A stretch of 64,000 bases of DNA from Terriglobales bacterium (GTDB lineage: Bacteria > Acidobacteriota > Terriglobia > Terriglobales > Acidobacteriaceae). This document shows, one piece after another, positions 1 through 64,000 of the stretch. Below the pieces are notes generated by a model, which saw only the letters and a list, made by a program, of their open reading frames with translations, made no database searches and was not told the DNA's origin. Numbering within the stretch: position 1 is the stretch's first letter; every line of letters starts with the position of its first letter. The stretch spans positions 310,001 to 374,000 of the forward strand of contig JAOAPE010000011.1 in NCBI GenBank assembly GCA_025462725.1, written 5' to 3'. A program made the position numbers and the translations under genes.

Positions 1-1719
1 TCGCGAACCTCAGCAACGGACAGAAATAGAAAGGGCGCATTCGCCGCACCTGGTAGGTACATCTGGCTCGTATGCCTGGGTGCCATAGCCTACTTCGGAC
101 CCAACATGATCGGCGCCATGGATTGGAACCAACTTCTTCAAAAGCTGTTCACCATCCTGCTCTGGGTCGCCGTGTTCATACTCTTCTACCGAAACATCGA
201 CAAAGCCCGAGGGCGCACGGACCCGAACTCCCGCTTCGCTCTGATTACCGCTGCTGTTTTAGCGTTAGTCACGATTGCCGGATACGTCGCATTCAACGCA
301 CCCGGCTCGCCGCTTCCAGGCTTGCAGATCGCCGGCAGTTCGGACTTGGAAAATGTGATCGAGCAGTATGCCGGACGCGACCTCTCTTACAAGGTTGCGC
401 GCGACATCCTCACGCCTTCGATGTATGACAGTTCCTATCAGGCCTTCTATACGTTCTTGCAACAGAACAGCGAGTTGCCGGAATCCGTTCATGCTGATTC
501 CGTGGACATCAAACTTGTTGACGAGCTGAAGCCGAGTCCGATCAAGAAGAAGCCAAACCTCTTCGTGTTCGTGATCGACAGCCTGCGGCGCGACTACGTT
601 TCCTCTTACAACAAGTCAGTCACGTTTACTCCGAACCTCGAGGCCTTCGGGCGCGAGAGTGTCGTGATGGAAAACGCTTTTACCAGATACAGCGGCACGG
701 TCCTGTCGGAGCCTGCGATCTGGACCGGGACGCTGCAACTGCATAAGCAATACATCACTCCGTTCGCGCCGATGAATTCGTTGCAGAAACTCATGGACAT
801 GGATGGCTACGATCAGTGGGTGAGCATGGATCCCGTGGTGCAGATCATCATGCGTGAAGACCCGGCGATCATCCGGAACGAGTTGGACAAGCAAACTGGC
901 CGCTGGGTGAATCTTGATCTTAGCGGGACGGCAAGAGAGATCGAGTCGCGACTGGAACATCGCGCAGCTGACGCAAAGCCGGTTTTCGTTTACACCCAAT
1001 CGCAAAACTTGCATCCAGTGCGATTGATGCGAACACGCATGGGCGCAACGAAGGTTGTATACAAGAAGTCGTATCCGGGATTCGATCCGCTCTACGCATC
1101 GGAGTTGGAGCGCATCGATCAGGGCTTCGGCGAATTCATCCAGTTCCTGAAATCGCACGACCTATATGACAACAGCATCGTGGTGGTCACCTCTGATCAC
1201 GGCGATTCGCTTGGGGAATTCGGCCGTTGGGGACACGTGCAAAACATGTTCCCGGAGGTCATCCGCATTCCGCTCATGATCCATCTGCCTTCGGCGATGC
1301 AGCAGAATCTGTACACCGACCCGAAAGCCATTTCATTCTCAATGGACGTGACGCCCAGCCTCTACTACCTGCTCGGACACAAGCCCATCGCGAACGATGA
1401 GTTGTTTGGTCGGCCGCTGTTCACGGAGACAAAGCAGGAGCACGATTCGTATTTGCGCGATTCTTATTTGCTGGTTTCGAGTTACGGGGCGGTTTATGCA
1501 ACGCTGCGCGACCACGGGCAATCTTTGTTCATCGTGGATGCCGTTGCGTATAAGAATTATTTCTATGATCTCAGCCGAGATCCGCGAACAATGCACAGTC
1601 GGCTCACGAGGGAAGTGCTAGCGGATAATGAAGCGTTCATCCGACACAGCATTAACGCCATTAACAAGTTCTACAACGTGCGTAGCAGTGAACCAGTCGC
1701 TACGGCGCAAAAGAACTAA
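1..1719 (+). CDS. Membrane sulfatase / phosphoethanolamine-transferase-like protein (5' partial)
   Basis: The reading frame is open from the first base of the window, so the true start lies upstream and only the C-terminal 572 residues are seen. Three hydrophobic segments come first (around nt 58-100, 140-190 and 235-290), followed by a periplasmic-type alkaline-phosphatase-superfamily domain from about nt 550. Visible metal-site motifs are VIDSLRRDY and SDHGDSLGEFGRWGH. The segment RYSGTVLSEPAIWTG sits where the nucleophile is expected and has Thr/Ser rather than the Cys-x-Pro-Ser-Arg of true arylsulfatases, which fits LtaS/OpgB/EptA-like transferases better. The donor and acceptor cannot be told. 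It ends 3 bp before the convergent EamA gene's stop. Confidence 0.85.
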   Translation, partial: SRTSATDRNRKGAFAAPGRYIWLVCLGAIAYFGPNMIGAMDWNQLLQKLFTILLWVAVFILFYRNIDKARGRTDPNSRFALITAAVLALVTIAGYVAFNAPGSPLPGLQIAGSSDLENVIEQYAGRDLSYKVARDILTPSMYDSSYQAFYTFLQQNSELPESVHADSVDIKLVDELKPSPIKKKPNLFVFVIDSLRRDYVSSYNKSVTFTPNLEAFGRESVVMENAFTRYSGTVLSEPAIWTGTLQLHKQYITPFAPMNSLQKLMDMDGYDQWVSMDPVVQIIMREDPAIIRNELDKQTGRWVNLDLSGTAREIESRLEHRAADAKPVFVYTQSQNLHPVRLMRTRMGATKVVYKKSYPGFDPLYASELERIDQGFGEFIQFLKSHDLYDNSIVVVTSDHGDSLGEFGRWGHVQNMFPEVIRIPLMIHLPSAMQQNLYTDPKAISFSMDVTPSLYYLLGHKPIANDELFGRPLFTETKQEHDSYLRDSYLLVSSYGAVYATLRDHGQSLFIVDAVAYKNYFYDLSRDPRTMHSRLTREVLADNEAFIRHSINAINKFYNVRSSEPVATAQKN

Positions 1720-1722
1720 TCA

Positions 1723-2694
1723 TCAATCATCCGCACCAGCTTCACAGGCTGCCAACTCTGGTTTCTTCATTTCCGGCTGAGAAGCCTCCCCTGCTTTTAC
1801 CTTCGAGGTGGTGACCAGGATCACTCCGGCGATGATCACGGCTGAGCCAGCAAGAATGTATCCGTCCAATTTCTCATGCAGGACCACGACGCCGAGTATC
1901 ACGGCGACGATAGGATTGACATACGCGTACGTCGCTACCTTCGCAGTGGGCACGTGATCCAGCAACCATATATATGCTGTAAATCCGAGCAGTGAGCCGC
2001 CGGTGATCAGGTATCCAACGGCCCAGAGCGCGCTGGGAGTCCATGTCCCCTGATGCAGGTCGCCGAGCATAATTGCTAGTAGCAGATTGAAAGTTCCGGC
2101 GATGGTCATCTCCCATCCCGTCGCGGCGAATGGCCCGATGCTGACTTTCGTACGCCGGGAGAGAATCGAGCCGAGAGTCCAACTGAGCGAAGCAAGAATG
2201 AGCGCGATCGTCGCCATCAACTGCTTGCGCCCGAGCGCATCGGTCGCCATGAGCTTCGGCCACATCAGGATGATCAACCCTGCGCTGCCGAATGCGAGAC
2301 CAATCAATCCGCGGCGCGAGAGACGGTCACTTTTCAGAATCCATGCTTCCACGATCGCGACCCAAATCGGAGTGACTGCAAGGATCAGCGCTGCCAGTCC
2401 GCTCGGGACGCTGATCTCCGCCCATCCCACTACGACATTGCCGCCACTGAGCAGCAGAATGCCGATAGCGCCGAGCAGAAGGAAATCGCGACGGGTGATT
2501 GCGATCTTCTTACCCATTACCGCGCAGATAGCGAGCATGATCGGCCCTGCAGCGAGGAAACGGGTAGTTCCCATGATGGTGGGCGGAACGTGCGAAACCA
2601 GTACACGGATGGCGAGAAAGGTAGAGCCCCAAAGAACGTACACCATCGCAAAAGCGATGATGACATTCAACCGTTGTTTACGATCCGCTGGCAT
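1723..2694 (-). CDS. EamA/DMT-family transporter
   Basis: About ten hydrophobic segments and two EamA repeats mark this as a drug/metabolite transporter of the inner membrane, probably an exporter of a small metabolite or amino acid. The first segment contains MVYVLWGSTFLAIRVL, the classical N-terminal EamA signature. I start it at 2694 (MPADRKQRLN, 323 residues) because that gives the usual family length; the frame stays open up to 2850 but the extra 52 residues (MVSTASCGAQ...) have no family match I recognise. The upstream purine stretch GAAGAAAAA could be a weak Shine-Dalgarno. The tail is charged and probably cytoplasmic. The substrate is unknown. Confidence 0.9.
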   Translation of the reverse strand: MPADRKQRLNVIIAFAMVYVLWGSTFLAIRVLVSHVPPTIMGTTRFLAAGPIMLAICAVMGKKIAITRRDFLLLGAIGILLLSGGNVVVGWAEISVPSGLAALILAVTPIWVAIVEAWILKSDRLSRRGLIGLAFGSAGLIILMWPKLMATDALGRKQLMATIALILASLSWTLGSILSRRTKVSIGPFAATGWEMTIAGTFNLLLAIMLGDLHQGTWTPSALWAVGYLITGGSLLGFTAYIWLLDHVPTAKVATYAYVNPIVAVILGVVVLHEKLDGYILAGSAVIIAGVILVTTSKVKAGEASQPEMKKPELAACEAGADD

Positions 2695-2888
2695 GATGAT
2701 TTTTTCTTCGATCGACGAACTACTTACCACCTTACCATCAGACTCAAATCGCGCCAGGAAAGCTTCAGTAAAAATTTGAATAGCAGCGATAAAGAAAATG
2801 ATAGTGACACGATTCTGAAATTGCGCTCCGCAACTTGCGGTCGAAACCACCCGATTTGCAGGGGGTTACGCCTACACGCATTCAGGTC

Positions 2889-2894
2889 TATAAT
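2889..2894 (+). promoter_or_regulatory. Perfect -10 hexamer for the aminotransferase gene
   Basis: TATAAT at 2889-2894 lies in the otherwise gene-free stretch 2695-3154. The -35 side is poor (TTACGC at 2866-2871, 17-bp spacing). Transcription from here would give a 5' leader of roughly 250 nt in front of the start at 3155. Read from sequence only. Confidence 0.5.
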
Positions 2895-2944
2895 GGGCTA
2901 AGTAGATGAAGACCCGCCGCTCCAATTCGATGGTCCGCTATCCT

Positions 2945-3129
2945 GGGCACAAGCCTGAGTGTTGGCTGGACTCACTCGTTTGCCCGCGGCGTCATCTCGC
3001 TGTGTTGCCTTCGCAGGTTCGTCCGAACCTTTTCGCCGGAGACTAATCTCCGCCACTCCTCGCAGATGCAAGTAGCCTTCGAATCGATTTCGAAGGCGTT
3101 GTCTCTTTTTCCGCGCGAATTTTCGCGCG
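2945..3129 (+). promoter_or_regulatory. Hairpin-rich 5' leader of the aminotransferase gene
   Basis: Five inverted repeats follow one another in this gene-free stretch. A nested stem pairs GGGCA 2945-2949 with TGCCC 2981-2985 and TGAGT 2956-2960 with ACTCA 2970-2974. Then come AGGTTCG/CGAACCT (3015-3030, followed by TTT), CGGAGA/TCTCCG (3037-3052, 4-nt loop), GCCTTCGAA/TTCGAAGGC (3075-3097, 5-nt loop, followed by a T-rich run) and CGCGCGAA/TTCGCGCG (3112-3129, 2-nt loop). The last one ends 25 nt before the start codon. Two stems followed by T runs could act as attenuators. No known riboswitch class was recognised. Confidence 0.55.
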
Positions 3130-3154
3130 CACATCCCTACGTGAGGAAAACATT

Positions 3155-4549
3155 ATGGCAACTGACACTCTAGTTCGCACTGGCGGTCCGAATATCAAGA
3201 CTGCACTGCCCGGTCCCAATGCAAAGAAGGCCATCGAAGCTGACAATAAGTGGATCTCGCCCAGCTACACGCGTTCCTATCCGCTGGTGGCAAAGCGCGG
3301 ACGCGGCGCCCTTGTTGAAGACGTTGATGGAAACACGTTCCTGGATTTCGCCGCAGGCATCGCCGTGTGCAGCACCGGGCACTGCCATCCTGAAGTCGTC
3401 GCAGCGATCCAAAAACAAGCGGCCGAACTGATTCACATGTCCGGCACGGATTTTTATTATGAGAGCATGGCGCAGCTGGCGGAGCACTTGTCGAAATCCG
3501 CTCCAATGGCCGGGCCGCACAAGGTCTATTACGGCAACTCCGGAACTGAAGCCGTGGAAGCCGCGCTAAAGCTCGCGCGATATCACACCAAGCGTCCTTA
3601 CGTGATCGCGTTCTACAACGCCTTCCACGGACGCACCATGGGGGCGCTCTCATTGACCGCCAGCAAGCCACAGCAGAAGCGCCGATTCATGCCCATGACG
3701 CCGGGCGTGACCCACGTTCCGTATCCACATCCGTTTCGCCGTCCTGAAGGCACTGACGCGAAGCAGTACGCAATCGATTGTGCGCGATTCATCGAAGATA
3801 AAGTCCTAAAGACCATTCTTCCGCCGGAAGAGGTTGCAGCAATTTTCCTGGAGCCGATCCAGGGTGAAGGTGGATACGTCGCCGCACCCACGGAATTCCT
3901 TCAGGAGATCCGCTCCATCTGCGACCGCCACGGAATCCTTCTCGTTGCCGACGAAGTGCAATCCGGCTGCGGACGCACTGGCAAGATGTGGGCCATCCAA
4001 CATTCAGGAGTAGAGCCTGACATCATTACCTCGGCAAAGGGAATTGCCTCCGGCATGCCACTCGGCGTGATGATGTCGAAGGCACACGTTATGGATTGGG
4101 TGCCCGGTTCGCACGCTTCAACCTTTGGCGGAAATCCTGTATGCATTGCCGCCGCATTGGCAACGCTCGACGTGCTCGAGCGAGAAGCAATCAAGAACGC
4201 AGAGGTCGTCGGAAATTACCTTCTTGAACGCATGAAAACTTGGGTCAACAAGTATGAGATCGTCGGCGAAGTCCGCGGACGAGGCTTGATGATCGGCGTT
4301 GAGATCGTGAAGGACAAAAAATCCAAAGCTCTCGCGGGCAAGGAACGCGACCGCATCGTCGATCAACTCACGTTTGAACGCGGTGTGCTGTTCCTCGGCT
4401 GCGGCGAGACCACCGTCCGGCTCTCTCCACCGCTGATCATCAACAAAGAGCAAGCGGACATCGCGATGGATGCGCTTGAGGAATCGATCAGCATCGTGAA
4501 CAAGGAAGTCTCAACGGCGAGCGGCCCGGGAATGCAAATGGGAGCTTAA
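3155..4549 (+). CDS. Class III PLP-dependent aminotransferase (GabT/ArgD-like)
   Basis: 464 residues. PLP fold-type I enzyme that moves an amino group from an omega-amino acid to 2-oxoglutarate. Visible marks are GNSGTEAVEAALKLAR (phosphate binding), FHGRTMGALSLT, EPIQGEGGY, VADEVQSGCGRTGK (Asp that holds the pyridine N) and SAKGIASGMPLG with the Schiff-base lysine. The overall pattern is closest to 4-aminobutyrate or acetylornithine-family aminotransferases; I cannot fix the substrate. The N-terminus has about 25 extra residues. A GAGG motif stands before the ATG. It is followed after 1 bp by a flavin split-barrel gene, which suggests co-translation, and it is preceded by an unusual structured leader. 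Confidence 0.93.
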   Translation: MATDTLVRTGGPNIKTALPGPNAKKAIEADNKWISPSYTRSYPLVAKRGRGALVEDVDGNTFLDFAAGIAVCSTGHCHPEVVAAIQKQAAELIHMSGTDFYYESMAQLAEHLSKSAPMAGPHKVYYGNSGTEAVEAALKLARYHTKRPYVIAFYNAFHGRTMGALSLTASKPQQKRRFMPMTPGVTHVPYPHPFRRPEGTDAKQYAIDCARFIEDKVLKTILPPEEVAAIFLEPIQGEGGYVAAPTEFLQEIRSICDRHGILLVADEVQSGCGRTGKMWAIQHSGVEPDIITSAKGIASGMPLGVMMSKAHVMDWVPGSHASTFGGNPVCIAAALATLDVLEREAIKNAEVVGNYLLERMKTWVNKYEIVGEVRGRGLMIGVEIVKDKKSKALAGKERDRIVDQLTFERGVLFLGCGETTVRLSPPLIINKEQADIAMDALEESISIVNKEVSTASGPGMQMGA

Positions 4550-4550
4550 C

Positions 4551-5210
4551 GTGGCCGACGCATCCAAGTTGGCCATCACTGACCGCACTCGCGTGCGCCG
4601 CATGCCTGAACGCGGCGCATACGATCGCGAAGTCATCAATGCCATTCTCGATGAAGCATTCATCTGCCACGCAGGCTTTGTTACCGACGCAGGCCCCGTA
4701 GTCATTCCAACCGGCTACGGGCGCGTCGATGACAAGCTGTTCATTCACGGCTCGGCTGCAAGCGGAATGTTGCGTTCGCTGCAGCAGGGCATTGATGTGT
4801 GCGTAACAGTGACGATCCTGGATGGGTTGGTGCTGGCACGCTCAGCGTTCCATCATTCGATGAATTACCGCTCGGTCGTTGTGTTCGGGAAAGCGACGTT
4901 GGTGGAAGATGTTGAGGAGAAGACAACAGCACTGCATGCTATATCGGACCACATCATTCGCGGACGGTGGCAAGAGGTTCGCCCGCCGACGGCGCAAGAA
5001 TTGAAAGCGACAACGGTGCTCTCAATTCCGCTCTACGAAGCTTCCGCAAAGATTCGCACAGGTCCGCCGAAGGACGATGCGTCTGATTACGACTTGCCGA
5101 TCTGGGCGGGCGTGCTTCCGATAAATTCACACTACGGCGAACCGCTATCCGATCCGAAGCTAGAAGACGGCATCTCTGTTTCCGATTCAGTACGAAGTGC
5201 CAAGCGATAA
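4551..5210 (+). CDS. Pyridoxamine 5'-phosphate oxidase family (FMN split-barrel) protein
   Basis: 219 residues with a GTG start 1 bp after the aminotransferase stop, so translational coupling is likely. The fold signature is that of NimA/Pyridox_ox_2 proteins: FICHAGFVTDAGPVVIPTGY, a KLFIHGSAASGMLR strand-helix and YRSVVVFGKA. Members bind FMN or F420 and reduce small molecules; true PdxH activity is not implied. Being paired with a PLP enzyme makes a link to PLP-type chemistry tempting, but that is inference. Confidence 0.88.
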   Translation: MADASKLAITDRTRVRRMPERGAYDREVINAILDEAFICHAGFVTDAGPVVIPTGYGRVDDKLFIHGSAASGMLRSLQQGIDVCVTVTILDGLVLARSAFHHSMNYRSVVVFGKATLVEDVEEKTTALHAISDHIIRGRWQEVRPPTAQELKATTVLSIPLYEASAKIRTGPPKDDASDYDLPIWAGVLPINSHYGEPLSDPKLEDGISVSDSVRSAKR

Positions 5211-5253
5211 TTTACTTGGACGCAGAACTTGCTGCGCGTACGATTCACAAACC

Positions 5254-5706
5254 ATGTCCGGACGCGTCACGCAATCCATTCTTCGCACTCTCGATTCCGC
5301 GGCGAAGTTCTTGAGTACGCCGGAAGACGACCGCCCCGAGCATCTGAAGACCGGCACTCGCGGGGAAGAAGAAGCATATTTCCATCTCCGCAAGTTGGGA
5401 TATGTGATGGTGGCGCGGAATTATCGTTCACCAAAACACCGTGGCGAGATCGACTTGATCGGGTGGGACAAAGATGTCCTCTGCTTCATCGAAGTGAAGA
5501 CGCGCACATCGCGCGCCGTAGCTCCGGCGGAAGCTGCGGTGGATTTCGACAAGCGCAGTGACTTGCGCAGAGTGGCCCGCGAATATCTCTTGCGGGCAGA
5601 AGCCGGAACGCCGCATCGCTACGATGTAGTCAGCATTTATTACGAAGCCGGAAAGGGCCCTGCGCCGGACATCACTCTCTTCAAGAATGCGTTTTCAGTG
5701 AAGTAG
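5254..5706 (+). CDS. yraN: UPF0102 family protein YraN (endonuclease-fold)
   Basis: 150 residues from the ATG at 5254. Carries the YraN core: RGEEEAYFHLRKLGYVMVARNYR, then HRGEIDLIGWD and CFIEVKTR, the E-D-ExK pattern of the restriction-endonuclease fold. The family is widespread and of uncertain function, thought to act on DNA or RNA. An alternative GTG start at 5197 overlaps the previous stop codon and would add 19 residues rich in Arg and Cys; I prefer 5254 because family members start close to the RGE motif. Confidence 0.88.
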   Translation: MSGRVTQSILRTLDSAAKFLSTPEDDRPEHLKTGTRGEEEAYFHLRKLGYVMVARNYRSPKHRGEIDLIGWDKDVLCFIEVKTRTSRAVAPAEAAVDFDKRSDLRRVAREYLLRAEAGTPHRYDVVSIYYEAGKGPAPDITLFKNAFSVK

Positions 5707-5747
5707 AATAGCCAGTTCCGCATTCATAAAACAAATAGAGGAATTCA

Positions 5748-6758
5748 TTGCCTGATCTTAGAAGAGACCCCGTCACGGGACGCTGGGTCATTATTTCCAC
5801 GGAACGCGTTCGCAGGCCGCATGATTTCATCCGCGAGCCGGTGCGCATCAAAGGTGGTCCTTGTCCATTTTGCCCGGGGAACGAAAGCAAGACTCCGCCG
5901 GAGATCCTCGCGTATCGCCCTGAAGCGAACGGCAATGGACACAACGGCCCGGGATGGAATGTGCGCGTTGTTCCCAATCGCTATCCCGCGCTGGAAATCG
6001 AAGGCGAACTCGACCGTCACGCCGAGGGAATCTATGACCGCATGAATGGCACCGGCGCGCATGAGGTGATCATCGAATCGCCGACGCACGGTGATACGTA
6101 TGCCACCATGTCAGAGCGGCAGATCGAAGATTCGCTTTTCGCTTTTCGCGACCGCATCACCGATCTCCGCAAAGATTCCCGCCTGAAATATGTACTCATC
6201 TTCAAGAACCATGGCGAGACCGCCGGAGCAACGCTGGAGCATCCACACAGCCAGCTGATCGCGTTGCCGATTGTTCCACGGCAAGTGGTTGAAGAACTAA
6301 AAGGCGCGCGCGATTATCACCAGCTAAAAGACCGTTGCATCTACTGCGACATCATTCACCAGGAGACACGCTCCAATGTCCGCATCGTGTTGGAGAACGA
6401 CAGTTTCCTAGTTGTTGCGCCTTATGCGCCGCGATTCCCGTTCGAGACGTGGATTTTGCCCAAGCGGCATGATTCGGCGTTCGAGAATTCTCCGGCAGAT
6501 CTTTTCGGCGGACTCGCACGCGCCATCAAGACGCTCGCCGCGAAGCTCGACGCCGTGCTTGATTTCCCCGCATTCAATATGGTCATCCATTCGGCGCCGG
6601 TGCACGACCATCCGACGGAGCACTATCACTGGCACGTGGAGTTCATGCCTCGCCTGACAAAAGTGGCGGGATTTGAGTGGGGAACCGGGTTCTATATCAA
6701 TCCCACATCGCCGGAAGAGGCAGCGAAGTTTTTGAGGGATGCGAAGGTGAAGGGGTAA
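5748..6758 (+). CDS. galT: Galactose-1-phosphate uridylyltransferase
   Basis: 336 residues with a TTG start preceded by an AGAGGAA ribosome-binding site. Transfers UMP between UDP-glucose and galactose-1-phosphate in the Leloir pathway. Marks are MPDLRRDPVTGRWVIIS at the start, CPFCPGNE (zinc), LEHPHSQLIALP, a second CxxC (CIYCDI) and HYHWHVEFMPRL near the end. The nucleophilic His motif of the GalT/HIT fold appears as HPHSQ. No galK or galE lies next to it, so it may serve sugar-nucleotide exchange in general. Confidence 0.93.
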   Translation: MPDLRRDPVTGRWVIISTERVRRPHDFIREPVRIKGGPCPFCPGNESKTPPEILAYRPEANGNGHNGPGWNVRVVPNRYPALEIEGELDRHAEGIYDRMNGTGAHEVIIESPTHGDTYATMSERQIEDSLFAFRDRITDLRKDSRLKYVLIFKNHGETAGATLEHPHSQLIALPIVPRQVVEELKGARDYHQLKDRCIYCDIIHQETRSNVRIVLENDSFLVVAPYAPRFPFETWILPKRHDSAFENSPADLFGGLARAIKTLAAKLDAVLDFPAFNMVIHSAPVHDHPTEHYHWHVEFMPRLTKVAGFEWGTGFYINPTSPEEAAKFLRDAKVKG

Positions 6759-6759
6759 C

Positions 6760-7077
6760 TTGGACGATTCTCTAAAAGCTAGTGTTCTGGAACGGCTAAA
6801 GCATGCAATCCAGGCTCTTGCGTTGCCTGCAGAACTGCAATTGGCTCTATTTCCAGATTTCGTAGTTAAGACTGACGAGCTAGTGCTCGATTTTGATCTC
6901 TGGAAGCAGTCTGTTTTGGGCGATGAATTTGCGAACGTCCTTACCCATGAGAGTCGCGCATCGCTAAATGCGCTCGATGAGTATCTGTCGAAAGCGCCAA
7001 AAGATTGTTGGACTGATGAGGCCTTGGAAGCGCATGCATTCTGGCAGGTGCCCGGAAATTGGCAACTGCTTGTTTAG
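6760..7077 (+). CDS. Small protein of unknown function
   Basis: 105 residues, TTG start 1 bp after the galT stop with GAAGGGGT just upstream. Acidic, rich in Leu and Trp, no membrane segment, signal or Cys. The middle contains helix-like segments (LERLKHAIQALALP; LNALDEYLSKAP). The tail FWQVPGNWQLL is distinctive. I recognise no family. Its size and acidity recall small immunity-type proteins, but no toxin lies nearby, so this is only a thought. Confidence 0.6.
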   Translation: MDDSLKASVLERLKHAIQALALPAELQLALFPDFVVKTDELVLDFDLWKQSVLGDEFANVLTHESRASLNALDEYLSKAPKDCWTDEALEAHAFWQVPGNWQLLV

Positions 7078-7117
7078 AACTATTCAGGTGGTCAGTCGAA
7101 GCTCCGCCGAGCTACGA

Positions 7118-7148
7118 AGCAGAATTTGCGCGGGCTCGAAATTCTGCT
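7118..7148. terminator. Bidirectional terminator-like hairpin between the galT unit and the isc operon
   Basis: Perfect 10-bp arms AGCAGAATTT (7118-7127) and AAATTCTGCT (7139-7148) with an 11-nt loop. It lies between converging transcription units. No long T run follows on either side, so efficiency is uncertain. Confidence 0.5.
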
Positions 7149-7159
7149 CGTTACGATGT

Positions 7160-7375
7160 TTAGTGCGTGTCCTTGTATTCCTCGTACCACGCCATCTGAA
7201 TCGCTTCCAATTTTGCTTCGTTCGAGCGCTTCGGATCATCATCGAACTCGGGCAGTTCGGTGACATATCGATGCAGGTCAGTGAAGCGTACCGTCAGAGG
7301 ATCGGTTTCAGGAAATTTTTCATTTAGCAGGATCCCGATGTCTTCAATGCTGTCCCACGTTAGTGCTTCCGGCAT
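7160..7375 (-). CDS. iscX: Fe-S assembly protein IscX
   Basis: 71 residues. Small acidic protein that binds IscS and iron and modulates Fe-S assembly. Diagnostic segments are LTWDSIEDIG, VRFTDLHRYVTEL and FDDDPKRSNEAKLEAI, closely following the E. coli YfhJ pattern. It is the last gene of the isc operon, 18 bp after fdx. Confidence 0.93.
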   Translation of the reverse strand: MPEALTWDSIEDIGILLNEKFPETDPLTVRFTDLHRYVTELPEFDDDPKRSNEAKLEAIQMAWYEEYKDTH

Positions 7376-7393
7376 GGTCGAACCTTTCAGTGA

Positions 7394-7825
7394 CTATTCT
7401 TTCTTAGGCGCATGGCCTTCGGAAACGTAATTCCGATTCCACGACGGGATCTCAACCACTACTGTCCCAGGCTTCTCCACCACAGCCATACATCCCAATC
7501 GCGACGCGAGTTGCAGGTCAGCCGCGGTCTCGATGCGGTCTGCTTCGTCGTCATCCATCTCATTGAGCAGTTCCGCGCCCTGTTTCACTACGACATGACA
7601 AGTTGTGCATGCACAGTTTCCGCCGCAAGCGTGGTCAAGGAACACGTTGAAGTTTTCCGCGACGTCGAGGATCGACTGCGGACGCCCATGATGTTCATAC
7701 GGCAACTTGTCTTTTTCGTATTCAACCACGCGGTTCTCCGGAAGGAAGACCACGCGCACCATGTTCTCGGCGAGCGGTTCCGGATTCGCTGGATCGTACT
7801 TCTTCTCTTCTGCTGTCTCTGCCAT
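7394..7825 (-). CDS. fdx: [2Fe-2S] ferredoxin of the ISC system
   Basis: 143 residues. Adrenodoxin-type ferredoxin that supplies electrons for cluster assembly. Cluster ligands are seen in DHACGGNCACTTCHV (C-x5-C-x2-C) and the fourth in ASRLGCMAVV. The N-terminal 25 residues are a charged extension (AETAEEKKYDP...) beyond the family's core length, and the C-terminal tail RNYVSEGHAPKKE is typical. It is placed directly after hscA. Confidence 0.94.
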   Translation of the reverse strand: MAETAEEKKYDPANPEPLAENMVRVVFLPENRVVEYEKDKLPYEHHGRPQSILDVAENFNVFLDHACGGNCACTTCHVVVKQGAELLNEMDDDEADRIETAADLQLASRLGCMAVVEKPGTVVVEIPSWNRNYVSEGHAPKKE

Positions 7826-7844
7826 CTCTTCACCTTCTCAATTT

Positions 7845-9815
7845 TTAGCGCTTGCTGAACTCCGCCGGCGCGATCGGATGCGGTGCTGCTGGGCCTTGCC
7901 CCATCTTTTCGTCTGCGCCTTCCATCGTTTGTCCGTGCAGCGCGCTCGATACGGCGGAATCCATCATCAACTCCGCTAGCCTTGTAGTCGCTTTGTTCAA
8001 TGCTTCCGTTGCGGCCTGAATAGCCTTGTAATCAGTAGCATTGTGTTGAGGACACTTGATGTCCGCCAGTTTGTGTTCGAGTTCGTCGATGCGTTTCTTC
8101 TCGTCAGCCGAAAGCACCGCCCACGCGGGATTCTTCTTCGATTTCTCCAACGCCGCCAGCATGTTCTCGGCCTCATTACGGGCCTCGATCAGTTGGCGTT
8201 CGCGGAAATCGTCTTCCGCATGATCGAACGAATCCATGATCATGCTCTCGACTTGCTCATCCGTGAGGCCGTACGTTGGTTTCACTTCGATCTCGGCTTC
8301 GCGGCCGCTGCGCTGTTCGCGCGCGGTAACGTTGAGAATCCCGTTCGCATCGATAAGCAGTTTCACTTCGATGCGCGGCATTCCTGCAGCCATCGGCGGA
8401 ATACCTTTTAGATCGAATCGCGCCAGCGAGCGGCAATCTTTTGCAAGCTCGCGCTCACCTTGCAGCACATGGATGGCGACATTCGTCTGTCCTTCGACGC
8501 CGGTGGTGAAGTGTTCTGTCGCAGATGCCGGAATCGTCGAGTTTCGATGAATGATCTTCGCCACCACTCCGCCAAGCGCTTCAATCCCGAGCGAAAGCGG
8601 AGTCACATCCAACAACAGCATGTCCTGCGTCGCTTTCGATCCGCCGGAGAGAATGTTTGCCTGCACTGCCGCACCCAGCGCAACTACTTCATCAGGATTC
8701 AACTCAGAATGTGGCTCGCGCTTGAAAAGCTCTTTCACCAGAGCGCGGACGCGTGGGATACGCGTTGAACCGCCTACCAGCACAACTTCATTTATCTGTT
8801 CGGGCGTGAGTCCTGCGTCTGCGAGCGCCTGCTTCGCCGGGCCAGCAGTTCGCTGGACTATAGGTTCGATCAGTGTCTCGAATTGTGCTCGCGTGATCTC
8901 ACGGGCGTAAGGCTGTCCACCTGGCAATGTGACTTGGATTGTTGTCGAATCACTCGAAGAAAGCGCAATTTTCGCATCAATCACTGCTTTGCGAATCGCC
9001 TGCACGGCCTCGCCGTTGCGGCGTAGGTCGACCTTCATGTCTCCCGCGATGTCATCGAGGGCGATTCCAATGAGCAGATTGTCGATATCGTCGCCACCGA
9101 GGTGCGTGTCACCATTCGTGGCAATGACTTCGAAGATGCCTTCGTGCAGCTTTAGAATAGAGATGTCGAACGTGCCGCCGCCGAGGTCGTACACAGCAAC
9201 GATACCGTCTCTCTTTTTGTCGAGGCCATATGCGAGGGAAGCCGCAGTAGGCTCATTGACCAGTCGCAACACTTCAAGTCCGGCGATTCGTCCTGCATCT
9301 TTCGTTGCCTGACGCTGAGCATCGTTAAAATATGCGGGAACCGTGATGACCGTCTTCGTCACCGGCGCGCCAAAGTATCGCTCGGCGTTGCGTTTGAGTT
9401 GGCGGAGGATAAACGCAGAAATCTCTGGCGGAGTAAACGTATTATCCCCGAGTTGGATCCGCAACGGCCCGCCTAAAGAGGCCAGACCCGATTCAGCAAG
9501 CTTGAACGGGAAGTACCTCAACTCGTCTTGCACATCTTCAACGCCGCGTCCCATTAATCGTTTTACTGAATACACCGCGCGTTCTGGTGTTTCGATCAAA
9601 TTCTTGCGCGCCGCATTGCCGATCACCGGCTCGCCGTTCTCTGCGATAGCCACGACCGACGGCACTAGGTTCAGCCCGTCTTCTCCGGGGATGACCACCG
9701 GAGTTTCGCCTTCCATGAAGGCGACCAACGAGTTTGTAGTGCCCAGGTCGATTCCGACCACACGCTCAACGGCACTCGCTCCGTTGGATTCGATCTGTAT
9801 TCCTGATTTACTCAT
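7845..9815 (-). CDS. hscA: Fe-S assembly Hsp70-type chaperone HscA
   Basis: 656 residues. DnaK-like ATPase that helps release clusters from IscU. The nucleotide-binding domain has [30 protein letters not shown] and [14 protein letters not shown]; the substrate-binding domain follows from about residue 400. It lacks the DnaK-type acidic C-terminal tail and ends in a short Pro/Ala-rich tail. Its place between hscB and fdx is what marks it as HscA rather than DnaK. Confidence 0.93.
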
Positions 9816-9882
9816 TTACCTATTTCTCAGGTGACTGATTGAAAGCAGGCCCAATGAATCAATGGTGCAATCTTTCAATGAA

Positions 9883-10650
9883 TCAATTTCCCAACGCTTC
9901 GTTCACGTCCCGCACCAGGTTCCGGATGTAAGATCTCCGATTCAGCAGTCCCACCATCTTGTCGCGGACTTTTATCCGGCCGGCTTCACTGCTTCCCGGA
10001 GTGCAGATAACAGCGTCCCACTCGTCCCAATAAGTTTTCAGTTCCGACATCGCCTCGGTCATCATCTTTTCGAACCTGTGCTTTGCCTGCTGCAAATCGC
10101 TTGCGATGCTCGGGTCGTCCTCACCCATCTCTTTGTTCATGCGCAATTCTTGCAGCTGCATGTTCAACTCGAATACTTCTTCGAGCAATTCCGGCGGGAC
10201 CACTTGCTTCTTTTGTTCTCCACTGGTCCGTGCCGCATGTGTCGCATCACTTGATTGCTCTTCTAGCTTCACGCCTTCGAGTTCCAGCAGATACTGCGTC
10301 CGTGCTATGGGATCCTTCAACGTGCGATACGCATCGTTAAGCTGCGAACTCTTTTCCAGGCTCCACAGCTGTTCTTTCGCTGAAGCCCGCGCAAAAACGT
10401 CCGGATGCAGCTTACGGCTCAGCCGATAAAACTCCCGCTCCAGCGCCGATAGATCAATATTCAGCTTGCGCGTCGGCGCACCGCCCAAGTTGAAAAACTC
10501 AAAGTAGTCGATCTGTGTAGTAGGCTGCACCTTGCCGCAATTCGGACAGAAATGCGCATTCGCAGCCACCGCCGCATTGCATGACCAGCACAAATTCGCG
10601 CCTTCCGTAGCGACGGAATTGCCTGTCCGGATGTTTGTTTCTGTCGCCAT
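9883..10650 (-). CDS. hscB: Co-chaperone HscB with N-terminal zinc ribbon
   Basis: 255 residues from the ATG at 10650; an in-frame GTG at 10680 would add ten hydrophobic residues. J-domain protein that delivers IscU to HscA. HPD lies at residues 82-84 in RLSRKLHPDVFARAS, and the C-terminal three-helix HscB domain follows. Residues 21-38 carry C-x2-C-x11-C-x2-C (CWSC...CPNC), a zinc ribbon missing from E. coli HscB but known from eukaryotic HSC20. Residues 130-155 form a charged linker. It sits between iscA and hscA. Confidence 0.92.
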   Translation of the reverse strand: MATETNIRTGNSVATEGANLCWSCNAAVAANAHFCPNCGKVQPTTQIDYFEFFNLGGAPTRKLNIDLSALEREFYRLSRKLHPDVFARASAKEQLWSLEKSSQLNDAYRTLKDPIARTQYLLELEGVKLEEQSSDATHAARTSGEQKKQVVPPELLEEVFELNMQLQELRMNKEMGEDDPSIASDLQQAKHRFEKMMTEAMSELKTYWDEWDAVICTPGSSEAGRIKVRDKMVGLLNRRSYIRNLVRDVNEALGN

Positions 10651-10722
10651 AACTAAAATCACCACGGCGAGTCTTCGCACGTGGTGAGGACTTTCCCTTT
10701 TCTTCTGGCTACCTGATGACCT

Positions 10723-11112
10723 CTACGCCGAGAACGACGATCCGCACCCGCACGACTTCGACGAATTCGGATTCACGAAATTGAATCCTTGCTTCATGAG
10801 CGTCTCCTCGTAATCGAGGATCATTCCATGCAGATAAATAAATGACTTCGGATCAACAAACAGTCGGACGCCCTCGAACTCATACACGCGGTCTCGCTCG
10901 CGCGGCTTCGAATCAAAGCGGATGTTGTATGACAATCCCGAGCATCCGCCGCCCTGCACTCCCAGGCGAAGTCCGCCCTCTTCGGGCTTTACTTGCTCCT
11001 TCGCCATCGCCAAGCGCACCTTTTTCAAGGCGCGCTCCGTCACCTGAATGCTCTTCGCATTCGGCGCGGCGTTGGCCGGGCTAAGGACCGGACTGTCGAG
11101 TGTCATCGCCAT
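10723..11112 (-). CDS. iscA: Iron-sulfur carrier IscA
   Basis: 129 residues. A-type carrier that takes clusters or iron from IscU to client proteins. Three conserved cysteines are seen: GGGCSGLSY and the C-terminal CGCGSSF. The first 25 residues are an Ala/Pro-rich extension ahead of the core (IQVTERALKKVRLAM). It stands 6 bp after iscU, which implies co-translation. Confidence 0.94.
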   Translation of the reverse strand: MAMTLDSPVLSPANAAPNAKSIQVTERALKKVRLAMAKEQVKPEEGGLRLGVQGGGCSGLSYNIRFDSKPRERDRVYEFEGVRLFVDPKSFIYLHGMILDYEETLMKQGFNFVNPNSSKSCGCGSSFSA

Positions 11113-11118
11113 CGCGTC

Positions 11119-11538
11119 TTACTTCGCCTGTGCCGCAACCGGAGCAGATTCCGTTGCCGCCTGCTTCTTCTTCCAATCGCCGATAGCCGCACGGATCGCA
11201 TCTTCCGCCAGCACCGAGCAGTGGATCTTCACTGGAGGCAGCGCGAGTTCCTTCACGATGTCAGTGTTCTTGATCGCGAGCGCGTCTTCCACGTTCTTGC
11301 CCTTGATCCACTCGGTTGCGAGCGATGAGGACGCAATGGCCGAACCGCAGCCGAACGTCTTGAACTTCGCATCTTCGATCACCTGTGTCTCGGGGTTTAC
11401 TTTGATCTGCAGCCGCATCACGTCGCCACATTCCGGCGCGCCCACCAGACCCGTGCCAACTTCACTGCTGGACTTGTCCAATGTGCCCACGTTTCGCGGG
11501 TTGTTATAGTGATCGACTACCTTGTCGCTGTATGCCAT
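11119..11538 (-). CDS. iscU: Fe-S cluster scaffold IscU
   Basis: 139 residues. Scaffold on which IscS-derived sulfur and iron form the cluster. Ligand cysteines fall at residues 37 (GAPECGDVM), 64 (FGCGSAIASSS) and 107. The HscA-recognition stretch LPPVKIHCSVLAEDAI is intact. An Ala/Glu-rich tail of about 18 residues follows the core. A GGAG-type site precedes the ATG. Confidence 0.95.
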   Translation of the reverse strand: MAYSDKVVDHYNNPRNVGTLDKSSSEVGTGLVGAPECGDVMRLQIKVNPETQVIEDAKFKTFGCGSAIASSSLATEWIKGKNVEDALAIKNTDIVKELALPPVKIHCSVLAEDAIRAAIGDWKKKQAATESAPVAAQAK

Positions 11539-11578
11539 TTTGTTCTCCTTCGATTCCTAATTCCGTTTACTTTCTGAT

Positions 11579-11610
11579 ATCTAGTGTCCTTCGGTCTGCC
11601 ATTCGATCTT
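11579..11610 (-). pseudogene. Orphan copy of the iscS 3' end
   Basis: These 32 bp repeat the last 32 bp of iscS (11668-11699) with four differences. Read on the minus strand they encode K-I-E-W-Q-T-E-G-H-stop, the same as the iscS terminus, so all four changes are synonymous third-position changes. Upstream of it the frame runs into stops, so it is not an expressed gene. Confidence 0.75.
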
Positions 11611-11667
11611 GAGGCGCTAGCGGGCGTCCGAGCCCGCTGCCGAAATCCTGAGGCCATAGGCCGAAGG
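11611..11667. repeat. Short palindromic element between the two iscS tails
   Basis: 57 bp bracketed by the duplicated iscS ends. It has a hairpin AGCGGGC/GCCCGCT and the motif CGAAATCCTGAG (11641-11652) followed 9 bp later by CGAAGGA (11662-11668), which together form a nested stem ATCCT..GGCC-ATA-GGCC..AGGAT. The same two motifs recur at 35630-35662. Confidence 0.6.
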
Positions 11668-11669
11668 AT

Positions 11670-12920
11670 CTAGTGCCCTTCGGTTTGCCACTCAATCTTC
11701 GACAAATCGATTCCTTCTTTCACCATCTCGTACAGCGGCGAAAGCTCTCGCAGCTTCTTCACCGTATCGATGAACCTATCCGCAACATAGTCAATCTCTG
11801 CTTCCGTGTTGAATCGTCCAATGCCGAAACGGATGGAGCTATGCGCAACATCATCACCCAGTCCCAATGCCTTTAATACATAGGAGGGCTCGAGAGTCGC
11901 CGAGGTGCACGCCGAGCCGCTCGAAACAGCGATGTCGTTCACTCCCATCAGCAGCGACTCGCCTTCCACGTACACGAAACTGATGTTCAAGTTTCCGGGA
12001 AGATGGCGTTCCATGGTGCCGTTCACGTGTGTCTCGTCCAAGTTACCGAGCAGTTTGTTCATCAATCTGTCGCGCAAACTCTTCAGCCGTTTCGATTCTT
12101 CTGGCATTTCCTGCATCGCGATCTCGCAAGCTTTGCCAAATCCAACAATGCCGGGGACATTCAACGTTCCCGAACGCATGCCGCGTTCGTGTCCACCACC
12201 GTCTAGGATCGCCGAAAGCTGCACGCGCGGATTCTTGCGCCGTACATAGAGTGCTCCCACTCCCTTCGGGCCGTACAGCTTGTGTCCGGTGAGTGACATG
12301 ATCGAGATGTTCGATTTGTTCACATCCAGCGGAACCTTACCTAGCGCCTGCACGGCGTCGGAGTGGAAGATGATGCCCTTCTCTTTGCAGATCGCACCAA
12401 TCTCATCAATAGGCTGCAATACGCCGATCTCATTGTTCGCCGCCATGATGGTGACCAGGATGGTTTTGTCCGTGATCGCATTGCGCAACTCATCAAGGTT
12501 GATCAATCCATCCGCGCCCACAGGCAAGTAAGTCACGCGCGTCCCGTATTTCTCCAGACGCTTGCAGGTGTCCAGCACAGCCTTGTGCTCTGTGACTGCG
12601 GTGATGATGTGATTGCCCTTTTCTTTGTACATCTCCGCAACGCCCTTGATAGCAAGGTTGTTGCTCTCGGTGGCGCCGGAAGTGAATATGATCTCTTTGG
12701 CTGTGGCGCCGATAAGCTTTGCGATCTGCTCACGTGCGGTTTCGACACCCGCTTCCGCTTCCCATCCGAACTGGTGATTGCGGCTGGCCGCGTTTCCGAA
12801 TTTGCCGGTGAAATAGGGCATCATCGCTTCAAGGACGCGTGGGTCCAGCGGTGTTGTCGCGTGATTGTCCAAGTAAATCGGGAGTTTCACGCCATTTGGT
12901 AGATTTCCGTTGGTGCTCAT
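11670..12920 (-). CDS. iscS: Cysteine desulfurase IscS
   Basis: 416 residues from the ATG at 12920 (MSTNGNLP); in-frame starts at 12941 (TTG) and 12938 add only seven residues. PLP enzyme that turns cysteine into alanine and passes the persulfide to IscU. Marks are [28 protein letters not shown] with the PLP lysine, and the loop [17 protein letters not shown] with the catalytic cysteine. The C-terminal IscU-binding tail is short and ends in WQTEGH. It is the second gene of the isc operon; a duplicate of its last codons lies downstream. Confidence 0.95.
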
Positions 12921-12947
12921 CTTCTTTTCCATCTCCATCAAAATTCT

Positions 12948-13433
12948 TTAGCCCAGCGTCACTAAGTTTGACTGCAAAATCGCCGGCTTGGATTCATCAT
13001 CCTTCGTCGCTGGCCCTTCCGGGTCTTGCATGTCGGCGATCGTGATTTTCGCCAGCACCGCATGGATGCTGTCATTCACTTTTCGCAACGGCTCTTTCAC
13101 GTTGCACTTACTGCTCTGGTGGCATTCGCCTTTGTGCGTACTGCACGACGTCAGAAACAACTGCCCATCGATTGCCTTGATCACTTCGAAAGCAGTGATG
13201 GTTTTCGACGACCTCGCCAGCGCGTAACCGCCATTGATACCGTGATGCGAAATCAGCATTCCCGCCTTCGCCAAGCGCTGCAGGATTTTCGCCAGCGCTT
13301 CTTGCGGAATGTCGTAAGCGTCAGCGATTTCCTTCGTGCTGCACGCTACTACATCGCCTTCGCGCGTCGCGGCCTCCGCCAAATGCTTCAGGGCGATGAG
13401 TCCATAATCCGCTTTTTTCGTCAGCTTCAGCAT
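12948..13433 (-). CDS. iscR: Rrf2-family Fe-S regulator IscR
   Basis: 161 residues from MLKLTKKADYGLIAL at 13433; an upstream start at 13454 is possible. Winged-helix repressor that senses cluster supply. Three cysteines at about residues 97, 104 and 110 (C-x6-C-x5-C) with a His at 105 form the cluster site, spaced one residue wider than the C-x5-C-x5-C of E. coli. It leads the isc operon and a type-1-like operator stands 38 bp upstream of the start, so negative autoregulation by the holo-protein is the expected scheme. Confidence 0.93.
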   Translation of the reverse strand: MLKLTKKADYGLIALKHLAEAATREGDVVACSTKEIADAYDIPQEALAKILQRLAKAGMLISHHGINGGYALARSSKTITAFEVIKAIDGQLFLTSCSTHKGECHQSSKCNVKEPLRKVNDSIHAVLAKITIADMQDPEGPATKDDESKPAILQSNLVTLG

Positions 13434-13470
13434 TGGCTTCCGTTCGACATCCACCGGGTACTCTCAAGTG

Positions 13471-13496
13471 AATGGCGACTCTTTTAGTCGTATATT
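13471..13496 (-). promoter_or_regulatory. IscR type-1-like operator in front of iscR
   Basis: A GACT (13477-13480) and AGTC (13486-13489) pair, 5 bp apart, sits in an A/T-framed site. Read on the minus strand it is ATATACGACTAAAAG then AGTCGCCATT. The known type-1 consensus has the same GACT-N5-AGTC core with an A/T-rich centre. The site lies about 38 bp upstream of the iscR ATG, where it would cover the promoter (TAATAT on the minus strand may be the -10). Confidence 0.7.
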
Positions 13497-13626
13497 AGTT
13501 TACGCCTTTGGCCTAAGCTCTGCAAGCCAGCGCAGCCACTGGCAGAATTTCGGGATTGAATGGAAGTTCTTTGAATTGAGCGGCTTGGATATCCGGCGTA
13601 AACAGTCGTACTTTGGATTGCGCCGG

Positions 13627-14277
13627 TTATTGTCCTCGCAACACTCCGAGGTGCGTGAGTCCATTAAGGATGAACTGGACGGCAATCGCAGTCAGCAACA
13701 ATCCCATGATTCGCATCATGATTCCGATTCCTGTTTGCCCCAGATAATTGCGAACGCGATCCGCTCCCGCGAGTATCAGGAAAGAGATCAGCGAAGTCAC
13801 TCCGATCGCCGCGAACACCGGCGCCGCATGTTCTACGGTCGGCGACGGTCCCATTAACACCATCACCGTCGAGATCGCTCCCGGCCCGGCGAGCATCGGG
13901 ATTCCCAATGGCACGATTCCCGCGTCAGCTTTCTCAGCACCTTCCGCAGCCTCACGCGGAACCTCCTGCGTGCTTGACCGACGCGCCTGAAGCATTTCAA
14001 TCCCGATCAGCAGCAGGATCAGCCCGCCCGCGATCTCGAACGCTGGCAATGTGATCCCGAAAAATTTGAATATTAGGCTGCCGGCCAGAGCGAAGCTGCT
14101 GAGCACGACAAAACACGTCCACGAAGCGCGTCTCGCCATACGCCTCCGCTTCGCAGGCTCTGAATCCGCAGTGATGGCCAGAAATGACGGCACTGCCGCG
14201 AACGGATCCACCAGGAAGAAGATGGAACTGAACGCCACCACCGAGAATTGAAAAAGAGAATGAAAGGATTCGTGCAA
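13627..14277 (-). CDS. MarC family membrane protein
   Basis: 216 residues, TTG start, six hydrophobic segments. MarC/NAAT family integral membrane protein; despite the name it is not shown to give drug resistance, and some relatives move neutral amino acids. Marks are FFLVDPFAAVPSFLAIT in the first helix, FEIAGGLILLLIGIEML, and PLGIPMLAGPGAISTVMVLM. A cytoplasmic loop of about 25 charged residues separates the two halves. Faces away from the transglutaminase-like gene that follows. Confidence 0.9.
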   Translation of the reverse strand: MHESFHSLFQFSVVAFSSIFFLVDPFAAVPSFLAITADSEPAKRRRMARRASWTCFVVLSSFALAGSLIFKFFGITLPAFEIAGGLILLLIGIEMLQARRSSTQEVPREAAEGAEKADAGIVPLGIPMLAGPGAISTVMVLMGPSPTVEHAAPVFAAIGVTSLISFLILAGADRVRNYLGQTGIGIMMRIMGLLLTAIAVQFILNGLTHLGVLRGQ

Positions 14278-14401
14278 TTTGAATGACTTCCGTGGACAAC
14301 AGCTTACAACGGAGATGCCCTTTTCGCGCCTTCGTTTTAAGGCGTAAACCTGATTCCACTTAGGCTACGCAACGCATAATCTCCGAAACGTGCGATCACC
14401 A

Positions 14402-15508
14402 ATGTCATTTTTTCCTTTTCGCGTAAAATTTGCAGCCATTGGCCCGGTGGCCGCATTGGTGTTCGCGCCCGCTCTGCTCGCGCCTACCGCAACCAGCGCG
14501 ATGTCAGACAGGGAACCAACGAAGGTGACGAGCGCTTCCGCTCACAAGCCGGAGCCGACATACAAGATCAGCGTGGGACTTGATGGCGATGTATTTCCAG
14601 TCTTCGCGAACTATGCGTCCATGCAGGCACCACAGCAGCGTGAGTGGGGAACAGTGGCCGTTACAATCACGAATTCCACTGATGCTCCCGTGCGCAATCG
14701 CATCGCGGTAAAGATCTCCGGATGGAGCGATCAAGAGATTCAGATCGCCGAAATGGCTGCAGGACAAGTTCGCACCTTCAAGTTCGCGCCAACATTTCTA
14801 CCGCGCCTCTACCAGAACCATGAGATATCCGCCGCCACTGCAATGGTAGAGATCAGTGACATGGGCGGACGCTCCGTCTACCAGGCCACTATGCCCGTCC
14901 GCCTCCGTTCGGTTGACGACATGTACTGGGGCACCAAGTTTAAATACGCGCCATTCATCGCTTCTTGGGTTACCCCGCACGAATCGCAGATCGAACAGAT
15001 ACTAAGCCTTGCGAAAGAGTCCGCGCCCAGCCGGCGTCTCCCGGGATACGAATCCTGGAAGGATGCTGCTCAACAGGAAAAATCAACCCAGATTCAGGCG
15101 AAATCGATTTATGACGCAGTGAAGCAGCACGGCGTCTCGTACGTGAAGAGTTCGGTGACTTTCGGCGGAAGCGCGGACGTGAGCCAGCGTATCCGAATGC
15201 CGCGTGAGAGCCTCATGCAGAATTCCGCAAACTGCATCGATGGCGCGGTGACTTTCGCCTCGCTTTTTGAGAATCTCGGAATGGATCCTATCGTCATGCT
15301 CGTTCCCGGACACGCATTTGTTGGGGTCCGTGTGGCGCAAGGGTCACCACGATACCTCTTCATCGATGTTGCCCAGGTTGCGCGAATGAATTTTGACGCC
15401 GCGGTCCGGTCCGCAGAAGCCACTTTAGGCAAGTTTCAGGATTCAGAGATCACCCGCATTCCCATTGACCAAGCTCGCGGAGCGGGCATTTATCCAATGC
15501 CGTTCTGA
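14402..15508 (+). CDS. Secreted protein with transglutaminase-like C-terminal region
   Basis: 368 residues from the ATG at 14402; a GTG at 14390 adds four. A Sec signal peptide covers the first 34 residues (FAAIGPVAALVFAPALLAP, then Ala-rich). The middle (residues 70-180) looks like a beta-sandwich: alternating strands with VTITNSTDAPVRNRI. The C-terminal part has ANCIDGAVTFASLFENLGM and PGHAFVGV, a Cys and His pair placed as in transglutaminase-like folds, with FIDVAQ supplying the Asp. A periplasmic thiol hydrolase or inactive binding version is plausible; the substrate is unknown. It stands alone. Confidence 0.75.
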   Translation: MSFFPFRVKFAAIGPVAALVFAPALLAPTATSAMSDREPTKVTSASAHKPEPTYKISVGLDGDVFPVFANYASMQAPQQREWGTVAVTITNSTDAPVRNRIAVKISGWSDQEIQIAEMAAGQVRTFKFAPTFLPRLYQNHEISAATAMVEISDMGGRSVYQATMPVRLRSVDDMYWGTKFKYAPFIASWVTPHESQIEQILSLAKESAPSRRLPGYESWKDAAQQEKSTQIQAKSIYDAVKQHGVSYVKSSVTFGGSADVSQRIRMPRESLMQNSANCIDGAVTFASLFENLGMDPIVMLVPGHAFVGVRVAQGSPRYLFIDVAQVARMNFDAAVRSAEATLGKFQDSEITRIPIDQARGAGIYPMPF

Positions 15509-15581
15509 GCGGCAATCCATCTGCCGGCCCCACAATCCTGAGTACGCCAACTTACGACTCACAAATCTTCTGCGGAAATGC

Positions 15582-15610
15582 TTGACATTAGCCGCGGACG
15601 GTTTCAGAAT
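15582..15610 (+). promoter_or_regulatory. Sigma70-like promoter
   Basis: TTGACA at 15582-15587, 17-bp spacer, CAGAAT at 15605-15610. A small hairpin TCCGG-TTTA-CCGGA follows at 15629-15642. It points at the small zinc-knuckle gene (15705) and the receiver gene (16019). Confidence 0.5.
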
Positions 15611-15704
15611 TTAGCCGCAGTCGCAGCTTCCGGTTTACCGGATATGAATTTAATCCCCATCATTGCGCCACCCATCCACGAAGCAATTCGCCCTGAGATG
15701 AACC

Positions 15705-15866
15705 ATGCAACAAGCCTGTAAGCACGCGCGCGTGCGCGTAGTCTCGCGTGACGAGGATTCAGAGTTCGTGGAATGCGAACTCTGCGGAGACATTTTCGAG
15801 GCCAGCGAATTCCGCGATATGGCCATCGAAGAGACGCTCCCGCATGACGAGTCGGCGCAAGACTAA
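15705..15866 (+). CDS. Tiny zinc-knuckle-like protein
   Basis: 53 residues, ATG to TAA, in the gap before the receiver gene. Cys5-x-His7 and Cys24-x2-Cys27 (sequence ECELCGDIFE) form a plausible zinc site, and the rest is very acidic (EASEFRDMAIEE). Codon use fits coding DNA: third positions are mostly G/C. The upstream GAG is a weak ribosome-binding site. I recognise no named family; it resembles small zinc-ribbon proteins that bind nucleic acid or a protein partner. Confidence 0.6.
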   Translation: MQQACKHARVRVVSRDEDSEFVECELCGDIFEASEFRDMAIEETLPHDESAQD

Positions 15867-16018
15867 GCTCAGCGGCCAAATCTTTTCTCTGCTCGCGCAC
15901 GCAAGATATGTGTGTGCGCCAAATGAGGATTAAAAGGGAAACCTTGTTTTCTTGCAGAACTGTCACCATTGCTGATACAACTCATTCCACTTCCGTACGT
16001 GTTGAGGTTTCCGAGTCC

Positions 16019-16399
16019 ATGCCCAAAGTGGCGCTGGTCGTTGATGATTCCATGTTGATCAGGCACACCGTCTGCCGGTTCTTAGAGGAACGCGGTTACG
16101 CGGTGGAATCGGCCACGAATGGCAAAGAGGCTATGGAAATACTGAAGACAGTCCTGCCGGATCTGATCATCACGGACATGCAGATGCCCAAAATGGACGG
16201 CACTGAACTGATCACAACCCTGAAAGCCTCGTCCACGACTGCCAACATTCCCGTCGTTCTTCTGCAAGGCAAGAAGAACCACAGCGATCCCGACGCGGAG
16301 ACCCGCGCGAATTACGTCATCTATAAAGACATTGATATCGTGGCGCAGCTTGGACGCGCATTAGCGGTGACTTTGGGACGTGAGATTGTGGAGAGCTAA
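16019..16399 (+). CDS. Single-domain response regulator (receiver only)
   Basis: 126 residues from MPKVALVVDDS at 16019; the frame is open to 15908 but the extra 37 residues do not look like a receiver. CheY-like fold with acidic pair D9-D10, phospho-acceptor D53 (ITDMQMPKMDG) and lysine K103. The switch Thr/Ser is replaced by Gln83 (PVVLLQGKK). No output domain and no histidine kinase in the window, so it probably works as a shuttle or allosteric partner. Confidence 0.85.
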   Translation: MPKVALVVDDSMLIRHTVCRFLEERGYAVESATNGKEAMEILKTVLPDLIITDMQMPKMDGTELITTLKASSTTANIPVVLLQGKKNHSDPDAETRANYVIYKDIDIVAQLGRALAVTLGREIVES

Positions 16400-16405
16400 C
16401 TGTAA

Positions 16406-16485
16406 GCGCCAGAGGCGCGAAAGGGAATAGCCCAGCGCGTAAGCGGTGGGAAAAGGCAGAATAAAAATCCAAGCGCCAGCGGCGC
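16406..16485. repeat. Cluster of three REP-like palindromes
   Basis: GCGCC-AGA-GGCGC (16406-16418), TAGCCCAGCGCG..GTGGG (16428-16450) and GCGCC-AGC-GGCGC (16473-16485). The middle one matches the TAGCCCAGCGC palindrome that flanks the transposase at 62264-62710. It fills the gap between the receiver gene and the tsaD stop. Confidence 0.7.
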
Positions 16486-16490
16486 GACAC

Positions 16491-17648
16491 CTACCTGAGC
16501 ACCAGCCCCGCTTCCGCCGAGAACTCCTCTTCCGCAAACGCTTCCGCAAGAAACTTCGGATAAGCCGCAGCCGCAATCATCGCCGCATTATCTGTAGACA
16601 TTTTGCGCGAAGGAAAAGAAACCGCAACTCCTTCCATCGCAGCACGCTTTTCGAATGATGTCCGCAGTTCGCTATTGGCCGCCACTCCGCCAGTGACGAA
16701 CAGCGTCGCCACCTCGCACTCTTGCGCTGCATGCAGAGTCTTGGCGATGAGGTCATCCACGAGGCCGCGCTGAAACGAAGCGACCAGATCCAGCGTCTGC
16801 TGGTTGCAGAGTCGTAGGTAATCCTCAAGTGTTGGCTTTGAGATGTTCGCCAGCGCGGCTCTGCGCGCATCGATTCCCGCTTGCAAGCCATGCGTCTCGA
16901 CATAGCGCAGCACGGATGTCTTCATTCCGCTGTAAGAGAAATCAAACGTGTACGCGTCCGGACTGCGCGCTGGCTGCTTCTTGGAAATGTTGCGCGGCTT
17001 GCCCTTCAGCTGTACCGGCGCAAACTTCACCGCTTGTGCATTGCCGTGCTTCGCAAGCATGTCAATAACCGGCCCGCCCGGATAACCAAGCGCAAGCAGT
17101 TTCGCAACTTTGTCGAATGCTTCACCCGCGGCGTCGTCGCGAGTGCGTCCGATATTTTCGTAACTCCAACCGTCGCCCTGTATTGCGGCAAGATACAAAT
17201 GCGTGTGTCCGCCGGATACGACCAATGCGAGCAACGGGAAATTTACCTGGTGGTTGCCGCGCTGACGTTCTTCCAGCAGTACCGCGTGGATGTGTCCTTC
17301 AAGATGATTCACTGCGATGATCGGCTTCCCGGCTGCAAACGCCAGCGCCTTCGCATACGTGATCCCCACCAGCAGCGCACCAGCAAGCCCTGGGCCTTGC
17401 GTTACAGCGATTGCGTCAATATCGTCGAGCGTTACCTTCGCTTCCGCAAGCGCCTGACGCACAATGGGTACGATCGCCCGCAGATGTTCGCGCGCCGCCA
17501 ACTCAGGAACTACTCCGCCGTATTGCTGATGCGCGGTGAATTGCGACGCCACAGCATTGGAGAGCAACTCCTCGCCGGAGCGCACCACTGCCGCTGCGGT
17601 CTCGTCGCAGGAGCTTTCGATCCCCAGAATCAACCCTGCCTTGGGCAT
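16491..17648 (-). CDS. tsaD: tRNA N6-adenosine threonylcarbamoyltransferase TsaD
   Basis: 385 residues. Kae1/TsaD subunit of the enzyme that puts threonylcarbamoyl on A37 of ANN-decoding tRNAs. Marks are LILGIESSCDETAAAVV, the iron-binding HLEGHIHAVLLE, VSGGHTHLYLA and VTGGVAANSELR. It is somewhat longer than the usual 340 residues because of an insertion rich in Lys and Arg around residues 215-235. It diverges from cca with only 21 bp between start codons. Confidence 0.95.
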   Translation of the reverse strand: MPKAGLILGIESSCDETAAAVVRSGEELLSNAVASQFTAHQQYGGVVPELAAREHLRAIVPIVRQALAEAKVTLDDIDAIAVTQGPGLAGALLVGITYAKALAFAAGKPIIAVNHLEGHIHAVLLEERQRGNHQVNFPLLALVVSGGHTHLYLAAIQGDGWSYENIGRTRDDAAGEAFDKVAKLLALGYPGGPVIDMLAKHGNAQAVKFAPVQLKGKPRNISKKQPARSPDAYTFDFSYSGMKTSVLRYVETHGLQAGIDARRAALANISKPTLEDYLRLCNQQTLDLVASFQRGLVDDLIAKTLHAAQECEVATLFVTGGVAANSELRTSFEKRAAMEGVAVSFPSRKMSTDNAAMIAAAAYPKFLAEAFAEEEFSAEAGLVLR

Positions 17649-17669
17649 ACATCTATATTATTTGAAGTA
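17649..17669. promoter_or_regulatory. Minimal divergent tsaD/cca start region
   Basis: Only 21 A/T-rich bp separate the two ATG codons. TATATT (17653-17658) could be a -10 for cca, and the opposite strand reads TAATATAGAT toward tsaD. Neither gene has a recognisable Shine-Dalgarno here, so leaderless mRNAs or promoters inside the opposite gene are the options. Confidence 0.45.
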
Positions 17670-19004
17670 ATGAACTCCGTCGCCATCGACATCGTGCGCA
17701 CCCTACGCAAGCGCCGCCATCAGGCCTATCTCGCTGGAGGATGCGTCCGCGATTTCGTCCTCGGCCGCGAGCCTGCCGACTACGATGTCGCGACCGACGC
17801 CACTCCAGACGAAGTCATGCGCATCTTCCCGCAAACGTATGCCGTGGGCGCGCAATTCGGAGTGGTTCTCGTCCCGTACGACGACGATCGCGGCTCCGGC
17901 ACCATCGAGGTCGCCACTTTCCGCAGCGACGGCGCCTACTCTGATGGGAGACACCCCGATCAAGTCCGTTACACCAAGAGCCCGGAAGAGGATGTCCAAC
18001 GCCGTGACTTCACCATCAACGGATTGCTGCTCGATCCTCTCGATGGCAACAATGTTCTTGACTACGTTGGGGGACGCGCCGACCTCGGTGCGGGGATTAT
18101 CCGCGCGATTGGCGATCCATTGCGTCGGTTTACGGAAGACAAACTAAGGGTGCTCCGTGCTGTCCGCTTCGCCTCGCGCTTCGGATACACGATCGAGCCG
18201 CAAACGTTCCAAGCTATCCGGCAGCTCGCATCGCAGATTCATCAGGTCAGCAAAGAGCGAGTTCGCGACGAACTCACCAAAATGCTCACCGAAGGAGCTG
18301 CCCGGCGCGCTTTCGAACTCCTGGAAGAAACCGGACTACTGCACGAAGTGCTTCCGGAGATTGAAGCGATGAAGGGAGTAGAGCAGCCACCGCAGTTTCA
18401 TCCCGAAGGCGATGTCTGGACGCACACGCTCGGGTTGCTTGAAGGCCTCGATGCGGATACCTCGCCCACGCTCGCATGGGGAGCGCTGCTACATGATGTT
18501 GGCAAGCCGCCAACCTTTCGTCGCGCGCCTGATCGCATCCGCTTCGACAATCATGCCGACATCGGCGCCAAGATGGCCGAAGCGATCTGTCGCCGCATGC
18601 GTATGTCGAACGACGACACTGAACAGATCGTTGCCATCATCTCCAATCACATGAAATTTCCCGAGTTGCCGAAAATGCGCGAATCAACGCTCAAACGCTT
18701 TCTTCGCCAGCCGAAGTTCAATGAACATCTCGCAATGCATCGTCTTGATTGTCTCGCCAGTCATCGCGATCTGTCGCTGTATGAATTCGCGCAAGAGAAG
18801 CTGGCGAGTACACCTCCAGAGCAGATTCGACCCGAACCTTTGCTCACTGGCCACGACCTCATCGCTGCCGGATATCCCGCCGGACCTCGCTTTAAAAAGA
18901 TCCTGAGTGAAGTGGAAGACGCACAACTCGACGGAAATCTGAAATCTAAAGATGATGCCTTAGAGTTCGTGTTACAACGCTTCGGCGCCCCGGGCTGCCC
19001 CTGA
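17670..19004 (+). CDS. cca: CCA tRNA nucleotidyltransferase with HD domain
   Basis: 444 residues from the ATG at 17670. The frame is open far upstream through tsaD, but homology begins here. Adds or repairs the 3' CCA of tRNA. N-terminal class II nucleotidyltransferase marks are LAGGCVRDFVLG and DYDVAT; RRDFTINGLLLDP and RFTEDKLRVLRAVRFASRFG follow. A C-terminal HD domain (GALLHDVGKPPTF, FDNHADIGAKMAE, ISNHMKF) suggests extra phosphohydrolase activity. Could also be a poly(A) polymerase-like relative. Confidence 0.93.
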   Translation: MNSVAIDIVRTLRKRRHQAYLAGGCVRDFVLGREPADYDVATDATPDEVMRIFPQTYAVGAQFGVVLVPYDDDRGSGTIEVATFRSDGAYSDGRHPDQVRYTKSPEEDVQRRDFTINGLLLDPLDGNNVLDYVGGRADLGAGIIRAIGDPLRRFTEDKLRVLRAVRFASRFGYTIEPQTFQAIRQLASQIHQVSKERVRDELTKMLTEGAARRAFELLEETGLLHEVLPEIEAMKGVEQPPQFHPEGDVWTHTLGLLEGLDADTSPTLAWGALLHDVGKPPTFRRAPDRIRFDNHADIGAKMAEAICRRMRMSNDDTEQIVAIISNHMKFPELPKMRESTLKRFLRQPKFNEHLAMHRLDCLASHRDLSLYEFAQEKLASTPPEQIRPEPLLTGHDLIAAGYPAGPRFKKILSEVEDAQLDGNLKSKDDALEFVLQRFGAPGCP

Positions 19005-19020
19005 TTATTCTAAAAGCTAA

Positions 19021-19066
19021 TTGACAATATTTGTCATTGACAAACTGAATAGCGTTCATTTATTCT
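19021..19066 (+). promoter_or_regulatory. Promoter with repeated TGACA half-sites
   Basis: TTGACA occurs at 19021-19026 and 19037-19042; the second has TATTCT (19061-19066) 18 bp downstream as a -10. Between them TGACA-N5-TGTCA forms an inverted repeat, so a regulator could sit over the -35. Confidence 0.45.
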
Positions 19067-19104
19067 GCCCCTAATCTCCTAAAGTCGTCATTCTGGCTAT
19101 CTTA

Positions 19105-19140
19105 GGGGGTGGGGAAGGGGGGGTGGGGGAGGGGGGTAGG
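19105..19140 (+). other. G-run tract (possible G-quadruplex) over the ribosome-binding region
   Basis: Five runs of four to seven G, parted by one or two other bases, end 2 bp before the ATG at 19142. Four runs of three or more G with loops of 1-2 nt satisfy the usual quadruplex pattern. The same tract has to provide the Shine-Dalgarno (GGAGG). Confidence 0.65.
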
Positions 19141-19141
19141 C

Positions 19142-19522
19142 ATGGGACGCGCAATCGGATTCATCGGCCTCCTGATCGCGGTGGCAGTCGGCGCGGTCAT
19201 CTACACCAAGCAGGCACAATCGGTATCGTCGGGCGGCGCTTCACCCAAGAGCACCATCGAATCAGTCGGTGTCCGTAGCGACCTGATGGCCATCGCGAAT
19301 GCCGAACGGCGGCGACTCGCCAGTGATGGTAAGTATGTCTCGCTTGAAGATTTGCGCAGCAATGGCGACATCAGCATGCCATCGAACAAGCGAGGCTTCT
19401 ATACCTACGCTGTCGAGGTTACGGAAAATTCCTTCCGCGTGACGGCAACGTATTCCGGCAACGATCCCAGCGCCCCGCGACTATTGAGCGTTGACCAGAA
19501 CATGCAGGTTGTAACGGAGTAG
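19142..19522 (+). CDS. Membrane-anchored pilin-like protein of unknown function
   Basis: 126 residues from the ATG at 19142; an upstream GTG/ATG-free stretch encoded by the G-tract gives only Gly/Arg and is unlikely to be translated. One N-terminal hydrophobic helix (IGFIGLLIAVAVGAVIYT) is followed by a soluble domain with YVSLEDLRSNGDI and FRVTATYSGNDP. The helix-plus-small-beta layout is like type IV pseudopilins, and ADGKYVS-type motifs occur in pilin-like proteins, but no prepilin peptidase site is clear. Confidence 0.65.
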   Translation: MGRAIGFIGLLIAVAVGAVIYTKQAQSVSSGGASPKSTIESVGVRSDLMAIANAERRRLASDGKYVSLEDLRSNGDISMPSNKRGFYTYAVEVTENSFRVTATYSGNDPSAPRLLSVDQNMQVVTE

Positions 19523-19569
19523 TTGATGTATCAGACAGCGTCAACAGGTAAGTAGGCATCTATCCGCAA

Positions 19570-20526
19570 ATGCGTGCCCTTGTAACTGGCGGAGCAGGAT
19601 TTCTCGGATCGCACCTCTGCGACGCGCTTCTCGGCGAAGGTCATTCCGTGCTCGCCGTCGACAATCTGCTGACGGGAAGCGTCAGCAATTTGTCGCATTT
19701 GAAGAACGAGCCCCGGTTTGAATTCCGCCTCGCCGACATCTGCAAACCTTTTGACTATGGCGACTTCGACTATGTCTTCAATTTTGCTTCCCCTGCGAGT
19801 CCCGTAGATTACTCGCAACATGGAATCGAAACGCTCAAGGTCGGTTCGATCGGGACGATGAATGCGCTGGAAGTCGCGCGCAAGAGTCGCGCCAAGTTCC
19901 TGATGGCATCGACTTCTGAATGTTACGGCGATCCGCCGCCAGAGGCGCATCCGCAGCAGGAGAGTTATTGGGGCAATGTAAATCCCATTGGGCCTCGTTC
20001 TGTCTATGACGAGGCGAAAAGATTTTCAGAAGCGATGACCGTTGCGTACCGCCGATATCACGGCACTGACACGCGCATGGTGCGGATATTTAACACCTAC
20101 GGTCCGCGACTACAAATGAATGACGGTCGCGTGATTTCAAACTTCATGCGCCAGGCGCTTCGCGGCGAACCGCTGAGTGTTTACGGCAACGGATCACAGA
20201 CGCGCAGTTTCTGTTACGTCAGCGACGAGATCGAAGGAATATTGAAACTGGCGCACTCCAACGAATACGGCCCGGTGAACATAGGCAATCCTGATGAGTT
20301 CACAATTTTAGAGTGTGCGAAGTTGGTGTTAGAAGTGACCGGAGCGAAAAGTAAGATCGAGTTTGAGCCGCTGCCGCAAGATGATCCGAAACAGCGTCGT
20401 CCGGACATCACGCTCGCCCGCAAAGCTCTCGGTTGGGAACCAAAAGTAAAATTGCGTGAAGGATTGAAGCTTTCATTGCCGTACTTTCAGGAAGTGGTAA
20501 ATGCGGTCGTTGCGGCGCAGGTGTAG
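19570..20526 (+). CDS. NAD-dependent epimerase/dehydratase, UDP-glucuronate decarboxylase-like
   Basis: 318 residues. Extended SDR enzyme making UDP-xylose from UDP-glucuronate (family inference). Marks are [17 protein letters not shown] (NAD binding), [11 protein letters not shown], catalytic STSECYGDP and [11 protein letters not shown] (YxxxK), and [15 protein letters not shown]. These are typical of UXS proteins. Followed 9 bp later by a holin-like gene. Confidence 0.88.
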
Positions 20527-20535
20527 GCTTTAGCA

Positions 20536-20907
20536 ATGGTAAGACTTCTACTTAATTGGCTCCTCAGTGCTGTGAGCCTGCTGATCGTCACGCGGATCGT
20601 TCCTGGATTCGTCGTCACCGGATTTGGTCCGGCGTTGATTGCTGTGATCGTGATCGGGCTTGTGAACGGAACAATAGGATTCTTTCTGAAAGTCCTCACC
20701 TTTCCGCTGACGATCCTGACGTTGGGGATTTTCTGGCTCATTATCAACGCGCTTATGTTGATGCTGGCAAGCGCAATCGTTCCGGGATTCAAGGTCGAAG
20801 GATTCCTGCCGGCATTTTTGGGTGCCATTGTTCTAAGTCTTGTGAACATGCTGATGCACTGGCTCGCGAGGATGATTGCGAGTTCACCAAACAGTACGAT
20901 CTTTTAG
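20536..20907 (+). CDS. Phage-holin-family (four-helix) membrane protein
   Basis: 123 residues, four hydrophobic segments and short loops. It belongs to the widespread 'mycobacterial 4 TMS phage holin' family, which in most bacteria is a chromosomal membrane protein of unknown role and not a lysis gene. Segments FPLTILTLGIFWLIINALML and GFKVEGFLPAFLGA are diagnostic. No prophage genes lie nearby. Confidence 0.85.
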   Translation: MVRLLLNWLLSAVSLLIVTRIVPGFVVTGFGPALIAVIVIGLVNGTIGFFLKVLTFPLTILTLGIFWLIINALMLMLASAIVPGFKVEGFLPAFLGAIVLSLVNMLMHWLARMIASSPNSTIF

Positions 20908-20921
20908 TGCCACATGAAAAC

Positions 20922-20963
20922 GGGCGCGAGATTCGCGCCCTTGATGAACCCGAAATTTTCGGG
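20922..20963. terminator. Paired terminator hairpins between converging genes
   Basis: Hairpin 1: GGGCGCGA/TCGCGCCC with a 3-nt loop (20922-20940); on the minus strand GTTTTC follows, suiting the end of sod. Hairpin 2: CCCGAAA/TTTCGGG (20949-20963) stands just beyond the sod stop. Confidence 0.7.
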
Positions 20964-20965
20964 AT

Positions 20966-21577
20966 TTACTTTGCTGCTGCTAAGCGCTTGTTGATCTCGT
21001 CCCAGTTAATAACATTCCACCAAGCGGAGAGGTAATCCGCGCGACGGTTCTGATATTTCAAATAGTAAGCATGTTCCCAAACATCATTGCCGAAGATCGG
21101 TGAATTGCCTTCGGTCATCGGATTGTCTTGGTTTGGCGTGCTTACGACTTTCAGTTTTCCTGACGAATCTTTTACCAGCCAAGCCCAACCTGATCCGAAT
21201 TGTTTCAGGCCTGCATCATTGAATTGCTTCTGAAAATCTTCAAAGCTTCCGAAGGTACTGCTGATCGCATCTGCAATGGCGCCTGTTGGTTTTCCGCCGC
21301 CATTCGGTTTCATGATCTGCCAGAACATAGAGTGGTTCACGTGACCGCCGCCGTTATTGCGGACCGCAGTGCGAATGTCTTCAGGAACGCTCTTCAGGTC
21401 GCGGACAAGTTCTTCCGGACTTTTCGACCCCAGTTCCGGATGCTTCTCGATCGCCGCGTTTAAATTGGTGATGTATGCGACGTGATGCTTGCCGTAATGC
21501 AACTGCATGGTTTGTGCATCGATATGCGGCTCCAGCGCCGCAAAGTCATAAGGCAATGGTGCTTGTGTATAGGCCAC
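20966..21577 (-). CDS. Superoxide dismutase, Mn-type of the Fe/Mn family
   Basis: 203 residues, GTG start 8 nt after a perfect AAGGAGG. Converts superoxide to hydrogen peroxide and oxygen in the cytoplasm. Metal ligands are in [21 protein letters not shown] and [18 protein letters not shown]. The second-sphere Gln in STPNQDNPM comes from the C-terminal domain, as in Mn enzymes rather than Fe enzymes, though cambialistic use cannot be excluded. Upstream it diverges from the PilZ gene by 43 bp. Confidence 0.94.
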
Positions 21578-21620
21578 CGAACAACCTCCTTCAATTCGAA
21601 TAAGACGTTCTTCACTATAA

Positions 21621-22088
21621 ATGATGATGACCGGTCACGTGTCGCTGCACGGATTTGGTGCGAGTAGCGCAACAGATTCGACCGGCAGTCCACGAAAAAC
21701 AGATACACCGGCGCGAGGTGGATGCTACACTCCTGTTGTCGATTCAGACCACCTGCAGGAGGCTGTCGAGTTGGAAGAAAACCGTCGCTCTGGCCCGCGA
21801 TCTGTCATCTGCCTCCCTGTTTCTGTGAAGACTTCTCTCGATGATGTGGCGCGTCCCGTCCACCTGCGGGACATGAGCGCCCGCGGCATTGCAATGTTCG
21901 CCGATTTCGTGGAACTCGACCCGAAATCGCAGATCGAAGTGATCGTCTCGGTGCCGTACGAGATCTCATTGACTGAGGCGATTGAAGTCCGCCTTTGTGG
22001 GCAGATCATCCGCGTAGACAACGATTCGGAAGATCGCAAGAGTATTGCTGCTGCGCTTTTTCCAATCTCTGCGCCAGGTCACGCGTAA
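21621..22088 (+). CDS. PilZ-domain protein (c-di-GMP binding candidate)
   Basis: 155 residues if started at 21621, where three ATGs stand in a row. The start is uncertain: no ribosome-binding site is visible and the first 45 residues look unstructured. From about residue 50 the PilZ pattern appears: [10 protein letters not shown], then [16 protein letters not shown] (DxSxxG), VIVSVPYE and LCGQIIRVD. The Arg-rich switch is RRSGPR, close to RxxxR. It probably binds c-di-GMP as a small adaptor. Confidence 0.8.
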
Positions 22089-22174
22089 TCTCGTTGACAG
22101 CATCTCCCTTCCAGCAACTTTGCTGATAAACTTGCGTTGTTTGCTGCTGCAATCTTCCAAAGGCCCTATCAGAG

Positions 22175-23341
22175 ATGCTTGACAGGATTTTTACGCGAGT
22201 CTTTCTTCGCCACTGTGCTGGAAGTCTGGTTTTCGCAGCACTCTTGTTGGCTGGATGCGGAAACTTTTTTACACCGATCACCAGCACTGCCACCACAGCA
22301 ACTCCGAAGTTCGCGTATGTTGCGAACTTCCAGAATGCCACGGCTGGTTCCATTTCCGCTTTCACATTGAATTCAACGACTGGAGCCCTGACGCAAGTTG
22401 GTAGCGCCGTCGCGACTGGGCCTAATAGCACGAGCTTCGGACCCGCGTCGCTAGTGACTGTCCTGGGGAAATACCTGTACTCCGCGAACGATGGCGGCAC
22501 CGTAACAGCATTCAGCATTAACACCACCACCGGCGCGATCACGATCATTGGCGCACCTTTCACCACGGGCGGAAACAATCCGAATTCCCTGGCCGCGGAT
22601 GCTGCCGGAAAATTCCTCTACGTTGCTAATTTTGGTTCCAACACGATTTCGGTGTTCTCGATTGATGCTGCAACTGGCAGTCTCACGGCGGTGGGTACGC
22701 CAGTGGTAACTGGCTCAAGCGCCGGAACCGCTGGTCCGCCGGTTGCATTAGCTATTCACCCGACAGGCAAGTTTCTCTATGCGGCTTTGGATTCGAACGG
22801 CATCGCGCTATTCACGCTTAACGCAACCACTGGTGTTCCCGCTTTCGTGAGCACCATTGCGCCGCCTGCGGGCGCTCAACCTCAGTCCGTCGCCGTTGAA
22901 AAGACAGGGAAGTTCCTCTACGCCGCTGACGGCGTGAATGCGGTAGATGAGTATTCAATCGACACAACCACCGGGGCACTTACTGCACTCGCCACGCCGA
23001 ATTCCAGTGTCGCGGCAGGGACAGTCCCGATTGTTCTTACTGCTGATGCTTCGGGCAGCCACATCTACGTAGCCAATCGCGACAGCAACAACGCGCACTC
23101 TTACGGAATTCTGACAACGGGTGCGCTGAGCGCTATCGGCACAGCGACTGCAACGGGCTCAAGTCCCTCGGGAATCGGGGTCGATCCTTCAGGCAAATTC
23201 GTTTATGTGACGAATTTCAGCGGCTCTCCTGACGTTTCCATTTTCACGATCGATTCATCCGGGAAGCTTGCGAATGCGGGTGCGGCCACTTCTACCGCGA
23301 CCTCCGGAGCAGCAAACGCAGCGGCCATTGCGTTTCTCTAG
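22175..23341 (+). CDS. Beta-propeller (lactonase-like) lipoprotein
   Basis: 388 residues. A lipoprotein signal peptide ends in LVFAALLLAGC, so the mature protein starts at the Cys and is anchored in a membrane. The remainder is about seven propeller blades with the recurring pattern FLYVANFGSNTISVFSIDAATGSLT and GKFLYAALDSNG. The 6-phosphogluconolactonase-like fold is used as a binding scaffold in surface proteins; catalytic residues are not clear, so a binding role is likelier. It is followed 14 bp later by an SH3 lipoprotein. Confidence 0.85.
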   Translation: MLDRIFTRVFLRHCAGSLVFAALLLAGCGNFFTPITSTATTATPKFAYVANFQNATAGSISAFTLNSTTGALTQVGSAVATGPNSTSFGPASLVTVLGKYLYSANDGGTVTAFSINTTTGAITIIGAPFTTGGNNPNSLAADAAGKFLYVANFGSNTISVFSIDAATGSLTAVGTPVVTGSSAGTAGPPVALAIHPTGKFLYAALDSNGIALFTLNATTGVPAFVSTIAPPAGAQPQSVAVEKTGKFLYAADGVNAVDEYSIDTTTGALTALATPNSSVAAGTVPIVLTADASGSHIYVANRDSNNAHSYGILTTGALSAIGTATATGSSPSGIGVDPSGKFVYVTNFSGSPDVSIFTIDSSGKLANAGAATSTATSGAANAAAIAFL

Positions 23342-23355
23342 CATTGAGAGAAGCG

Positions 23356-24519
23356 ATGCCAAGTCGCATTAGAGTGGCTGCTGATAAAATCCATTCATCA
23401 AGCAATGGCATTCCTTCAGTGACAAGAAAATTTCCTTTCCTATCAATCCCGATCGCTCTGCTTCTACTACTAGGCATCTCTGGCTGCGCCAAGGACACAA
23501 CTTCGAAAGCCGGCGAAGAGGCATACGTGTCTGCACCGCAAGTCGCGCTTCGCGACCGTGTTGCGGCGGTTTACAACAAGGTGGGATTCGTCACCAATGG
23601 CGAACGCGTGAAGGTTCTCGAACGTAGTTCCAACAAACGATTCGCGCGAGTGCGCGCTGAAGACGGAAAAGAAGGCTGGATCGAACAGCGCTATCTTGTT
23701 GGAGAAGATGTCTACCAGGGATTCGCAAAGCTTGCGCAAGAGAACAGGAAAGCGGTCTCGCAGGCGACTGCCGTGACTCGGCGGATAGTCAATCTCCACG
23801 TTCAGCCTGCTCGCGACTCTGAGTCTCTGTACCAATTGAAAGACGCTGCCAAAGTCGAGTTGCTCAAGCGCGCATCAACGCCGAAAGCAGGACTGAAGGG
23901 TGTAAAAGCTGAAAAGAGCGTCGAGTCTGCTGATGAAGAAAAAAAGAATTCCGGCGAAGAAGATGCTCCTGCAACTCCGGCCTCAAAGGGAAAGAAAGCG
24001 CCTGCTCCGCTGCCCTCGGCAGGTATGGAGGATTGGTGGCTGGTTCGGGATCAGCAGAAACGTGTTGGCTGGTTGCTCGGACGGATGTTGGATGTAGATG
24101 TTCCATTAGAGATCGCGCAGTACGCCGAAGGACAACGTATCGTCGCAAGTTTCGTGGTTAGTGAGGTTACGGTGCCAGACGAGACCGCCCCGGACGGAAC
24201 AAAAAAGGTCCCGCAATTTGCGGTGTTGATGTCTGAGCCCCGCGACGGAATGCCATTCGATTTCAACCAGTTCCGCGTCTTTACCTGGAACACGAAACGA
24301 AGCAGATACGAGACCGCGTATCGGGAGAGGTTCAATGGAGAGTTACCGTTTCTTGTCACCAAGCAGGATTTCGGAAAAGAAGGAACCCTGCCCGTTTTCA
24401 CCGTCCGCATTCGAGACAACGACGGCAACCTTCAGGAACGAAAGTACAAGATGAATGGCCTGATGGTTCGCCGGATACTCGCGCCAGGAGAGACTCCCGT
24501 TTCTCACCGCAAACGATAA
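23356..24519 (+). CDS. SH3-domain lipoprotein
   Basis: 387 residues from the ATG at 23356 with GAGAGAAG upstream; a GTG at 23419 and a TTG at 23344 are alternatives. The lipobox LLLLLGISGC follows a hydrophobic helix. Two bacterial SH3 regions: YVSAPQVALRDRVAAVYNKV with GEKVKVLERS-type strands (residues 60-130), and a second around residues 145-180 (RRIVNLHVQPARDSESLY). A Lys/Glu/Ala/Pro-rich linker comes next and a C-terminal domain rich in beta strands (VPQFAVLMSEPRDG). SH3_3 domains often bind cell-wall peptides. Confidence 0.8.
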   Translation: MPSRIRVAADKIHSSSNGIPSVTRKFPFLSIPIALLLLLGISGCAKDTTSKAGEEAYVSAPQVALRDRVAAVYNKVGFVTNGERVKVLERSSNKRFARVRAEDGKEGWIEQRYLVGEDVYQGFAKLAQENRKAVSQATAVTRRIVNLHVQPARDSESLYQLKDAAKVELLKRASTPKAGLKGVKAEKSVESADEEKKNSGEEDAPATPASKGKKAPAPLPSAGMEDWWLVRDQQKRVGWLLGRMLDVDVPLEIAQYAEGQRIVASFVVSEVTVPDETAPDGTKKVPQFAVLMSEPRDGMPFDFNQFRVFTWNTKRSRYETAYRERFNGELPFLVTKQDFGKEGTLPVFTVRIRDNDGNLQERKYKMNGLMVRRILAPGETPVSHRKR

Positions 24520-24604
24520 AAAACGGTAATTTCTACACTTCCCATCGGCAATTTGAGTGCTTCTTCAAGGCATCGGAACCAGCCAAGAAAGAATCCAAGT
24601 GCGC

Positions 24605-24835
24605 ATGTCAGAAAAAGTGCGCAACTTGAATCTCGAGCGGGACTATAAGAAATTCTTATATTTCATTGATGGCAACGGAAACGTCTGCCGCAAGGCCAAG
24701 TCTGGCGAGGGCGACAGTGAAGTGTTAGTGGAGAAGGCTATCGAGCGCGACAATAGCTTTTTATACTTCATTGACAAAGATGGCGATGTTGCCCGTTCCA
24801 AGCGCGCAACGCGCGAAAAGAAAAAGGTAGCGTAG
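24605..24835 (+). CDS. Small protein with two near-identical FLYFID motifs
   Basis: 76 residues from the ATG at 24605 (in-frame GTG-like starts upstream add 16 residues). It carries FLYFIDGNGNVCR at residues 17-29 and FLYFIDKDGDVAR at 52-64, 35 apart, separated by a charged linker. D-K-D-G-D looks like a calcium-loop half-motif; the first copy has N in place of two D. A Lys/Arg-rich tail (KRATREKKK) ends it. No signal peptide or membrane helix. The family is not one I can name. It lies 43 bp before the fusion gene. Confidence 0.72.
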   Translation: MSEKVRNLNLERDYKKFLYFIDGNGNVCRKAKSGEGDSEVLVEKAIERDNSFLYFIDKDGDVARSKRATREKKKVA

Positions 24836-24877
24836 ACCTCCGGTGGTCCTACGCCGTACTGAAAGAAGCTTTGTCGC

Positions 24878-26665
24878 GTGAAGTCCGAACCCTGCCACAT
24901 GATGGTGTTCCGTGATGTCCGGCAGCAGTTGCCGGGCAAGCAGTTACACTCCGAGCTTTTAGCGGAACTTAACTCAATACAGATCAATCGTCAGAATGAA
25001 GACGCAGAAAACCTTCTTGTCAGCGCCCTGCTTAGATCCGGAGAACTGGAGTGTGCGCTCACCGATCTGGCTGCCGCTGATGACCACCATCATCACTCCG
25101 CAAAGCTCTTCGCTGATATCACCGATGTAATAGCGAGATCCCTGCTCAGTCCGGAACACGCCTTGCAGAAAATTCAGTATGCAACGTTGCTGTTGCAACA
25201 GGTGAAGTGCCCAGAGCGAGTCAGCATTTCTCCTCCGGAGGGATTCTGTTTTTACGCGCTCCATCCGTTCGACTACGTGCACTCCTTAGATCGACTCGCA
25301 CTAGATCCCTCTCAGCCAGTCATGGTGGTTGGCATCAGGAGCATGGGTACCACTCTGAGCGCGATGGTGCTCGCGGGACTGAGAGAGAAATTAGGAAACG
25401 ATTTCAAAGCCAATCGGATCACCGTTCGACCAACTGGACATCCCTACGATCGCCGCACCTCAATTGTGGATCATGAGCACGAGTTGATACTGGAATTCAA
25501 TCGGCTCTCGGCGAATTTCTTGATCGTGGACGAAGGGCCAGGACTGAGCGGCTCATCATTCCTGTCAGCAGGAGATGCGCTACACGCGTTGGGTGTTCCG
25601 AAAGGCCGCATTCAATTCATATGCAGTCGGCCTGCGGACCCGGATCAGCTCGTTGCAACTGATGCATCCTCTCGTTGGCGTAGCTATACTTCCCACGTTG
25701 TTTCGCCGACGCGGGACAAGCCGACGCTGGATTCGTTTCCCATCTGCGGCGGCACTTGGCGAAACCGGACGTTCACTCGACCTGAATATCTAGGAACGCA
25801 TTATGACGATCCTGCGCACTGGCCTGCAGTTTGGCCGCAACTTTCGCCTTCAAAATTTCTCTCGGAAGATGAAAGCATATTCTTCAAGTACGAAGGTCTT
25901 GGGCGCTATGGCTCGGCTGTTCGCGAACGAAGCCGCTTGATCGCGGAAGCAGGGTTCTCCGTGGAGCCAGCGATTGCGAGGAACGGTTTCACTTCATACC
26001 GGATGGCGGAAGGAACGCCCTTGTCTGCTTTGGATATCTCTTCCGAAGTACTGCAAAGCATGGCGAGCTACCTCGCATTCAGGCTGAAGACATTTGAAGT
26101 CAATGAGGTGAACTGCGAAGTCCTTGAAGAGATGACCCGATTCAATCACCAGAATATCTTCGGCCGTGAACTTGGTCCGGAGTTCAGAATGAAGGTAGAA
26201 CACCCAGTGATCGCTGATGCCAGGATGATGCCGTATGAATGGATGAAAGCTGAAAGCAACCGGCGATTGCTGAAACTCGATTGCTCAGCACACGGCGACA
26301 ATCATTTTTTGCCCGGCCCCGTGGACATCGCGTGGGATGTAGCAGGCGCCATCATCGAGTGGGAAATGGACACTGCCACTTCACATATGTTCGTGGATCT
26401 TTACGAGCGCGCATCCGGCGATCGCGTTCGCGCGCGTCTGCATGACTACTTGGTGGCCTACTCCGCGTTTCAAGCTGGATACAGCATGATGGCAGCCTCC
26501 GCGGTTGGCGATGACTTTGAAGAGCGCCAGCGGCTGCTGCGAGATCACGGTCGATATCGGGAAATCCTGCAGGGACTCACTGCAGCACAAAGCACGGAAG
26601 AGATACAAATCACGAGTAGAACTGGGCTATTGCGGATACCACAGTCGCCTGTTCTTCAGACGTAA
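24878..26665 (+). CDS. Phosphoribosyltransferase-like / kinase-like fusion protein
   Basis: 595 residues from a GTG at 24878; ATGs at 24899 and 24902 are alternatives. Residues 147-250 resemble a type I PRTase: VMVVGIRSMGTTLSAMVLAGL (PPi loop) and FLIVDEGPGLSGSSFLSAGDAL (PRPP loop, residues 217-227). Residues 335-495 recall aminoglycoside/choline kinase folds: FFKYEGLGRYG then LDCSAHGDNHFLPG and VDIAWDVAGAIIEWE (the HGD catalytic loop at 472-474). Residues 68-73 hold D-H-H-H-H-S. I know no characterised protein with this order. A role in making or charging a nucleoside-like molecule is a guess. Its 3' end overlaps the convergent DegT-type gene by 56 bp. Confidence 0.75.
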   Translation: MKSEPCHMMVFRDVRQQLPGKQLHSELLAELNSIQINRQNEDAENLLVSALLRSGELECALTDLAAADDHHHHSAKLFADITDVIARSLLSPEHALQKIQYATLLLQQVKCPERVSISPPEGFCFYALHPFDYVHSLDRLALDPSQPVMVVGIRSMGTTLSAMVLAGLREKLGNDFKANRITVRPTGHPYDRRTSIVDHEHELILEFNRLSANFLIVDEGPGLSGSSFLSAGDALHALGVPKGRIQFICSRPADPDQLVATDASSRWRSYTSHVVSPTRDKPTLDSFPICGGTWRNRTFTRPEYLGTHYDDPAHWPAVWPQLSPSKFLSEDESIFFKYEGLGRYGSAVRERSRLIAEAGFSVEPAIARNGFTSYRMAEGTPLSALDISSEVLQSMASYLAFRLKTFEVNEVNCEVLEEMTRFNHQNIFGRELGPEFRMKVEHPVIADARMMPYEWMKAESNRRLLKLDCSAHGDNHFLPGPVDIAWDVAGAIIEWEMDTATSHMFVDLYERASGDRVRARLHDYLVAYSAFQAGYSMMAASAVGDDFEERQRLLRDHGRYREILQGLTAAQSTEEIQITSRTGLLRIPQSPVLQT

Positions 26666-27812
26666 GCTCCGGGAACATGGGCAGCGCGAGCACTTCCTTT
26701 GCTGCGCGTTCACTCTCAGGCAGGTCGCCCTCGGCATATCCCAAAAATGCAAAGCACTGCTGCAAGTGCAACGGGACAGGGTAATAGACTTCTGTGCCGA
26801 TATTTTGCTTCGCCAAGAACTCGCGAAGCTCGTCGCGCTTCTGTACGCGGATAACATATTGATGGAAGATGTGGAATGCCTGCGGCATTCTGCCTAGTAA
26901 TCGGACTGGAGAATGTGCGGTATCAGATGACAGTAATCCGGCTGACTTCAACAGCAAGTCATATGCGTCTGCACGCTGTTTCCGCTTCTCGTTCCAATCC
27001 TCAATGTACTTCATCTTTACGCTGAGGATGGCAGCCTGTATCGAATCAAGCCGACTGTTCCAGCCGATCTCTTCGTGGTAGTAACGCTTCCGGCTGCCGT
27101 GATTGCGCAACAATCGAACGTGTTCAGCCATCCCGGAATCATTCGTGGTGACAAGCCCGCCATCGCCATAGCAACTTAGATTCTTAGTTGGATAAAAGCT
27201 GAATGCCGCAGTGGTGCCGATGTTTCCGGCGCGCTTGCCTCGCCATGCCGAGCCGAAGGCCTGCGCCGCATCTTCCACAAGGGTCAGCTTGTATTCCTGC
27301 CCAATGCGCCCCAACTCGTCCATGTCTGCGCATTGTCCATAAAGGTGCACAGGCAAGATAGCCTTCAGTTTCGACGATCGCGTCCGCTTGATCCTCGCTT
27401 CGATACATGCAGGATCGATATTCAGAGTGTTTGGATCTACGTCCACGAATATCGGCTTTGCGCCAATGCGAATGATGGTGCTGGCAGTCGCAAAAAAACT
27501 GAAAGGTGTGGTGAATACCTCATCGCTTGGCCCCACCCCCCCGGCCAAGAGAGAAAGCCAGATCGCGTCCGTGCCGGAAGCGCACCCAATGGCATGCTTG
27601 ACTCCCAAAAATTGCGCCGCTTCAGATTCGAAGTCGACCACAGCTTTACCCATGATGTATTGCTGCGAAGCACAGACCCTCTCGATGGCTTCCGTGACCT
27701 CGGTGCGGATAGCTGCATACTGACGCGAGAGGTCCAGCATCGGAACAGAGGTCGGTTTCCGCGCCGAGCGAGTTGCAGCGGCTTTTGGTGGGACAGCCAA
27801 GGTCTTTTTCAT
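26610..27812 (-). CDS. DegT/DnrJ/EryC1/StrS-family aminotransferase
   Basis: 400 residues. PLP enzyme that aminates keto-sugars of nucleotide sugars for surface glycans. Marks are VPMLDLSRQYAAIR at the start, GCASGTDAIWLSLLA, LVEDAAQAFGSAW and SFYPTKNLSCYGDGG with the PLP lysine. The N-terminal 25 residues are a charged extension. It overlaps the fusion gene at the 3' end and faces away from the VWFA gene. Confidence 0.92.
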   Translation of the reverse strand: MKKTLAVPPKAAATRSARKPTSVPMLDLSRQYAAIRTEVTEAIERVCASQQYIMGKAVVDFESEAAQFLGVKHAIGCASGTDAIWLSLLAGGVGPSDEVFTTPFSFFATASTIIRIGAKPIFVDVDPNTLNIDPACIEARIKRTRSSKLKAILPVHLYGQCADMDELGRIGQEYKLTLVEDAAQAFGSAWRGKRAGNIGTTAAFSFYPTKNLSCYGDGGLVTTNDSGMAEHVRLLRNHGSRKRYYHEEIGWNSRLDSIQAAILSVKMKYIEDWNEKRKQRADAYDLLLKSAGLLSSDTAHSPVRLLGRMPQAFHIFHQYVIRVQKRDELREFLAKQNIGTEVYYPVPLHLQQCFAFLGYAEGDLPESERAAKEVLALPMFPELTSEEQATVVSAIAQFYS

Positions 27813-27966
27813 TGGGTAACGACGTGAAATCTTATCATCCTGAGATGTGCAGAGCTAGGCTTTCGACGTCGTGATGGGATTCTGCTTTTGATGCTTTTCG
27901 CATCGCTGACTTTGTAGAAGCTGGTACCATGCGGTCGCAAGTTCTTACATTACTGGTGGAGGGTTG

Positions 27967-29706
27967 ATGCGCCGCTTGAAAATATTAATGGTAGCGATCG
28001 TGAGTTTTTCTTTTGCCCCATCGTTTGCCCAAGCTCAGCCTGCCCAACAATCCCAAGTAGACAACATAACTGTGGGAAAGGCCTCTGATATGCCGGCCTC
28101 TGTCGTTCTCAAGGCGACAACGCGGCTGGTAGTCGTTGATGTCTTGGCAACCGACGCAAAAGGCAATCCTATCGCCGATTTGAAACCTGAAGATTTTGTA
28201 TTGCTAGAAGATGGCAAAGAACAAAAAATACGATCACTGGCTTTCCAAAAGCCTGTTGCCCAGCCAAGGTCTGCAGAGCCAATACGACCTCCAAATGTTG
28301 TGACGAACAAGCCCGTATATCAGGGAAGTAATACTTTGAACGTCATATTACTTGACGCGCTCAATACCAATACCCTGAACCAGACAGTGGCCCGCCAGAA
28401 AATGTTGGAGTTTTTGGCAAAAATGCCAACGGACCAGCCCATTGCGGTTTACACAATGGGCAGCAAATTAAGAATGCTGCAGGATTTCACAACGGACCCT
28501 GCAATCCTTAAAAGGGCGATCAAGAACATCAGCTTGGACAGTAATGCTCTCAACCACAAGCAAGCTGCACTCTCTGAAGATCTTCCGGCAGGTTACTTCG
28601 ATTCCATAACTGATCCACAATTGAAAGAAGACATTCTGCGATTCGAGGCCGAAAAAATTTCCATGCAAACTGACCTTCGGGTAGGTTACTGCACCGATTC
28701 TCTTCAAGCGCTGGCACGACGACTATCCGGGTTCCCGGGAAGAAAAAACCTTATCTGGATCTCCGAAGGATTTCCGTTGGTGATCAGTCCGGATACACAA
28801 CTCGGATATAGCGCCTTTAGTGCGACGCGCAATTACTCTGAAGCGGTCGCCAAAACCGTCAATGCACTTCTTGATGCACAAGTCGCCATATATCCGGTGG
28901 ATGCTCGAAGCTTGAGCGCAGGCAGCCTTTCTGACGCAAACAGCAATGGTACCGACCAACTTGGTCGTCAAAACAGCAGTGGCATAAATCGCGTTTTGGC
29001 TTTGCGACAACAATCAGAAGCGCAGATGACGCCGCAACAGATCATGAATGACTTGGCGAGTAGGACAGGCGGGAAAGCATTTTACAACCGCAATGATCTG
29101 GACAGCGCCATTGAGTCAAGCATTGCAGATGGCTCAACTTACTCTCTGGTGGGCTACTATCCTGAAGACAAGAATTGGAATGGCAAATTCCGAAAAATAC
29201 AGGTAAAGCTTAATCGTCCTGGAGTAAAAGTTCGATACCGATCGGGATACTACGCCGTGGATCCAGACGTTTACCTGAAGGTGGATCCGAAGCAACGCGG
29301 GGCCGAATTTGTTCGTGCGCTAAATCCAGATTTGCCGGTTTCCACGGCGTTGAGATTCGACGCGGGACTGATTCCACCTTCGGCCGCTACGAACAATAAG
29401 CTAGCAATCAAGTACACGGTTGATGGGCGTTCACTCGCTTACGATTCTGACAAGGACGGCATCTCTCACGCAGAGGTTCAGTGCGCGCTTCGAGTCTATT
29501 CAGATAAAGGAAAATTCGTGAAGGCTGACGTGGACACCATGACGGCCTCAATCAAGCCCGAAGCTTTGGAAGGTCTGCGCCAGCAAGGCTTTCCTTGCGA
29601 GCAATCGATTGACTTGCCAAGAGGAAGTTATTGGATCCGCTTGGGAGTGCGCGACACGAGAAGCGGACTTTTCGGAACAGCCAATGCACGGGTGGAAATA
29701 CCTTAG
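27967..29706 (+). CDS. Secreted VWFA-related protein of acidobacterial type
   Basis: 579 residues from the ATG at 27967 after GGTGGAGGG. A Sec signal (ILMVAIVSFSFAPSFAQAQ) is followed by an acidobacterial VWFA-related domain (TIGR03436 family). Marks are VVDVLATDAKGNPIADLKPEDF, LNVILLDALNTNTLNQ (replaces the DxSxS metal site by DxxNT), RKNLIWISEGFPL and TYSLVGYYP. Such proteins occur in many copies in Acidobacteriota and sit next to Oar-like receptors. It is followed 273 bp later by one. Confidence 0.92.
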   Translation: MRRLKILMVAIVSFSFAPSFAQAQPAQQSQVDNITVGKASDMPASVVLKATTRLVVVDVLATDAKGNPIADLKPEDFVLLEDGKEQKIRSLAFQKPVAQPRSAEPIRPPNVVTNKPVYQGSNTLNVILLDALNTNTLNQTVARQKMLEFLAKMPTDQPIAVYTMGSKLRMLQDFTTDPAILKRAIKNISLDSNALNHKQAALSEDLPAGYFDSITDPQLKEDILRFEAEKISMQTDLRVGYCTDSLQALARRLSGFPGRKNLIWISEGFPLVISPDTQLGYSAFSATRNYSEAVAKTVNALLDAQVAIYPVDARSLSAGSLSDANSNGTDQLGRQNSSGINRVLALRQQSEAQMTPQQIMNDLASRTGGKAFYNRNDLDSAIESSIADGSTYSLVGYYPEDKNWNGKFRKIQVKLNRPGVKVRYRSGYYAVDPDVYLKVDPKQRGAEFVRALNPDLPVSTALRFDAGLIPPSAATNNKLAIKYTVDGRSLAYDSDKDGISHAEVQCALRVYSDKGKFVKADVDTMTASIKPEALEGLRQQGFPCEQSIDLPRGSYWIRLGVRDTRSGLFGTANARVEIP

Positions 29707-29979
29707 AGGGTAGTTCTCGTTTTGAGACGGTATTGGCCCGGTGCTCCCAGAACAACATTTTTTATATTGGATTCCATAGCGGAAAGGAATGAACTTCGGA
29801 ATCCCATAACATTGAATGTCCCGCCGCATTGTAAGTTGCTGAAAACAAGAAATCTCATTCCAACTCACTGATGCCGAATTTTGGACTGATAAATGCAGCT
29901 ACAAACGTTAATCGCTCCCAAAAGTTCTGCCCCTAAGTAACTCAATTGAAAATCAAAGTTAAGTTCGGAGGAGAGAAGA

Positions 29980-32900
29980 ATGCTAAGTAGCGCTAGGCCT
30001 GATTCCGGTAAATCGGTCACGGCAAAAAGCGGTTTCCGTCTTTTGGCACTGAGTCTTCTTTTGGTGCTGTCGTCAATATCTGTTTTCTCCCAAACGGCTG
30101 CAAGAATCGAAGGCCGCGTCCAAGATCCGTCCAGCGCTGTGGTCCCGAAAGCTAAGGTGACTGCGGTAAACATAAAAACTCAGGCAAAGTACGAGACCGT
30201 CACTTCAGACCAGGGTCTCTTCGTGTTCCCTGTTGTCACGCCGGGAACCTACACCGTCACGATTGAAGCCCCTGGGTTCCAAAAGCAAGTTGTCAACAAC
30301 ATGGAAGTGAACGTCGCTGCCGTGGTTAACCAAGTTTATGGACTTAAGGTCGGGCAGGCTACAGACACCGTTATGGTCGAAGCCAATGCTGTTGCCGTAC
30401 AGACGACCGATTCCCAACTCGGACGAAACATCACATTGCGAGATATTGATACCCAGCCAGTTCTGGGTCGCACGCCGATCACGCTCTCGGTTTTCCAGCC
30501 TGGTGTCCAGATAAATCCAGGCGACCTGACGTTTTCACACGTAAACGGGCTTCGGCAGGGAAGCAATAACTCCAAGTTAGATGGAATTGATGTGAACGAC
30601 TCCCTTGCCCCTCGACTTGGTTTGTCGCTGACCGCGAACAACACTGACTCCGTTGGAGAATTCCGCATTGTTACTGAAGGCGGTAAGGCCGAATATGGAC
30701 GCGCTGCAGGCGGGCAGGTTGATCTTATTACCCGCTCTGGCACGAACAAGTATCACGGAAATGCATTCGATTATCTGAGAAATACAAACCTCAACGCAAA
30801 CGACTACTTCAACAAGCAGTCGGGTGGTGGTATCGATAATCGGCCAAAGTTCATTCAGAATATCTATGGTGGATCATTCGGTGGACCGATCATCCACGAT
30901 AAAACGTTCATCTTCGGAAATTTCCAAGGACGCCGCACGGCAGCCGATCAAGTCAGAAACCGCACGGTCCTGACCCCTCAAGCAAAGGCGGGACAGTTCA
31001 GGTTCTTGAATTCTGCTGGTGCAATTACCACCTACGACATAGTGGCGAACGATCCACGAGGCAAGGGAATTGACCCGGCGATGGCTTCAATCTTCGGGTT
31101 GCTTCCAGCCCCCAACAACACCGACGTCGGCGATGGACTGAATACTGCCGGTTTCCGTTTCAACAATCCTGCCGGATCGTACGAGGATCAATTCACAATT
31201 CGCGGTGACCACAATATCAACAAGAACAACAAGGCTTTTCTGCGGTGGAGTTGGCAGCGCAATTCATCAATCGATGCGTTGAACAGTGCAGATGCAGTGT
31301 TCCCAGGTCAGCCGCAAGGAACACAGGGTGGAAAGCGTTGGGGATATTCGATCGGAGATGACTGGACGCTCGGGTCAACTTGGGTCAATGAATTCCGCTT
31401 CGGACACCAGAGTGCGCAGGTTATATTTGCACGCCCTGCGCGGCTTCAGGGGCCGACGATCATCAGCGCCAGTTTTACGGACCCAATCAGCTCGACCTTT
31501 GCACAAGGCCGTAACTCGCCCGTTAACGACATCACGGATAACGTGACCAAGGTTTATAAGTCACACACCTTCAAGTTCGGGGTGAATTTCCGTGCAACCT
31601 TGCAGACTGGTTTCAATGACAATGCAATCTATCCAAACGTGTCTCTCTCTACGTCTGCAGGGAACTCTGTTGCAATTCCGGCAGCATTAACCCTTGCAGA
31701 GGCAGGTCTCACGGCGACACAGAAGAGCACTGCCAACACCCGGTTCAGCAATCTTTACAATGATGTGCTTGGCAGAATCAGCTCGGTGAACTTAGGATTC
31801 TTGAGTAAGGATCTCACTACGTTTCAGCCATTCGGCACTACCCGGCAGCGCGACTTTACAGTCAAGGAAAGCGGCTATTACTTCCAGGATGATTGGAAAG
31901 TACGCCGCAACTTGAGTCTAAATCTCGGGATCCGCTGGGAATACTACGGAATGCCTTCTGAGAAGAATGGCGTTCAGGGTGGTTTCGCCAATGCCGGTCA
32001 GTTCGATGGCACCACCACTCTGCTGACCAGCACTGTGACCCAGACCAACTCGTGGTACCAGAAAGACTGGAACAACTTTGCTCCTCGGTTCGGCTTTGCT
32101 TGGGACATCTTTGGAGACGGCAAAACAGCGCTCCGCGGTAACTACGGCGTCTTTTTCGATAGGACACTCGGGGCTGTGGTTAACGGTGTAGATGGGCAGA
32201 CGCCTGGATTCGCCGGTAGTGGAACGATAAATCCGCAGCAAATAGCTCCTCCTGCAGGCGTTCCGAACGGTGACGTTCGCTTAGCTGACGGGATTCCCAT
32301 TCCTCCCGTGCCAGCTGCTCCGATCACAACCCTACCCGTATCAAATCGGCCGACCAGTATCACTTTAGTGAATCCGAATCTGCGGAACGGGTATGTACAG
32401 TCGTGGTCCGTGAACTTGCAACGCGAAGTTGCTCCCAACACCGTTGTCGAACTCGGATATGTAGGTAACAGAGGCACCAAGCTGTTCGTGAACCAAGATT
32501 TCAACCAATTGAAGATTTTCAATGGATTCCTTGGAGCTTTCCAGGAACTGCAGGCCTTTAACGCCAACAATGCCAATCTGCCTTCCGCGAACAACCTGCT
32601 CGTGAAGATGTTCACCAATGTTCCGGTGGCCGTTTGCGCTGGCGGTTCTGCTACCGTGCTGCAGTCGGCAACGTGCGCGGTCAGCAAGGTCAACGCGACT
32701 AACCTGGTTAACGGGAACGTGGGAACCGCTGCAGACACCATCGACAGAGGCTTCAATGCCCAGTACGCGAATGCGGGTCTACCTCAGACGTTCTTGAGAA
32801 ATTACCCGCAATACGCGCAGGTTATTGTCGGCGGCAATGGAGGTCGCTCTTACTATGACGCTTTGCAAATCAGCGTAAGGCGTTCCACGGGTGCAGTACG

Positions 32901-33615
32901 TCTTTCCGCGAACTACACCTACAGCCACAACATCGATAACATCACCGCCGAAGGCAATGGATTTACTTCGACAATTGACAACTACAATTTGGGTCGCAAC
33001 CGTGCCGATGGAGATTTTGATCACCGGCACAGCATCAATGCCTCATTGAGCTACTCTTTGCCTTTCGGCAAAGGGCAGCGCTTTGGTGGCAATATGCCAC
33101 GCTGGGCCGATAGCATTGTGGGCGGATGGGAATTTGGCTCTTTGATCGTCTTACAAGACGGTACTAAGTTCTCTGTCTCCTCGCAACGCACAACCACTCA
33201 CGTGACCACTACAGCTGCGGGAACGCAAACGAATACCTTTGCTGACTATTCCGGTGATCACACTGCTCCGGTGGTTGCCTATCAACCGGATGGATCGGTA
33301 ACATTCTTTACGCCTGCTGACGTTGCAAACTTCAGCTTCCCTGTTGCCGGTTCTATTGGTAACAGCAATCGGAATGGTTTCCGTGGACCGCATTTCACTA
33401 ACGTGGATTCATCATTAGTAAAGCGGATCAAGGTTGTCGAAGGACAATCAGTTACTTTCCGTGCCGAGGCTTATAACCTCTTCAATCACCCGAACTTCGG
33501 TGGTTTGAACACCAATCTGAATAACCTCGCAACTTTCGGGAAATTCAGCAGCACCACTGGTGGACAAGGAACTGCTGCACGCGTGATGCAACTGACCCTG
33601 CGCTACGACTTCTAA
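29980..33615 (+). CDS. Oar-like TonB-dependent outer-membrane receptor
   Basis: 1211 residues, strong GGAGGAGA site before the ATG. Signal peptide to about residue 38; then a carboxypeptidase-regulatory-like domain (IEGRVQDPSSAVVPKAKVTAV ... TYTVTIEAPGFQ, residues 43-125), a plug domain (residues 130-250; TDSQLGRNITLRDIDTQPVL, KLDGIDVN) and a long beta-barrel ending in TLRYDF with the terminal Phe typical of Bam substrates. It probably takes up peptides or glycans or acts as an adhesion protein. A terminator follows directly. Confidence 0.93.
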   Translation: MLSSARPDSGKSVTAKSGFRLLALSLLLVLSSISVFSQTAARIEGRVQDPSSAVVPKAKVTAVNIKTQAKYETVTSDQGLFVFPVVTPGTYTVTIEAPGFQKQVVNNMEVNVAAVVNQVYGLKVGQATDTVMVEANAVAVQTTDSQLGRNITLRDIDTQPVLGRTPITLSVFQPGVQINPGDLTFSHVNGLRQGSNNSKLDGIDVNDSLAPRLGLSLTANNTDSVGEFRIVTEGGKAEYGRAAGGQVDLITRSGTNKYHGNAFDYLRNTNLNANDYFNKQSGGGIDNRPKFIQNIYGGSFGGPIIHDKTFIFGNFQGRRTAADQVRNRTVLTPQAKAGQFRFLNSAGAITTYDIVANDPRGKGIDPAMASIFGLLPAPNNTDVGDGLNTAGFRFNNPAGSYEDQFTIRGDHNINKNNKAFLRWSWQRNSSIDALNSADAVFPGQPQGTQGGKRWGYSIGDDWTLGSTWVNEFRFGHQSAQVIFARPARLQGPTIISASFTDPISSTFAQGRNSPVNDITDNVTKVYKSHTFKFGVNFRATLQTGFNDNAIYPNVSLSTSAGNSVAIPAALTLAEAGLTATQKSTANTRFSNLYNDVLGRISSVNLGFLSKDLTTFQPFGTTRQRDFTVKESGYYFQDDWKVRRNLSLNLGIRWEYYGMPSEKNGVQGGFANAGQFDGTTTLLTSTVTQTNSWYQKDWNNFAPRFGFAWDIFGDGKTALRGNYGVFFDRTLGAVVNGVDGQTPGFAGSGTINPQQIAPPAGVPNGDVRLADGIPIPPVPAAPITTLPVSNRPTSITLVNPNLRNGYVQSWSVNLQREVAPNTVVELGYVGNRGTKLFVNQDFNQLKIFNGFLGAFQELQAFNANNANLPSANNLLVKMFTNVPVAVCAGGSATVLQSATCAVSKVNATNLVNGNVGTAADTIDRGFNAQYANAGLPQTFLRNYPQYAQVIVGGNGGRSYYDALQISVRRSTGAVRLSANYTYSHNIDNITAEGNGFTSTIDNYNLGRNRADGDFDHRHSINASLSYSLPFGKGQRFGGNMPRWADSIVGGWEFGSLIVLQDGTKFSVSSQRTTTHVTTTAAGTQTNTFADYSGDHTAPVVAYQPDGSVTFFTPADVANFSFPVAGSIGNSNRNGFRGPHFTNVDSSLVKRIKVVEGQSVTFRAEAYNLFNHPNFGGLNTNLNNLATFGKFSSTTGGQGTAARVMQLTLRYDF

Positions 33616-33637
33616 TCAAGTTGCAGCTAAAACTTGA

Positions 33638-33664
33638 GGCCAGCCGAAAGGCTGGCCTTTTTTT
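33638..33664 (+). terminator. Intrinsic terminator of the receptor gene
   Basis: Perfect 8-bp arms GGCCAGCC/GGCTGGCC around a GAAA tetraloop, followed by seven T. It stands 22 bp after the stop. Confidence 0.95.
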
Positions 33665-33694
33665 CGTCCATCGTGTGTCCCTTCCTCCACCGTG

Positions 33695-33723
33695 TTGAAA
33701 AAGCCGTCTGCAAGACGTATGGT
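33695..33723 (+). promoter_or_regulatory. Sigma70-like promoter for hfq
   Basis: TTGAAA at 33695-33700, 17-bp spacer, TATGGT at 33718-33723, about 75 bp before the hfq start. Confidence 0.55.
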
Positions 33724-33796
33724 TAAGTGACCATTCGGCATCTAACGATGCGGTAAGACACTGGGCGGCTATGCTGCCTGAACGGAGATCGGCAAA

Positions 33797-34114
33797 ATGG
33801 ACACAAAGCCGGCGCAGAACATCCAGGATTCTTTTTTGAACACAGCGCGCAAGGACAAGGCGCCTATTACCATCTACCTTCTCAGCGGCGTTAAGCTAAC
33901 AGGGCGGATCCGCTCCTTTGATAAGTACTCCGTCGTGCTCGAAAGCAATAATCAGGAACAACTGATCTTTAAGCACGCCATTTCCACCGTGGTTCTCGGC
34001 AAAGGCGTGCATCACATGCCCACTACTGGCGGGAACGAACGCCCTGGCGCTGCCGCGCATCCGAATAACGTGGCCGGGACTGTGGCTGCTAGCGGCACCG
34101 GCACGGAGTCTTAA
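33797..34114 (+). CDS. hfq: RNA-binding protein Hfq
   Basis: 105 residues. Hexameric Sm-like RNA chaperone that pairs small RNAs with mRNAs. N-terminal helix ([13 protein letters not shown]), Sm1 strand set ([17 protein letters not shown]) and Sm2 ([11 protein letters not shown]) are clear; the C-terminal tail is Gly/Ala/His-rich and disordered. Its TAA is in the same frame as hflX and the frame between them is open, with no usual start codon until 34217. Confidence 0.94.
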
Positions 34115-34216
34115 GCCATTCCCGGACCGAGCTCTTCACGAAAACCAGCTTCGCTTCGCCAGTCTGCCGATAGTGGACATTCCACCGGACGCGACGGCCC
34201 GGAGCGCGCTTTTCTC

Positions 34217-35581
34217 GTGGGAATCGAATTCCGTTCCGGACGGCGTTCATTCTTGAAAAATGCAAAACTTGCGCGCGAGGCTGCTCGGAGCCGAGCGGAG
34301 GTGGATTCCCTCGATGATGACTCCGGTGATTCGCAGCCAGAACCGGATGGAGCAGACGGGAACTTCTCCAATTTCACTGCGGAAGAATCCGTAGCTGAAT
34401 TCCGCGAACTCGCCTCCAGTGCGGGGGCAGAAGTCGTCGGCGAGTTCATCCAAAAGCGCGACAAGCCTGATCCCGCTACGCTGATCGGCAAAGGCAAACT
34501 TCAGGAGATCGCAGCCGCAGCGGCCTCGTCGCACGCAGATGTGATTCTCTTCGATCATGACCTCTCGCCATCGCAGCAGCGAAATATCGAGAAGGAAGTG
34601 TCGGCCCGCGTCATTGACCGCACACAGCTTATTCTCGACATTTTCGCGCGCCATGCTCGGACCAAAGAAGGCCAGCTTCAAGTCGAACTTGCGCAACTCC
34701 AGTACATGCTTCCACGGCTCACTGGACGCGGCATCGAGATGTCACAGCTCGGCGGTGGCATTGGCACCAGAGGGCCGGGCGAAACGCAGCTAGAAACGGA
34801 TCGCCGCAAGATTGCCCGTCGGATGCGGCACATAAAGGAGCAAGTCGAAGAGGTACGCCGCATCCGCGCGCAGCAGCGACAACGCAGGGAATCGATGCCC
34901 GTCGCGACCATTGCCTTGGTCGGATATACCAACGCCGGAAAGTCAACATTGTTCAATGCATTGACGAAAGCCGGAGTGCTGGAATCCTCGAAGATGTTTG
35001 CCACGTTGGATCCCACCATCCGCGGCGTAATTCTTCCTTCAAAGAAGAAGGTGTTGCTCTCTGACACTGTCGGATTCATCCGCAACCTTCCGCATGCGCT
35101 TGTTACATCTTTTCGTGCAACGCTAGAGGAAGTCCAACGCGCAGCATTGATCCTGCACGTCAGCGACGCTTCCGCGCCCGGCTATGTCGCCAGCGAACAG
35201 CAGAATCAAGTGGAAAAAGTATTGAAGGAGCTAGAGGTCCAGGACAAGCCGGTGCTGCGCGTCGTGAACAAGATCGATCTGTTGTCGCACGCGGAGCGCG
35301 CAAACTCGCCCGATCAGGACGACACAATTAGGGTCTCCGCATTGAAGGGCATAGGCCTCACCACGCTCCTGGAGAAGATAGACGCTGCTCTGACCGATGA
35401 TCCCCTCGTGACGCTGCAGGTTTGCATTCCGCAAAGCGAAGGGAAGATACTGGCGCAAATTGATGCTCGCGCGCGGGTTCTCTCTCGCGAGTTCAATGCC
35501 GGAAATGTCTATTTGGAAGTTCTCGGTCCGGAGTCGTTTCTGCGAAACTTGGCTAAGTTTGCAAACAGCGCCAAAACTTAA
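34217..35581 (+). CDS. hflX: GTPase HflX (start uncertain)
   Basis: 454 residues from a GTG at 34217. Ribosome-splitting/rescue GTPase. Marks are GGIGTRGPGETQLETDRRK, the P-loop GYTNAGKSTLF, DTVGFIRNLPHALV and NKIDLL. The GTG falls inside the first beta strand (family members begin with xLVxIE-like strands); in-frame codons upstream to 34115 encode PERAF directly in front, which would complete the strand, but contain no ATG, GTG, TTG or CTG. The only near-start is ATT at 34118, just after the hfq stop. The 3' end, including the stop, is repeated 115 bp downstream. Confidence 0.9.
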   Translation: MGIEFRSGRRSFLKNAKLAREAARSRAEVDSLDDDSGDSQPEPDGADGNFSNFTAEESVAEFRELASSAGAEVVGEFIQKRDKPDPATLIGKGKLQEIAAAAASSHADVILFDHDLSPSQQRNIEKEVSARVIDRTQLILDIFARHARTKEGQLQVELAQLQYMLPRLTGRGIEMSQLGGGIGTRGPGETQLETDRRKIARRMRHIKEQVEEVRRIRAQQRQRRESMPVATIALVGYTNAGKSTLFNALTKAGVLESSKMFATLDPTIRGVILPSKKKVLLSDTVGFIRNLPHALVTSFRATLEEVQRAALILHVSDASAPGYVASEQQNQVEKVLKELEVQDKPVLRVVNKIDLLSHAERANSPDQDDTIRVSALKGIGLTTLLEKIDAALTDDPLVTLQVCIPQSEGKILAQIDARARVLSREFNAGNVYLEVLGPESFLRNLAKFANSAKT

Positions 35582-35746
35582 AATGGGCCTGCTGTTAAGT
35601 TGAGCCGTTTGGGGGCATCAGTCCGCAGGCGAAATCCTGAGCGAGCGATGCGAGTCGAAGGAGCTGCTTAGCCTGTAATCTCTCGTGAAAACTAAAATGG
35701 GCCTGCTGTTAAGGAGCGGTGACACTTCCTTAACATCAAGCCCATT
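35573..35746 (+). repeat. Duplicated hflX end, short element and long hairpin
   Basis: The 27 bp around the hflX stop (35573-35599) recur at 35688-35713 with one base missing. Between them lies a copy of the element CGAAATCCTGAG (35630-35641) .. CGAAGGA (35656-35662) also seen beside iscS. The second copy is the left arm of a long hairpin: AATGGGC and GTTAAGG pair with CCTTAAC and GCCCATT (35696-35746). On the minus strand a TTTTAGTTTT run follows. Otherwise the 35582-35875 stretch holds no gene. Confidence 0.65.
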
Positions 35747-35875
35747 CGACCCTGATACGGGCCGGAGGTGATTCATTAATTTTACGCCCCCACATCCCGA
35801 AGTCAAGCGACTAGGGTGATTTTTCCAGCCACTCGCAATACAGTTCCGCAACGCTGATTTGTGCATCTCCGCGCG

Positions 35876-35905
35876 TTGACACCGTTGTTACTGCGCTGTT
35901 AGATT
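35876..35905 (+). promoter_or_regulatory. Promoter of the atp operon
   Basis: Consensus TTGACA at 35876-35881, 18-bp spacer, TAGATT at 35900-35905, 46 bp before the first atp gene. Core match from sequence only. Confidence 0.6.
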
Positions 35906-35950
35906 ATTCAGTTATCTACCACCGTTTCTTCCTTGGTATAAGACACCAGC

Positions 35951-36427
35951 ATGGATGCAGCGTTACAAAAGGCATTAGGCGAATTACTGCTCGCAGCCGT
36001 CCCCACAATGGTGATGTTCACCATCTTGTACCTCGCGTACAGGGTCCTGGTGCACAAGCCGTTGATGCAGGTTTTGGCTGAGCGACATAGCAAGACTGAA
36101 GGGGCCGTGGCGAAAGCGCAGGCGGACGTGGCTGCTGCCGAAGCTAAGACCGCGGAGTACGAAGCCCGTCTTCGGGAAGCCCGTCTTGCCATCTTTAAGT
36201 CTCAGGAAGCCCGTCGTAAGCAGTTGCTTGATGCCCGCAGCGCCGCGATTGCAGAAGCGCGTGCCCGCGCCGAGGCGCAGGTCAAGACTGCGCGCGCCGA
36301 ATTGGACAAGGAATTTGCCACTGCCAAAATCACACTCCAGGCGCAAGCGGAGACATTGGCAAACGAGATCATCAGTTCAGTTTTGAAAATGGCGGGACAG
36401 CAGGCCCCAGCAGCAGGTGCGCAGTGA
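35951..36427 (+). CDS. atpF: ATP synthase Fo subunit b' (b-like)
   Basis: 158 residues. Peripheral-stalk subunit linking Fo and F1. One N-terminal membrane helix (LLLAAVPTMVMFTILYLAYRV) and then a long Ala/Glu/Arg coiled coil. It overlaps the second b gene by 4 bp (ATGA-type), showing translational coupling. Two different b genes in a row imply a b/b' heterodimer, as in cyanobacteria and other groups. Confidence 0.88.
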   Translation: MDAALQKALGELLLAAVPTMVMFTILYLAYRVLVHKPLMQVLAERHSKTEGAVAKAQADVAAAEAKTAEYEARLREARLAIFKSQEARRKQLLDARSAAIAEARARAEAQVKTARAELDKEFATAKITLQAQAETLANEIISSVLKMAGQQAPAAGAQ

Positions 36428-37167
36428 TGAAGACCTTCTACAGACTCGCCCTGCTCCTGATCTGCCTGTGCTTCAGCGCATTCGCAATCGCCCAATCCAC
36501 GCCAGCAGCTGAGGCTGCCCATCAACAGCCATCTTCGGAAGCTCCCGCTGCTCAAGGCGGACACCATGAAGCGGACGCCCCGGCTGCCGCGGGTGAAAAA
36601 GAGAATGATGAAGAGGCGCAGTTCAAGGAATCAAAATCGGTCAAATGGCTTGGCGAAAAGCTTGGGTTAAATCCCACACAGGCTTATTGGGCCAGTTGGA
36701 TCCTGAATTTCCTGATCATCGCCGGGCTGATCGTTTTTGCGCTTAAAGCAAATCTGCCGGGGATGTTCCGCGAGCGAACCGCAGCTATCCAAAAGGGAAT
36801 TGAGGAAGCTCGACGCGCAAGCGCCGAAGCCAACACGCGCTTAAGTGATATTCAGTCCCGATTGGCACGGCTCGATACGGAGATAACGGAAATGCGCTCC
36901 AAAGCCGAGCAGGATTCTGCTGCCGAAGACGAGCGTCTTCGCGCTGCTACTGAAGAAGAGAAGCGCAAGATCATCCAGAACGCTGAGCAGGAGATCGCCG
37001 CCGCTGCCAATGCCGCGCGTCGCGAATTGAAACAGCTGGCGGCGGAACTTGCAGTGTCCCTCGCTGAAAAGAAAATTTCCGTCAGCGACGGTGCTGACAA
37101 AGCCCTAGTTCGCGAATTCTCAACACATCTCTCTGACGGCAACTCGGCAACAAAAGGCGGCAGATAA
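36424..37167 (+). CDS. atpF: ATP synthase Fo subunit b with N-terminal signal and extension
   Basis: 247 residues, far longer than the usual 156-180. A signal-peptide-like stretch (residues 1-22, LALLLICLCFSAFAIAQ) and a Pro/Ala/Glu/His-rich stretch (23-70) come before the membrane helix (about 88-107, YWASWILNFLIIAGLIVF). A coiled coil and the delta-binding end follow. If cleaved, the N-terminus would face the periplasm. Overlaps its neighbours by 4 and 1 bp. Confidence 0.88.
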   Translation: MMKTFYRLALLLICLCFSAFAIAQSTPAAEAAHQQPSSEAPAAQGGHHEADAPAAAGEKENDEEAQFKESKSVKWLGEKLGLNPTQAYWASWILNFLIIAGLIVFALKANLPGMFRERTAAIQKGIEEARRASAEANTRLSDIQSRLARLDTEITEMRSKAEQDSAAEDERLRAATEEEKRKIIQNAEQEIAAAANAARRELKQLAAELAVSLAEKKISVSDGADKALVREFSTHLSDGNSATKGGR

Positions 37168-37706
37168 TGGCAGCTATTTCCAGTCGCTACGCTCGCGCAC
37201 TCGCTGACGTTATTTTCGCTGCAAAGCTCGACTCTCCGAAGAGTGTCCAAGACATGCAGTATATAGCCAATTTGTTGAAGTCGAGCCCTGATCTTCGGTC
37301 TGTATGGGAGATCCCCGCAATTCCAGCAGAAGAGAAGCTCAAATTGCTGGACGCAGTCGCCGCTTCTTCAGGGATGGCGAAGCAGGTTCGAAACTTTATA
37401 GGCATTCTCATCGAGAAGCGCAGGCTCAACATGCTGCCGGACATGATCGCGCAACTCAAGGCCGAATTAAACGACCGCATGGGATTCGCCGACGCAGAAG
37501 TCACGAGCGCCCGCACATTGGGCGAGGATGAACGCCGCCTTCTCGAAAGTCAGATCTCGAAAGTCACGGGGAAAAACGTTCGCGCGCAATTCGCACAGGA
37601 TAAAAGCATCCTCGGCGGAGCAGTAGTCAAAGTCGGAAGCACCATATACGACGGCTCCGTTCGCGGGCAGTTACAAAAGATCAAAGCCCAAATCGCAGGG
37701 CAGTAG
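37167..37706 (+). CDS. atpH: ATP synthase F1 subunit delta
   Basis: 179 residues. Links the b stalk to the alpha/beta head. Marks are ISSRYARALADVIFA at the start and the C-terminal GGAVVKVGSTIYDGSVRGQL. It begins at the last base of the b stop (ATAATGG overlap) and lies 26 bp before atpA. Confidence 0.94.
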   Translation: MAAISSRYARALADVIFAAKLDSPKSVQDMQYIANLLKSSPDLRSVWEIPAIPAEEKLKLLDAVAASSGMAKQVRNFIGILIEKRRLNMLPDMIAQLKAELNDRMGFADAEVTSARTLGEDERRLLESQISKVTGKNVRAQFAQDKSILGGAVVKVGSTIYDGSVRGQLQKIKAQIAGQ

Positions 37707-37720
37707 AAAATTGAAGTTGA

Positions 37721-41768
<4,048 letters not shown>

Positions 41769-41771
41769 GCG

Positions 41772-42206
41772 ATGGCAGAAACTTTCCAAGTCGAGATCGT
41801 CACTCCGGAGCGCAAAGTCGTCATCGACAATGCCACGGAGATGCAAATTCCTGGTAAGGGTGGCTACCTCGGCATCCTTCCCGGACACGCGCCTCTCATT
41901 ACCGAACTCGCGGTTGGCGAGATCGGCTATCGTGACGAGAAAGGCCAAGTGAAACGCCTGGCCGTCGCGTGGGGATTCGCCGAAGTCCTGCCGACCAAGG
42001 TCACCATCCTTGCCGAAGTCGCCGAGCGCGCCGAAGAGATTGATGTCGCCCGCGCACAGCGAACCCGCGAGGCAGCAGAAGCCGCGCTGAAAGCCAATAA
42101 GCCTGACACCGATGCTGGCGCATTAGAGAGCGAGATACAGCGCGCCAGCAATCGCATTGCAGTAGCGGAAAAACTCAACGGCCAAATGGCAAATCTAGTG
42201 CCGTAA
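41772..42206 (+). CDS. atpC: ATP synthase F1 subunit epsilon
   Basis: 144 residues. Regulatory rotor subunit with an N-terminal beta-sandwich (EIVTPERKVVIDNATEMQIPG, GYLGILPGHAPLI) and a C-terminal two-helix hairpin (ARAQRTREAAEAALKAN). Last gene of the operon; a terminator follows 20 bp on. Confidence 0.95.
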   Translation: MAETFQVEIVTPERKVVIDNATEMQIPGKGGYLGILPGHAPLITELAVGEIGYRDEKGQVKRLAVAWGFAEVLPTKVTILAEVAERAEEIDVARAQRTREAAEAALKANKPDTDAGALESEIQRASNRIAVAEKLNGQMANLVP

Positions 42207-42226
42207 GCTCCGCAGATCCAAATTGG

Positions 42227-42255
42227 AAGCCGCCCTCACCGGCGGCTTTTCTTCT
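42227..42255 (+). terminator. Terminator of the atp operon
   Basis: AAGCCGCC/GGCGGCTT 8-bp arms with a 6-nt loop, then TTCTTCTTC. The T run is interrupted by C but the stem is strong. Confidence 0.85.
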
Positions 42256-42635
42256 TCCCGCAGATTTCCCCAATGTCATCGGCTAAGGTCTTCTCCTGAT
42301 GGGTGTATCTTCCGGTTCTAAGTTGCTGAATTCTCTTGCGTTGCAGTCATTTACGACAGTAAAATCCGCCACAACTCTCCCCGGGGTCAAAACCAGATTC
42401 GACCTGAACTAAAGTGCGGGGACTCAGATACTACCCGTTGATTGCGGGATGAAGTCCATCGGATCAAGGTGGTTTGGCCGTAGTCTGCCCGTTACTGAAG
42501 GGTTTCACCCTCGATTTGTAGTTGGGGGAGAGTACAAATGGGTTACGATTGCCGGTACTTTCTTGTCTGCATAAGGTTTGTGATTTTCAAGTAGTGTGCG
42601 TTCATAGAATGAACTTATAGGGTGGCGGAAACAGG
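42256..42635 (+). other. 380-bp gap upstream of the PP2C gene
   Basis: No gene seen. Hairpins include a two-stage stem GGACT..AGTCC with CCCG..CGGG inside (42420-42457), AGGGT-TTC-ACCCT (42499-42511) and GTTCAT-AGA-ATGAAC (42600-42614), the last only 21 bp before the start codon. These suggest a structured leader or operator, but no known RNA class was recognised. Confidence 0.45.
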
Positions 42636-43469
42636 ATGAGTTTATCCATCGAGGTCGCAGGCAAGTCCGATATGGGCTGTGTTCGGACCAACAATGAAGA
42701 CAATTTCGGCTTCGATGCCCGCTACGGGATTTTTATCGTCTGCGATGGTATGGGAGGTGCTGCTGCCGGTGAAGTGGCCAGCAAGATCAGCGTGGACACC
42801 GTGCTCGATTACTTCCGCACCGCCGCCAAGACTAAGACCTTTCCCGTTGTAGGACAGACATTCGAAGGCGTCTCTGAACGCGCCAACGCACTCGCCAGCG
42901 CCATCCAGCAGGCCAACGCCAATGTTTTTGCCAAGGGATCGCAGCACAATTCGCAACGCGGCATGGGCTCCACCATCGTTGCGGTGCTGACAAAAGGCAA
43001 TTTTTTCTCCATCGGGCACGTAGGTGACAGCCGCATTTATCTCATCCGCCACGGCAACATCCAGCAACTGACGAACGACCATTCGCTGGTGATGGAGCAA
43101 GTCCGTCGCGGACTTATCACCCGCGAGCAGGCGGAAAAATCAGAGATGGCGAACATCATCATCCGCGCACTGGGTTCGGAAGAATCAGTCAAGCCGGATG
43201 TGGATGACCTGATCGCGCTGCCGGGCGACATACTACTTTTAGCAAGTGACGGATTGACCAAGCACGTGAAAGACGATTGGATGTTGGGGATTGTGAACGA
43301 AGCACCGACTCTCGACCAGGCCTGCAATGATCTTATCGACGCAGCCAAAGCGCACGGTGGCGATGACAACATCACTTGCATCCTCATCAAGATGATTGAC
43401 CGGCCCTGGTATGAAAACATGCTTTCAAGAATTCTCCCCGGAGGTTTGAAGTGGCAAAACTCTATCTAA
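42636..43469 (+). CDS. PP2C-type Ser/Thr protein phosphatase
   Basis: 277 residues. Metal-dependent phosphatase of the Stp1 type. Marks are GCVRTNNEDNFGFD, FIVCDGMGGAAAGEVASKI, GSTIVAVL, GHVGDSRIYLIR and GGDDNITCILIKM. The C-terminal end carries a short hydrophobic-basic tail (NMLSRILPGGLKWQ). It overlaps the FHA gene by 19 bp, so the two are co-translated. Ser/Thr kinase partners are not in the window. Confidence 0.94.
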   Translation: MSLSIEVAGKSDMGCVRTNNEDNFGFDARYGIFIVCDGMGGAAAGEVASKISVDTVLDYFRTAAKTKTFPVVGQTFEGVSERANALASAIQQANANVFAKGSQHNSQRGMGSTIVAVLTKGNFFSIGHVGDSRIYLIRHGNIQQLTNDHSLVMEQVRRGLITREQAEKSEMANIIIRALGSEESVKPDVDDLIALPGDILLLASDGLTKHVKDDWMLGIVNEAPTLDQACNDLIDAAKAHGGDDNITCILIKMIDRPWYENMLSRILPGGLKWQNSI

Positions 43470-44221
43470 AGTTTGAGCAGGCTGTTCTCAAGGAGGTCCC
43501 GCTCTCGCAAGGCGTGGTCACCATCGGCCGTTTGCCAGACAACTTGATTCACGTGGACAATCTTGCCGTCTCCGGCCACCACGCCAAGATCTATTGGGAA
43601 ACCGACAAGTATGTCGTCGAGGACAACAATAGCCTCAACGGCACCTTCGTCAACAATCGCCGCGTCAGCAAGGCCGCTCTCAAAGAGGGCGATGTCATCC
43701 TCGTTGGCAAGCACACCGTGACCTTCAAAGACGAGTGGCACGAAGACGCTGGCCCAACTCAGGAAGTCAAAGGCCCAGTGCTTCCTAAGATGGAAGCCAC
43801 TATGGTCCTTGACACCAAGAAAGCCAAGGAGATGATCGCCGCCGCAACCGCTGGAGCGCACGCTGCCGCCGCGGGTAAAGCTGCAGGCGAAGAGCCCGCA
43901 GCTCCGGCAGCTCCGCCACGCGACCGTACAGGCACGCTGACGATCATGGAAGGCAAGACGGACAACAAGAACTACGTTCTTTCGGGCAAGATGAGCGTCA
44001 TCGGCAAGTCAGACATGGCTTCCATCAAGCTGAAAGGGTTCTTCGCCCCCAACATGGCCGCGCTCATCAACAAGCGTGACAACAAATATTTTATTGCGGC
44101 ATCTGAAGCCAAGATCAAGGTGAAGATCAACGGCCAGGAGATCGCCGGACAGAAGGAACTCGCCGAAGGTGACATGATCGAGGTCGCGGGTATTAAGGCA
44201 AGCTTCGGATACCAGGAATAA
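43451..44221 (+). CDS. FHA-domain protein with two FHA-like regions
   Basis: 256 residues. The N-terminal FHA domain (residues 1-95) is complete: TIGRLPDNLIHVDN, SGHHAKIYW and NSLNGTFVNNRR. A central Ala/Pro linker (100-160) joins a second FHA-like fold (165-256) with SVIGKSDMASIKLKG and KINGQEIAGQ but lacking the classic S-x-x-H and N-G-T. The first would bind phosphothreonine; the second is probably a structural copy. Paired with the PP2C gene. Confidence 0.9.
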   Translation: MAKLYLKFEQAVLKEVPLSQGVVTIGRLPDNLIHVDNLAVSGHHAKIYWETDKYVVEDNNSLNGTFVNNRRVSKAALKEGDVILVGKHTVTFKDEWHEDAGPTQEVKGPVLPKMEATMVLDTKKAKEMIAAATAGAHAAAAGKAAGEEPAAPAAPPRDRTGTLTIMEGKTDNKNYVLSGKMSVIGKSDMASIKLKGFFAPNMAALINKRDNKYFIAASEAKIKVKINGQEIAGQKELAEGDMIEVAGIKASFGYQE

Positions 44222-44241
44222 GCACTGACGTTTCATTCGTG

Positions 44242-44266
44242 AGAGGGCGCCTGGTGCGCCCTCTTT
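44242..44266 (+). terminator. Terminator after the PP2C/FHA unit
   Basis: Perfect 9-bp arms AGAGGGCGC/GCGCCCTCT, 5-nt loop, then TTCATTTG. It stands 20 bp after the stop. Confidence 0.8.
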
Positions 44267-44356
44267 CATTTGCTCACAAGGTAGCAACTACGCCTCTTGC
44301 TATACTTTTCCGTTCTCCTAATCTGCATTCATCCGCGTTGATCACAAGGAAATCCA

Positions 44357-45205
44357 ATGGACATCAAGACAGTCGGCGTCATCGGTGCAGGGACAATGGG
44401 TAATGGCATCGCCCACGTTTTTGCGAAATCGGGTTACAAAGTCATCCTCTGTGACATCGAGCAGCGCTTCCTCGATCGCGGTTTGGACACGATCAAGAAG
44501 AACCTCGAACGCGAAGTCGCGAAGGCGAAGATCACTTTTGATGTCCGCGATGCTGCGCTGAAATCGATTCAGCCTGTCACTGATCGTGCGGCACTCGCAC
44601 AATGCGATTTCATCGTGGAAGCAGCCAGCGAAAAGCTGGAGATCAAGACGGAGATATTCAAAGACCTCGACCGCCTTTGCCGTCCTGAAGTTATCCTCAG
44701 TTCCAACACATCGTCCATCTCAATCACAAAGATTGCTGCCATCACAAAGCGACCCGACAAAGTCATTGGCATGCACTTCTTCAATCCCGTGCCGATGATG
44801 AAACTGGTCGAGGTCATCCGTGGCCTCGCCACCTCCGACGAGACATACCAGACAGTAAAATCACTTACGGAAAAACTTGAGAAGACTCCGGTCGAAGTGA
44901 ATGACGCGCCTGGCTTTGTCTCAAATCGCGTGCTAATGCCGCTCATCAACGAAGCGATTTTCACCGTCATGGAAGGCGTCGCCGCGCCGCAAGCGGTGGA
45001 CGAAGTATTTAAACTAGGTATGGCGCATCCAATGGGGCCGCTCGCGCTCGCCGACTTCATCGGCCTCGATGTCTGCCTCGACATCATGCGCGTCATGCTC
45101 GACGGCCTCGGCGACCCAAAGTATCGTCCTTGCCCGTTGTTGATCAAGATGGTCGATGCCGGATGGCTAGGGAAAAAGAGCGGACGCGGCTTCTATCAGT
45201 ACTGA
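44357..45205 (+). CDS. 3-hydroxybutyryl/acyl-CoA dehydrogenase
   Basis: 282 residues. NAD-dependent oxidation of 3-hydroxyacyl-CoA. Marks are TVGVIGAGTMGNGIAHVFA, CDFIVEAASE, SSNTSSISITKIAA, GMHFFNPVPMMKLVEV (catalytic His) and GFVSNRVLMPLINEA, ending with KKSGRGFYQY. Length fits the stand-alone Hbd/PaaH group. Stand-alone gene with AAGGA before the ATG. Confidence 0.94.
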   Translation: MDIKTVGVIGAGTMGNGIAHVFAKSGYKVILCDIEQRFLDRGLDTIKKNLEREVAKAKITFDVRDAALKSIQPVTDRAALAQCDFIVEAASEKLEIKTEIFKDLDRLCRPEVILSSNTSSISITKIAAITKRPDKVIGMHFFNPVPMMKLVEVIRGLATSDETYQTVKSLTEKLEKTPVEVNDAPGFVSNRVLMPLINEAIFTVMEGVAAPQAVDEVFKLGMAHPMGPLALADFIGLDVCLDIMRVMLDGLGDPKYRPCPLLIKMVDAGWLGKKSGRGFYQY

Positions 45206-45235
45206 GTTCCCGCTAGTTACTCATTAGTTACTCAC

Positions 45236-45244
45236 TTATCCACA
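45236..45244 (+). other. Lone perfect DnaA-box-like 9-mer
   Basis: TTATCCACA, identical to the E. coli R1 box, next to a tandem TTAGTTACTCA (45214-45235). Only one copy was seen, so an origin is not implied. Confidence 0.4.
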
Positions 45245-45284
45245 GCGAAACCAGCTATGCTGCTCGTTCAGAGTAGGAGCGTGG

Positions 45285-46118
45285 ATGGCAGTTCGCATGA
45301 CAGTGCTGGCTAGCGGCAGCAAGGGCAACAGCACCGTCTTGTCCAGTTCCGGCACCAGCATCCTTGTGGACGCGGGCCTCTCGTGCCGGGAGACTCTTCG
45401 CCGCATGCAACTCGCGGATGAAGATCCTGCCGCACTCAAGGGCATTCTCATCACGCACGAACACTCTGACCACGTTGCCGGACTCGCCGTCCTCGCCCGC
45501 AAGCTCAAGGTTCCCGTTTACATGACTTCTCCTACGCACCATGCGTGGAAGAAGTGGGCGCGATCGCTGGGCCCAAAGCGCTCTTGCGCAACTGAAAATG
45601 GGTCGAAAGCGAAGATTGAGCAGCTTGAACTTTTCGAAGCCGGTTCCAGTTTTCAGATCGGGGACATCGGGGTAATGCCGTTCACCATCCCGCACGACGC
45701 TACAGACCCCGTCGGATTTGCCTTCACTGTGGAAGGCGTGAAGATCGGCATTTGCACAGACCTCGGACACATGACCCAGAACGTCCGCTACTATCTCCGC
45801 GGATGCGATGGCCTGGTGATCGAATCGAACCATGATTTGGAAATGCTGCGCGGAGGTCCGTATCCATGGTCAGTCAAGCAGCGGGTTATGTCGCAGGTAG
45901 GACATCTATCCAACGACGCCCTAGCGGATTTCTTCACTACTGACTATGACGGTGGTGCGGCGTTCGTTGTCCTCGCGCACCTTTCAGAGAACAACAATCA
46001 TCCAGAACTGGCGCGCACCTGCGCTGAAAAAGCCCTCGAATCGCACCGCAATCTGCTTCGTCTAAACACCCTAAGGCTCGCCATGCAAGACCAGCCTATG
46101 GAAACAATCACGCTATAA
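45285..46118 (+). CDS. MBL-fold hydrolase of the WalJ/YycJ type
   Basis: 277 residues. Metallo-beta-lactamase fold with LITHEHSDHVAGLAVLARK as the HxHxDH motif, GVMPFTIPHDA, SNHDLEML and VVLAHLSENNNHP. YycJ-like proteins occur near Wal two-component genes and are linked to DNA repair or wall metabolism. Here it stands alone. Confidence 0.9.
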   Translation: MAVRMTVLASGSKGNSTVLSSSGTSILVDAGLSCRETLRRMQLADEDPAALKGILITHEHSDHVAGLAVLARKLKVPVYMTSPTHHAWKKWARSLGPKRSCATENGSKAKIEQLELFEAGSSFQIGDIGVMPFTIPHDATDPVGFAFTVEGVKIGICTDLGHMTQNVRYYLRGCDGLVIESNHDLEMLRGGPYPWSVKQRVMSQVGHLSNDALADFFTTDYDGGAAFVVLAHLSENNNHPELARTCAEKALESHRNLLRLNTLRLAMQDQPMETITL

Positions 46119-46143
46119 TTTACGTAGCTGAGTACAGGGAACC

Positions 46144-46584
46144 ATGGCCCAAGTGTGTGTTGACAGAGTTGTAGGTGAGATTCTCGCCGGGTGGCGATAT
46201 GACATTTCTGGTCTCGCGCCGGAGATGCGCGAGGACTACGAGCAGCACTTCGCTGAATGTCAGCGCTGCCGCAGCAAACAACGCCTGCACCGCACTATCG
46301 ACTTTGCCCTCATCTTTATCGCCAGCGGTTCGGCTGTCGTCTTCCTGCTGGCCTTCGGTGCAATCAGGTATTTCAATCCTGCACGCGCTCTGCTGCTCGA
46401 GATCGGCGCCCTCAGCGGATTCGCCTTCTCCGCTTTCATGTGGGTGATCGTCGCCATTGCGACACCTGTTCCGGACGTCGTGGCCGGGGTTGCGAAGCAC
46501 CACGCCCGCAGACTCCACGAGCGGCTTCCGGAAGAGATACGCAGCCGGATTCCCGAAACGCTCTCTTCGAAAATTGAAGAGTAA
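46144..46584 (+). CDS. Membrane protein with putative zinc finger (anti-sigma-like)
   Basis: 146 residues. The N-terminal region has HFAECQRCRSKQRLH, an H-x3-C-x2-C zinc-binding pattern as in zf-HC2 anti-sigma factors. Two hydrophobic helices follow (LIFIASGSAVVFLLAFGA and LSGFAFSAFMWVIVAI), then a charged cytoplasmic end (HARRLHERLPEEIRSRI). No sigma factor gene is next to it, so the anti-sigma role is uncertain. Confidence 0.72.
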   Translation: MAQVCVDRVVGEILAGWRYDISGLAPEMREDYEQHFAECQRCRSKQRLHRTIDFALIFIASGSAVVFLLAFGAIRYFNPARALLLEIGALSGFAFSAFMWVIVAIATPVPDVVAGVAKHHARRLHERLPEEIRSRIPETLSSKIEE

Positions 46585-46586
46585 GC

Positions 46587-47558
46587 CTACTTTTCGGTCT
46601 CCAGCGCCCCGGTCAGGTCATTGATCGCTTTCACTCGATGTTCAATGCACCATCGTTCTACGTCGGAAACGATTCGTTCCGTAGCGCACGGATCGAAATA
46701 ATTTGCTGTTCCCACCTGTACCGCAGCCGCACCGGCCAGCATGAACTCGATCACGTCCTGCCCGGTCGTGATTCCGCCCATACCGATAACAGGGATGTCC
46801 ACCGAGTGTGCGGCTTCATAAACCATTCTCAGCGCGATAGGCTTGATTGCGGGACCTGAAAGCCCGGCGACAATATTGGATATGCGTGGCTTGCGCGTCT
46901 CCGCATCGATGGCCATCGCAACAAAGGTGTTGACCAGCGATATGGCATCCGCACCGGCGCTCTCTGCTGCTCGTGCCATGCGTGGAATACTGGTCACATT
47001 GGGCGACAGCTTTACGATCAGTGGTCTGCGCGATACGTTCTTTGCGCAGTACACAACTTCTTCCAGCAGCGTAGGATCAGCGCCGAATGCGATGCCGCCA
47101 TGTCGCGTGTTGGGGCAGCTTACATTCAATTCATATGCCGCAATGCCTTCGCCTTCGTTCAGTATCTTGATCGTCTCTTCGTAATCTTTCGTTGTGTAGC
47201 CAAAGACGTTGGCGATGACTTCAATATTTTTCTTTTTCTGGAGAATCGGGAGCTTTTCGTCGATGAATGCCCGAGCACCAATGTTTTGCAGGCCGATAGA
47301 ATTCAGCATTCCTGCGGATGTCTCAAACATTCGCGGCGGCGGATTGCCCGGCATCGGTTCGCGTGACAGGCCTTTTACGACGAATCCACCTAGGCGATCA
47401 AGGGAGACGATGTCTTCGAATTCGACGCCGTATCCAAATGTCCCGCTAGCAGCAATGACCGGGTTCTTGAATCGCAGCCCCGCGAAACTGACACTGAAGT
47501 CCGTGCCTGTATAACGCGACGGAGTCGTCGGCGCGCTTTGCGGAGTCTTAGCGCTCAT
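46587..47558 (-). CDS. pyrD: Dihydroorotate dehydrogenase (class 1)
   Basis: 323 residues. FMN enzyme of pyrimidine synthesis. Marks are FKNPVIAASGTFGYG, ELNVSCPNTRHGG (catalytic Cys, class 1), IVKLSPNVT, GMGGITTGQDVIEFM. A 25-residue Pro/Thr N-terminal extension comes first. The PyrK partner that would define class 1B is not in the window. Overlaps the phosphatase gene by 11 bp. Confidence 0.93.
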   Translation of the reverse strand: MSAKTPQSAPTTPSRYTGTDFSVSFAGLRFKNPVIAASGTFGYGVEFEDIVSLDRLGGFVVKGLSREPMPGNPPPRMFETSAGMLNSIGLQNIGARAFIDEKLPILQKKKNIEVIANVFGYTTKDYEETIKILNEGEGIAAYELNVSCPNTRHGGIAFGADPTLLEEVVYCAKNVSRRPLIVKLSPNVTSIPRMARAAESAGADAISLVNTFVAMAIDAETRKPRISNIVAGLSGPAIKPIALRMVYEAAHSVDIPVIGMGGITTGQDVIEFMLAGAAAVQVGTANYFDPCATERIVSDVERWCIEHRVKAINDLTGALETEK

Positions 47559-49188
47559 TCGGTTTCTCCACAGATTGCGTCGCAGATGAGGGGGCCGCTT
47601 GCGCCGGTGCCAGCGCTTCCGTCAGCACCCGGCCAACTGCGTGTGTAGGCTTGTTAATGCCCAGCAGGGAAGCGAGCGTTGTTGCCAGGTCCACTGGCTC
47701 GGTGTGTGTGCGATATGTCCCCGGCTGAAATGGGAGGCCGAAAAACAGCAGCGGCACATGCGTGTTGTAGTTGTAAGGGCTATAGTGCTCCGTTTGTTCC
47801 GGATAGGGCGACAAAAATAGCGGCGGTACAGCCATCACATACCATCCGCCGTAAGGCATGTAGCTGTGGAGATAGCGGCGTCCCAATTGCGTCGGCGGCA
47901 CGCTCCCTGTTGATACTTGCGCCTTGGTAAAGAAATCACGCGCGATTCCTAGTCGCACGACCGCTTCACCAACCATCTTCTCCGCGTCTGCTTCTTTTAG
48001 ATTGGCCGTGCTGAAGGTATCCCCGGAGAGATAAATGGAAGGCCATGCCACGCTCTTCACGTAATCTCCCGGCTTCCCCAGCTTTGTCGCGAGCTCTTTG
48101 TTCAATGATGCCGCAAGCGTCTTCTCATCGAACCGTGCAGCAGGTATGTGCATGGATTGCGCAACTTCCGGCATGGGCGCCGCGCCGTGGTCGGCAGAGA
48201 GCGCGATCCAAGTGTTTGCCAATCCCACCTGCCTTCCTAGAAAGCTGAAGAAATCGCCGAGTTGCTTGTCCAGCGCTAGCGTCATCGCCAACATTTCCGG
48301 CGAATCCGGCCCCACTTTGTGGCCAAGGATGTCATAAGAAGAAATGCTCACAACGAGCAAGTCGGTACTCGGTCCCAGGCCCAGTTTTTCATTTGTGATC
48401 AGATCTCGAACGAACTCAATTTGATAGTCGTTTGCAAATGGCGTGATTCCGACCACATCGTAAAAATTTAACTGCTTGCCCTTCTCGTTAGTGCGCTTGG
48501 TCGTGCGCAGGACTTTCCCATTCCCGTCCTTCCACTCCAGGTCCCAATACTTGTCCGCTCGATTGCTGCTATCAAATTTCTCTGCCCACTCCGGAAGCTG
48601 CTTCATGTAATAGCTCGATGTAACGAATCTTCCGGATTTATGCTCCAGCCAAAATGCCCCGTTAGCTGAGAAGCCCACCGGCAAAATCGCTGCGCGATCC
48701 TTAAGCGAGACGCCGAATGCTCGTGCCTTGCCGCCCGTTGCCAGCTTGAGTTCATCAGCTAGCGTGTCCGCAAGCAAGTTGTGTGGCGACGCGCCATCCT
48801 CATCGCTCGCGGCACCCACGATCCGCACGCTGTCGTCCTGCACTGAGGTGACAACCTTTTTCCGCGCCGAATCCCACCATTCGTTGTTCCCAATGCCGTG
48901 CCCATCGCTGTAAGCGCCAGTGCCTAGCGTCGCGTGTCCCGGAGCAGTCATAGTGATGGCGTAGTCGTAATAACACTCAGTGAAATTTGCGCCATGGTCC
49001 ATAAGCAGGCGAAAGCCATTCGGGCCTAACTGGTCCCGATACCGCTCCAAGTAGTCGCCGCGAAGCTGGTCCACCACGATGATGACCACCAATTTCGGAC
49101 GGCCGTTATAGGCCGATCCGAAACAAGCTGACGCAAGCAGAAGGACGACGACTGAGAGCACGATCCCTGAGCGCAATGTTTTGTGCAT
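47548..49188 (-). CDS. Secreted alkaline-phosphatase-superfamily enzyme (PafA-like)
   Basis: 546 residues from the ATG at 49188. Signal peptide (LSVVVLLLASACFGSAY), then VVIIVVDQLRGDYLERY, DYAITMTAPGHATLGTG with the nucleophile Thr, VSISSYDILGHKVGPDSPE and ALSADHGAAPMPEV. The pattern matches PafA-like phosphodiesterases/phosphatases. A frame-open upstream stretch to 49284 holds no signal. Probably transcribed with pyrD. Confidence 0.9.
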   Translation of the reverse strand: MHKTLRSGIVLSVVVLLLASACFGSAYNGRPKLVVIIVVDQLRGDYLERYRDQLGPNGFRLLMDHGANFTECYYDYAITMTAPGHATLGTGAYSDGHGIGNNEWWDSARKKVVTSVQDDSVRIVGAASDEDGASPHNLLADTLADELKLATGGKARAFGVSLKDRAAILPVGFSANGAFWLEHKSGRFVTSSYYMKQLPEWAEKFDSSNRADKYWDLEWKDGNGKVLRTTKRTNEKGKQLNFYDVVGITPFANDYQIEFVRDLITNEKLGLGPSTDLLVVSISSYDILGHKVGPDSPEMLAMTLALDKQLGDFFSFLGRQVGLANTWIALSADHGAAPMPEVAQSMHIPAARFDEKTLAASLNKELATKLGKPGDYVKSVAWPSIYLSGDTFSTANLKEADAEKMVGEAVVRLGIARDFFTKAQVSTGSVPPTQLGRRYLHSYMPYGGWYVMAVPPLFLSPYPEQTEHYSPYNYNTHVPLLFFGLPFQPGTYRTHTEPVDLATTLASLLGINKPTHAVGRVLTEALAPAQAAPSSATQSVEKPNER

Positions 49189-49293
49189 GTCTGGAATAGT
49201 GTAATTGAGTAGCCCGGTTTTTCGGACTCTGCAGCTCCGCTCTACCGAACTCTGCTTTTCAGGGTTGCTCTTTTTCCGGTACATTAAAGGATT

Positions 49294-50580
49294 ATGCTCG
49301 ACCTCGCGTTCGTTCGTGACAATCTGCCTTTCATCTCGGAGAAGCTCCGCCAGCGGGGGATGAATCCGGATGAACTCCTGCGCGACTTCACCAGCGTGGA
49401 CTCACAGCGTCGGCAGGTTATCACCGAGATGGAGACACTCAAGGCGCAGCGCAACCGCGCGTCTGAGGAAGTGGCCAAGCTTAAAAAGTCTGGCGGCGAT
49501 ATTGCTGAGCTCATCTCACAGACAAAATCCATGCGTGAGCACATCGAGTCATTGGAAAAGTCTGCAGCCGATTTCGATCAGCAACTTCAGGCGCTTCTGG
49601 CAGGAATCCCTAACATCCCGCATGAGAGTGTTCCTGTTGGTAAGCATGCAGACGACAACGTGGAAGTCCGCCGCTGGGGAAATCCTCCACGGTTTGATTT
49701 TGCTCCCAAGCCACACTGGGAACTCGGCGAGCAGCTAGGCATCCTGGATTTCGAGCGTGCGGCGAAAATCTCCGGCGCACGCTTCGCCGTGTACTGGGAT
49801 ATGGGCGCGAAGCTCGAGCGTGCCCTTGCCAGTTTCATGCTTGACCAACACACGCGTGAAAACGGATACACAGAAGTTCTTCCCCCGTACATGGTCAACT
49901 CTGACTCCATGTATGGCACCGGACAGCTGCCCAAGTTCGGAGGAGACCTGTTCAAGTGTGAGAACACTGACCTCTGGCTCATTCCCACGGCCGAAGTCCC
50001 GGTAACGAACCTTTATCGCGACGAAACGCTGGAGGGCGCGCGCTTACCGATTTCGCTGACCGCATACACGCCATGCTTTCGCAGCGAGGCCGGCTCCTAC
50101 GGCAAAGACGTACGCGGGATTATCCGGCAACATCAGTTCCAGAAAGTTGAGTTGGTGAAATTTGCCAAGCCGGAAGATTCATTTGCCGAACTGGAAAAGT
50201 TAACCGCGAACGCGGAATCCATCCTGCAAAAACTCGGCCTCCATTACCGCACCATGGCCTTGTGCACCGGAGACATGGGCTTCTCCTCCGCCAAAACTTA
50301 TGACATCGAAGTGTGGCTCCCGGGACAGCAACTCTTCCGGGAAATATCTTCGTGCTCGAATTTCGAATCGTTCCAAGCGCGCCGCGCGAACATCCGCTTT
50401 CGCCGTGAAGGCGCGAAGAAGGCGGAGCTCGTGCACACGTTGAACGGTAGCGCGCTGGCAGTCGGGCGCACATGGTTGGCCATTATGGAGAACTATCAGC
50501 AGGCAGATGGCAGCGTCATTGTCCCTGAGGCGCTGCGCCCCTATATGGGCGTGAACCGCATCACGGCAAAGAGGTTCTAG
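49294..50580 (+). CDS. serS: Seryl-tRNA synthetase
   Basis: 428 residues. Class II enzyme. N-terminal coiled-coil tRNA-binding arm (residues 30-110, [17 protein letters not shown]), then MFTGQ-type motif [27 protein letters not shown] (motif 2) and [18 protein letters not shown] (motif 3). Normal length. It diverges from the phosphatase gene. Confidence 0.97.
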
Positions 50581-50639
50581 GCGATTTATTTGCGCCTCTT
50601 TGCCCCAGTGGCTCACAATGGTTACAAGAAACATCCTCA

Positions 50640-51014
50640 ATGAATAGAATCTGGCGCACAATTCGCGGCTATATCTGGTGGACATACGAACGCGGCAGCT
50701 TCCACTATGACGTGATGGTCACGGTCATCTTGCTGTTTATTTTCATTGCTCCGCACTACATTCCATTCAATGACAAACCTGTAGAGAGAGTTCCGCATCC
50801 AACCGTAGTAATAGTCAATCCAGATGGAGAAGGTGGATTTTTCTACCAGGTGGACGCCACCGCAGTAGGCAATAAACATGGGGCGGACATCAATGCAGCG
50901 CTTTTGCGCGTCATCGAGCCCATCGCTGGGGAAGTCCAGTTGGCGGATTACAAGGCTGTCACAGATCGCGCCGGAAAAGTGATTGCGTACAAGGTGCGTG
51001 TGAGTCGGCACTAA
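50640..51014 (+). CDS. Small single-helix membrane protein
   Basis: 124 residues. A short cytoplasmic head (MNRIWRTIRGYIWWTYERGS), one helix (VMVTVILLFIFIAPHYI) and a soluble tail with NPDGEGGFFYQVDATAV. The layout recalls ExbD/TolR (short head, one helix, periplasmic domain) but I cannot see the ExbD motif. It lies 30 bp before the LolA-like gene and may be co-transcribed. Confidence 0.75.
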   Translation: MNRIWRTIRGYIWWTYERGSFHYDVMVTVILLFIFIAPHYIPFNDKPVERVPHPTVVIVNPDGEGGFFYQVDATAVGNKHGADINAALLRVIEPIAGEVQLADYKAVTDRAGKVIAYKVRVSRH

Positions 51015-51043
51015 CGCCTGAAGAAGAGAATAGGAGCTTGTGA

Positions 51044-51766
51044 ATGCGAAGAACGATGGCAATGCGACTGGCTACTATTGTACTGGCGTTACTGGCCATC
51101 TCTTCTGCAGCGCAAACAAAAGCTGCACCGGCCGCGGGTGCACCGTCCACCTCCAGCCTCGAACAAGTTCTCACGCAGCTTGACGCCGCCGCCGCAAACT
51201 TCAAGTCTGCGCAAGCGGATTTCCAATGGGATCAATACCAGAAAGTCGTGAACGAAACAGACGTTCAAAAAGGGAAGGTCTATTTCGAGAAGCGCGGTCA
51301 CGAAACTCTGATGTCCGCCGAAATCACCGATCCTGACAAGAAAACCTTATTGTTCAGCGACGGCAAGATTCGCTTGTATCAACCGCGCATCGACCAAGTC
51401 ACCGAATACTCCGCCGGCAAGAATCGCGATGAAGTGGAAAGTTTTCTCGTTCTCGGCTTCGGCAGCCGAGGGCACGATCTGCTGAAATCCTTTGACGTAA
51501 AGTACGACGGCCAGGAACTTGTGGACGGCGTAAAGGCTTCGAAACTCGAACTCACTCCCAAAGCGGCAAAAGTGAAAAGCATGTTCGAGCGCATCATTAT
51601 TTGGCTCGACACCGCAAGGGATGTTTCCATAAAACAGCAGGCATTCGAGCCAAGCGGTGATTACCGCATCGCGAATTACACCAATATCAAAGTCAATTCG
51701 AAGATGCCTGAAGACGTTTTCAAACTCAAGACCACTGGCAAGACCAAGGTGGTTACGCCCCAATAG
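51044..51766 (+). CDS. LolA-like outer-membrane lipoprotein carrier
   Basis: 240 residues. Signal peptide (LATIVLALLAISSAAQT) and a LolA/LppX-type half-barrel: LEQVLTQLDAAAANFKSAQADF, GKVYFEKRGHETLM, DGKIRLYQPRIDQVTEY, ELTPKAAKVKSMFERI and INVNSKMPEDVFKLK-type end. Carries lipoproteins from inner to outer membrane. Preceded by GGAG. Confidence 0.85.
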   Translation: MRRTMAMRLATIVLALLAISSAAQTKAAPAAGAPSTSSLEQVLTQLDAAAANFKSAQADFQWDQYQKVVNETDVQKGKVYFEKRGHETLMSAEITDPDKKTLLFSDGKIRLYQPRIDQVTEYSAGKNRDEVESFLVLGFGSRGHDLLKSFDVKYDGQELVDGVKASKLELTPKAAKVKSMFERIIIWLDTARDVSIKQQAFEPSGDYRIANYTNIKVNSKMPEDVFKLKTTGKTKVVTPQ

Positions 51767-51792
51767 TAGTACACCGGTGTTACGGAACAATA

Positions 51793-51824
51793 TTGCTTGT
51801 ACAAGCAACGAATCGGTGTAATAT
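51793..51824 (+). promoter_or_regulatory. Perfect 16-bp palindrome with a -10 element
   Basis: TTGCTTGTACAAGCAA (51793-51808) is its own reverse complement; TAATAT follows at 51819-51824, so the palindrome overlaps the likely -35. A second palindrome ACACCGGTGT lies at 51771-51780. Confidence 0.6.
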
Positions 51825-51869
51825 CGCGTCTGAAAGAGGACAAGTCCTGCGTGATCTTATTGGTTCCCC

Positions 51870-52082
51870 ATGGCAAAAGTTTTCACAATCCCAGTAGCTC
51901 CCGACCCCAGCAAGCGCCGGGCAATTAAGCGCACACCCGATCCCCGATACGTCGAGGGGCAGCGACTTTTGGTTGAGGCCATGACGTATTTGGCGAAGTC
52001 TGACCCCAAGAACAATCGCGACGCTGTGAATCTTCTCTCTGAGCATTTCCGCACGCGCTTCCGCATGAGCGATCACCCGTAA
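51870..52082 (+). CDS. Small basic protein of unknown function
   Basis: 70 residues. Basic, N-terminal half RAIKRTPDPRYVEGQRLLVEA, then SDPKNNRDAVNLLSEHF and a C-terminal FRTRFRMSDHP. No signal or helix span. Its start stands 60 bp after a palindrome-carrying promoter, which supports a real gene. Confidence 0.65.
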   Translation: MAKVFTIPVAPDPSKRRAIKRTPDPRYVEGQRLLVEAMTYLAKSDPKNNRDAVNLLSEHFRTRFRMSDHP

Positions 52083-52095
52083 AGCTCTTTTGCTC

Positions 52096-53544
52096 TCAAG
52101 CTGCGATTTTCGCGACCGCTCTTTTCCCAAATCTCTCACGCAGGTTTTCGTAACTCGAGTGAAGCGCAGCCGCTGCAATGACCAGGATCACGGGGAAGCA
52201 TTCCAGCATGTAGCGCGGTTCCGGATTTTCAATGGTCGAAAAGAACATGGTTCGCAGAAGCATAAATCCCAGTAGCAATCCATAACCGCGAACCGCGCGA
52301 AATCTGACCCCGACGACGGCCGCAGCTACCAGCAACAGATTCAACGTGCCGTATGCGATTGCAATCCACGACTCCAGCGGATCGTCGAATGTCCACCAAC
52401 GTGGCTCGACGGGCAGCATCTCCGTCCGCGGACGCAGCCACATATCCGTCGCCCTCAGCATTGGCAGCCACACGTAATATCGCAACGGCTTGTGCGCAAT
52501 GCGCTCGCGCGCGAGTTCAGCGAAACCCGCGTCAGTTTCCGGAGTTAGCATCAGTGTGTTGTTGAACTCGGACAGCAACTGTTCCGTGCGCTCGCGCTCT
52601 TCAGCAGAATCAAACGCTCGCGGCGGCAGGGAACTGAGGTAGACCGTTTCTCCCGGCGTTTCAGTTGACACTTTCCAGAACACATCTTCTACCGAAACAT
52701 ATTCCACCATCCACGTCTTCACCCAGTGGTTGAAGCCTGCGGGCACATATTCATCGGGAGAGTTGGCATATCTGGGAGCAAGCGGCTGAATAACGTGAAA
52801 CATTCGCCAATTACGGACAGTCCAGGGAGCCAGCGGAGCGACCGAGATCACAGTTACGACCAGCGCAGCTGCGAAGTATCGCTTCCCATCGGCGTCCGAA
52901 ACAGATCTGGAAACCAACCACAGCCCGATTGAAACTAGCAACAGTCCGCCGTCGGGTCGAAGCAAGATGCCCGCCCCGATCGCCAAACCGCTTCCAGCCC
53001 AAGCCCTCCACGCGCTGCGCTTTTCCTCAATCGCTCGCGTACCTTTCAGCGCCAGCAAAATCGCAAATGCAGTAAAAAAGATTGCCAACGTCTCTGTGAG
53101 CGGCAGCGCAATGTAGTTCGCCGTGAAAGGACACGCTGCCGCCAAGACGAACGCTACGCGCGCTGTCCCCTCAGACTGAAAAAATTCCCACGCAAGTGCC
53201 GCGACCACAAAGCACGTCGCCAGATCCACAAACATCTGCACATAAAGGATCGGCAGCATGCTCGTCGTGTGAAAAAGCGCAAAAATCGCGGCCATAAATG
53301 CCGGATACCCAGGCACTCGGATCAGAGTCGCCACGGGAACACCATTTTCCGTCAACGCAAACACGCCATGATGTAGCCAATTGTTGGCGATATCGGCATA
53401 GATCAGGGAATCGCCGTTGATGTTTGCGAATCGCACGATGAATAGCAGCCGCAGCGCGACTGCAGCCACGCTCCCGGCCAAAAATGTCCACCGATATTTA
53501 CGAATCAACTCGCGCACGGAATTGAGTATAGATGCCCCAGCCAT
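52096..53544 (-). CDS. GT39-type (ArnT/PMT-like) membrane glycosyltransferase
   Basis: 482 residues, ten or more hydrophobic segments. First luminal loop INGDSLIYADIANNWLHHG holds the acidic catalytic Asp typical of GT-C enzymes. TLIRVPGYPAFMAAIF, CPFTANYIALPLTETLAIF follow. Uses polyprenyl-phosphate sugars to glycosylate lipids or proteins. Divergent from the GH18-NodB-GT2 gene by 61 bp. Confidence 0.88.
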   Translation of the reverse strand: MAGASILNSVRELIRKYRWTFLAGSVAAVALRLLFIVRFANINGDSLIYADIANNWLHHGVFALTENGVPVATLIRVPGYPAFMAAIFALFHTTSMLPILYVQMFVDLATCFVVAALAWEFFQSEGTARVAFVLAAACPFTANYIALPLTETLAIFFTAFAILLALKGTRAIEEKRSAWRAWAGSGLAIGAGILLRPDGGLLLVSIGLWLVSRSVSDADGKRYFAAALVVTVISVAPLAPWTVRNWRMFHVIQPLAPRYANSPDEYVPAGFNHWVKTWMVEYVSVEDVFWKVSTETPGETVYLSSLPPRAFDSAEERERTEQLLSEFNNTLMLTPETDAGFAELARERIAHKPLRYYVWLPMLRATDMWLRPRTEMLPVEPRWWTFDDPLESWIAIAYGTLNLLLVAAAVVGVRFRAVRGYGLLLGFMLLRTMFFSTIENPEPRYMLECFPVILVIAAAALHSSYENLRERFGKRAVAKIAA

Positions 53545-53605
53545 GCCTGCAATCGCCGTTTGACCTGCATCTCTCCCCGGCTTACGATTGAGTAACTACC
53601 CTCCC

Positions 53606-56600
53606 ATGTCGAAGCCAATCTTCTATGATCCTGACCGACGTCGCTGGAAACGCCTGCGCACGTTATTGGATTTCGTAGGAATCGTCATCACGATCGTTAT
53701 AGTGGTGTTTTTGATCTCGACTCTTCGCAGCGAAACGCTTCCGAACCTTCTTCTGCCGGACCAGCGCAAGCCCTATCACGCGTTGAAAGAAAAAGAAAAA
53801 GCCAGCCGCCGCAATGTCGCCAAGAAGCCGCCCAAATCCACGGGCGGTAATGCCGAAGCCGGCACTATCGGCGACGGCCCCCGCGCGGCCTTTTACGTCC
53901 AATGGGACGCGGGCAGTTTCTCCTCCCTGAAGCAATACTATCCGCAGATCGACATTCTCTTCCCGGAATGGCTGCACGTGCTCACGCCGGACGGCCGCGT
54001 GCAAGCCGTCACGAGCGAGAACAAACTTTTCGACATCTCTCAATCCGGCCGCATCCTCGCGCCGGACGACAAAGTCATGCCGTTCTTGAAGTCTGAGAAC
54101 GCCGCCACGCAAGTGATTCCGCTGGTCAACAATTTCCAGCCTGTCACAAAGCAGTGGTTGGACAACATCGGCGAGTTCCTCAACAACGCAGATGGCCGCC
54201 GCAACTTCGTCCAGCAGATGGACGCCCTTATGGCCTCCGACAAATACAAGGGCCTCTCCATTGACTTCGAAGAGATCCCGCTGAAGTCGCAGCCCGGATA
54301 CCGCGCTCTCATCAAGCAACTGTATGACGACTTCCACCCGCGCGGATTGAAGCTATACGTCAACGTCCCAGTGGACGACAAGGATTTCGACTACAAGTTC
54401 CTCGCTGCCAACTCCGACGGCCTCGTGCTTATGAACTACGACGAGCATCAATCCGGCGGCGGCCCCGGCGCTATCGCCAGCCAGGATTGGTTCGAGACCA
54501 ACCTGCGTAATGCTCTTAAGGACATTCCCCGCGAGAAGGTCATGTGCGCCATCGGCAACTATGGATATGACTGGAGCACAACGCCGGGCAGGACCAAGCG
54601 CAGCGAACGAAAAGTCGTCAACGCGATTACTGTCTCCGCGCAGGAAGCATGGCTGTCAGCGAAAGAATCCGAAGTGGATGTTGAACTCGATCCTGACACG
54701 CTTAACCCACACTTCGCTTTCATCGAAGATGACAAGGTCCAGCATGACATCTGGTTTCTCGACGCTGTGTCCGCAGTGAACGAGATGCGCACAGCCAATC
54801 AGCTTGGCATTGACAGCTTCGCGCTGTGGCGTCTCGGTTCAGAAGACCGCTCGCTCTGGGCCATCTGGGACGCCCCCAGCTTGCCTGATATCGCGCAAAA
54901 ATTGCGCCGCGTTCCGCCCGGACAAGACGTTGACTTCGAAGGACATGGCGAGGTCATGCGCATCGAGCAGAAGCCCCTCGCCGGAGAGCGCGTTGTCGGC
55001 ACAATTGATTCCGATACTGGTCTCATCACGAGCGAGACGATGAAGTTGCTGCCGACTCCGTATCGAATCGCACAGTACGGATCGAAGCCGAAGACAGTAT
55101 CGTTCACCTTTGACGATGGCCCTGATCCAACATTCACGCCACAGATTCTCGACGTTTTAAAAAGAGAGAACGTGAAAGCGACGTTCTTTCTCATCGGCAT
55201 CCAAGCCGATAAATATTCCGGACTCACTCGCCGCATCTACAAAGAAGGCCATGAGATCGGCAATCACACTTTCACTCATCCCGACGTCAGCAGCATCGGC
55301 CGCCGATACATGGAGATTGAACTCAATCTCACAGAGCGATATTTCGCCAGCGAGATCGGTGTTAAACCTATCTACTTCCGCCCGCCGTATTCGGTGGACG
55401 AAGAGCCTGACACCGCAGATCAAGTGCGTCCGCTGGAGGTCGTCGAGAACCGCGGATACATCACCGTCGGCAACAAGATCGATCCCAACGACTGGCATGA
55501 CAATCCCGCGCCCGCGCCGGAAGAAATCGTTGCCAGCGTGCTCGCCAGTCTCGACAAGGGCAACATCATCCTGCTGCACGACGGCGGCGGAAATCGCGCG
55601 CAGACCGTCCGCGCTCTGCCGTTGCTCATCTCCGAACTGAGAAAGCGCGGATACGCAATCGTTCCCGTCTCTGAACTATTGGGCAAGAGCCGCGAAGAAG
55701 TCATGCCGCACATCGCTTCCGGCGAGCAGTTCACGGCCAGCATTGACCGTTTTGCTTTCTTCCTCTTCTGGCTCGTCAATCAGGGGATTGTCGGCATCTT
55801 CTTCGTCGGCGACTTCCTTATGACCGGACGATTGCTCTTCGTCGGCGTTGCCGCCATTGCGGACCGCATTCGCGGTAACCATCCTGAATTGTTGCCCGGC
55901 GCGGAATCGTATCGGCCAACTGTTGCCATCATCGTTCCCGCATTCAACGAAGAGAAAGTCATCGAACGCACTCTGCGGTCGGTGCTCGCCTCGAATTATC
56001 CGAACATCAAAGTCATTATGGTGGACGACGGTTCCACCGATGACACTTATAACATCGCCCGCAAGCTGTTCACCGCCGAGATTGCCGATGGGCGTTTGCT
56101 CGTACTCACCCAGAAGAATGCCGGCAAAGCTGCCGCCGCGAACTTCGGGCTTCAGCATGTGAACGAAGAGGTCTTCGTTGCCATTGATGCTGATACCTTC
56201 ATCGCTCCAAACGCCGTCGCTTACCTGGTCGCGCATTTTGCGAATCCAAAGATCGGCGCCGTCGCCGGCAATGCGAAGGTCGGAAACCGCATCAACGTCT
56301 GGACCCGCTGGCAGGCGCTGGAATACATCACTAGCCAGAACTTCGAGCGTCGCGCGCTTAATCTCGTCGGCGCTGTCAGCGTCGTTCCCGGCGCGATCGG
56401 CGCGTGGCGAACATCCGCGGTCAAAGCCGCTGGCGGATATCCGTTCGACACTGTTGCCGAAGACGCTGACCTGACTATGTCGCTTCTTCAGAGCGGATAC
56501 GAAGTCCACTACGAAGACCGCGCTCTCGCTTACACAGAAGCTCCAATGAACGCTCGCGGACTTATGCGCCAGCGTTTTCGCTGGTCATTCGGGATACTGC

Positions 56601-57061
56601 AAGCGGTCTGGAAACATCGTTCCGCGTTCTGGCGTGGCGGAACGCTCGGCTGGATCGCGCTGCCCAACATCCTGATTTTCCAGATTGTGCTGCCGCTGGT
56701 CTCGCCTTTCATCGATCTAATGTTTCTCTTCGGAACACTGAATTACTTGATAGATCGCCACTTCCATCCCGATACAGCGAGTTCTGCGAGCTTCCAAAAA
56801 CTGGTGTTGTTCTTTGCGCTCTTTCTCATCATCGACTTCGCTGCTTCGACAATCGCTTTCGCTCTCGAACGGAAACAAGCTCGTTCACCGCTGGATAAAT
56901 GGCTGCTCAGCCAAGTCTGGTTGCAACGATTCGCTTATCGTCAACTGTTTTCCCTGGTGCTGTTCAAGACATTGAAACGCGCCTTCGACGGCCGCTCCTT
57001 CGCCTGGGACAAACTCGAGCGCACCGCATCGCTGACCCACGCTGGGACAAAGAGCAGCTAG
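53606..57061 (+). CDS. GH18-like / NodB deacetylase / GT2 synthase fusion membrane protein
   Basis: 1151 residues from the ATG at 53606 (an in-frame TTG stands at 53588). After an N-terminal helix (FVGIVITIVIVVFLIST) comes a GH18-like domain (about residues 100-430, with LSIDFEEIP at about 217 matching the acidic catalytic motif), a NodB deacetylase (SFTFDDGPDPTF at about 500 and GHEIGNHTFTHPDVSS) and a processive GT2 (TVAIIVPAFNEEK at about 771, VDDGSTDDTYN, AIDADTF, EDADLTMSLL and QRFRW at about 988) with four C-terminal helices. This resembles IcaA/PgaC and PgaB functions in one chain. Probably makes and edits a beta-linked amino-polysaccharide. Confidence 0.9.
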   Translation: MSKPIFYDPDRRRWKRLRTLLDFVGIVITIVIVVFLISTLRSETLPNLLLPDQRKPYHALKEKEKASRRNVAKKPPKSTGGNAEAGTIGDGPRAAFYVQWDAGSFSSLKQYYPQIDILFPEWLHVLTPDGRVQAVTSENKLFDISQSGRILAPDDKVMPFLKSENAATQVIPLVNNFQPVTKQWLDNIGEFLNNADGRRNFVQQMDALMASDKYKGLSIDFEEIPLKSQPGYRALIKQLYDDFHPRGLKLYVNVPVDDKDFDYKFLAANSDGLVLMNYDEHQSGGGPGAIASQDWFETNLRNALKDIPREKVMCAIGNYGYDWSTTPGRTKRSERKVVNAITVSAQEAWLSAKESEVDVELDPDTLNPHFAFIEDDKVQHDIWFLDAVSAVNEMRTANQLGIDSFALWRLGSEDRSLWAIWDAPSLPDIAQKLRRVPPGQDVDFEGHGEVMRIEQKPLAGERVVGTIDSDTGLITSETMKLLPTPYRIAQYGSKPKTVSFTFDDGPDPTFTPQILDVLKRENVKATFFLIGIQADKYSGLTRRIYKEGHEIGNHTFTHPDVSSIGRRYMEIELNLTERYFASEIGVKPIYFRPPYSVDEEPDTADQVRPLEVVENRGYITVGNKIDPNDWHDNPAPAPEEIVASVLASLDKGNIILLHDGGGNRAQTVRALPLLISELRKRGYAIVPVSELLGKSREEVMPHIASGEQFTASIDRFAFFLFWLVNQGIVGIFFVGDFLMTGRLLFVGVAAIADRIRGNHPELLPGAESYRPTVAIIVPAFNEEKVIERTLRSVLASNYPNIKVIMVDDGSTDDTYNIARKLFTAEIADGRLLVLTQKNAGKAAAANFGLQHVNEEVFVAIDADTFIAPNAVAYLVAHFANPKIGAVAGNAKVGNRINVWTRWQALEYITSQNFERRALNLVGAVSVVPGAIGAWRTSAVKAAGGYPFDTVAEDADLTMSLLQSGYEVHYEDRALAYTEAPMNARGLMRQRFRWSFGILQAVWKHRSAFWRGGTLGWIALPNILIFQIVLPLVSPFIDLMFLFGTLNYLIDRHFHPDTASSASFQKLVLFFALFLIIDFAASTIAFALERKQARSPLDKWLLSQVWLQRFAYRQLFSLVLFKTLKRAFDGRSFAWDKLERTASLTHAGTKSS

Positions 57062-57065
57062 CTAT

Positions 57066-57794
57066 TCAGCGAAGCGCATCGAGAAATCGTCTTCTTAAAG
57101 TCTTCTTCTGATACGCAAAGATCCTCTTTTCTCCGAATCTCTTATTCACCGTCTTAGCCCCATAGCGTCCCCAAGAAAAGCCGTCGCCCGTTTCAGGAGA
57201 ACGCAAGTCAATGAATTCCCAGCTGTCGTCGAGTGTTCCTGCAAAGGCATTCAAATCTTGGTCGCGGCTGGCTAGACAATCAGCATGACTGAGAACGCCC
57301 ACATTTTCTGACCAGATTCTGTGGCTTAGCCTTTCGTGCACGTCATCGATTTCACTCTTCCATGGGGCGTTCCCGAACTTTAAGACCTCTTCAACAAAGT
57401 GCGCGAGGCTGTGAGTTTGAAAAACAATAACGGGGGCGTCGTGGCACGCATAGAAAATAGGCCCCCAAACCTTTGATTCCCGCGACAGGTCTACAACCCA
57501 AGAATTTCCAAATCCGTCGGCGGCAATTTCAATGCCATGAGTGAAAACTTCTTCGAGTCCAAATTCGCCTGTGCCGCCAGAGAAGTCGATCGAGTCAAGA
57601 ACACCCTCAAAACCGCGTGCAAAACGGAACACCTCGCGCATCTCGTCCGGAATTTGGCACGGGATCTTAGCCTGTAGTGCGCGTAGCTCATCATCATTGA
57701 GTGGCGGAAGCAACTTAAAGGCTGTCTCGTTGCGGTCTTCATCGACGAAAACCTTTCCTTGTGCCTGCTTCAGAAGTTCAATAACGGAATTCAT
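57066..57794 (-). CDS. SMI1/KNR4 (SUKH) family protein
   Basis: 242 residues from the ATG at 57794, which has GAGAG upstream; an earlier ATG at 57860 gives 264 residues. The SUKH pattern is LPPLNDDELRALQAKIPCQIP, EMREVFRFARGFEG, and DGFGNSWVVDL followed by WGPIFYACHDAPVIVF. SUKH proteins are mostly immunity proteins against polymorphic toxins, but solitary copies also occur; no toxin is seen here. Converges with the GT2 fusion by 4 bp. Confidence 0.82.
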   Translation of the reverse strand: MNSVIELLKQAQGKVFVDEDRNETAFKLLPPLNDDELRALQAKIPCQIPDEMREVFRFARGFEGVLDSIDFSGGTGEFGLEEVFTHGIEIAADGFGNSWVVDLSRESKVWGPIFYACHDAPVIVFQTHSLAHFVEEVLKFGNAPWKSEIDDVHERLSHRIWSENVGVLSHADCLASRDQDLNAFAGTLDDSWEFIDLRSPETGDGFSWGRYGAKTVNKRFGEKRIFAYQKKTLRRRFLDALR

Positions 57795-57862
57795 TATTCT
57801 CTCGTTATCTCCAACAAAGTGCTTGACCACAAGCCCTGTATCACGCGAGTGCACAGCCATAT

Positions 57863-57919
57863 TAGCCCAGCGCTTCGGTTCTGGGTCTCAGCAAGGAAAC
57901 AATCCAGTCCCGTAAGGAC
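57863..57919. repeat. Degenerate REP unit
   Basis: TAGCCCAGCGC-TTCG-GTTCTGGG (57863-57885) and GTCCC-GTAA-GGAC (57907-57919) followed by GACTGA. Same order and spacing as at 62201-62262 beside the transposase. It sits upstream of the MetX-like gene. Confidence 0.7.
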
Positions 57920-57963
57920 GACTGAGATAGAATGTCGCCGCCGTCGCAAGAAGGGATTGTCGA

Positions 57964-59028
57964 ATGAAAACCAAATCTGTGCTCCTGATCGTCGCCCTGT
58001 TCGCTTGCTTCGCCCACGCCGCCGATTATCCCACGCCCAAAGAGGGCGACTACATCATCAAGGACTTCGCCTTTGCCAGCGGAGAGAAACTCTCTGAACT
58101 TCGCCTGCATTACCGCACGCTCGGCGAGCCGCAACGCGATGCGAAGGGAAACGTCACTAACGCCATCCTGATCCTTCACTCGACTGGCGGCAGCAGCGAG
58201 CAATTTCTGAACGACCGATTCGCAGCGGTGCTCTTCAATCTCGGACAGCTTCTCGATCCGGCGAAATATTTCATCATCATCCCTGACAGCATCGGACACG
58301 GAAAATCCAGCAAGCCCAGCGACGGGATGCATGCGCGCTTCCCGCGATATCGCTACCATGACATGGTCCGCGCGCAGCACCAACTCGTCACTGACCATCT
58401 CGGCGTCACGCACCTGCGATTGCTGATGGGCATGTCCATGGGCTGCATGCACGCATGGATGTGGGCTGAAGACTACCCGCAATCCATGGACGGCACTATG
58501 CCGCTCGCGTGCCTGCCGGTTGAGATCGCCGGACGCAACCGCATGTGGCGCAAGACCGCGCATGACGCAATCACGCTCGATCCTGATTACGCAGGCGGAG
58601 ACTACAAGAAGCAACCTCGCGGTACTGCTACAGCTTTCCAAATACTCGCGCTCGTCGGGAGCAATCCTCCCGAGCGCCAGCGCCAATTTCCGACCGGCGC
58701 CGCCGCGGAGAAATACATGGACCAAGTCGCGCAGCTCACGCACGGTGAAGACGGCAACGATCTGGCCTACGCGCTCGACGCGTCACTCGACTACAATCCC
58801 CGCCCCAAGCTCGCGACAATCTCAGCTCCGCTGCTGGCCATCAACTTCGCTGATGACCTCATCAATCCGCCGGAGTTGGGGATCTTCGAGACTGCGATCA
58901 AAGATGTTCCACACGGACGCGCTGTCCTCGTGCCCGCCGGGCCGAATACTCACGGACACGGCACCCATACATCGGCCGAGGTGTGGAAGAACCATTTGGA
59001 AGCGTTCCTCAAGGAGACGGAGCGGTAG
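57964..59028 (+). CDS. Secreted alpha/beta hydrolase, homoserine O-acetyltransferase-like
   Basis: 354 residues. Signal peptide (LLIVALFACFAHAA) is unexpected for a MetX-type enzyme. Hydrolase marks are LHSTGGSS, nucleophile GMSMGCMHAWMW, acid in INFADDLINPPELG and base in NTHGHGTHTSAE. The MetX-like layout is clear, but export suggests an esterase. AAGGGA precedes the start. Confidence 0.85.
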   Translation: MKTKSVLLIVALFACFAHAADYPTPKEGDYIIKDFAFASGEKLSELRLHYRTLGEPQRDAKGNVTNAILILHSTGGSSEQFLNDRFAAVLFNLGQLLDPAKYFIIIPDSIGHGKSSKPSDGMHARFPRYRYHDMVRAQHQLVTDHLGVTHLRLLMGMSMGCMHAWMWAEDYPQSMDGTMPLACLPVEIAGRNRMWRKTAHDAITLDPDYAGGDYKKQPRGTATAFQILALVGSNPPERQRQFPTGAAAEKYMDQVAQLTHGEDGNDLAYALDASLDYNPRPKLATISAPLLAINFADDLINPPELGIFETAIKDVPHGRAVLVPAGPNTHGHGTHTSAEVWKNHLEAFLKETER

Positions 59029-59030
59029 AG

Positions 59031-59131
59031 CAGCTGTCGGCTATCAGTGAGAGCGAAAGCTTTTAGCCGTCAGCCATCAGCCTTCAGCAAAGTCAAAAGC
59101 TGCTGTCAGCTATCGGCTGTCAGCTGTCAGT
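59031..59131. repeat. Degenerate 7-bp tandem repeats
   Basis: About a dozen heptads of the type AGCTGTC/AGCTATC/GGCTGTC and AGCCNTC in two opposite arrays, meeting at 59075-59095. A second, shorter array lies at 59658-59731. Units vary at one or two places. Confidence 0.6.
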
Positions 59132-59190
59132 TAAACCAAGTTCAAGTGCGCCAAAGGGAGAAGTCAGAAGCGAATTCACAAAGTAGGACT

Positions 59191-59463
59191 ATGGAAAACG
59201 TAACTAAGACTGAACAAGATGTCATCCGGGTAGCGGTTAACTTCGTCCTTACTTTGTGGGTTCTCCTTCTAGTTCCGTGGTTGCTGATGCTCCCGATTTC
59301 TGGCATGGCGTTTGATGCAGGACCAACCAGAGCAGCCTACATATTTGTGTGTTCTTTCTGGACGTATCCTGTCGCCGTGTTCCTTGCTGCTGTATTCAAG
59401 AGAAAGACTCCCTTGATTGTTGCGCTTCCGCTGGTAAACCTTGTAGGCGTCTTCTTAAATTAA
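59191..59463 (+). CDS. Small membrane protein
   Basis: 90 residues from MENVTKTEQD at 59191 after AAGTAGGA; frame-open upstream codons belong to the heptad repeat. Three hydrophobic segments (VLTLWVLLLVPWLLML, YIFVCSFWTYPVAVFLAA, PLIVALPLVNLVGVF). No family recognised. Confidence 0.62.
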   Translation: MENVTKTEQDVIRVAVNFVLTLWVLLLVPWLLMLPISGMAFDAGPTRAAYIFVCSFWTYPVAVFLAAVFKRKTPLIVALPLVNLVGVFLN

Positions 59464-60230
59464 GCAGCTAATCGAACGGCCGCAACTTTTACGCTTAGTT
59501 TGCTTTGTACCCAATTACTGCGCCAAGTTGTCGGTCTTCAGGCACCCCCCGGGACCACCCTCCCCTTTTGTAAGTTCCTCTGCGACACTAAGTTACGAAA
59601 AAACGGTCTGCAAAATAGTCAAAACAATGCACTTTGGGCTAAATTCCTCGTGGGACTTAGCTGTTAGCTCTCAGCTGTCAGTGAAACCGAAATCAAAGGC
59701 CTGCAGCTTTTAGCCATTAGCTTTTAGCGAAACCCAAAGTCAACGACAACAGTAAGGGCAGCTGGATCCGCAGAGCGGCGCTGTTTACTGGTTTATATCG
59801 GCGACCCTCCCCCCTCCCCCTGATATGAATGTGAATAGAATCATGATCTTGCGGACGGGGATATGGCGGAACTGTTGCAGGCATTGGAGTTGCAGGATCG
59901 ATATCCGTAAAGACTGGCGGTTTGTGGCATTTTGCATTCGAAACAAAGGATTTAGCATCGCGATTTCGTGCCATATCACCGGTCCGAGATATGGCAGGAT
60001 ATGGGTTGATATGCGGAATGCGATTCTCGCCCAATGATTGCGCGATTACTCGAAAATGAATGGGCGGCCCGGGTCGCTCAAGCTACTATATCTAATAGCT
60101 AATACATTAATGCATTATATTTCTTTTCGGTGAAACGGTTAAGAGTAAGACAAGCCCCGATCCCCCAAGAGGCAACTTCGAAATAACTTGACGCCATCCA
60201 GTAAAGTCAGTAATTTCTGTAAGGACTGAA
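59464..60230. other. 767-bp gap without a recognisable gene
   Basis: Short frames occur on both strands but look spurious. It holds the second heptad array (59658-59731), a C-rich stretch (59802-59820), and an AT-rich end with TAATGCATTA (60108-60117). TTGACG (60188-60193) with a 17-bp spacer to TAATTT could be the GbsR gene's promoter. Confidence 0.5.
59658..59731. repeat. Second degenerate heptad array
   Basis: TTAGCTGTTAGCTCTCAGC and AGCTTTTAGCC-type units, followed by GCGAAACCC as after the first array. Confidence 0.55.
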
Positions 60231-60788
60231 ATGACAGAAAGAAAATCTAAGCCGCTCACGCCTGTGGTCCAACGATTCATTCTTCATTGGGGAGAGATGG
60301 GCTCGCGATGGGGAACCAATCGCACTGTTGCGCAGGTGCACGCGCTCCTTTATCTCAGCGCCCGTCCTATGCACGCCGAGGAGATTGCCGAGTCGCTTTC
60401 TGTAGCCCGCTCGAATGTCAGTGGCAGCCTTCGCGAGTTACAAGGTTGGGGGATTGTCCGACTTACGCATGTTCTGGGTGACCGTAGAGACCATTTCGAA
60501 TCGCTAAAGGATGTTTGGGAGATGTTCCGCATCATTGTAGAAGAGCGCAAGCGGCGCGAAGTTGATCCGACAATCACCATGCTTCGTGATTGTGTCGCCG
60601 AACCTGAGACGAAAGCAGACCGCTACGTCAAAGACCGACTCGGAAACATGTTGGAGTTTTTCGAGACGATGCTCTCAGCGTATGAAGATGTTCGCCGGGT
60701 TCCGCCCAGCGCCCTCCGCCAATTTGCGCGCATGAAGGGCAGCATCAAGATGTTCACCGCAGGCAAGAAGCGAACGAAAGGGAAATAG
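60231..60788 (+). CDS. GbsR/MarR-family transcriptional regulator
   Basis: 185 residues. Winged-helix protein: FILHWGEMGSRWGTNRTVAQ, then HAEEIAESLSVARSNVSGSL (recognition helix) and LTHVLGDRRDHFES. The helical C-terminal part probably makes the dimer. Followed 2 bp later by the DUF805-SRPBCC gene, which it may control. AAGGA before the ATG. Confidence 0.9.
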   Translation: MTERKSKPLTPVVQRFILHWGEMGSRWGTNRTVAQVHALLYLSARPMHAEEIAESLSVARSNVSGSLRELQGWGIVRLTHVLGDRRDHFESLKDVWEMFRIIVEERKRREVDPTITMLRDCVAEPETKADRYVKDRLGNMLEFFETMLSAYEDVRRVPPSALRQFARMKGSIKMFTAGKKRTKGK

Positions 60789-60790
60789 CC

Positions 60791-62155
60791 ATGAGGTCGA
60801 AGATCTCCCAACTGTTTACGTTTCAGGGCACAATAGGGCCGCGGCAGTACCTCATGACCGGCTGCGCGGCCTTCGTGCTGAAATACTGCGTTGATTCAAT
60901 CGCCGCAGCTTTGCTCCTGCACGAACCATGGAAGCCGTGGCAGTACTTGAATCCTGTTGGAACAACCGCTTCACTGCTTGCGCTTGGAGGTGACGAGAAA
61001 AGGTTTTTCCTTGTCATGTCACTCATAGCCTTGCCATTCATCTGGTTGGGTGTTTCGCTTACCATCAGGCGGTTGCGGTCACTACAAGCGCCACTGGCGG
61101 TAGTCATTCTCTTCTTTGTTCCCTTTGTGAATCTCCTGTTCTTTCTGCTGCTGTCCATCGTTCTCCCCAAAGAAAATTTAGGATTGCCGCAAATAGAGCC
61201 AAGCAGCAGATCCCGTATGAACCATGCCGTGCTGGCGGTGTTAATCGCCGTGCCAGTCTGTCTGGCGGCTGTCTGGCTCGGCGCCGATCTTCTTACCTAC
61301 GGATTGGGATTATTCATAGCTACGCCGTTCTGCCTGGGACTGGTTTCCGTAATGATCTTCACTTTGCGCGAGCCACGAACTTTAAGCCAGTGTGCCTGGG
61401 TTGCCATCTTCGCGTGCGTCGTGCCTGCATTCGTCCTGCTGTGTTTCGCTTTCGAAGGACTCATCTGCATCCTGATGGCTGCGCCAATCGCTTTGCCCCT
61501 AGCGCTTCTTGGGGGTTACGTAGGCTTTCAGATTCAATGGCTCTGCCGCTCGCCACGCGAGTCTGTTGCAATGCTCTTGCTTGTCTCCTTCTACTCGCCC
61601 GCGATGATCGGGACGGAGTCGAAAGTGAGACCTCCCGCTCCGGAGTTCGCGGTCAACACATCGGTTGAAGTTGACGCTCCACCCGAGCGCGTTTGGCAAA
61701 ACGTGGTTTCATTTTCGCAACTGCCTGAACCGCGCGAACTTTTGTTCCGCAGCGGCATCGCATATCCCATCCGTGCAGAGATCCACGGCCGCGGTGTGGG
61801 TGCGGTCCGTTACTGTCAATTCTCGACGGGACCATTTGTAGAGCCAGTGACTGTGTGGGACGAACCGCGATTGCTGGAGTTTTCTGTCGCGCACAATCCT
61901 GCGCCGATGCATGAGCTATCGCCTTATTCAGATCTTCATCCGCCGCATCTTGATGGATTTTTCGTTTCCCACAAGGGGCATTTCTCTTTGACCGCGCTTC
62001 CCGGCGGACGGACGCGCTTGGAAGGGGTTACTTGGTATCAGCACACCCTATGGCCAACTCCGTACTGGCGCATTTGGTCGGACTTCATCATTCATCGGAT
62101 ACATCTGCGTGTTCTGAACCACGTTAAGAGTCTTTCGGAAAAGCCGCAGGCTTGA
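60791..62155 (+). CDS. DUF805-type membrane protein with C-terminal SRPBCC domain
   Basis: 454 residues. About eight hydrophobic segments; the first 130 residues look like DUF805 (FTFQGTIGPRQYLMTGC, IWLGVSLTIRRLRSL). From about residue 285 a START/SRPBCC domain (VNTSVEVDAPPERVWQNV, GFFVSHKGHFSLT, LEGVTWYQHT) binds hydrophobic ligands. The fusion is unusual in my experience and the role unknown. The regulator immediately upstream implies inducible expression. Confidence 0.8.
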   Translation: MRSKISQLFTFQGTIGPRQYLMTGCAAFVLKYCVDSIAAALLLHEPWKPWQYLNPVGTTASLLALGGDEKRFFLVMSLIALPFIWLGVSLTIRRLRSLQAPLAVVILFFVPFVNLLFFLLLSIVLPKENLGLPQIEPSSRSRMNHAVLAVLIAVPVCLAAVWLGADLLTYGLGLFIATPFCLGLVSVMIFTLREPRTLSQCAWVAIFACVVPAFVLLCFAFEGLICILMAAPIALPLALLGGYVGFQIQWLCRSPRESVAMLLLVSFYSPAMIGTESKVRPPAPEFAVNTSVEVDAPPERVWQNVVSFSQLPEPRELLFRSGIAYPIRAEIHGRGVGAVRYCQFSTGPFVEPVTVWDEPRLLEFSVAHNPAPMHELSPYSDLHPPHLDGFFVSHKGHFSLTALPGGRTRLEGVTWYQHTLWPTPYWRIWSDFIIHRIHLRVLNHVKSLSEKPQA

Positions 62156-62176
62156 ACGGCTTCCGTGCCATCTTCC

Positions 62177-62257
62177 GTCCCAGCGGGACGTGATGAAATT
62201 AGCCCAGCGCTTCAGCGCTGGGTAATCGCCCAATAACATCGCGAGTCCCAGAGGGAC
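62177..62257. repeat. REP palindromes on the left of the transposase
   Basis: GTCCC-AGC-GGGAC (62177-62189), AGCCCAGCGC-TTC-AGCGCTGGGT (62201-62223) and GTCCC-AGA-GGGAC (62245-62257) followed by GACTGA. Confidence 0.85.
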
Positions 62258-62263
62258 GACTGA

Positions 62264-62710
62264 TCAGCCGAAGACATATTTGGGGTCGTATTCGATGCCA
62301 TGTCTTTCCAATAACAGAATGAACTCTGCACAGAAATCCATTTTCTTGTGGTGACTCGACTGATTCTGAACATAGTGGATGGTCTTTGGCAGCTGTGATG
62401 AGCTCACGCTGAAGGCGCCGTATCCTTTTTGCCATACGAAGTCGCGGAGGTGCTTTTCGCGAAACCATTTTGACGAGCCGCCTTTGACAAGTTGGACCGC
62501 TTTTGCAACCGCCATATCAGCGGGCAGGGCCAGCAGCAAATGACAATGGTCTTCCATGCCGCCGATTGCGATCGGTTTCATGTGGTTTGTTCGCGCGATT
62601 CCGCCTATATATGGCCAGAGTAGTTTTTGGAATTCCGGGGTGATTTGTTTTTTTCGGTCCTTGGTGCTGAATACGCAGTGGATCACATTGCTGACGTAGG
62701 TGTGGGACAT
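62264..62710 (-). mobile_element. REP-associated tyrosine transposase (RAYT, IS200/IS605-like)
   Basis: 148 residues. Y1 transposase fold: HUH motif in GGMEDHCHLLLALP, catalytic Tyr in KTIHYVQNQSSHH, and QKGYGAFSVSSS. Stand-alone with REP palindromes on both sides and no second gene; this matches RAYT-REP modules rather than IS elements. Confidence 0.92.
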
Positions 62711-62730
62711 CGGCGGGAATTCTATCAGTC

Positions 62731-62814
62731 GTCCCTACGGGACTGTGTTCGATTAACGTCGGCAACCAGCGCTGAAGCGCTGTGCTAATATCATGCCGTG
62801 CCGAACGGCACGGC
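62731..62814. repeat. REP palindromes on the right of the transposase
   Basis: GTCCC-TAC-GGGAC (62731-62743), CAGCGCTG-AAGCGCTG (62767-62782) and GCCGTGCCG-AA-CGGCACGGC (62795-62814). Confidence 0.85.
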
Positions 62815-62824
62815 CATTCCTCCC

Positions 62825-62881
62825 TTGACATTTTCTCTGACTCAAGATATAGTCTAAGAATGTTACTTAACTATTAGTTAA
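62825..62881 (+). promoter_or_regulatory. Near-consensus promoter with a palindrome at its start site
   Basis: TTGACA 62825-62830, exact 17-bp spacer, TATAGT 62848-62853. TTAACT-ATT-AGTTAA (62867-62881) covers the expected start. No clear gene follows for 370 bp. Confidence 0.7.
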
Positions 62882-62898
62882 TATAAATGCATCCCGGC

Positions 62899-62996
62899 AA
62901 CTCCTTTGCTTTCTATATTTTGATAGATAACTCCCGTGTTTCCGATATTTTCCAAACTTTCGGTCAGCAACTCCAATGTTTTCAATATTGTGCAAA
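62899..62996 (+). repeat. Three imperfect direct repeats downstream of the promoter
   Basis: Units starting AACTCC at 62899, 62929 and 62969 share AACTCC-n-TGTTTn-ATATTTTnnnAAAC. Steps of 30 and 40 bp put them on one face of the helix. The rest of the gap to 63254 holds a G8 run (63002-63009), dispersed CCGTGTAAATCCGT-like sequence and no recognisable gene. Confidence 0.5.
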
Positions 62997-63254
62997 CAAT
63001 CGGGGGGGGAGCAAACCTAACCGAATCCGAGATGCTAGGTTCCGCTCGACGCAGTACAGCTTTGAAATCGCGTGGTTTTAGCCGGCGCCGCACACCGCAC
63101 TCTGGTTCTCGCCGCTGGTCAGACTTCGGTGTTTTATTCCGTGTAAATCCGTCTCGTCCGGTGAAATCCGTGGCGAGTAGCTTCAAGCGCAACTCTCACT
63201 CTTGCTAAAATAAGCTTTTGCACCTACATCGACCTTCCGCTCATCTGAGGACTC

Positions 63255-64000
63255 ATGGCTACCTTCGCTGAAACACTCTCTCCTGCTGAAATTTTGAAAA
63301 CTCCGTTCGTGAATGAAGCTTTTATTGACTTCTCGAAGGGCGAGAACGCGCGCGCGATGCGCGCTGCGCTGGACAAAGTCCGCTCTGAACTTGGACGCGA
63401 GTACGACCTGGTGATTGGCGGAGACGTCGTCCGCACGGAAGGCAAGATCAAGTCAGTAAATCCGGCGAAGCCGTCGGAAGTTGTAGGCATACATCAGAAA
63501 GCCGGGCCGGAGCAAGTTCAGCCGGCGATCCAAGCGGCGCTTGCGGCATTTGAGACGTGGCGCACGACATCCGTTGAAGAGCGCGTGGGACTGCTGCTGC
63601 GCGCGAGCGAGATCATCAAGCAGCGTCGGTTTGAGTTCAATGCCTGGCTGGTATTCGAAGTCGGGAAAAATTGGGCTGAGGCGGATGGCGACATCGCCGA
63701 GACCATAGATTTTCTGGAGTTCTACGCACGCGAAGCCATGCGGCTTGCCAATGCGGAGACGCCGGTGCAGCTTCCCGGAGAGCATGACCAGTTGCGATAC
63801 ATCCCGCTGGGTGTGGGCGCAGTGATCCCGCCGTGGAATTTTCCGTGCGCTATCATGGCCGGCATGACTGCCGCGGCGATCGTCTGCGGCAATACGGTTG
63901 TTCTGAAGCCCTCGTCTGATTCGCCGACCATCGCGGCAAAATTTTTCGAAGTGTTGCAGGAAGCGGGAATGCCGGATGGGGTGGTGAATTTCTGTCCTGG
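63255..64000 (+). CDS. L-glutamate gamma-semialdehyde dehydrogenase, 3' end missing
   Basis: 248 residues seen, start ATG with TGAGGA upstream, open to the window end. Aldehyde dehydrogenase of the PruA/RocA type: VNPAKPSEVVG, LRYIPLGVGAVIPPWNFPCAIMAG (NAD fold) and TVVLKPSSDSPTIAA. It converts glutamate semialdehyde (from proline) to glutamate; the catalytic Cys/Glu part lies beyond 64000. Confidence 0.93.
   Translation, partial: MATFAETLSPAEILKTPFVNEAFIDFSKGENARAMRAALDKVRSELGREYDLVIGGDVVRTEGKIKSVNPAKPSEVVGIHQKAGPEQVQPAIQAALAAFETWRTTSVEERVGLLLRASEIIKQRRFEFNAWLVFEVGKNWAEADGDIAETIDFLEFYAREAMRLANAETPVQLPGEHDQLRYIPLGVGAVIPPWNFPCAIMAGMTAAAIVCGNTVVLKPSSDSPTIAAKFFEVLQEAGMPDGVVNFCP

What the first reader, a model, noticed from the sequence alone, without database searches (positions are those of the whole stretch)
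53606..57061. Glycan synthase, deacetylase and GH18-like domains in one chain
IcaA/PgaC-type synthesis and PgaB-type deacetylation/hydrolysis are normally separate proteins. Here they are fused as GH18-NodB-GT2 with membrane helices at both ends. That would couple making, deacetylating and trimming of one polymer. The GT39 neighbour hints at a shared envelope task.
Basis: partly seen in the sequence, partly recalled or inferred. Interest (0 to 1): 0.52.

Follow-up and report, generated by a model that had tools for sequence, protein, structure and literature searches.

The report
Three-in-one sugar-polymer synthase family
This soil bacterium encodes one membrane protein that probably makes an amino-sugar polymer inside the cell and strips and trims it outside; the same three-part design occurs in several bacterial phyla and extends a known two-part enzyme of Streptomyces.

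Summary
ORF 53606-57061 (+, 1151 aa) is GH18 - CE4/NodB - GT2 in one chain, with a confident model (mean pLDDT 88.1). It is not a one-off: three-domain matches occur in 72 of 1388 sampled genomes (52/297 Acidobacteriota, 6/299 Pseudomonadota, 2/296 Actinomycetota, 0/249 Bacillota, 12/247 Bacteroidota, centre genomes included), and in Deinococcus and a Verrucomicrobiota MAG. Helices and charges suggest GH18 and CE4 in the periplasm and GT2 in the cytosol. Tested CE4 and GT2 catalytic residues are invariant in 61 of 61 homologues; the GH18 acid is kept in 57 of 61 and lost in a roseobacter lineage and two Bacteroidota. The GT2 groups with MatB-type CE4-GT2 chains, apart from E. coli PgaC. MatB is needed for PNAG (PMC5972031). 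So the CE4-GT2 fusion is known; the GH18 module is the variant part. It is not a Pga member: PgaC, PgaA and PgaD cut-offs not met, no GH153 match. Best reading: processive poly-GlcNAc-type synthase coupled to deacetylation and limited cleavage. Linkage and export route are unknown.

The parts
53606..57061 (+). GH18-CE4-GT2 single-chain synthase/deacetylase/hydrolase, 1151 aa
   Evidence: ORF; Pfam domains; model mean pLDDT 88.1; one full-length copy in the genome
53639..53725 (+). N-terminal membrane helix (residues 12-40), N-terminus cytosolic by charge
   Evidence: hydropathy and charge over 61 homologues; helix in model
53882..54880 (+). GH18 TIM-barrel domain (residues 93-425), periplasmic by inference; D220, E222, Y278, D279 kept
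   Evidence: Pfam; VIA-align Z 34.4 to chitinase 5jh8, rmsd 2.2 over 306 residues; conservation
54881..55078 (+). beta-rich connector between GH18 and CE4 (residues 426-491) with invariant G448, G460 and near-invariant P457, P483
   Evidence: alignment A1, model strands
55082..55705 (+). CE4/NodB polysaccharide deacetylase domain (residues 493-700), periplasmic by inference; D503, D504, H554, H558, R592, D629, W630, H658, D659 invariant
   Evidence: Pfam; PDB relatives; 61 of 61
55718..55873 (+). single long helix between CE4 and GT2 (residues 705-756), with invariant R742
   Evidence: model; hydropathy; R742 61 of 61
55913..56605 (+). GT2 catalytic domain (residues 770-1000), cytosolic by inference; DDGS, DAD, ED and QRFRW motifs
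   Evidence: Pfam, NCBIfam; residues 727-1151 align with hyaluronan synthase 8snc, Z 31.1, rmsd 3.2 over 385 residues; invariance
56639..56764 (+). C-terminal membrane helix (residues 1012-1053)
56783..56866 (+). last membrane helix (residues 1060-1087), then positively charged tail
52096..53544 (-). divergent GT39-like (PMT_2) protein, 482 aa, 61 bases from the ATG of the synthase gene; conserved neighbour in Acidobacteriota
   Evidence: Pfam PMT_2 46.4 bits; 28 of 32 and 6 of 15 loci; 6 PMT_2 matches in the genome

Best explanation
It is a single-chain, inner-membrane poly-N-acetylglucosamine-type synthase with built-in processing. The cytosolic GT2 domain polymerises UDP-GlcNAc and threads the chain through its membrane helices. 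The CE4 domain, tethered on the periplasmic side by the helix 705-756, removes acetyl groups from some residues as the chain emerges. The GH18 domain, tethered by the N-terminal helix, binds the emerging chain and cleaves it now and then at still-acetylated residues, setting length or releasing it. Shown here: domains, intact motifs, topology signals, family conservation. Inferred: substrate, order of events, extrusion, and that all three act on one polymer. Inferred by analogy with MatB: a PNAG-like product.
For: Domains over Pfam cut-offs. The tested CE4 and GT2 catalytic residues are invariant in 61 of 61, the GH18 acid is kept in 57 of 61. Best NCBIfam match of the GT2 part is PgaC_IcaA, 193.7 bits, against 95.7 for NodC, both below their cut-offs. 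Residues 727-1151 align with hyaluronan synthase. Charges fit N-in, GH18 and CE4 out, GT2 in: K+R against D+E is 5.4/1.5 before the first helix, 3.4/1.7 after the second, 3.4/0.3 before the third, 0.7/1.0 in the loop between third and fourth, 8.8/3.0 at the C-terminus. GT2 tree puts it with CE4-GT2 chains at SH-aLRT 96; a Kocuria CE4-GT2 protein is 38% identical over 677 columns. MatB is required for PNAG detected by antibody (PMC5972031, passages). A Deinococcus copy sits next to a diguanylate cyclase gene, as one expects of a regulated exopolysaccharide synthase.
Against: No member with GH18 has a known product in what I could search. GH18 and CE4 relatives mostly act on beta-1,4 chains (recalled; titles), which sits badly with beta-1,6 PNAG. 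The PgaC_IcaA cut-off is not met. The genome has no PgaA over cut-off (best 32.3 of 366.65 bits), no PgaD over cut-off (15.2 of 31.45) and no GH153 match, so export is unexplained, although the 54 sub-cut-off PgaA-profile matches leave room for an unrelated TPR exporter. GH18 catalytic residues are lost in some members, so cleavage is not needed everywhere. Charge just after the first helix is also positive (3.1/1.8 at 38-60), which weakens that one topology call.
Confidence: 0.62

Rival explanations
1. The polymer is a beta-1,4-linked, partly deacetylated GlcNAc chain, a bacterial chitosan-like glycan, rather than beta-1,6 PNAG. GH18 then works as an ordinary chitinase-type endo-enzyme on its own product.
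For: GH18 aligns with chitinases and spore cortex-lytic enzymes. CE4's best solved relatives are called chitin and peptidoglycan deacetylases. GH18 chemistry uses the N-acetyl group of the sugar at the cleavage site, in beta-1,4 chains as known (recalled). Pfam Chitin_synth_2 is hit at 36.0 bits, cut-off 27.
Against: The GT2 part scores twice as high for PgaC_IcaA as for NodC. MatB's CE4 also resembles beta-1,4 enzymes, yet its product behaved as PNAG (PMC5972031, passages).
Confidence: 0.25
2. GH18 is mainly a glycan-binding or positioning module; cleavage is secondary or absent.
For: The position of E222 is S, T or R in six proteins of the roseobacter lineage (L107, L108, L201, L225, L226, L227) and D in two Bacteroidota (L163, L167), while their CE4 and GT2 motifs stay intact. 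MatB-type chains lack GH18. GH18 is less conserved (mean pairwise identity 36%) than CE4 (50%) or GT2 (58%).
Against: 57 of 61 rows, all 16 loci added later (15 Acidobacteriota and L220 of the Pseudomonadota sample) and 4 of 8 plasmid-borne members keep the acid. The query itself has D220, E222, Y278 and D279.
Confidence: 0.2
3. The three domains serve different glycans: GT2 makes a surface polymer, while CE4 and GH18 remodel peptidoglycan.
For: Best CE4 and GH18 relatives include peptidoglycan deacetylases and SleL/YdhD cortex enzymes.
Against: The same domain order is kept in Acidobacteriota, Pseudomonadota, Actinomycetota, Bacteroidota, Verrucomicrobiota and Deinococcus. MatB carries CE4 and GT2 together for one polymer (PMC5972031, passages).
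Confidence: 0.1

Closest known systems
Streptomyces MatB (with MatA)
   Same: CE4 outside and GT2 inside on one chain joined by a membrane helix (PMC5972031, passages). MatB itself was not fetched; actinobacterial CE4-GT2 chains of that architecture share a clade with the three-domain proteins and 38-41% identity.
   Different: No GH18; monoderm host; acts with MatA, which I did not look for here.
PgaABCD of E. coli
   Same: Membrane GT2 (37% identity over 241 columns), a periplasmic CE4-type deacetylase and a glycoside hydrolase for one polymer.
   Different: Separate proteins; hydrolase is GH153, not GH18; PgaA and PgaD not over cut-off and no GH153 in this genome.
IcaADBC of staphylococci
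   Same: GT2 plus extracellular CE4.
   Different: Separate proteins; no hydrolase domain in the ica clade (PMC7112194, passages); not compared by sequence here.
GT-PgaB fusions lacking PgaA and PgaD in PMC7112194
   Same: GT fused to a deacetylase in diderms, operons without porin.
   Different: Described as lacking the PgaB hydrolase domain, with N-terminal GT; a figure legend there also marks C-terminal fusions as putative hydrolase domains. Their sequences and supplements were not seen, so an overlap with a three-domain type cannot be excluded.
NodB/NodC
   Same: GlcNAc synthase and CE4 deacetylase pair.
   Different: Separate proteins making oligosaccharides (recalled); NodC lies far off in the tree (branch 4.15).

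Membership tests
MatB-type CE4-GT2 synthase | CE4 and GT2 in one chain with a membrane helix between | tested here: met
MatB-type CE4-GT2 synthase | GT2 shares a clade with CE4-GT2 chains to the exclusion of PgaC and stand-alone GT2 | tested here: met
   SH-aLRT 96, 84 rows (75 three-domain, 8 CE4-GT2, 1 split pair); quick method, long branches flagged, midpoint root; MatB itself not in the tree
MatB-type CE4-GT2 synthase | no other catalytic domain (two-domain architecture) | tested here: not met
   GH18 present
MatB-type CE4-GT2 synthase | PNAG product | not testable with these tools
   needs product analysis
MatB-type CE4-GT2 synthase | MatA partner gene | not tested
   no MatA sequence was fetched
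PgaABCD | PgaC_IcaA equivalog cut-off | tested here: not met
   193.7 bits of 422.3
PgaABCD | PgaA outer-membrane porin in the genome | tested here: not met
   best 32.3 of 366.65 bits, 54 weak matches; 13 of 14 control genomes ring, 1 over the cut-off
PgaABCD | PgaD subunit in the genome | tested here: not met
   best 15.2 of 31.45 bits; 10 of 14 controls ring, 1 over the cut-off
PgaABCD | GH153 (PF14883) hydrolase in the genome | tested here: not met
   0 matches at E<=1; 3 of 14 controls ring, 1 over the cut-off; that PF14883 is the GH153 domain is recalled
GH18 | Pfam GH18 over cut-off, TIM barrel, DxE acid and MxYD motif | tested here: met
   33.3 of 29.6 bits; Z 34.4; D220, E222, Y278, D279; motif names recalled
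CE4 | Polysacc_deac_1 and NodB motifs | tested here: met
   motif names recalled
NodC/chitin-oligosaccharide synthase | NodC equivalog cut-off | tested here: not met
   95.7 of 550 bits

The most novel reading that the evidence does not exclude
A widespread self-contained bacterial synthase for a chitosan-like (beta-1,4, partly deacetylated) or PNAG-like glycan that needs neither a PgaD/IcaD-type partner nor a dedicated porin operon. Its N-terminal helix and GH18 barrel guide the chain. In roseobacters the GH18 site has died and a neighbouring DUF3131 protein has taken over cleavage.
Probability: 0.2. Interest if true: 0.7.

Novelty: new variant of a known kind. Interest (0 to 1): 0.42.

Why it matters
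The family gives a concrete candidate gene for a GlcNAc-type polymer in Acidobacteriota and other groups; the window's genome has no complete pga set. The plasmid records listed name it 'glycosyltransferase' or 'glycosyl transferase family 2', or not at all; in one (H14) a 'polysaccharide deacetylase family protein' is annotated as well. Synthesis, deacetylation and cleavage in one chain make it possible to test how an emerging polymer is processed, by point mutants of a single protein.

Tried and rejected
PgaB-type reading: rejected. E. coli PgaB matches at 25.4 bits in the CE4 part; the best alignment touching the GH18 part has 18.9 bits, E 1.5.

Recent or artefactual fusion: rejected, the chain recurs in single-contig genomes and many genera. 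But it is not universal: 7 of 36 other genomes of the same genus or family (G005, G007, G008, G013, G015, G028, G033) had no full-length or contig-cut match, and in the same order and class it was present in 2 of 14 and 3 of 10.

Split-gene ancestor as proof of linkage: weak. A GH18 gene next to a GT2 gene in G665 (L183) belongs to a GT2 with a very long branch. The 'chitinase' beside the Kocuria CE4-GT2 gene is only weakly GH18 (22.9 bits, under cut-off) and does not match this family's GH18 profile at E 0.01.

Stand-alone GT2 relatives in Bacteroidota and Acidobacteriota samples sit beside large proteins, TPR proteins in the 4 scanned. This shows an export-type context for cousins, not for this family.

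Conserved operon outside Acidobacteriota: none found. Alphaproteobacterial copies lie near genes that I recognised by eye as TCA-cycle genes and near other unrelated annotated genes. A GT39-like neighbour was found in 0 of 43 non-acidobacterial loci; two had under 300 bases upstream and many only 1-1.5 kb.

N-terminal FYDP-RW motif as link to MatB: seen in Kocuria, but in 0 of 11 listed CE4-GT2 frames (8 actinobacterial, 3 cut contigs), so not used as a family argument; 60 of 73 three-domain rows match the loose pattern.

Papers: in ten answered searches no listed title or abstract start names a GH18-CE4-GT2 chain; only open-licence PMC papers are held and full texts were not read. I saw passages of PMC5972031, PMC7112194 and PMC5933820, and only listings of the others. 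PMC7112194 has a legend mentioning putative hydrolase fusions in some PgaB clades, which could overlap; its supplements were not available.

The fold table is dominated by GH18, so families not listed there are not excluded.
Full report
What is there. The reading frame 53606-57061 (+) encodes 1151 residues. Pfam places a GH18 domain (188-411), a NodB/CE4 deacetylase (493-597) and a GT2 synthase domain (about 771-996) in this order, each over its cut-off. The AlphaFold model, built on 61 aligned sequences, has mean pLDDT 88.1 and pTM 0.74; stretches under 50 are only the linker 54-88 and residues 1148-1151. GH18 aligns with chitinase 5jh8 at Z 34.4 (306 residues, rmsd 2.2), and residues 727-1151 with hyaluronan synthase 8snc at Z 31.1 (385 residues, rmsd 3.2). 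The CE4 part matches the peptidoglycan deacetylase Bc1960 at TMt 0.84.

Topology. Averaged hydropathy over 61 homologues gives strong hydrophobic regions at 14-51, 713-756, 1010-1054 and 1060-1090; weaker peaks at 916-939 and 1007-1025 (about 1.0-1.15) were not taken as separate membrane segments. The model shows one unbroken helix at 705-756. Mean charges (K+R against D+E) are 5.4/1.5 at 1-18, 3.1/1.8 at 38-60, 3.4/1.7 at 755-770, 3.4/0.3 at 998-1012, 0.7/1.0 at 1048-1058 and 8.8/3.0 at 1100-1151. Under the positive-inside rule this best fits N-terminus in, GH18 and CE4 out, GT2 in. This is inference from sequence; no reporter data were seen.

Active sites. Alignment A1 has 61 rows; 58 of the 60 others are under 80% identical to the query, but most come from a few clades. 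The CE4 residues D503, D504, H554, H558, R592, D629, W630, H658, D659 and the GT2 residues D807, D808, D861, D863, E952, D953, Q989, R992, W993 are the same in 61 of 61. The GH18 acid E222 is present in 57 of 61, Y278 in 56, D279 in 59, D220 in 61. The four exceptions at E222 are L107 (T) and L108 (R) from the Pseudomonadota sample and L163 and L167 (both D) from the Bacteroidota sample. Of eight plasmid-borne members aligned later, Deinococcus, Prevotella, Sphingomonas and Sphingobium keep the acid; three Sulfitobacter and one Limimaricola have S there; all 16 further loci (15 Acidobacteriota and L220 of the Pseudomonadota sample) keep it. So GH18 can lose its acid while the chain persists.

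A roseobacter side story. A DUF3131 protein is coded next to the gene in the four roseobacter loci whose annotation I read; one of them was checked against Pfam (PF11329, 249.3 bits). A tblastn search with it (E<=1e-8) finds it in these four, in L107 and its wider stretch L230, and in L231 (the wider stretch of L108, some 2 kb from the gene and on the other strand), and in no other of the 233 loci held then. Many of those loci have short flanks. The loci with a lost GH18 acid and the loci with DUF3131 coincide, except for the two Bacteroidota. L107, L108 and Sulfitobacter form one lineage in the tree (support 99), so this is one event, not many, and replacement of function is only a guess.

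Distribution. Three-domain matches occur in 52 of 297 Acidobacteriota genomes (54 had a match at E<=1e-60; G125 and G340 matched in GT2 only; G184 is cut by a contig end and covers residues 439-1144), 6 of 299 Pseudomonadota (E<=1e-55), 2 of 296 Actinomycetota, 0 of 249 Bacillota and 12 of 247 Bacteroidota (E<=1e-35 in the last three). The counts include the centre genomes G000, G351 and G354. These are spans of one match; the domains were confirmed by profile for the loci that were fetched. In Actinomycetota 8 further genomes have CE4-GT2 chains without GH18, and one (G925) has the two as overlapping neighbouring frames. Named carriers include Novosphingobium, Phenylobacterium and a Chthoniobacter MAG, and Deinococcus, Sphingobium, Sphingomonas parapaucimobilis, Prevotella nigrescens and Sulfitobacter. 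The window's genome has one full-length copy; the nearest named relatives are an Acidobacteriaceae MAG and a Candidatus Angelobacter MAG at 81%.

Relationship. In a GT2 tree of 117 rows, 75 three-domain and 8 CE4-GT2 rows (plus the split pair L117) fall on one side of a branch with SH-aLRT 96; E. coli PgaC, NodC and the other stand-alone GT2 proteins fall outside. The tool warns of long branches, and the root is the midpoint. CE4-GT2 rows sit beside the Verrucomicrobiota three-domain row L044 at 85, so gain or loss of GH18 is open. Identity between P0001 and the Kocuria CE4-GT2 protein is 38% over 677 columns, against 37% over 241 columns with E. coli PgaC. Domain by domain, mean pairwise identity is 36% in GH18, 50% in CE4 and 58% in GT2.

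Neighbours. The divergent GT39-like gene starts 61 bases from the synthase ATG. Among 75 de-duplicated three-domain loci, 28 of 32 acidobacterial ones have a homologue in divergent orientation (one of them, L017, only as a 50-residue piece at a contig end; missing: L018, L020, L084, and L021 without upstream sequence) and 0 of 43 others. Among 15 more distant acidobacterial loci 6 have one nearby: four divergent, one directly downstream and co-directional, one 2.3 kb downstream. The genome holds 6 PMT_2 matches at E<=1e-5. This supports a functional tie in Acidobacteriota without saying what it is; most of the 32 loci are close relatives. Elsewhere neighbours differ: a diguanylate cyclase in Deinococcus, a sensor kinase pair and mprF in Sphingomonas, panC and aspartate 1-decarboxylase in Prevotella.

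Known systems. MatB of Streptomyces has an intracellular GT2 and an extracellular CE4 domain joined by a predicted membrane helix, and matA or matB mutants lose PNAG staining by antibody F598 (PMC5972031, passages). PgaB's hydrolase is GH153 and cleaves deacetylated PNAG (PMC5933820, passages). PMC7112194 (passages) reports diderm PgaB clades fused to GT domains, without the hydrolase domain and in operons without detectable pgaA and pgaD; a legend there also marks C-terminal fusions as putative hydrolase domains in some clades, which I could not look into. The present chain is best described as a GH18-bearing relative of MatB, not a Pga system: the PgaC_IcaA cut-off is not met, PgaA and PgaD stay under their cut-offs and PF14883 has no match.

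Verdict. A real, conserved, multi-phylum protein family whose mechanism can be guessed well and whose product cannot.

Noticed in passing
L201, L225, L226, L227, L230, L231 (plasmids and two genomes of the roseobacter lineage): Three-domain proteins that lost the GH18 acid have a DUF3131 protein gene next to or near them; DUF3131 may be a linked glycan enzyme.
   Followed up: partly
L184, L185, L188, L189, L190: Stand-alone GT2 proteins 36-43% identical to this GT2 lie next to large proteins, TPR proteins in the four scanned; a distant deacetylase (L190) or Glyco_hydro_42M-type protein (L184) follows nearby: a possible Pga- or Pel-like export operon.
   Followed up: partly
window 57066-57860 (-): SMI1/KNR4-like (SUKH) protein, 24.8 bits, just under the Pfam cut-off of 25.4; a possible immunity protein.
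   Followed up: no
window 60791-62155 (+): DUF805 membrane domain and a Polyketide_cyc2 (START-like) domain in one chain, directly after a MarR-type regulator at 60231-60788.
   Followed up: no
window 51044-51766 (+): LolA-like lipoprotein carrier protein near the GT39-like gene.
   Followed up: no
window 55829-55831 (residue R742 of the protein): Arginine the same in 61 of 61 homologues within the hydrophobic helix between CE4 and GT2; role unknown.
   Followed up: no
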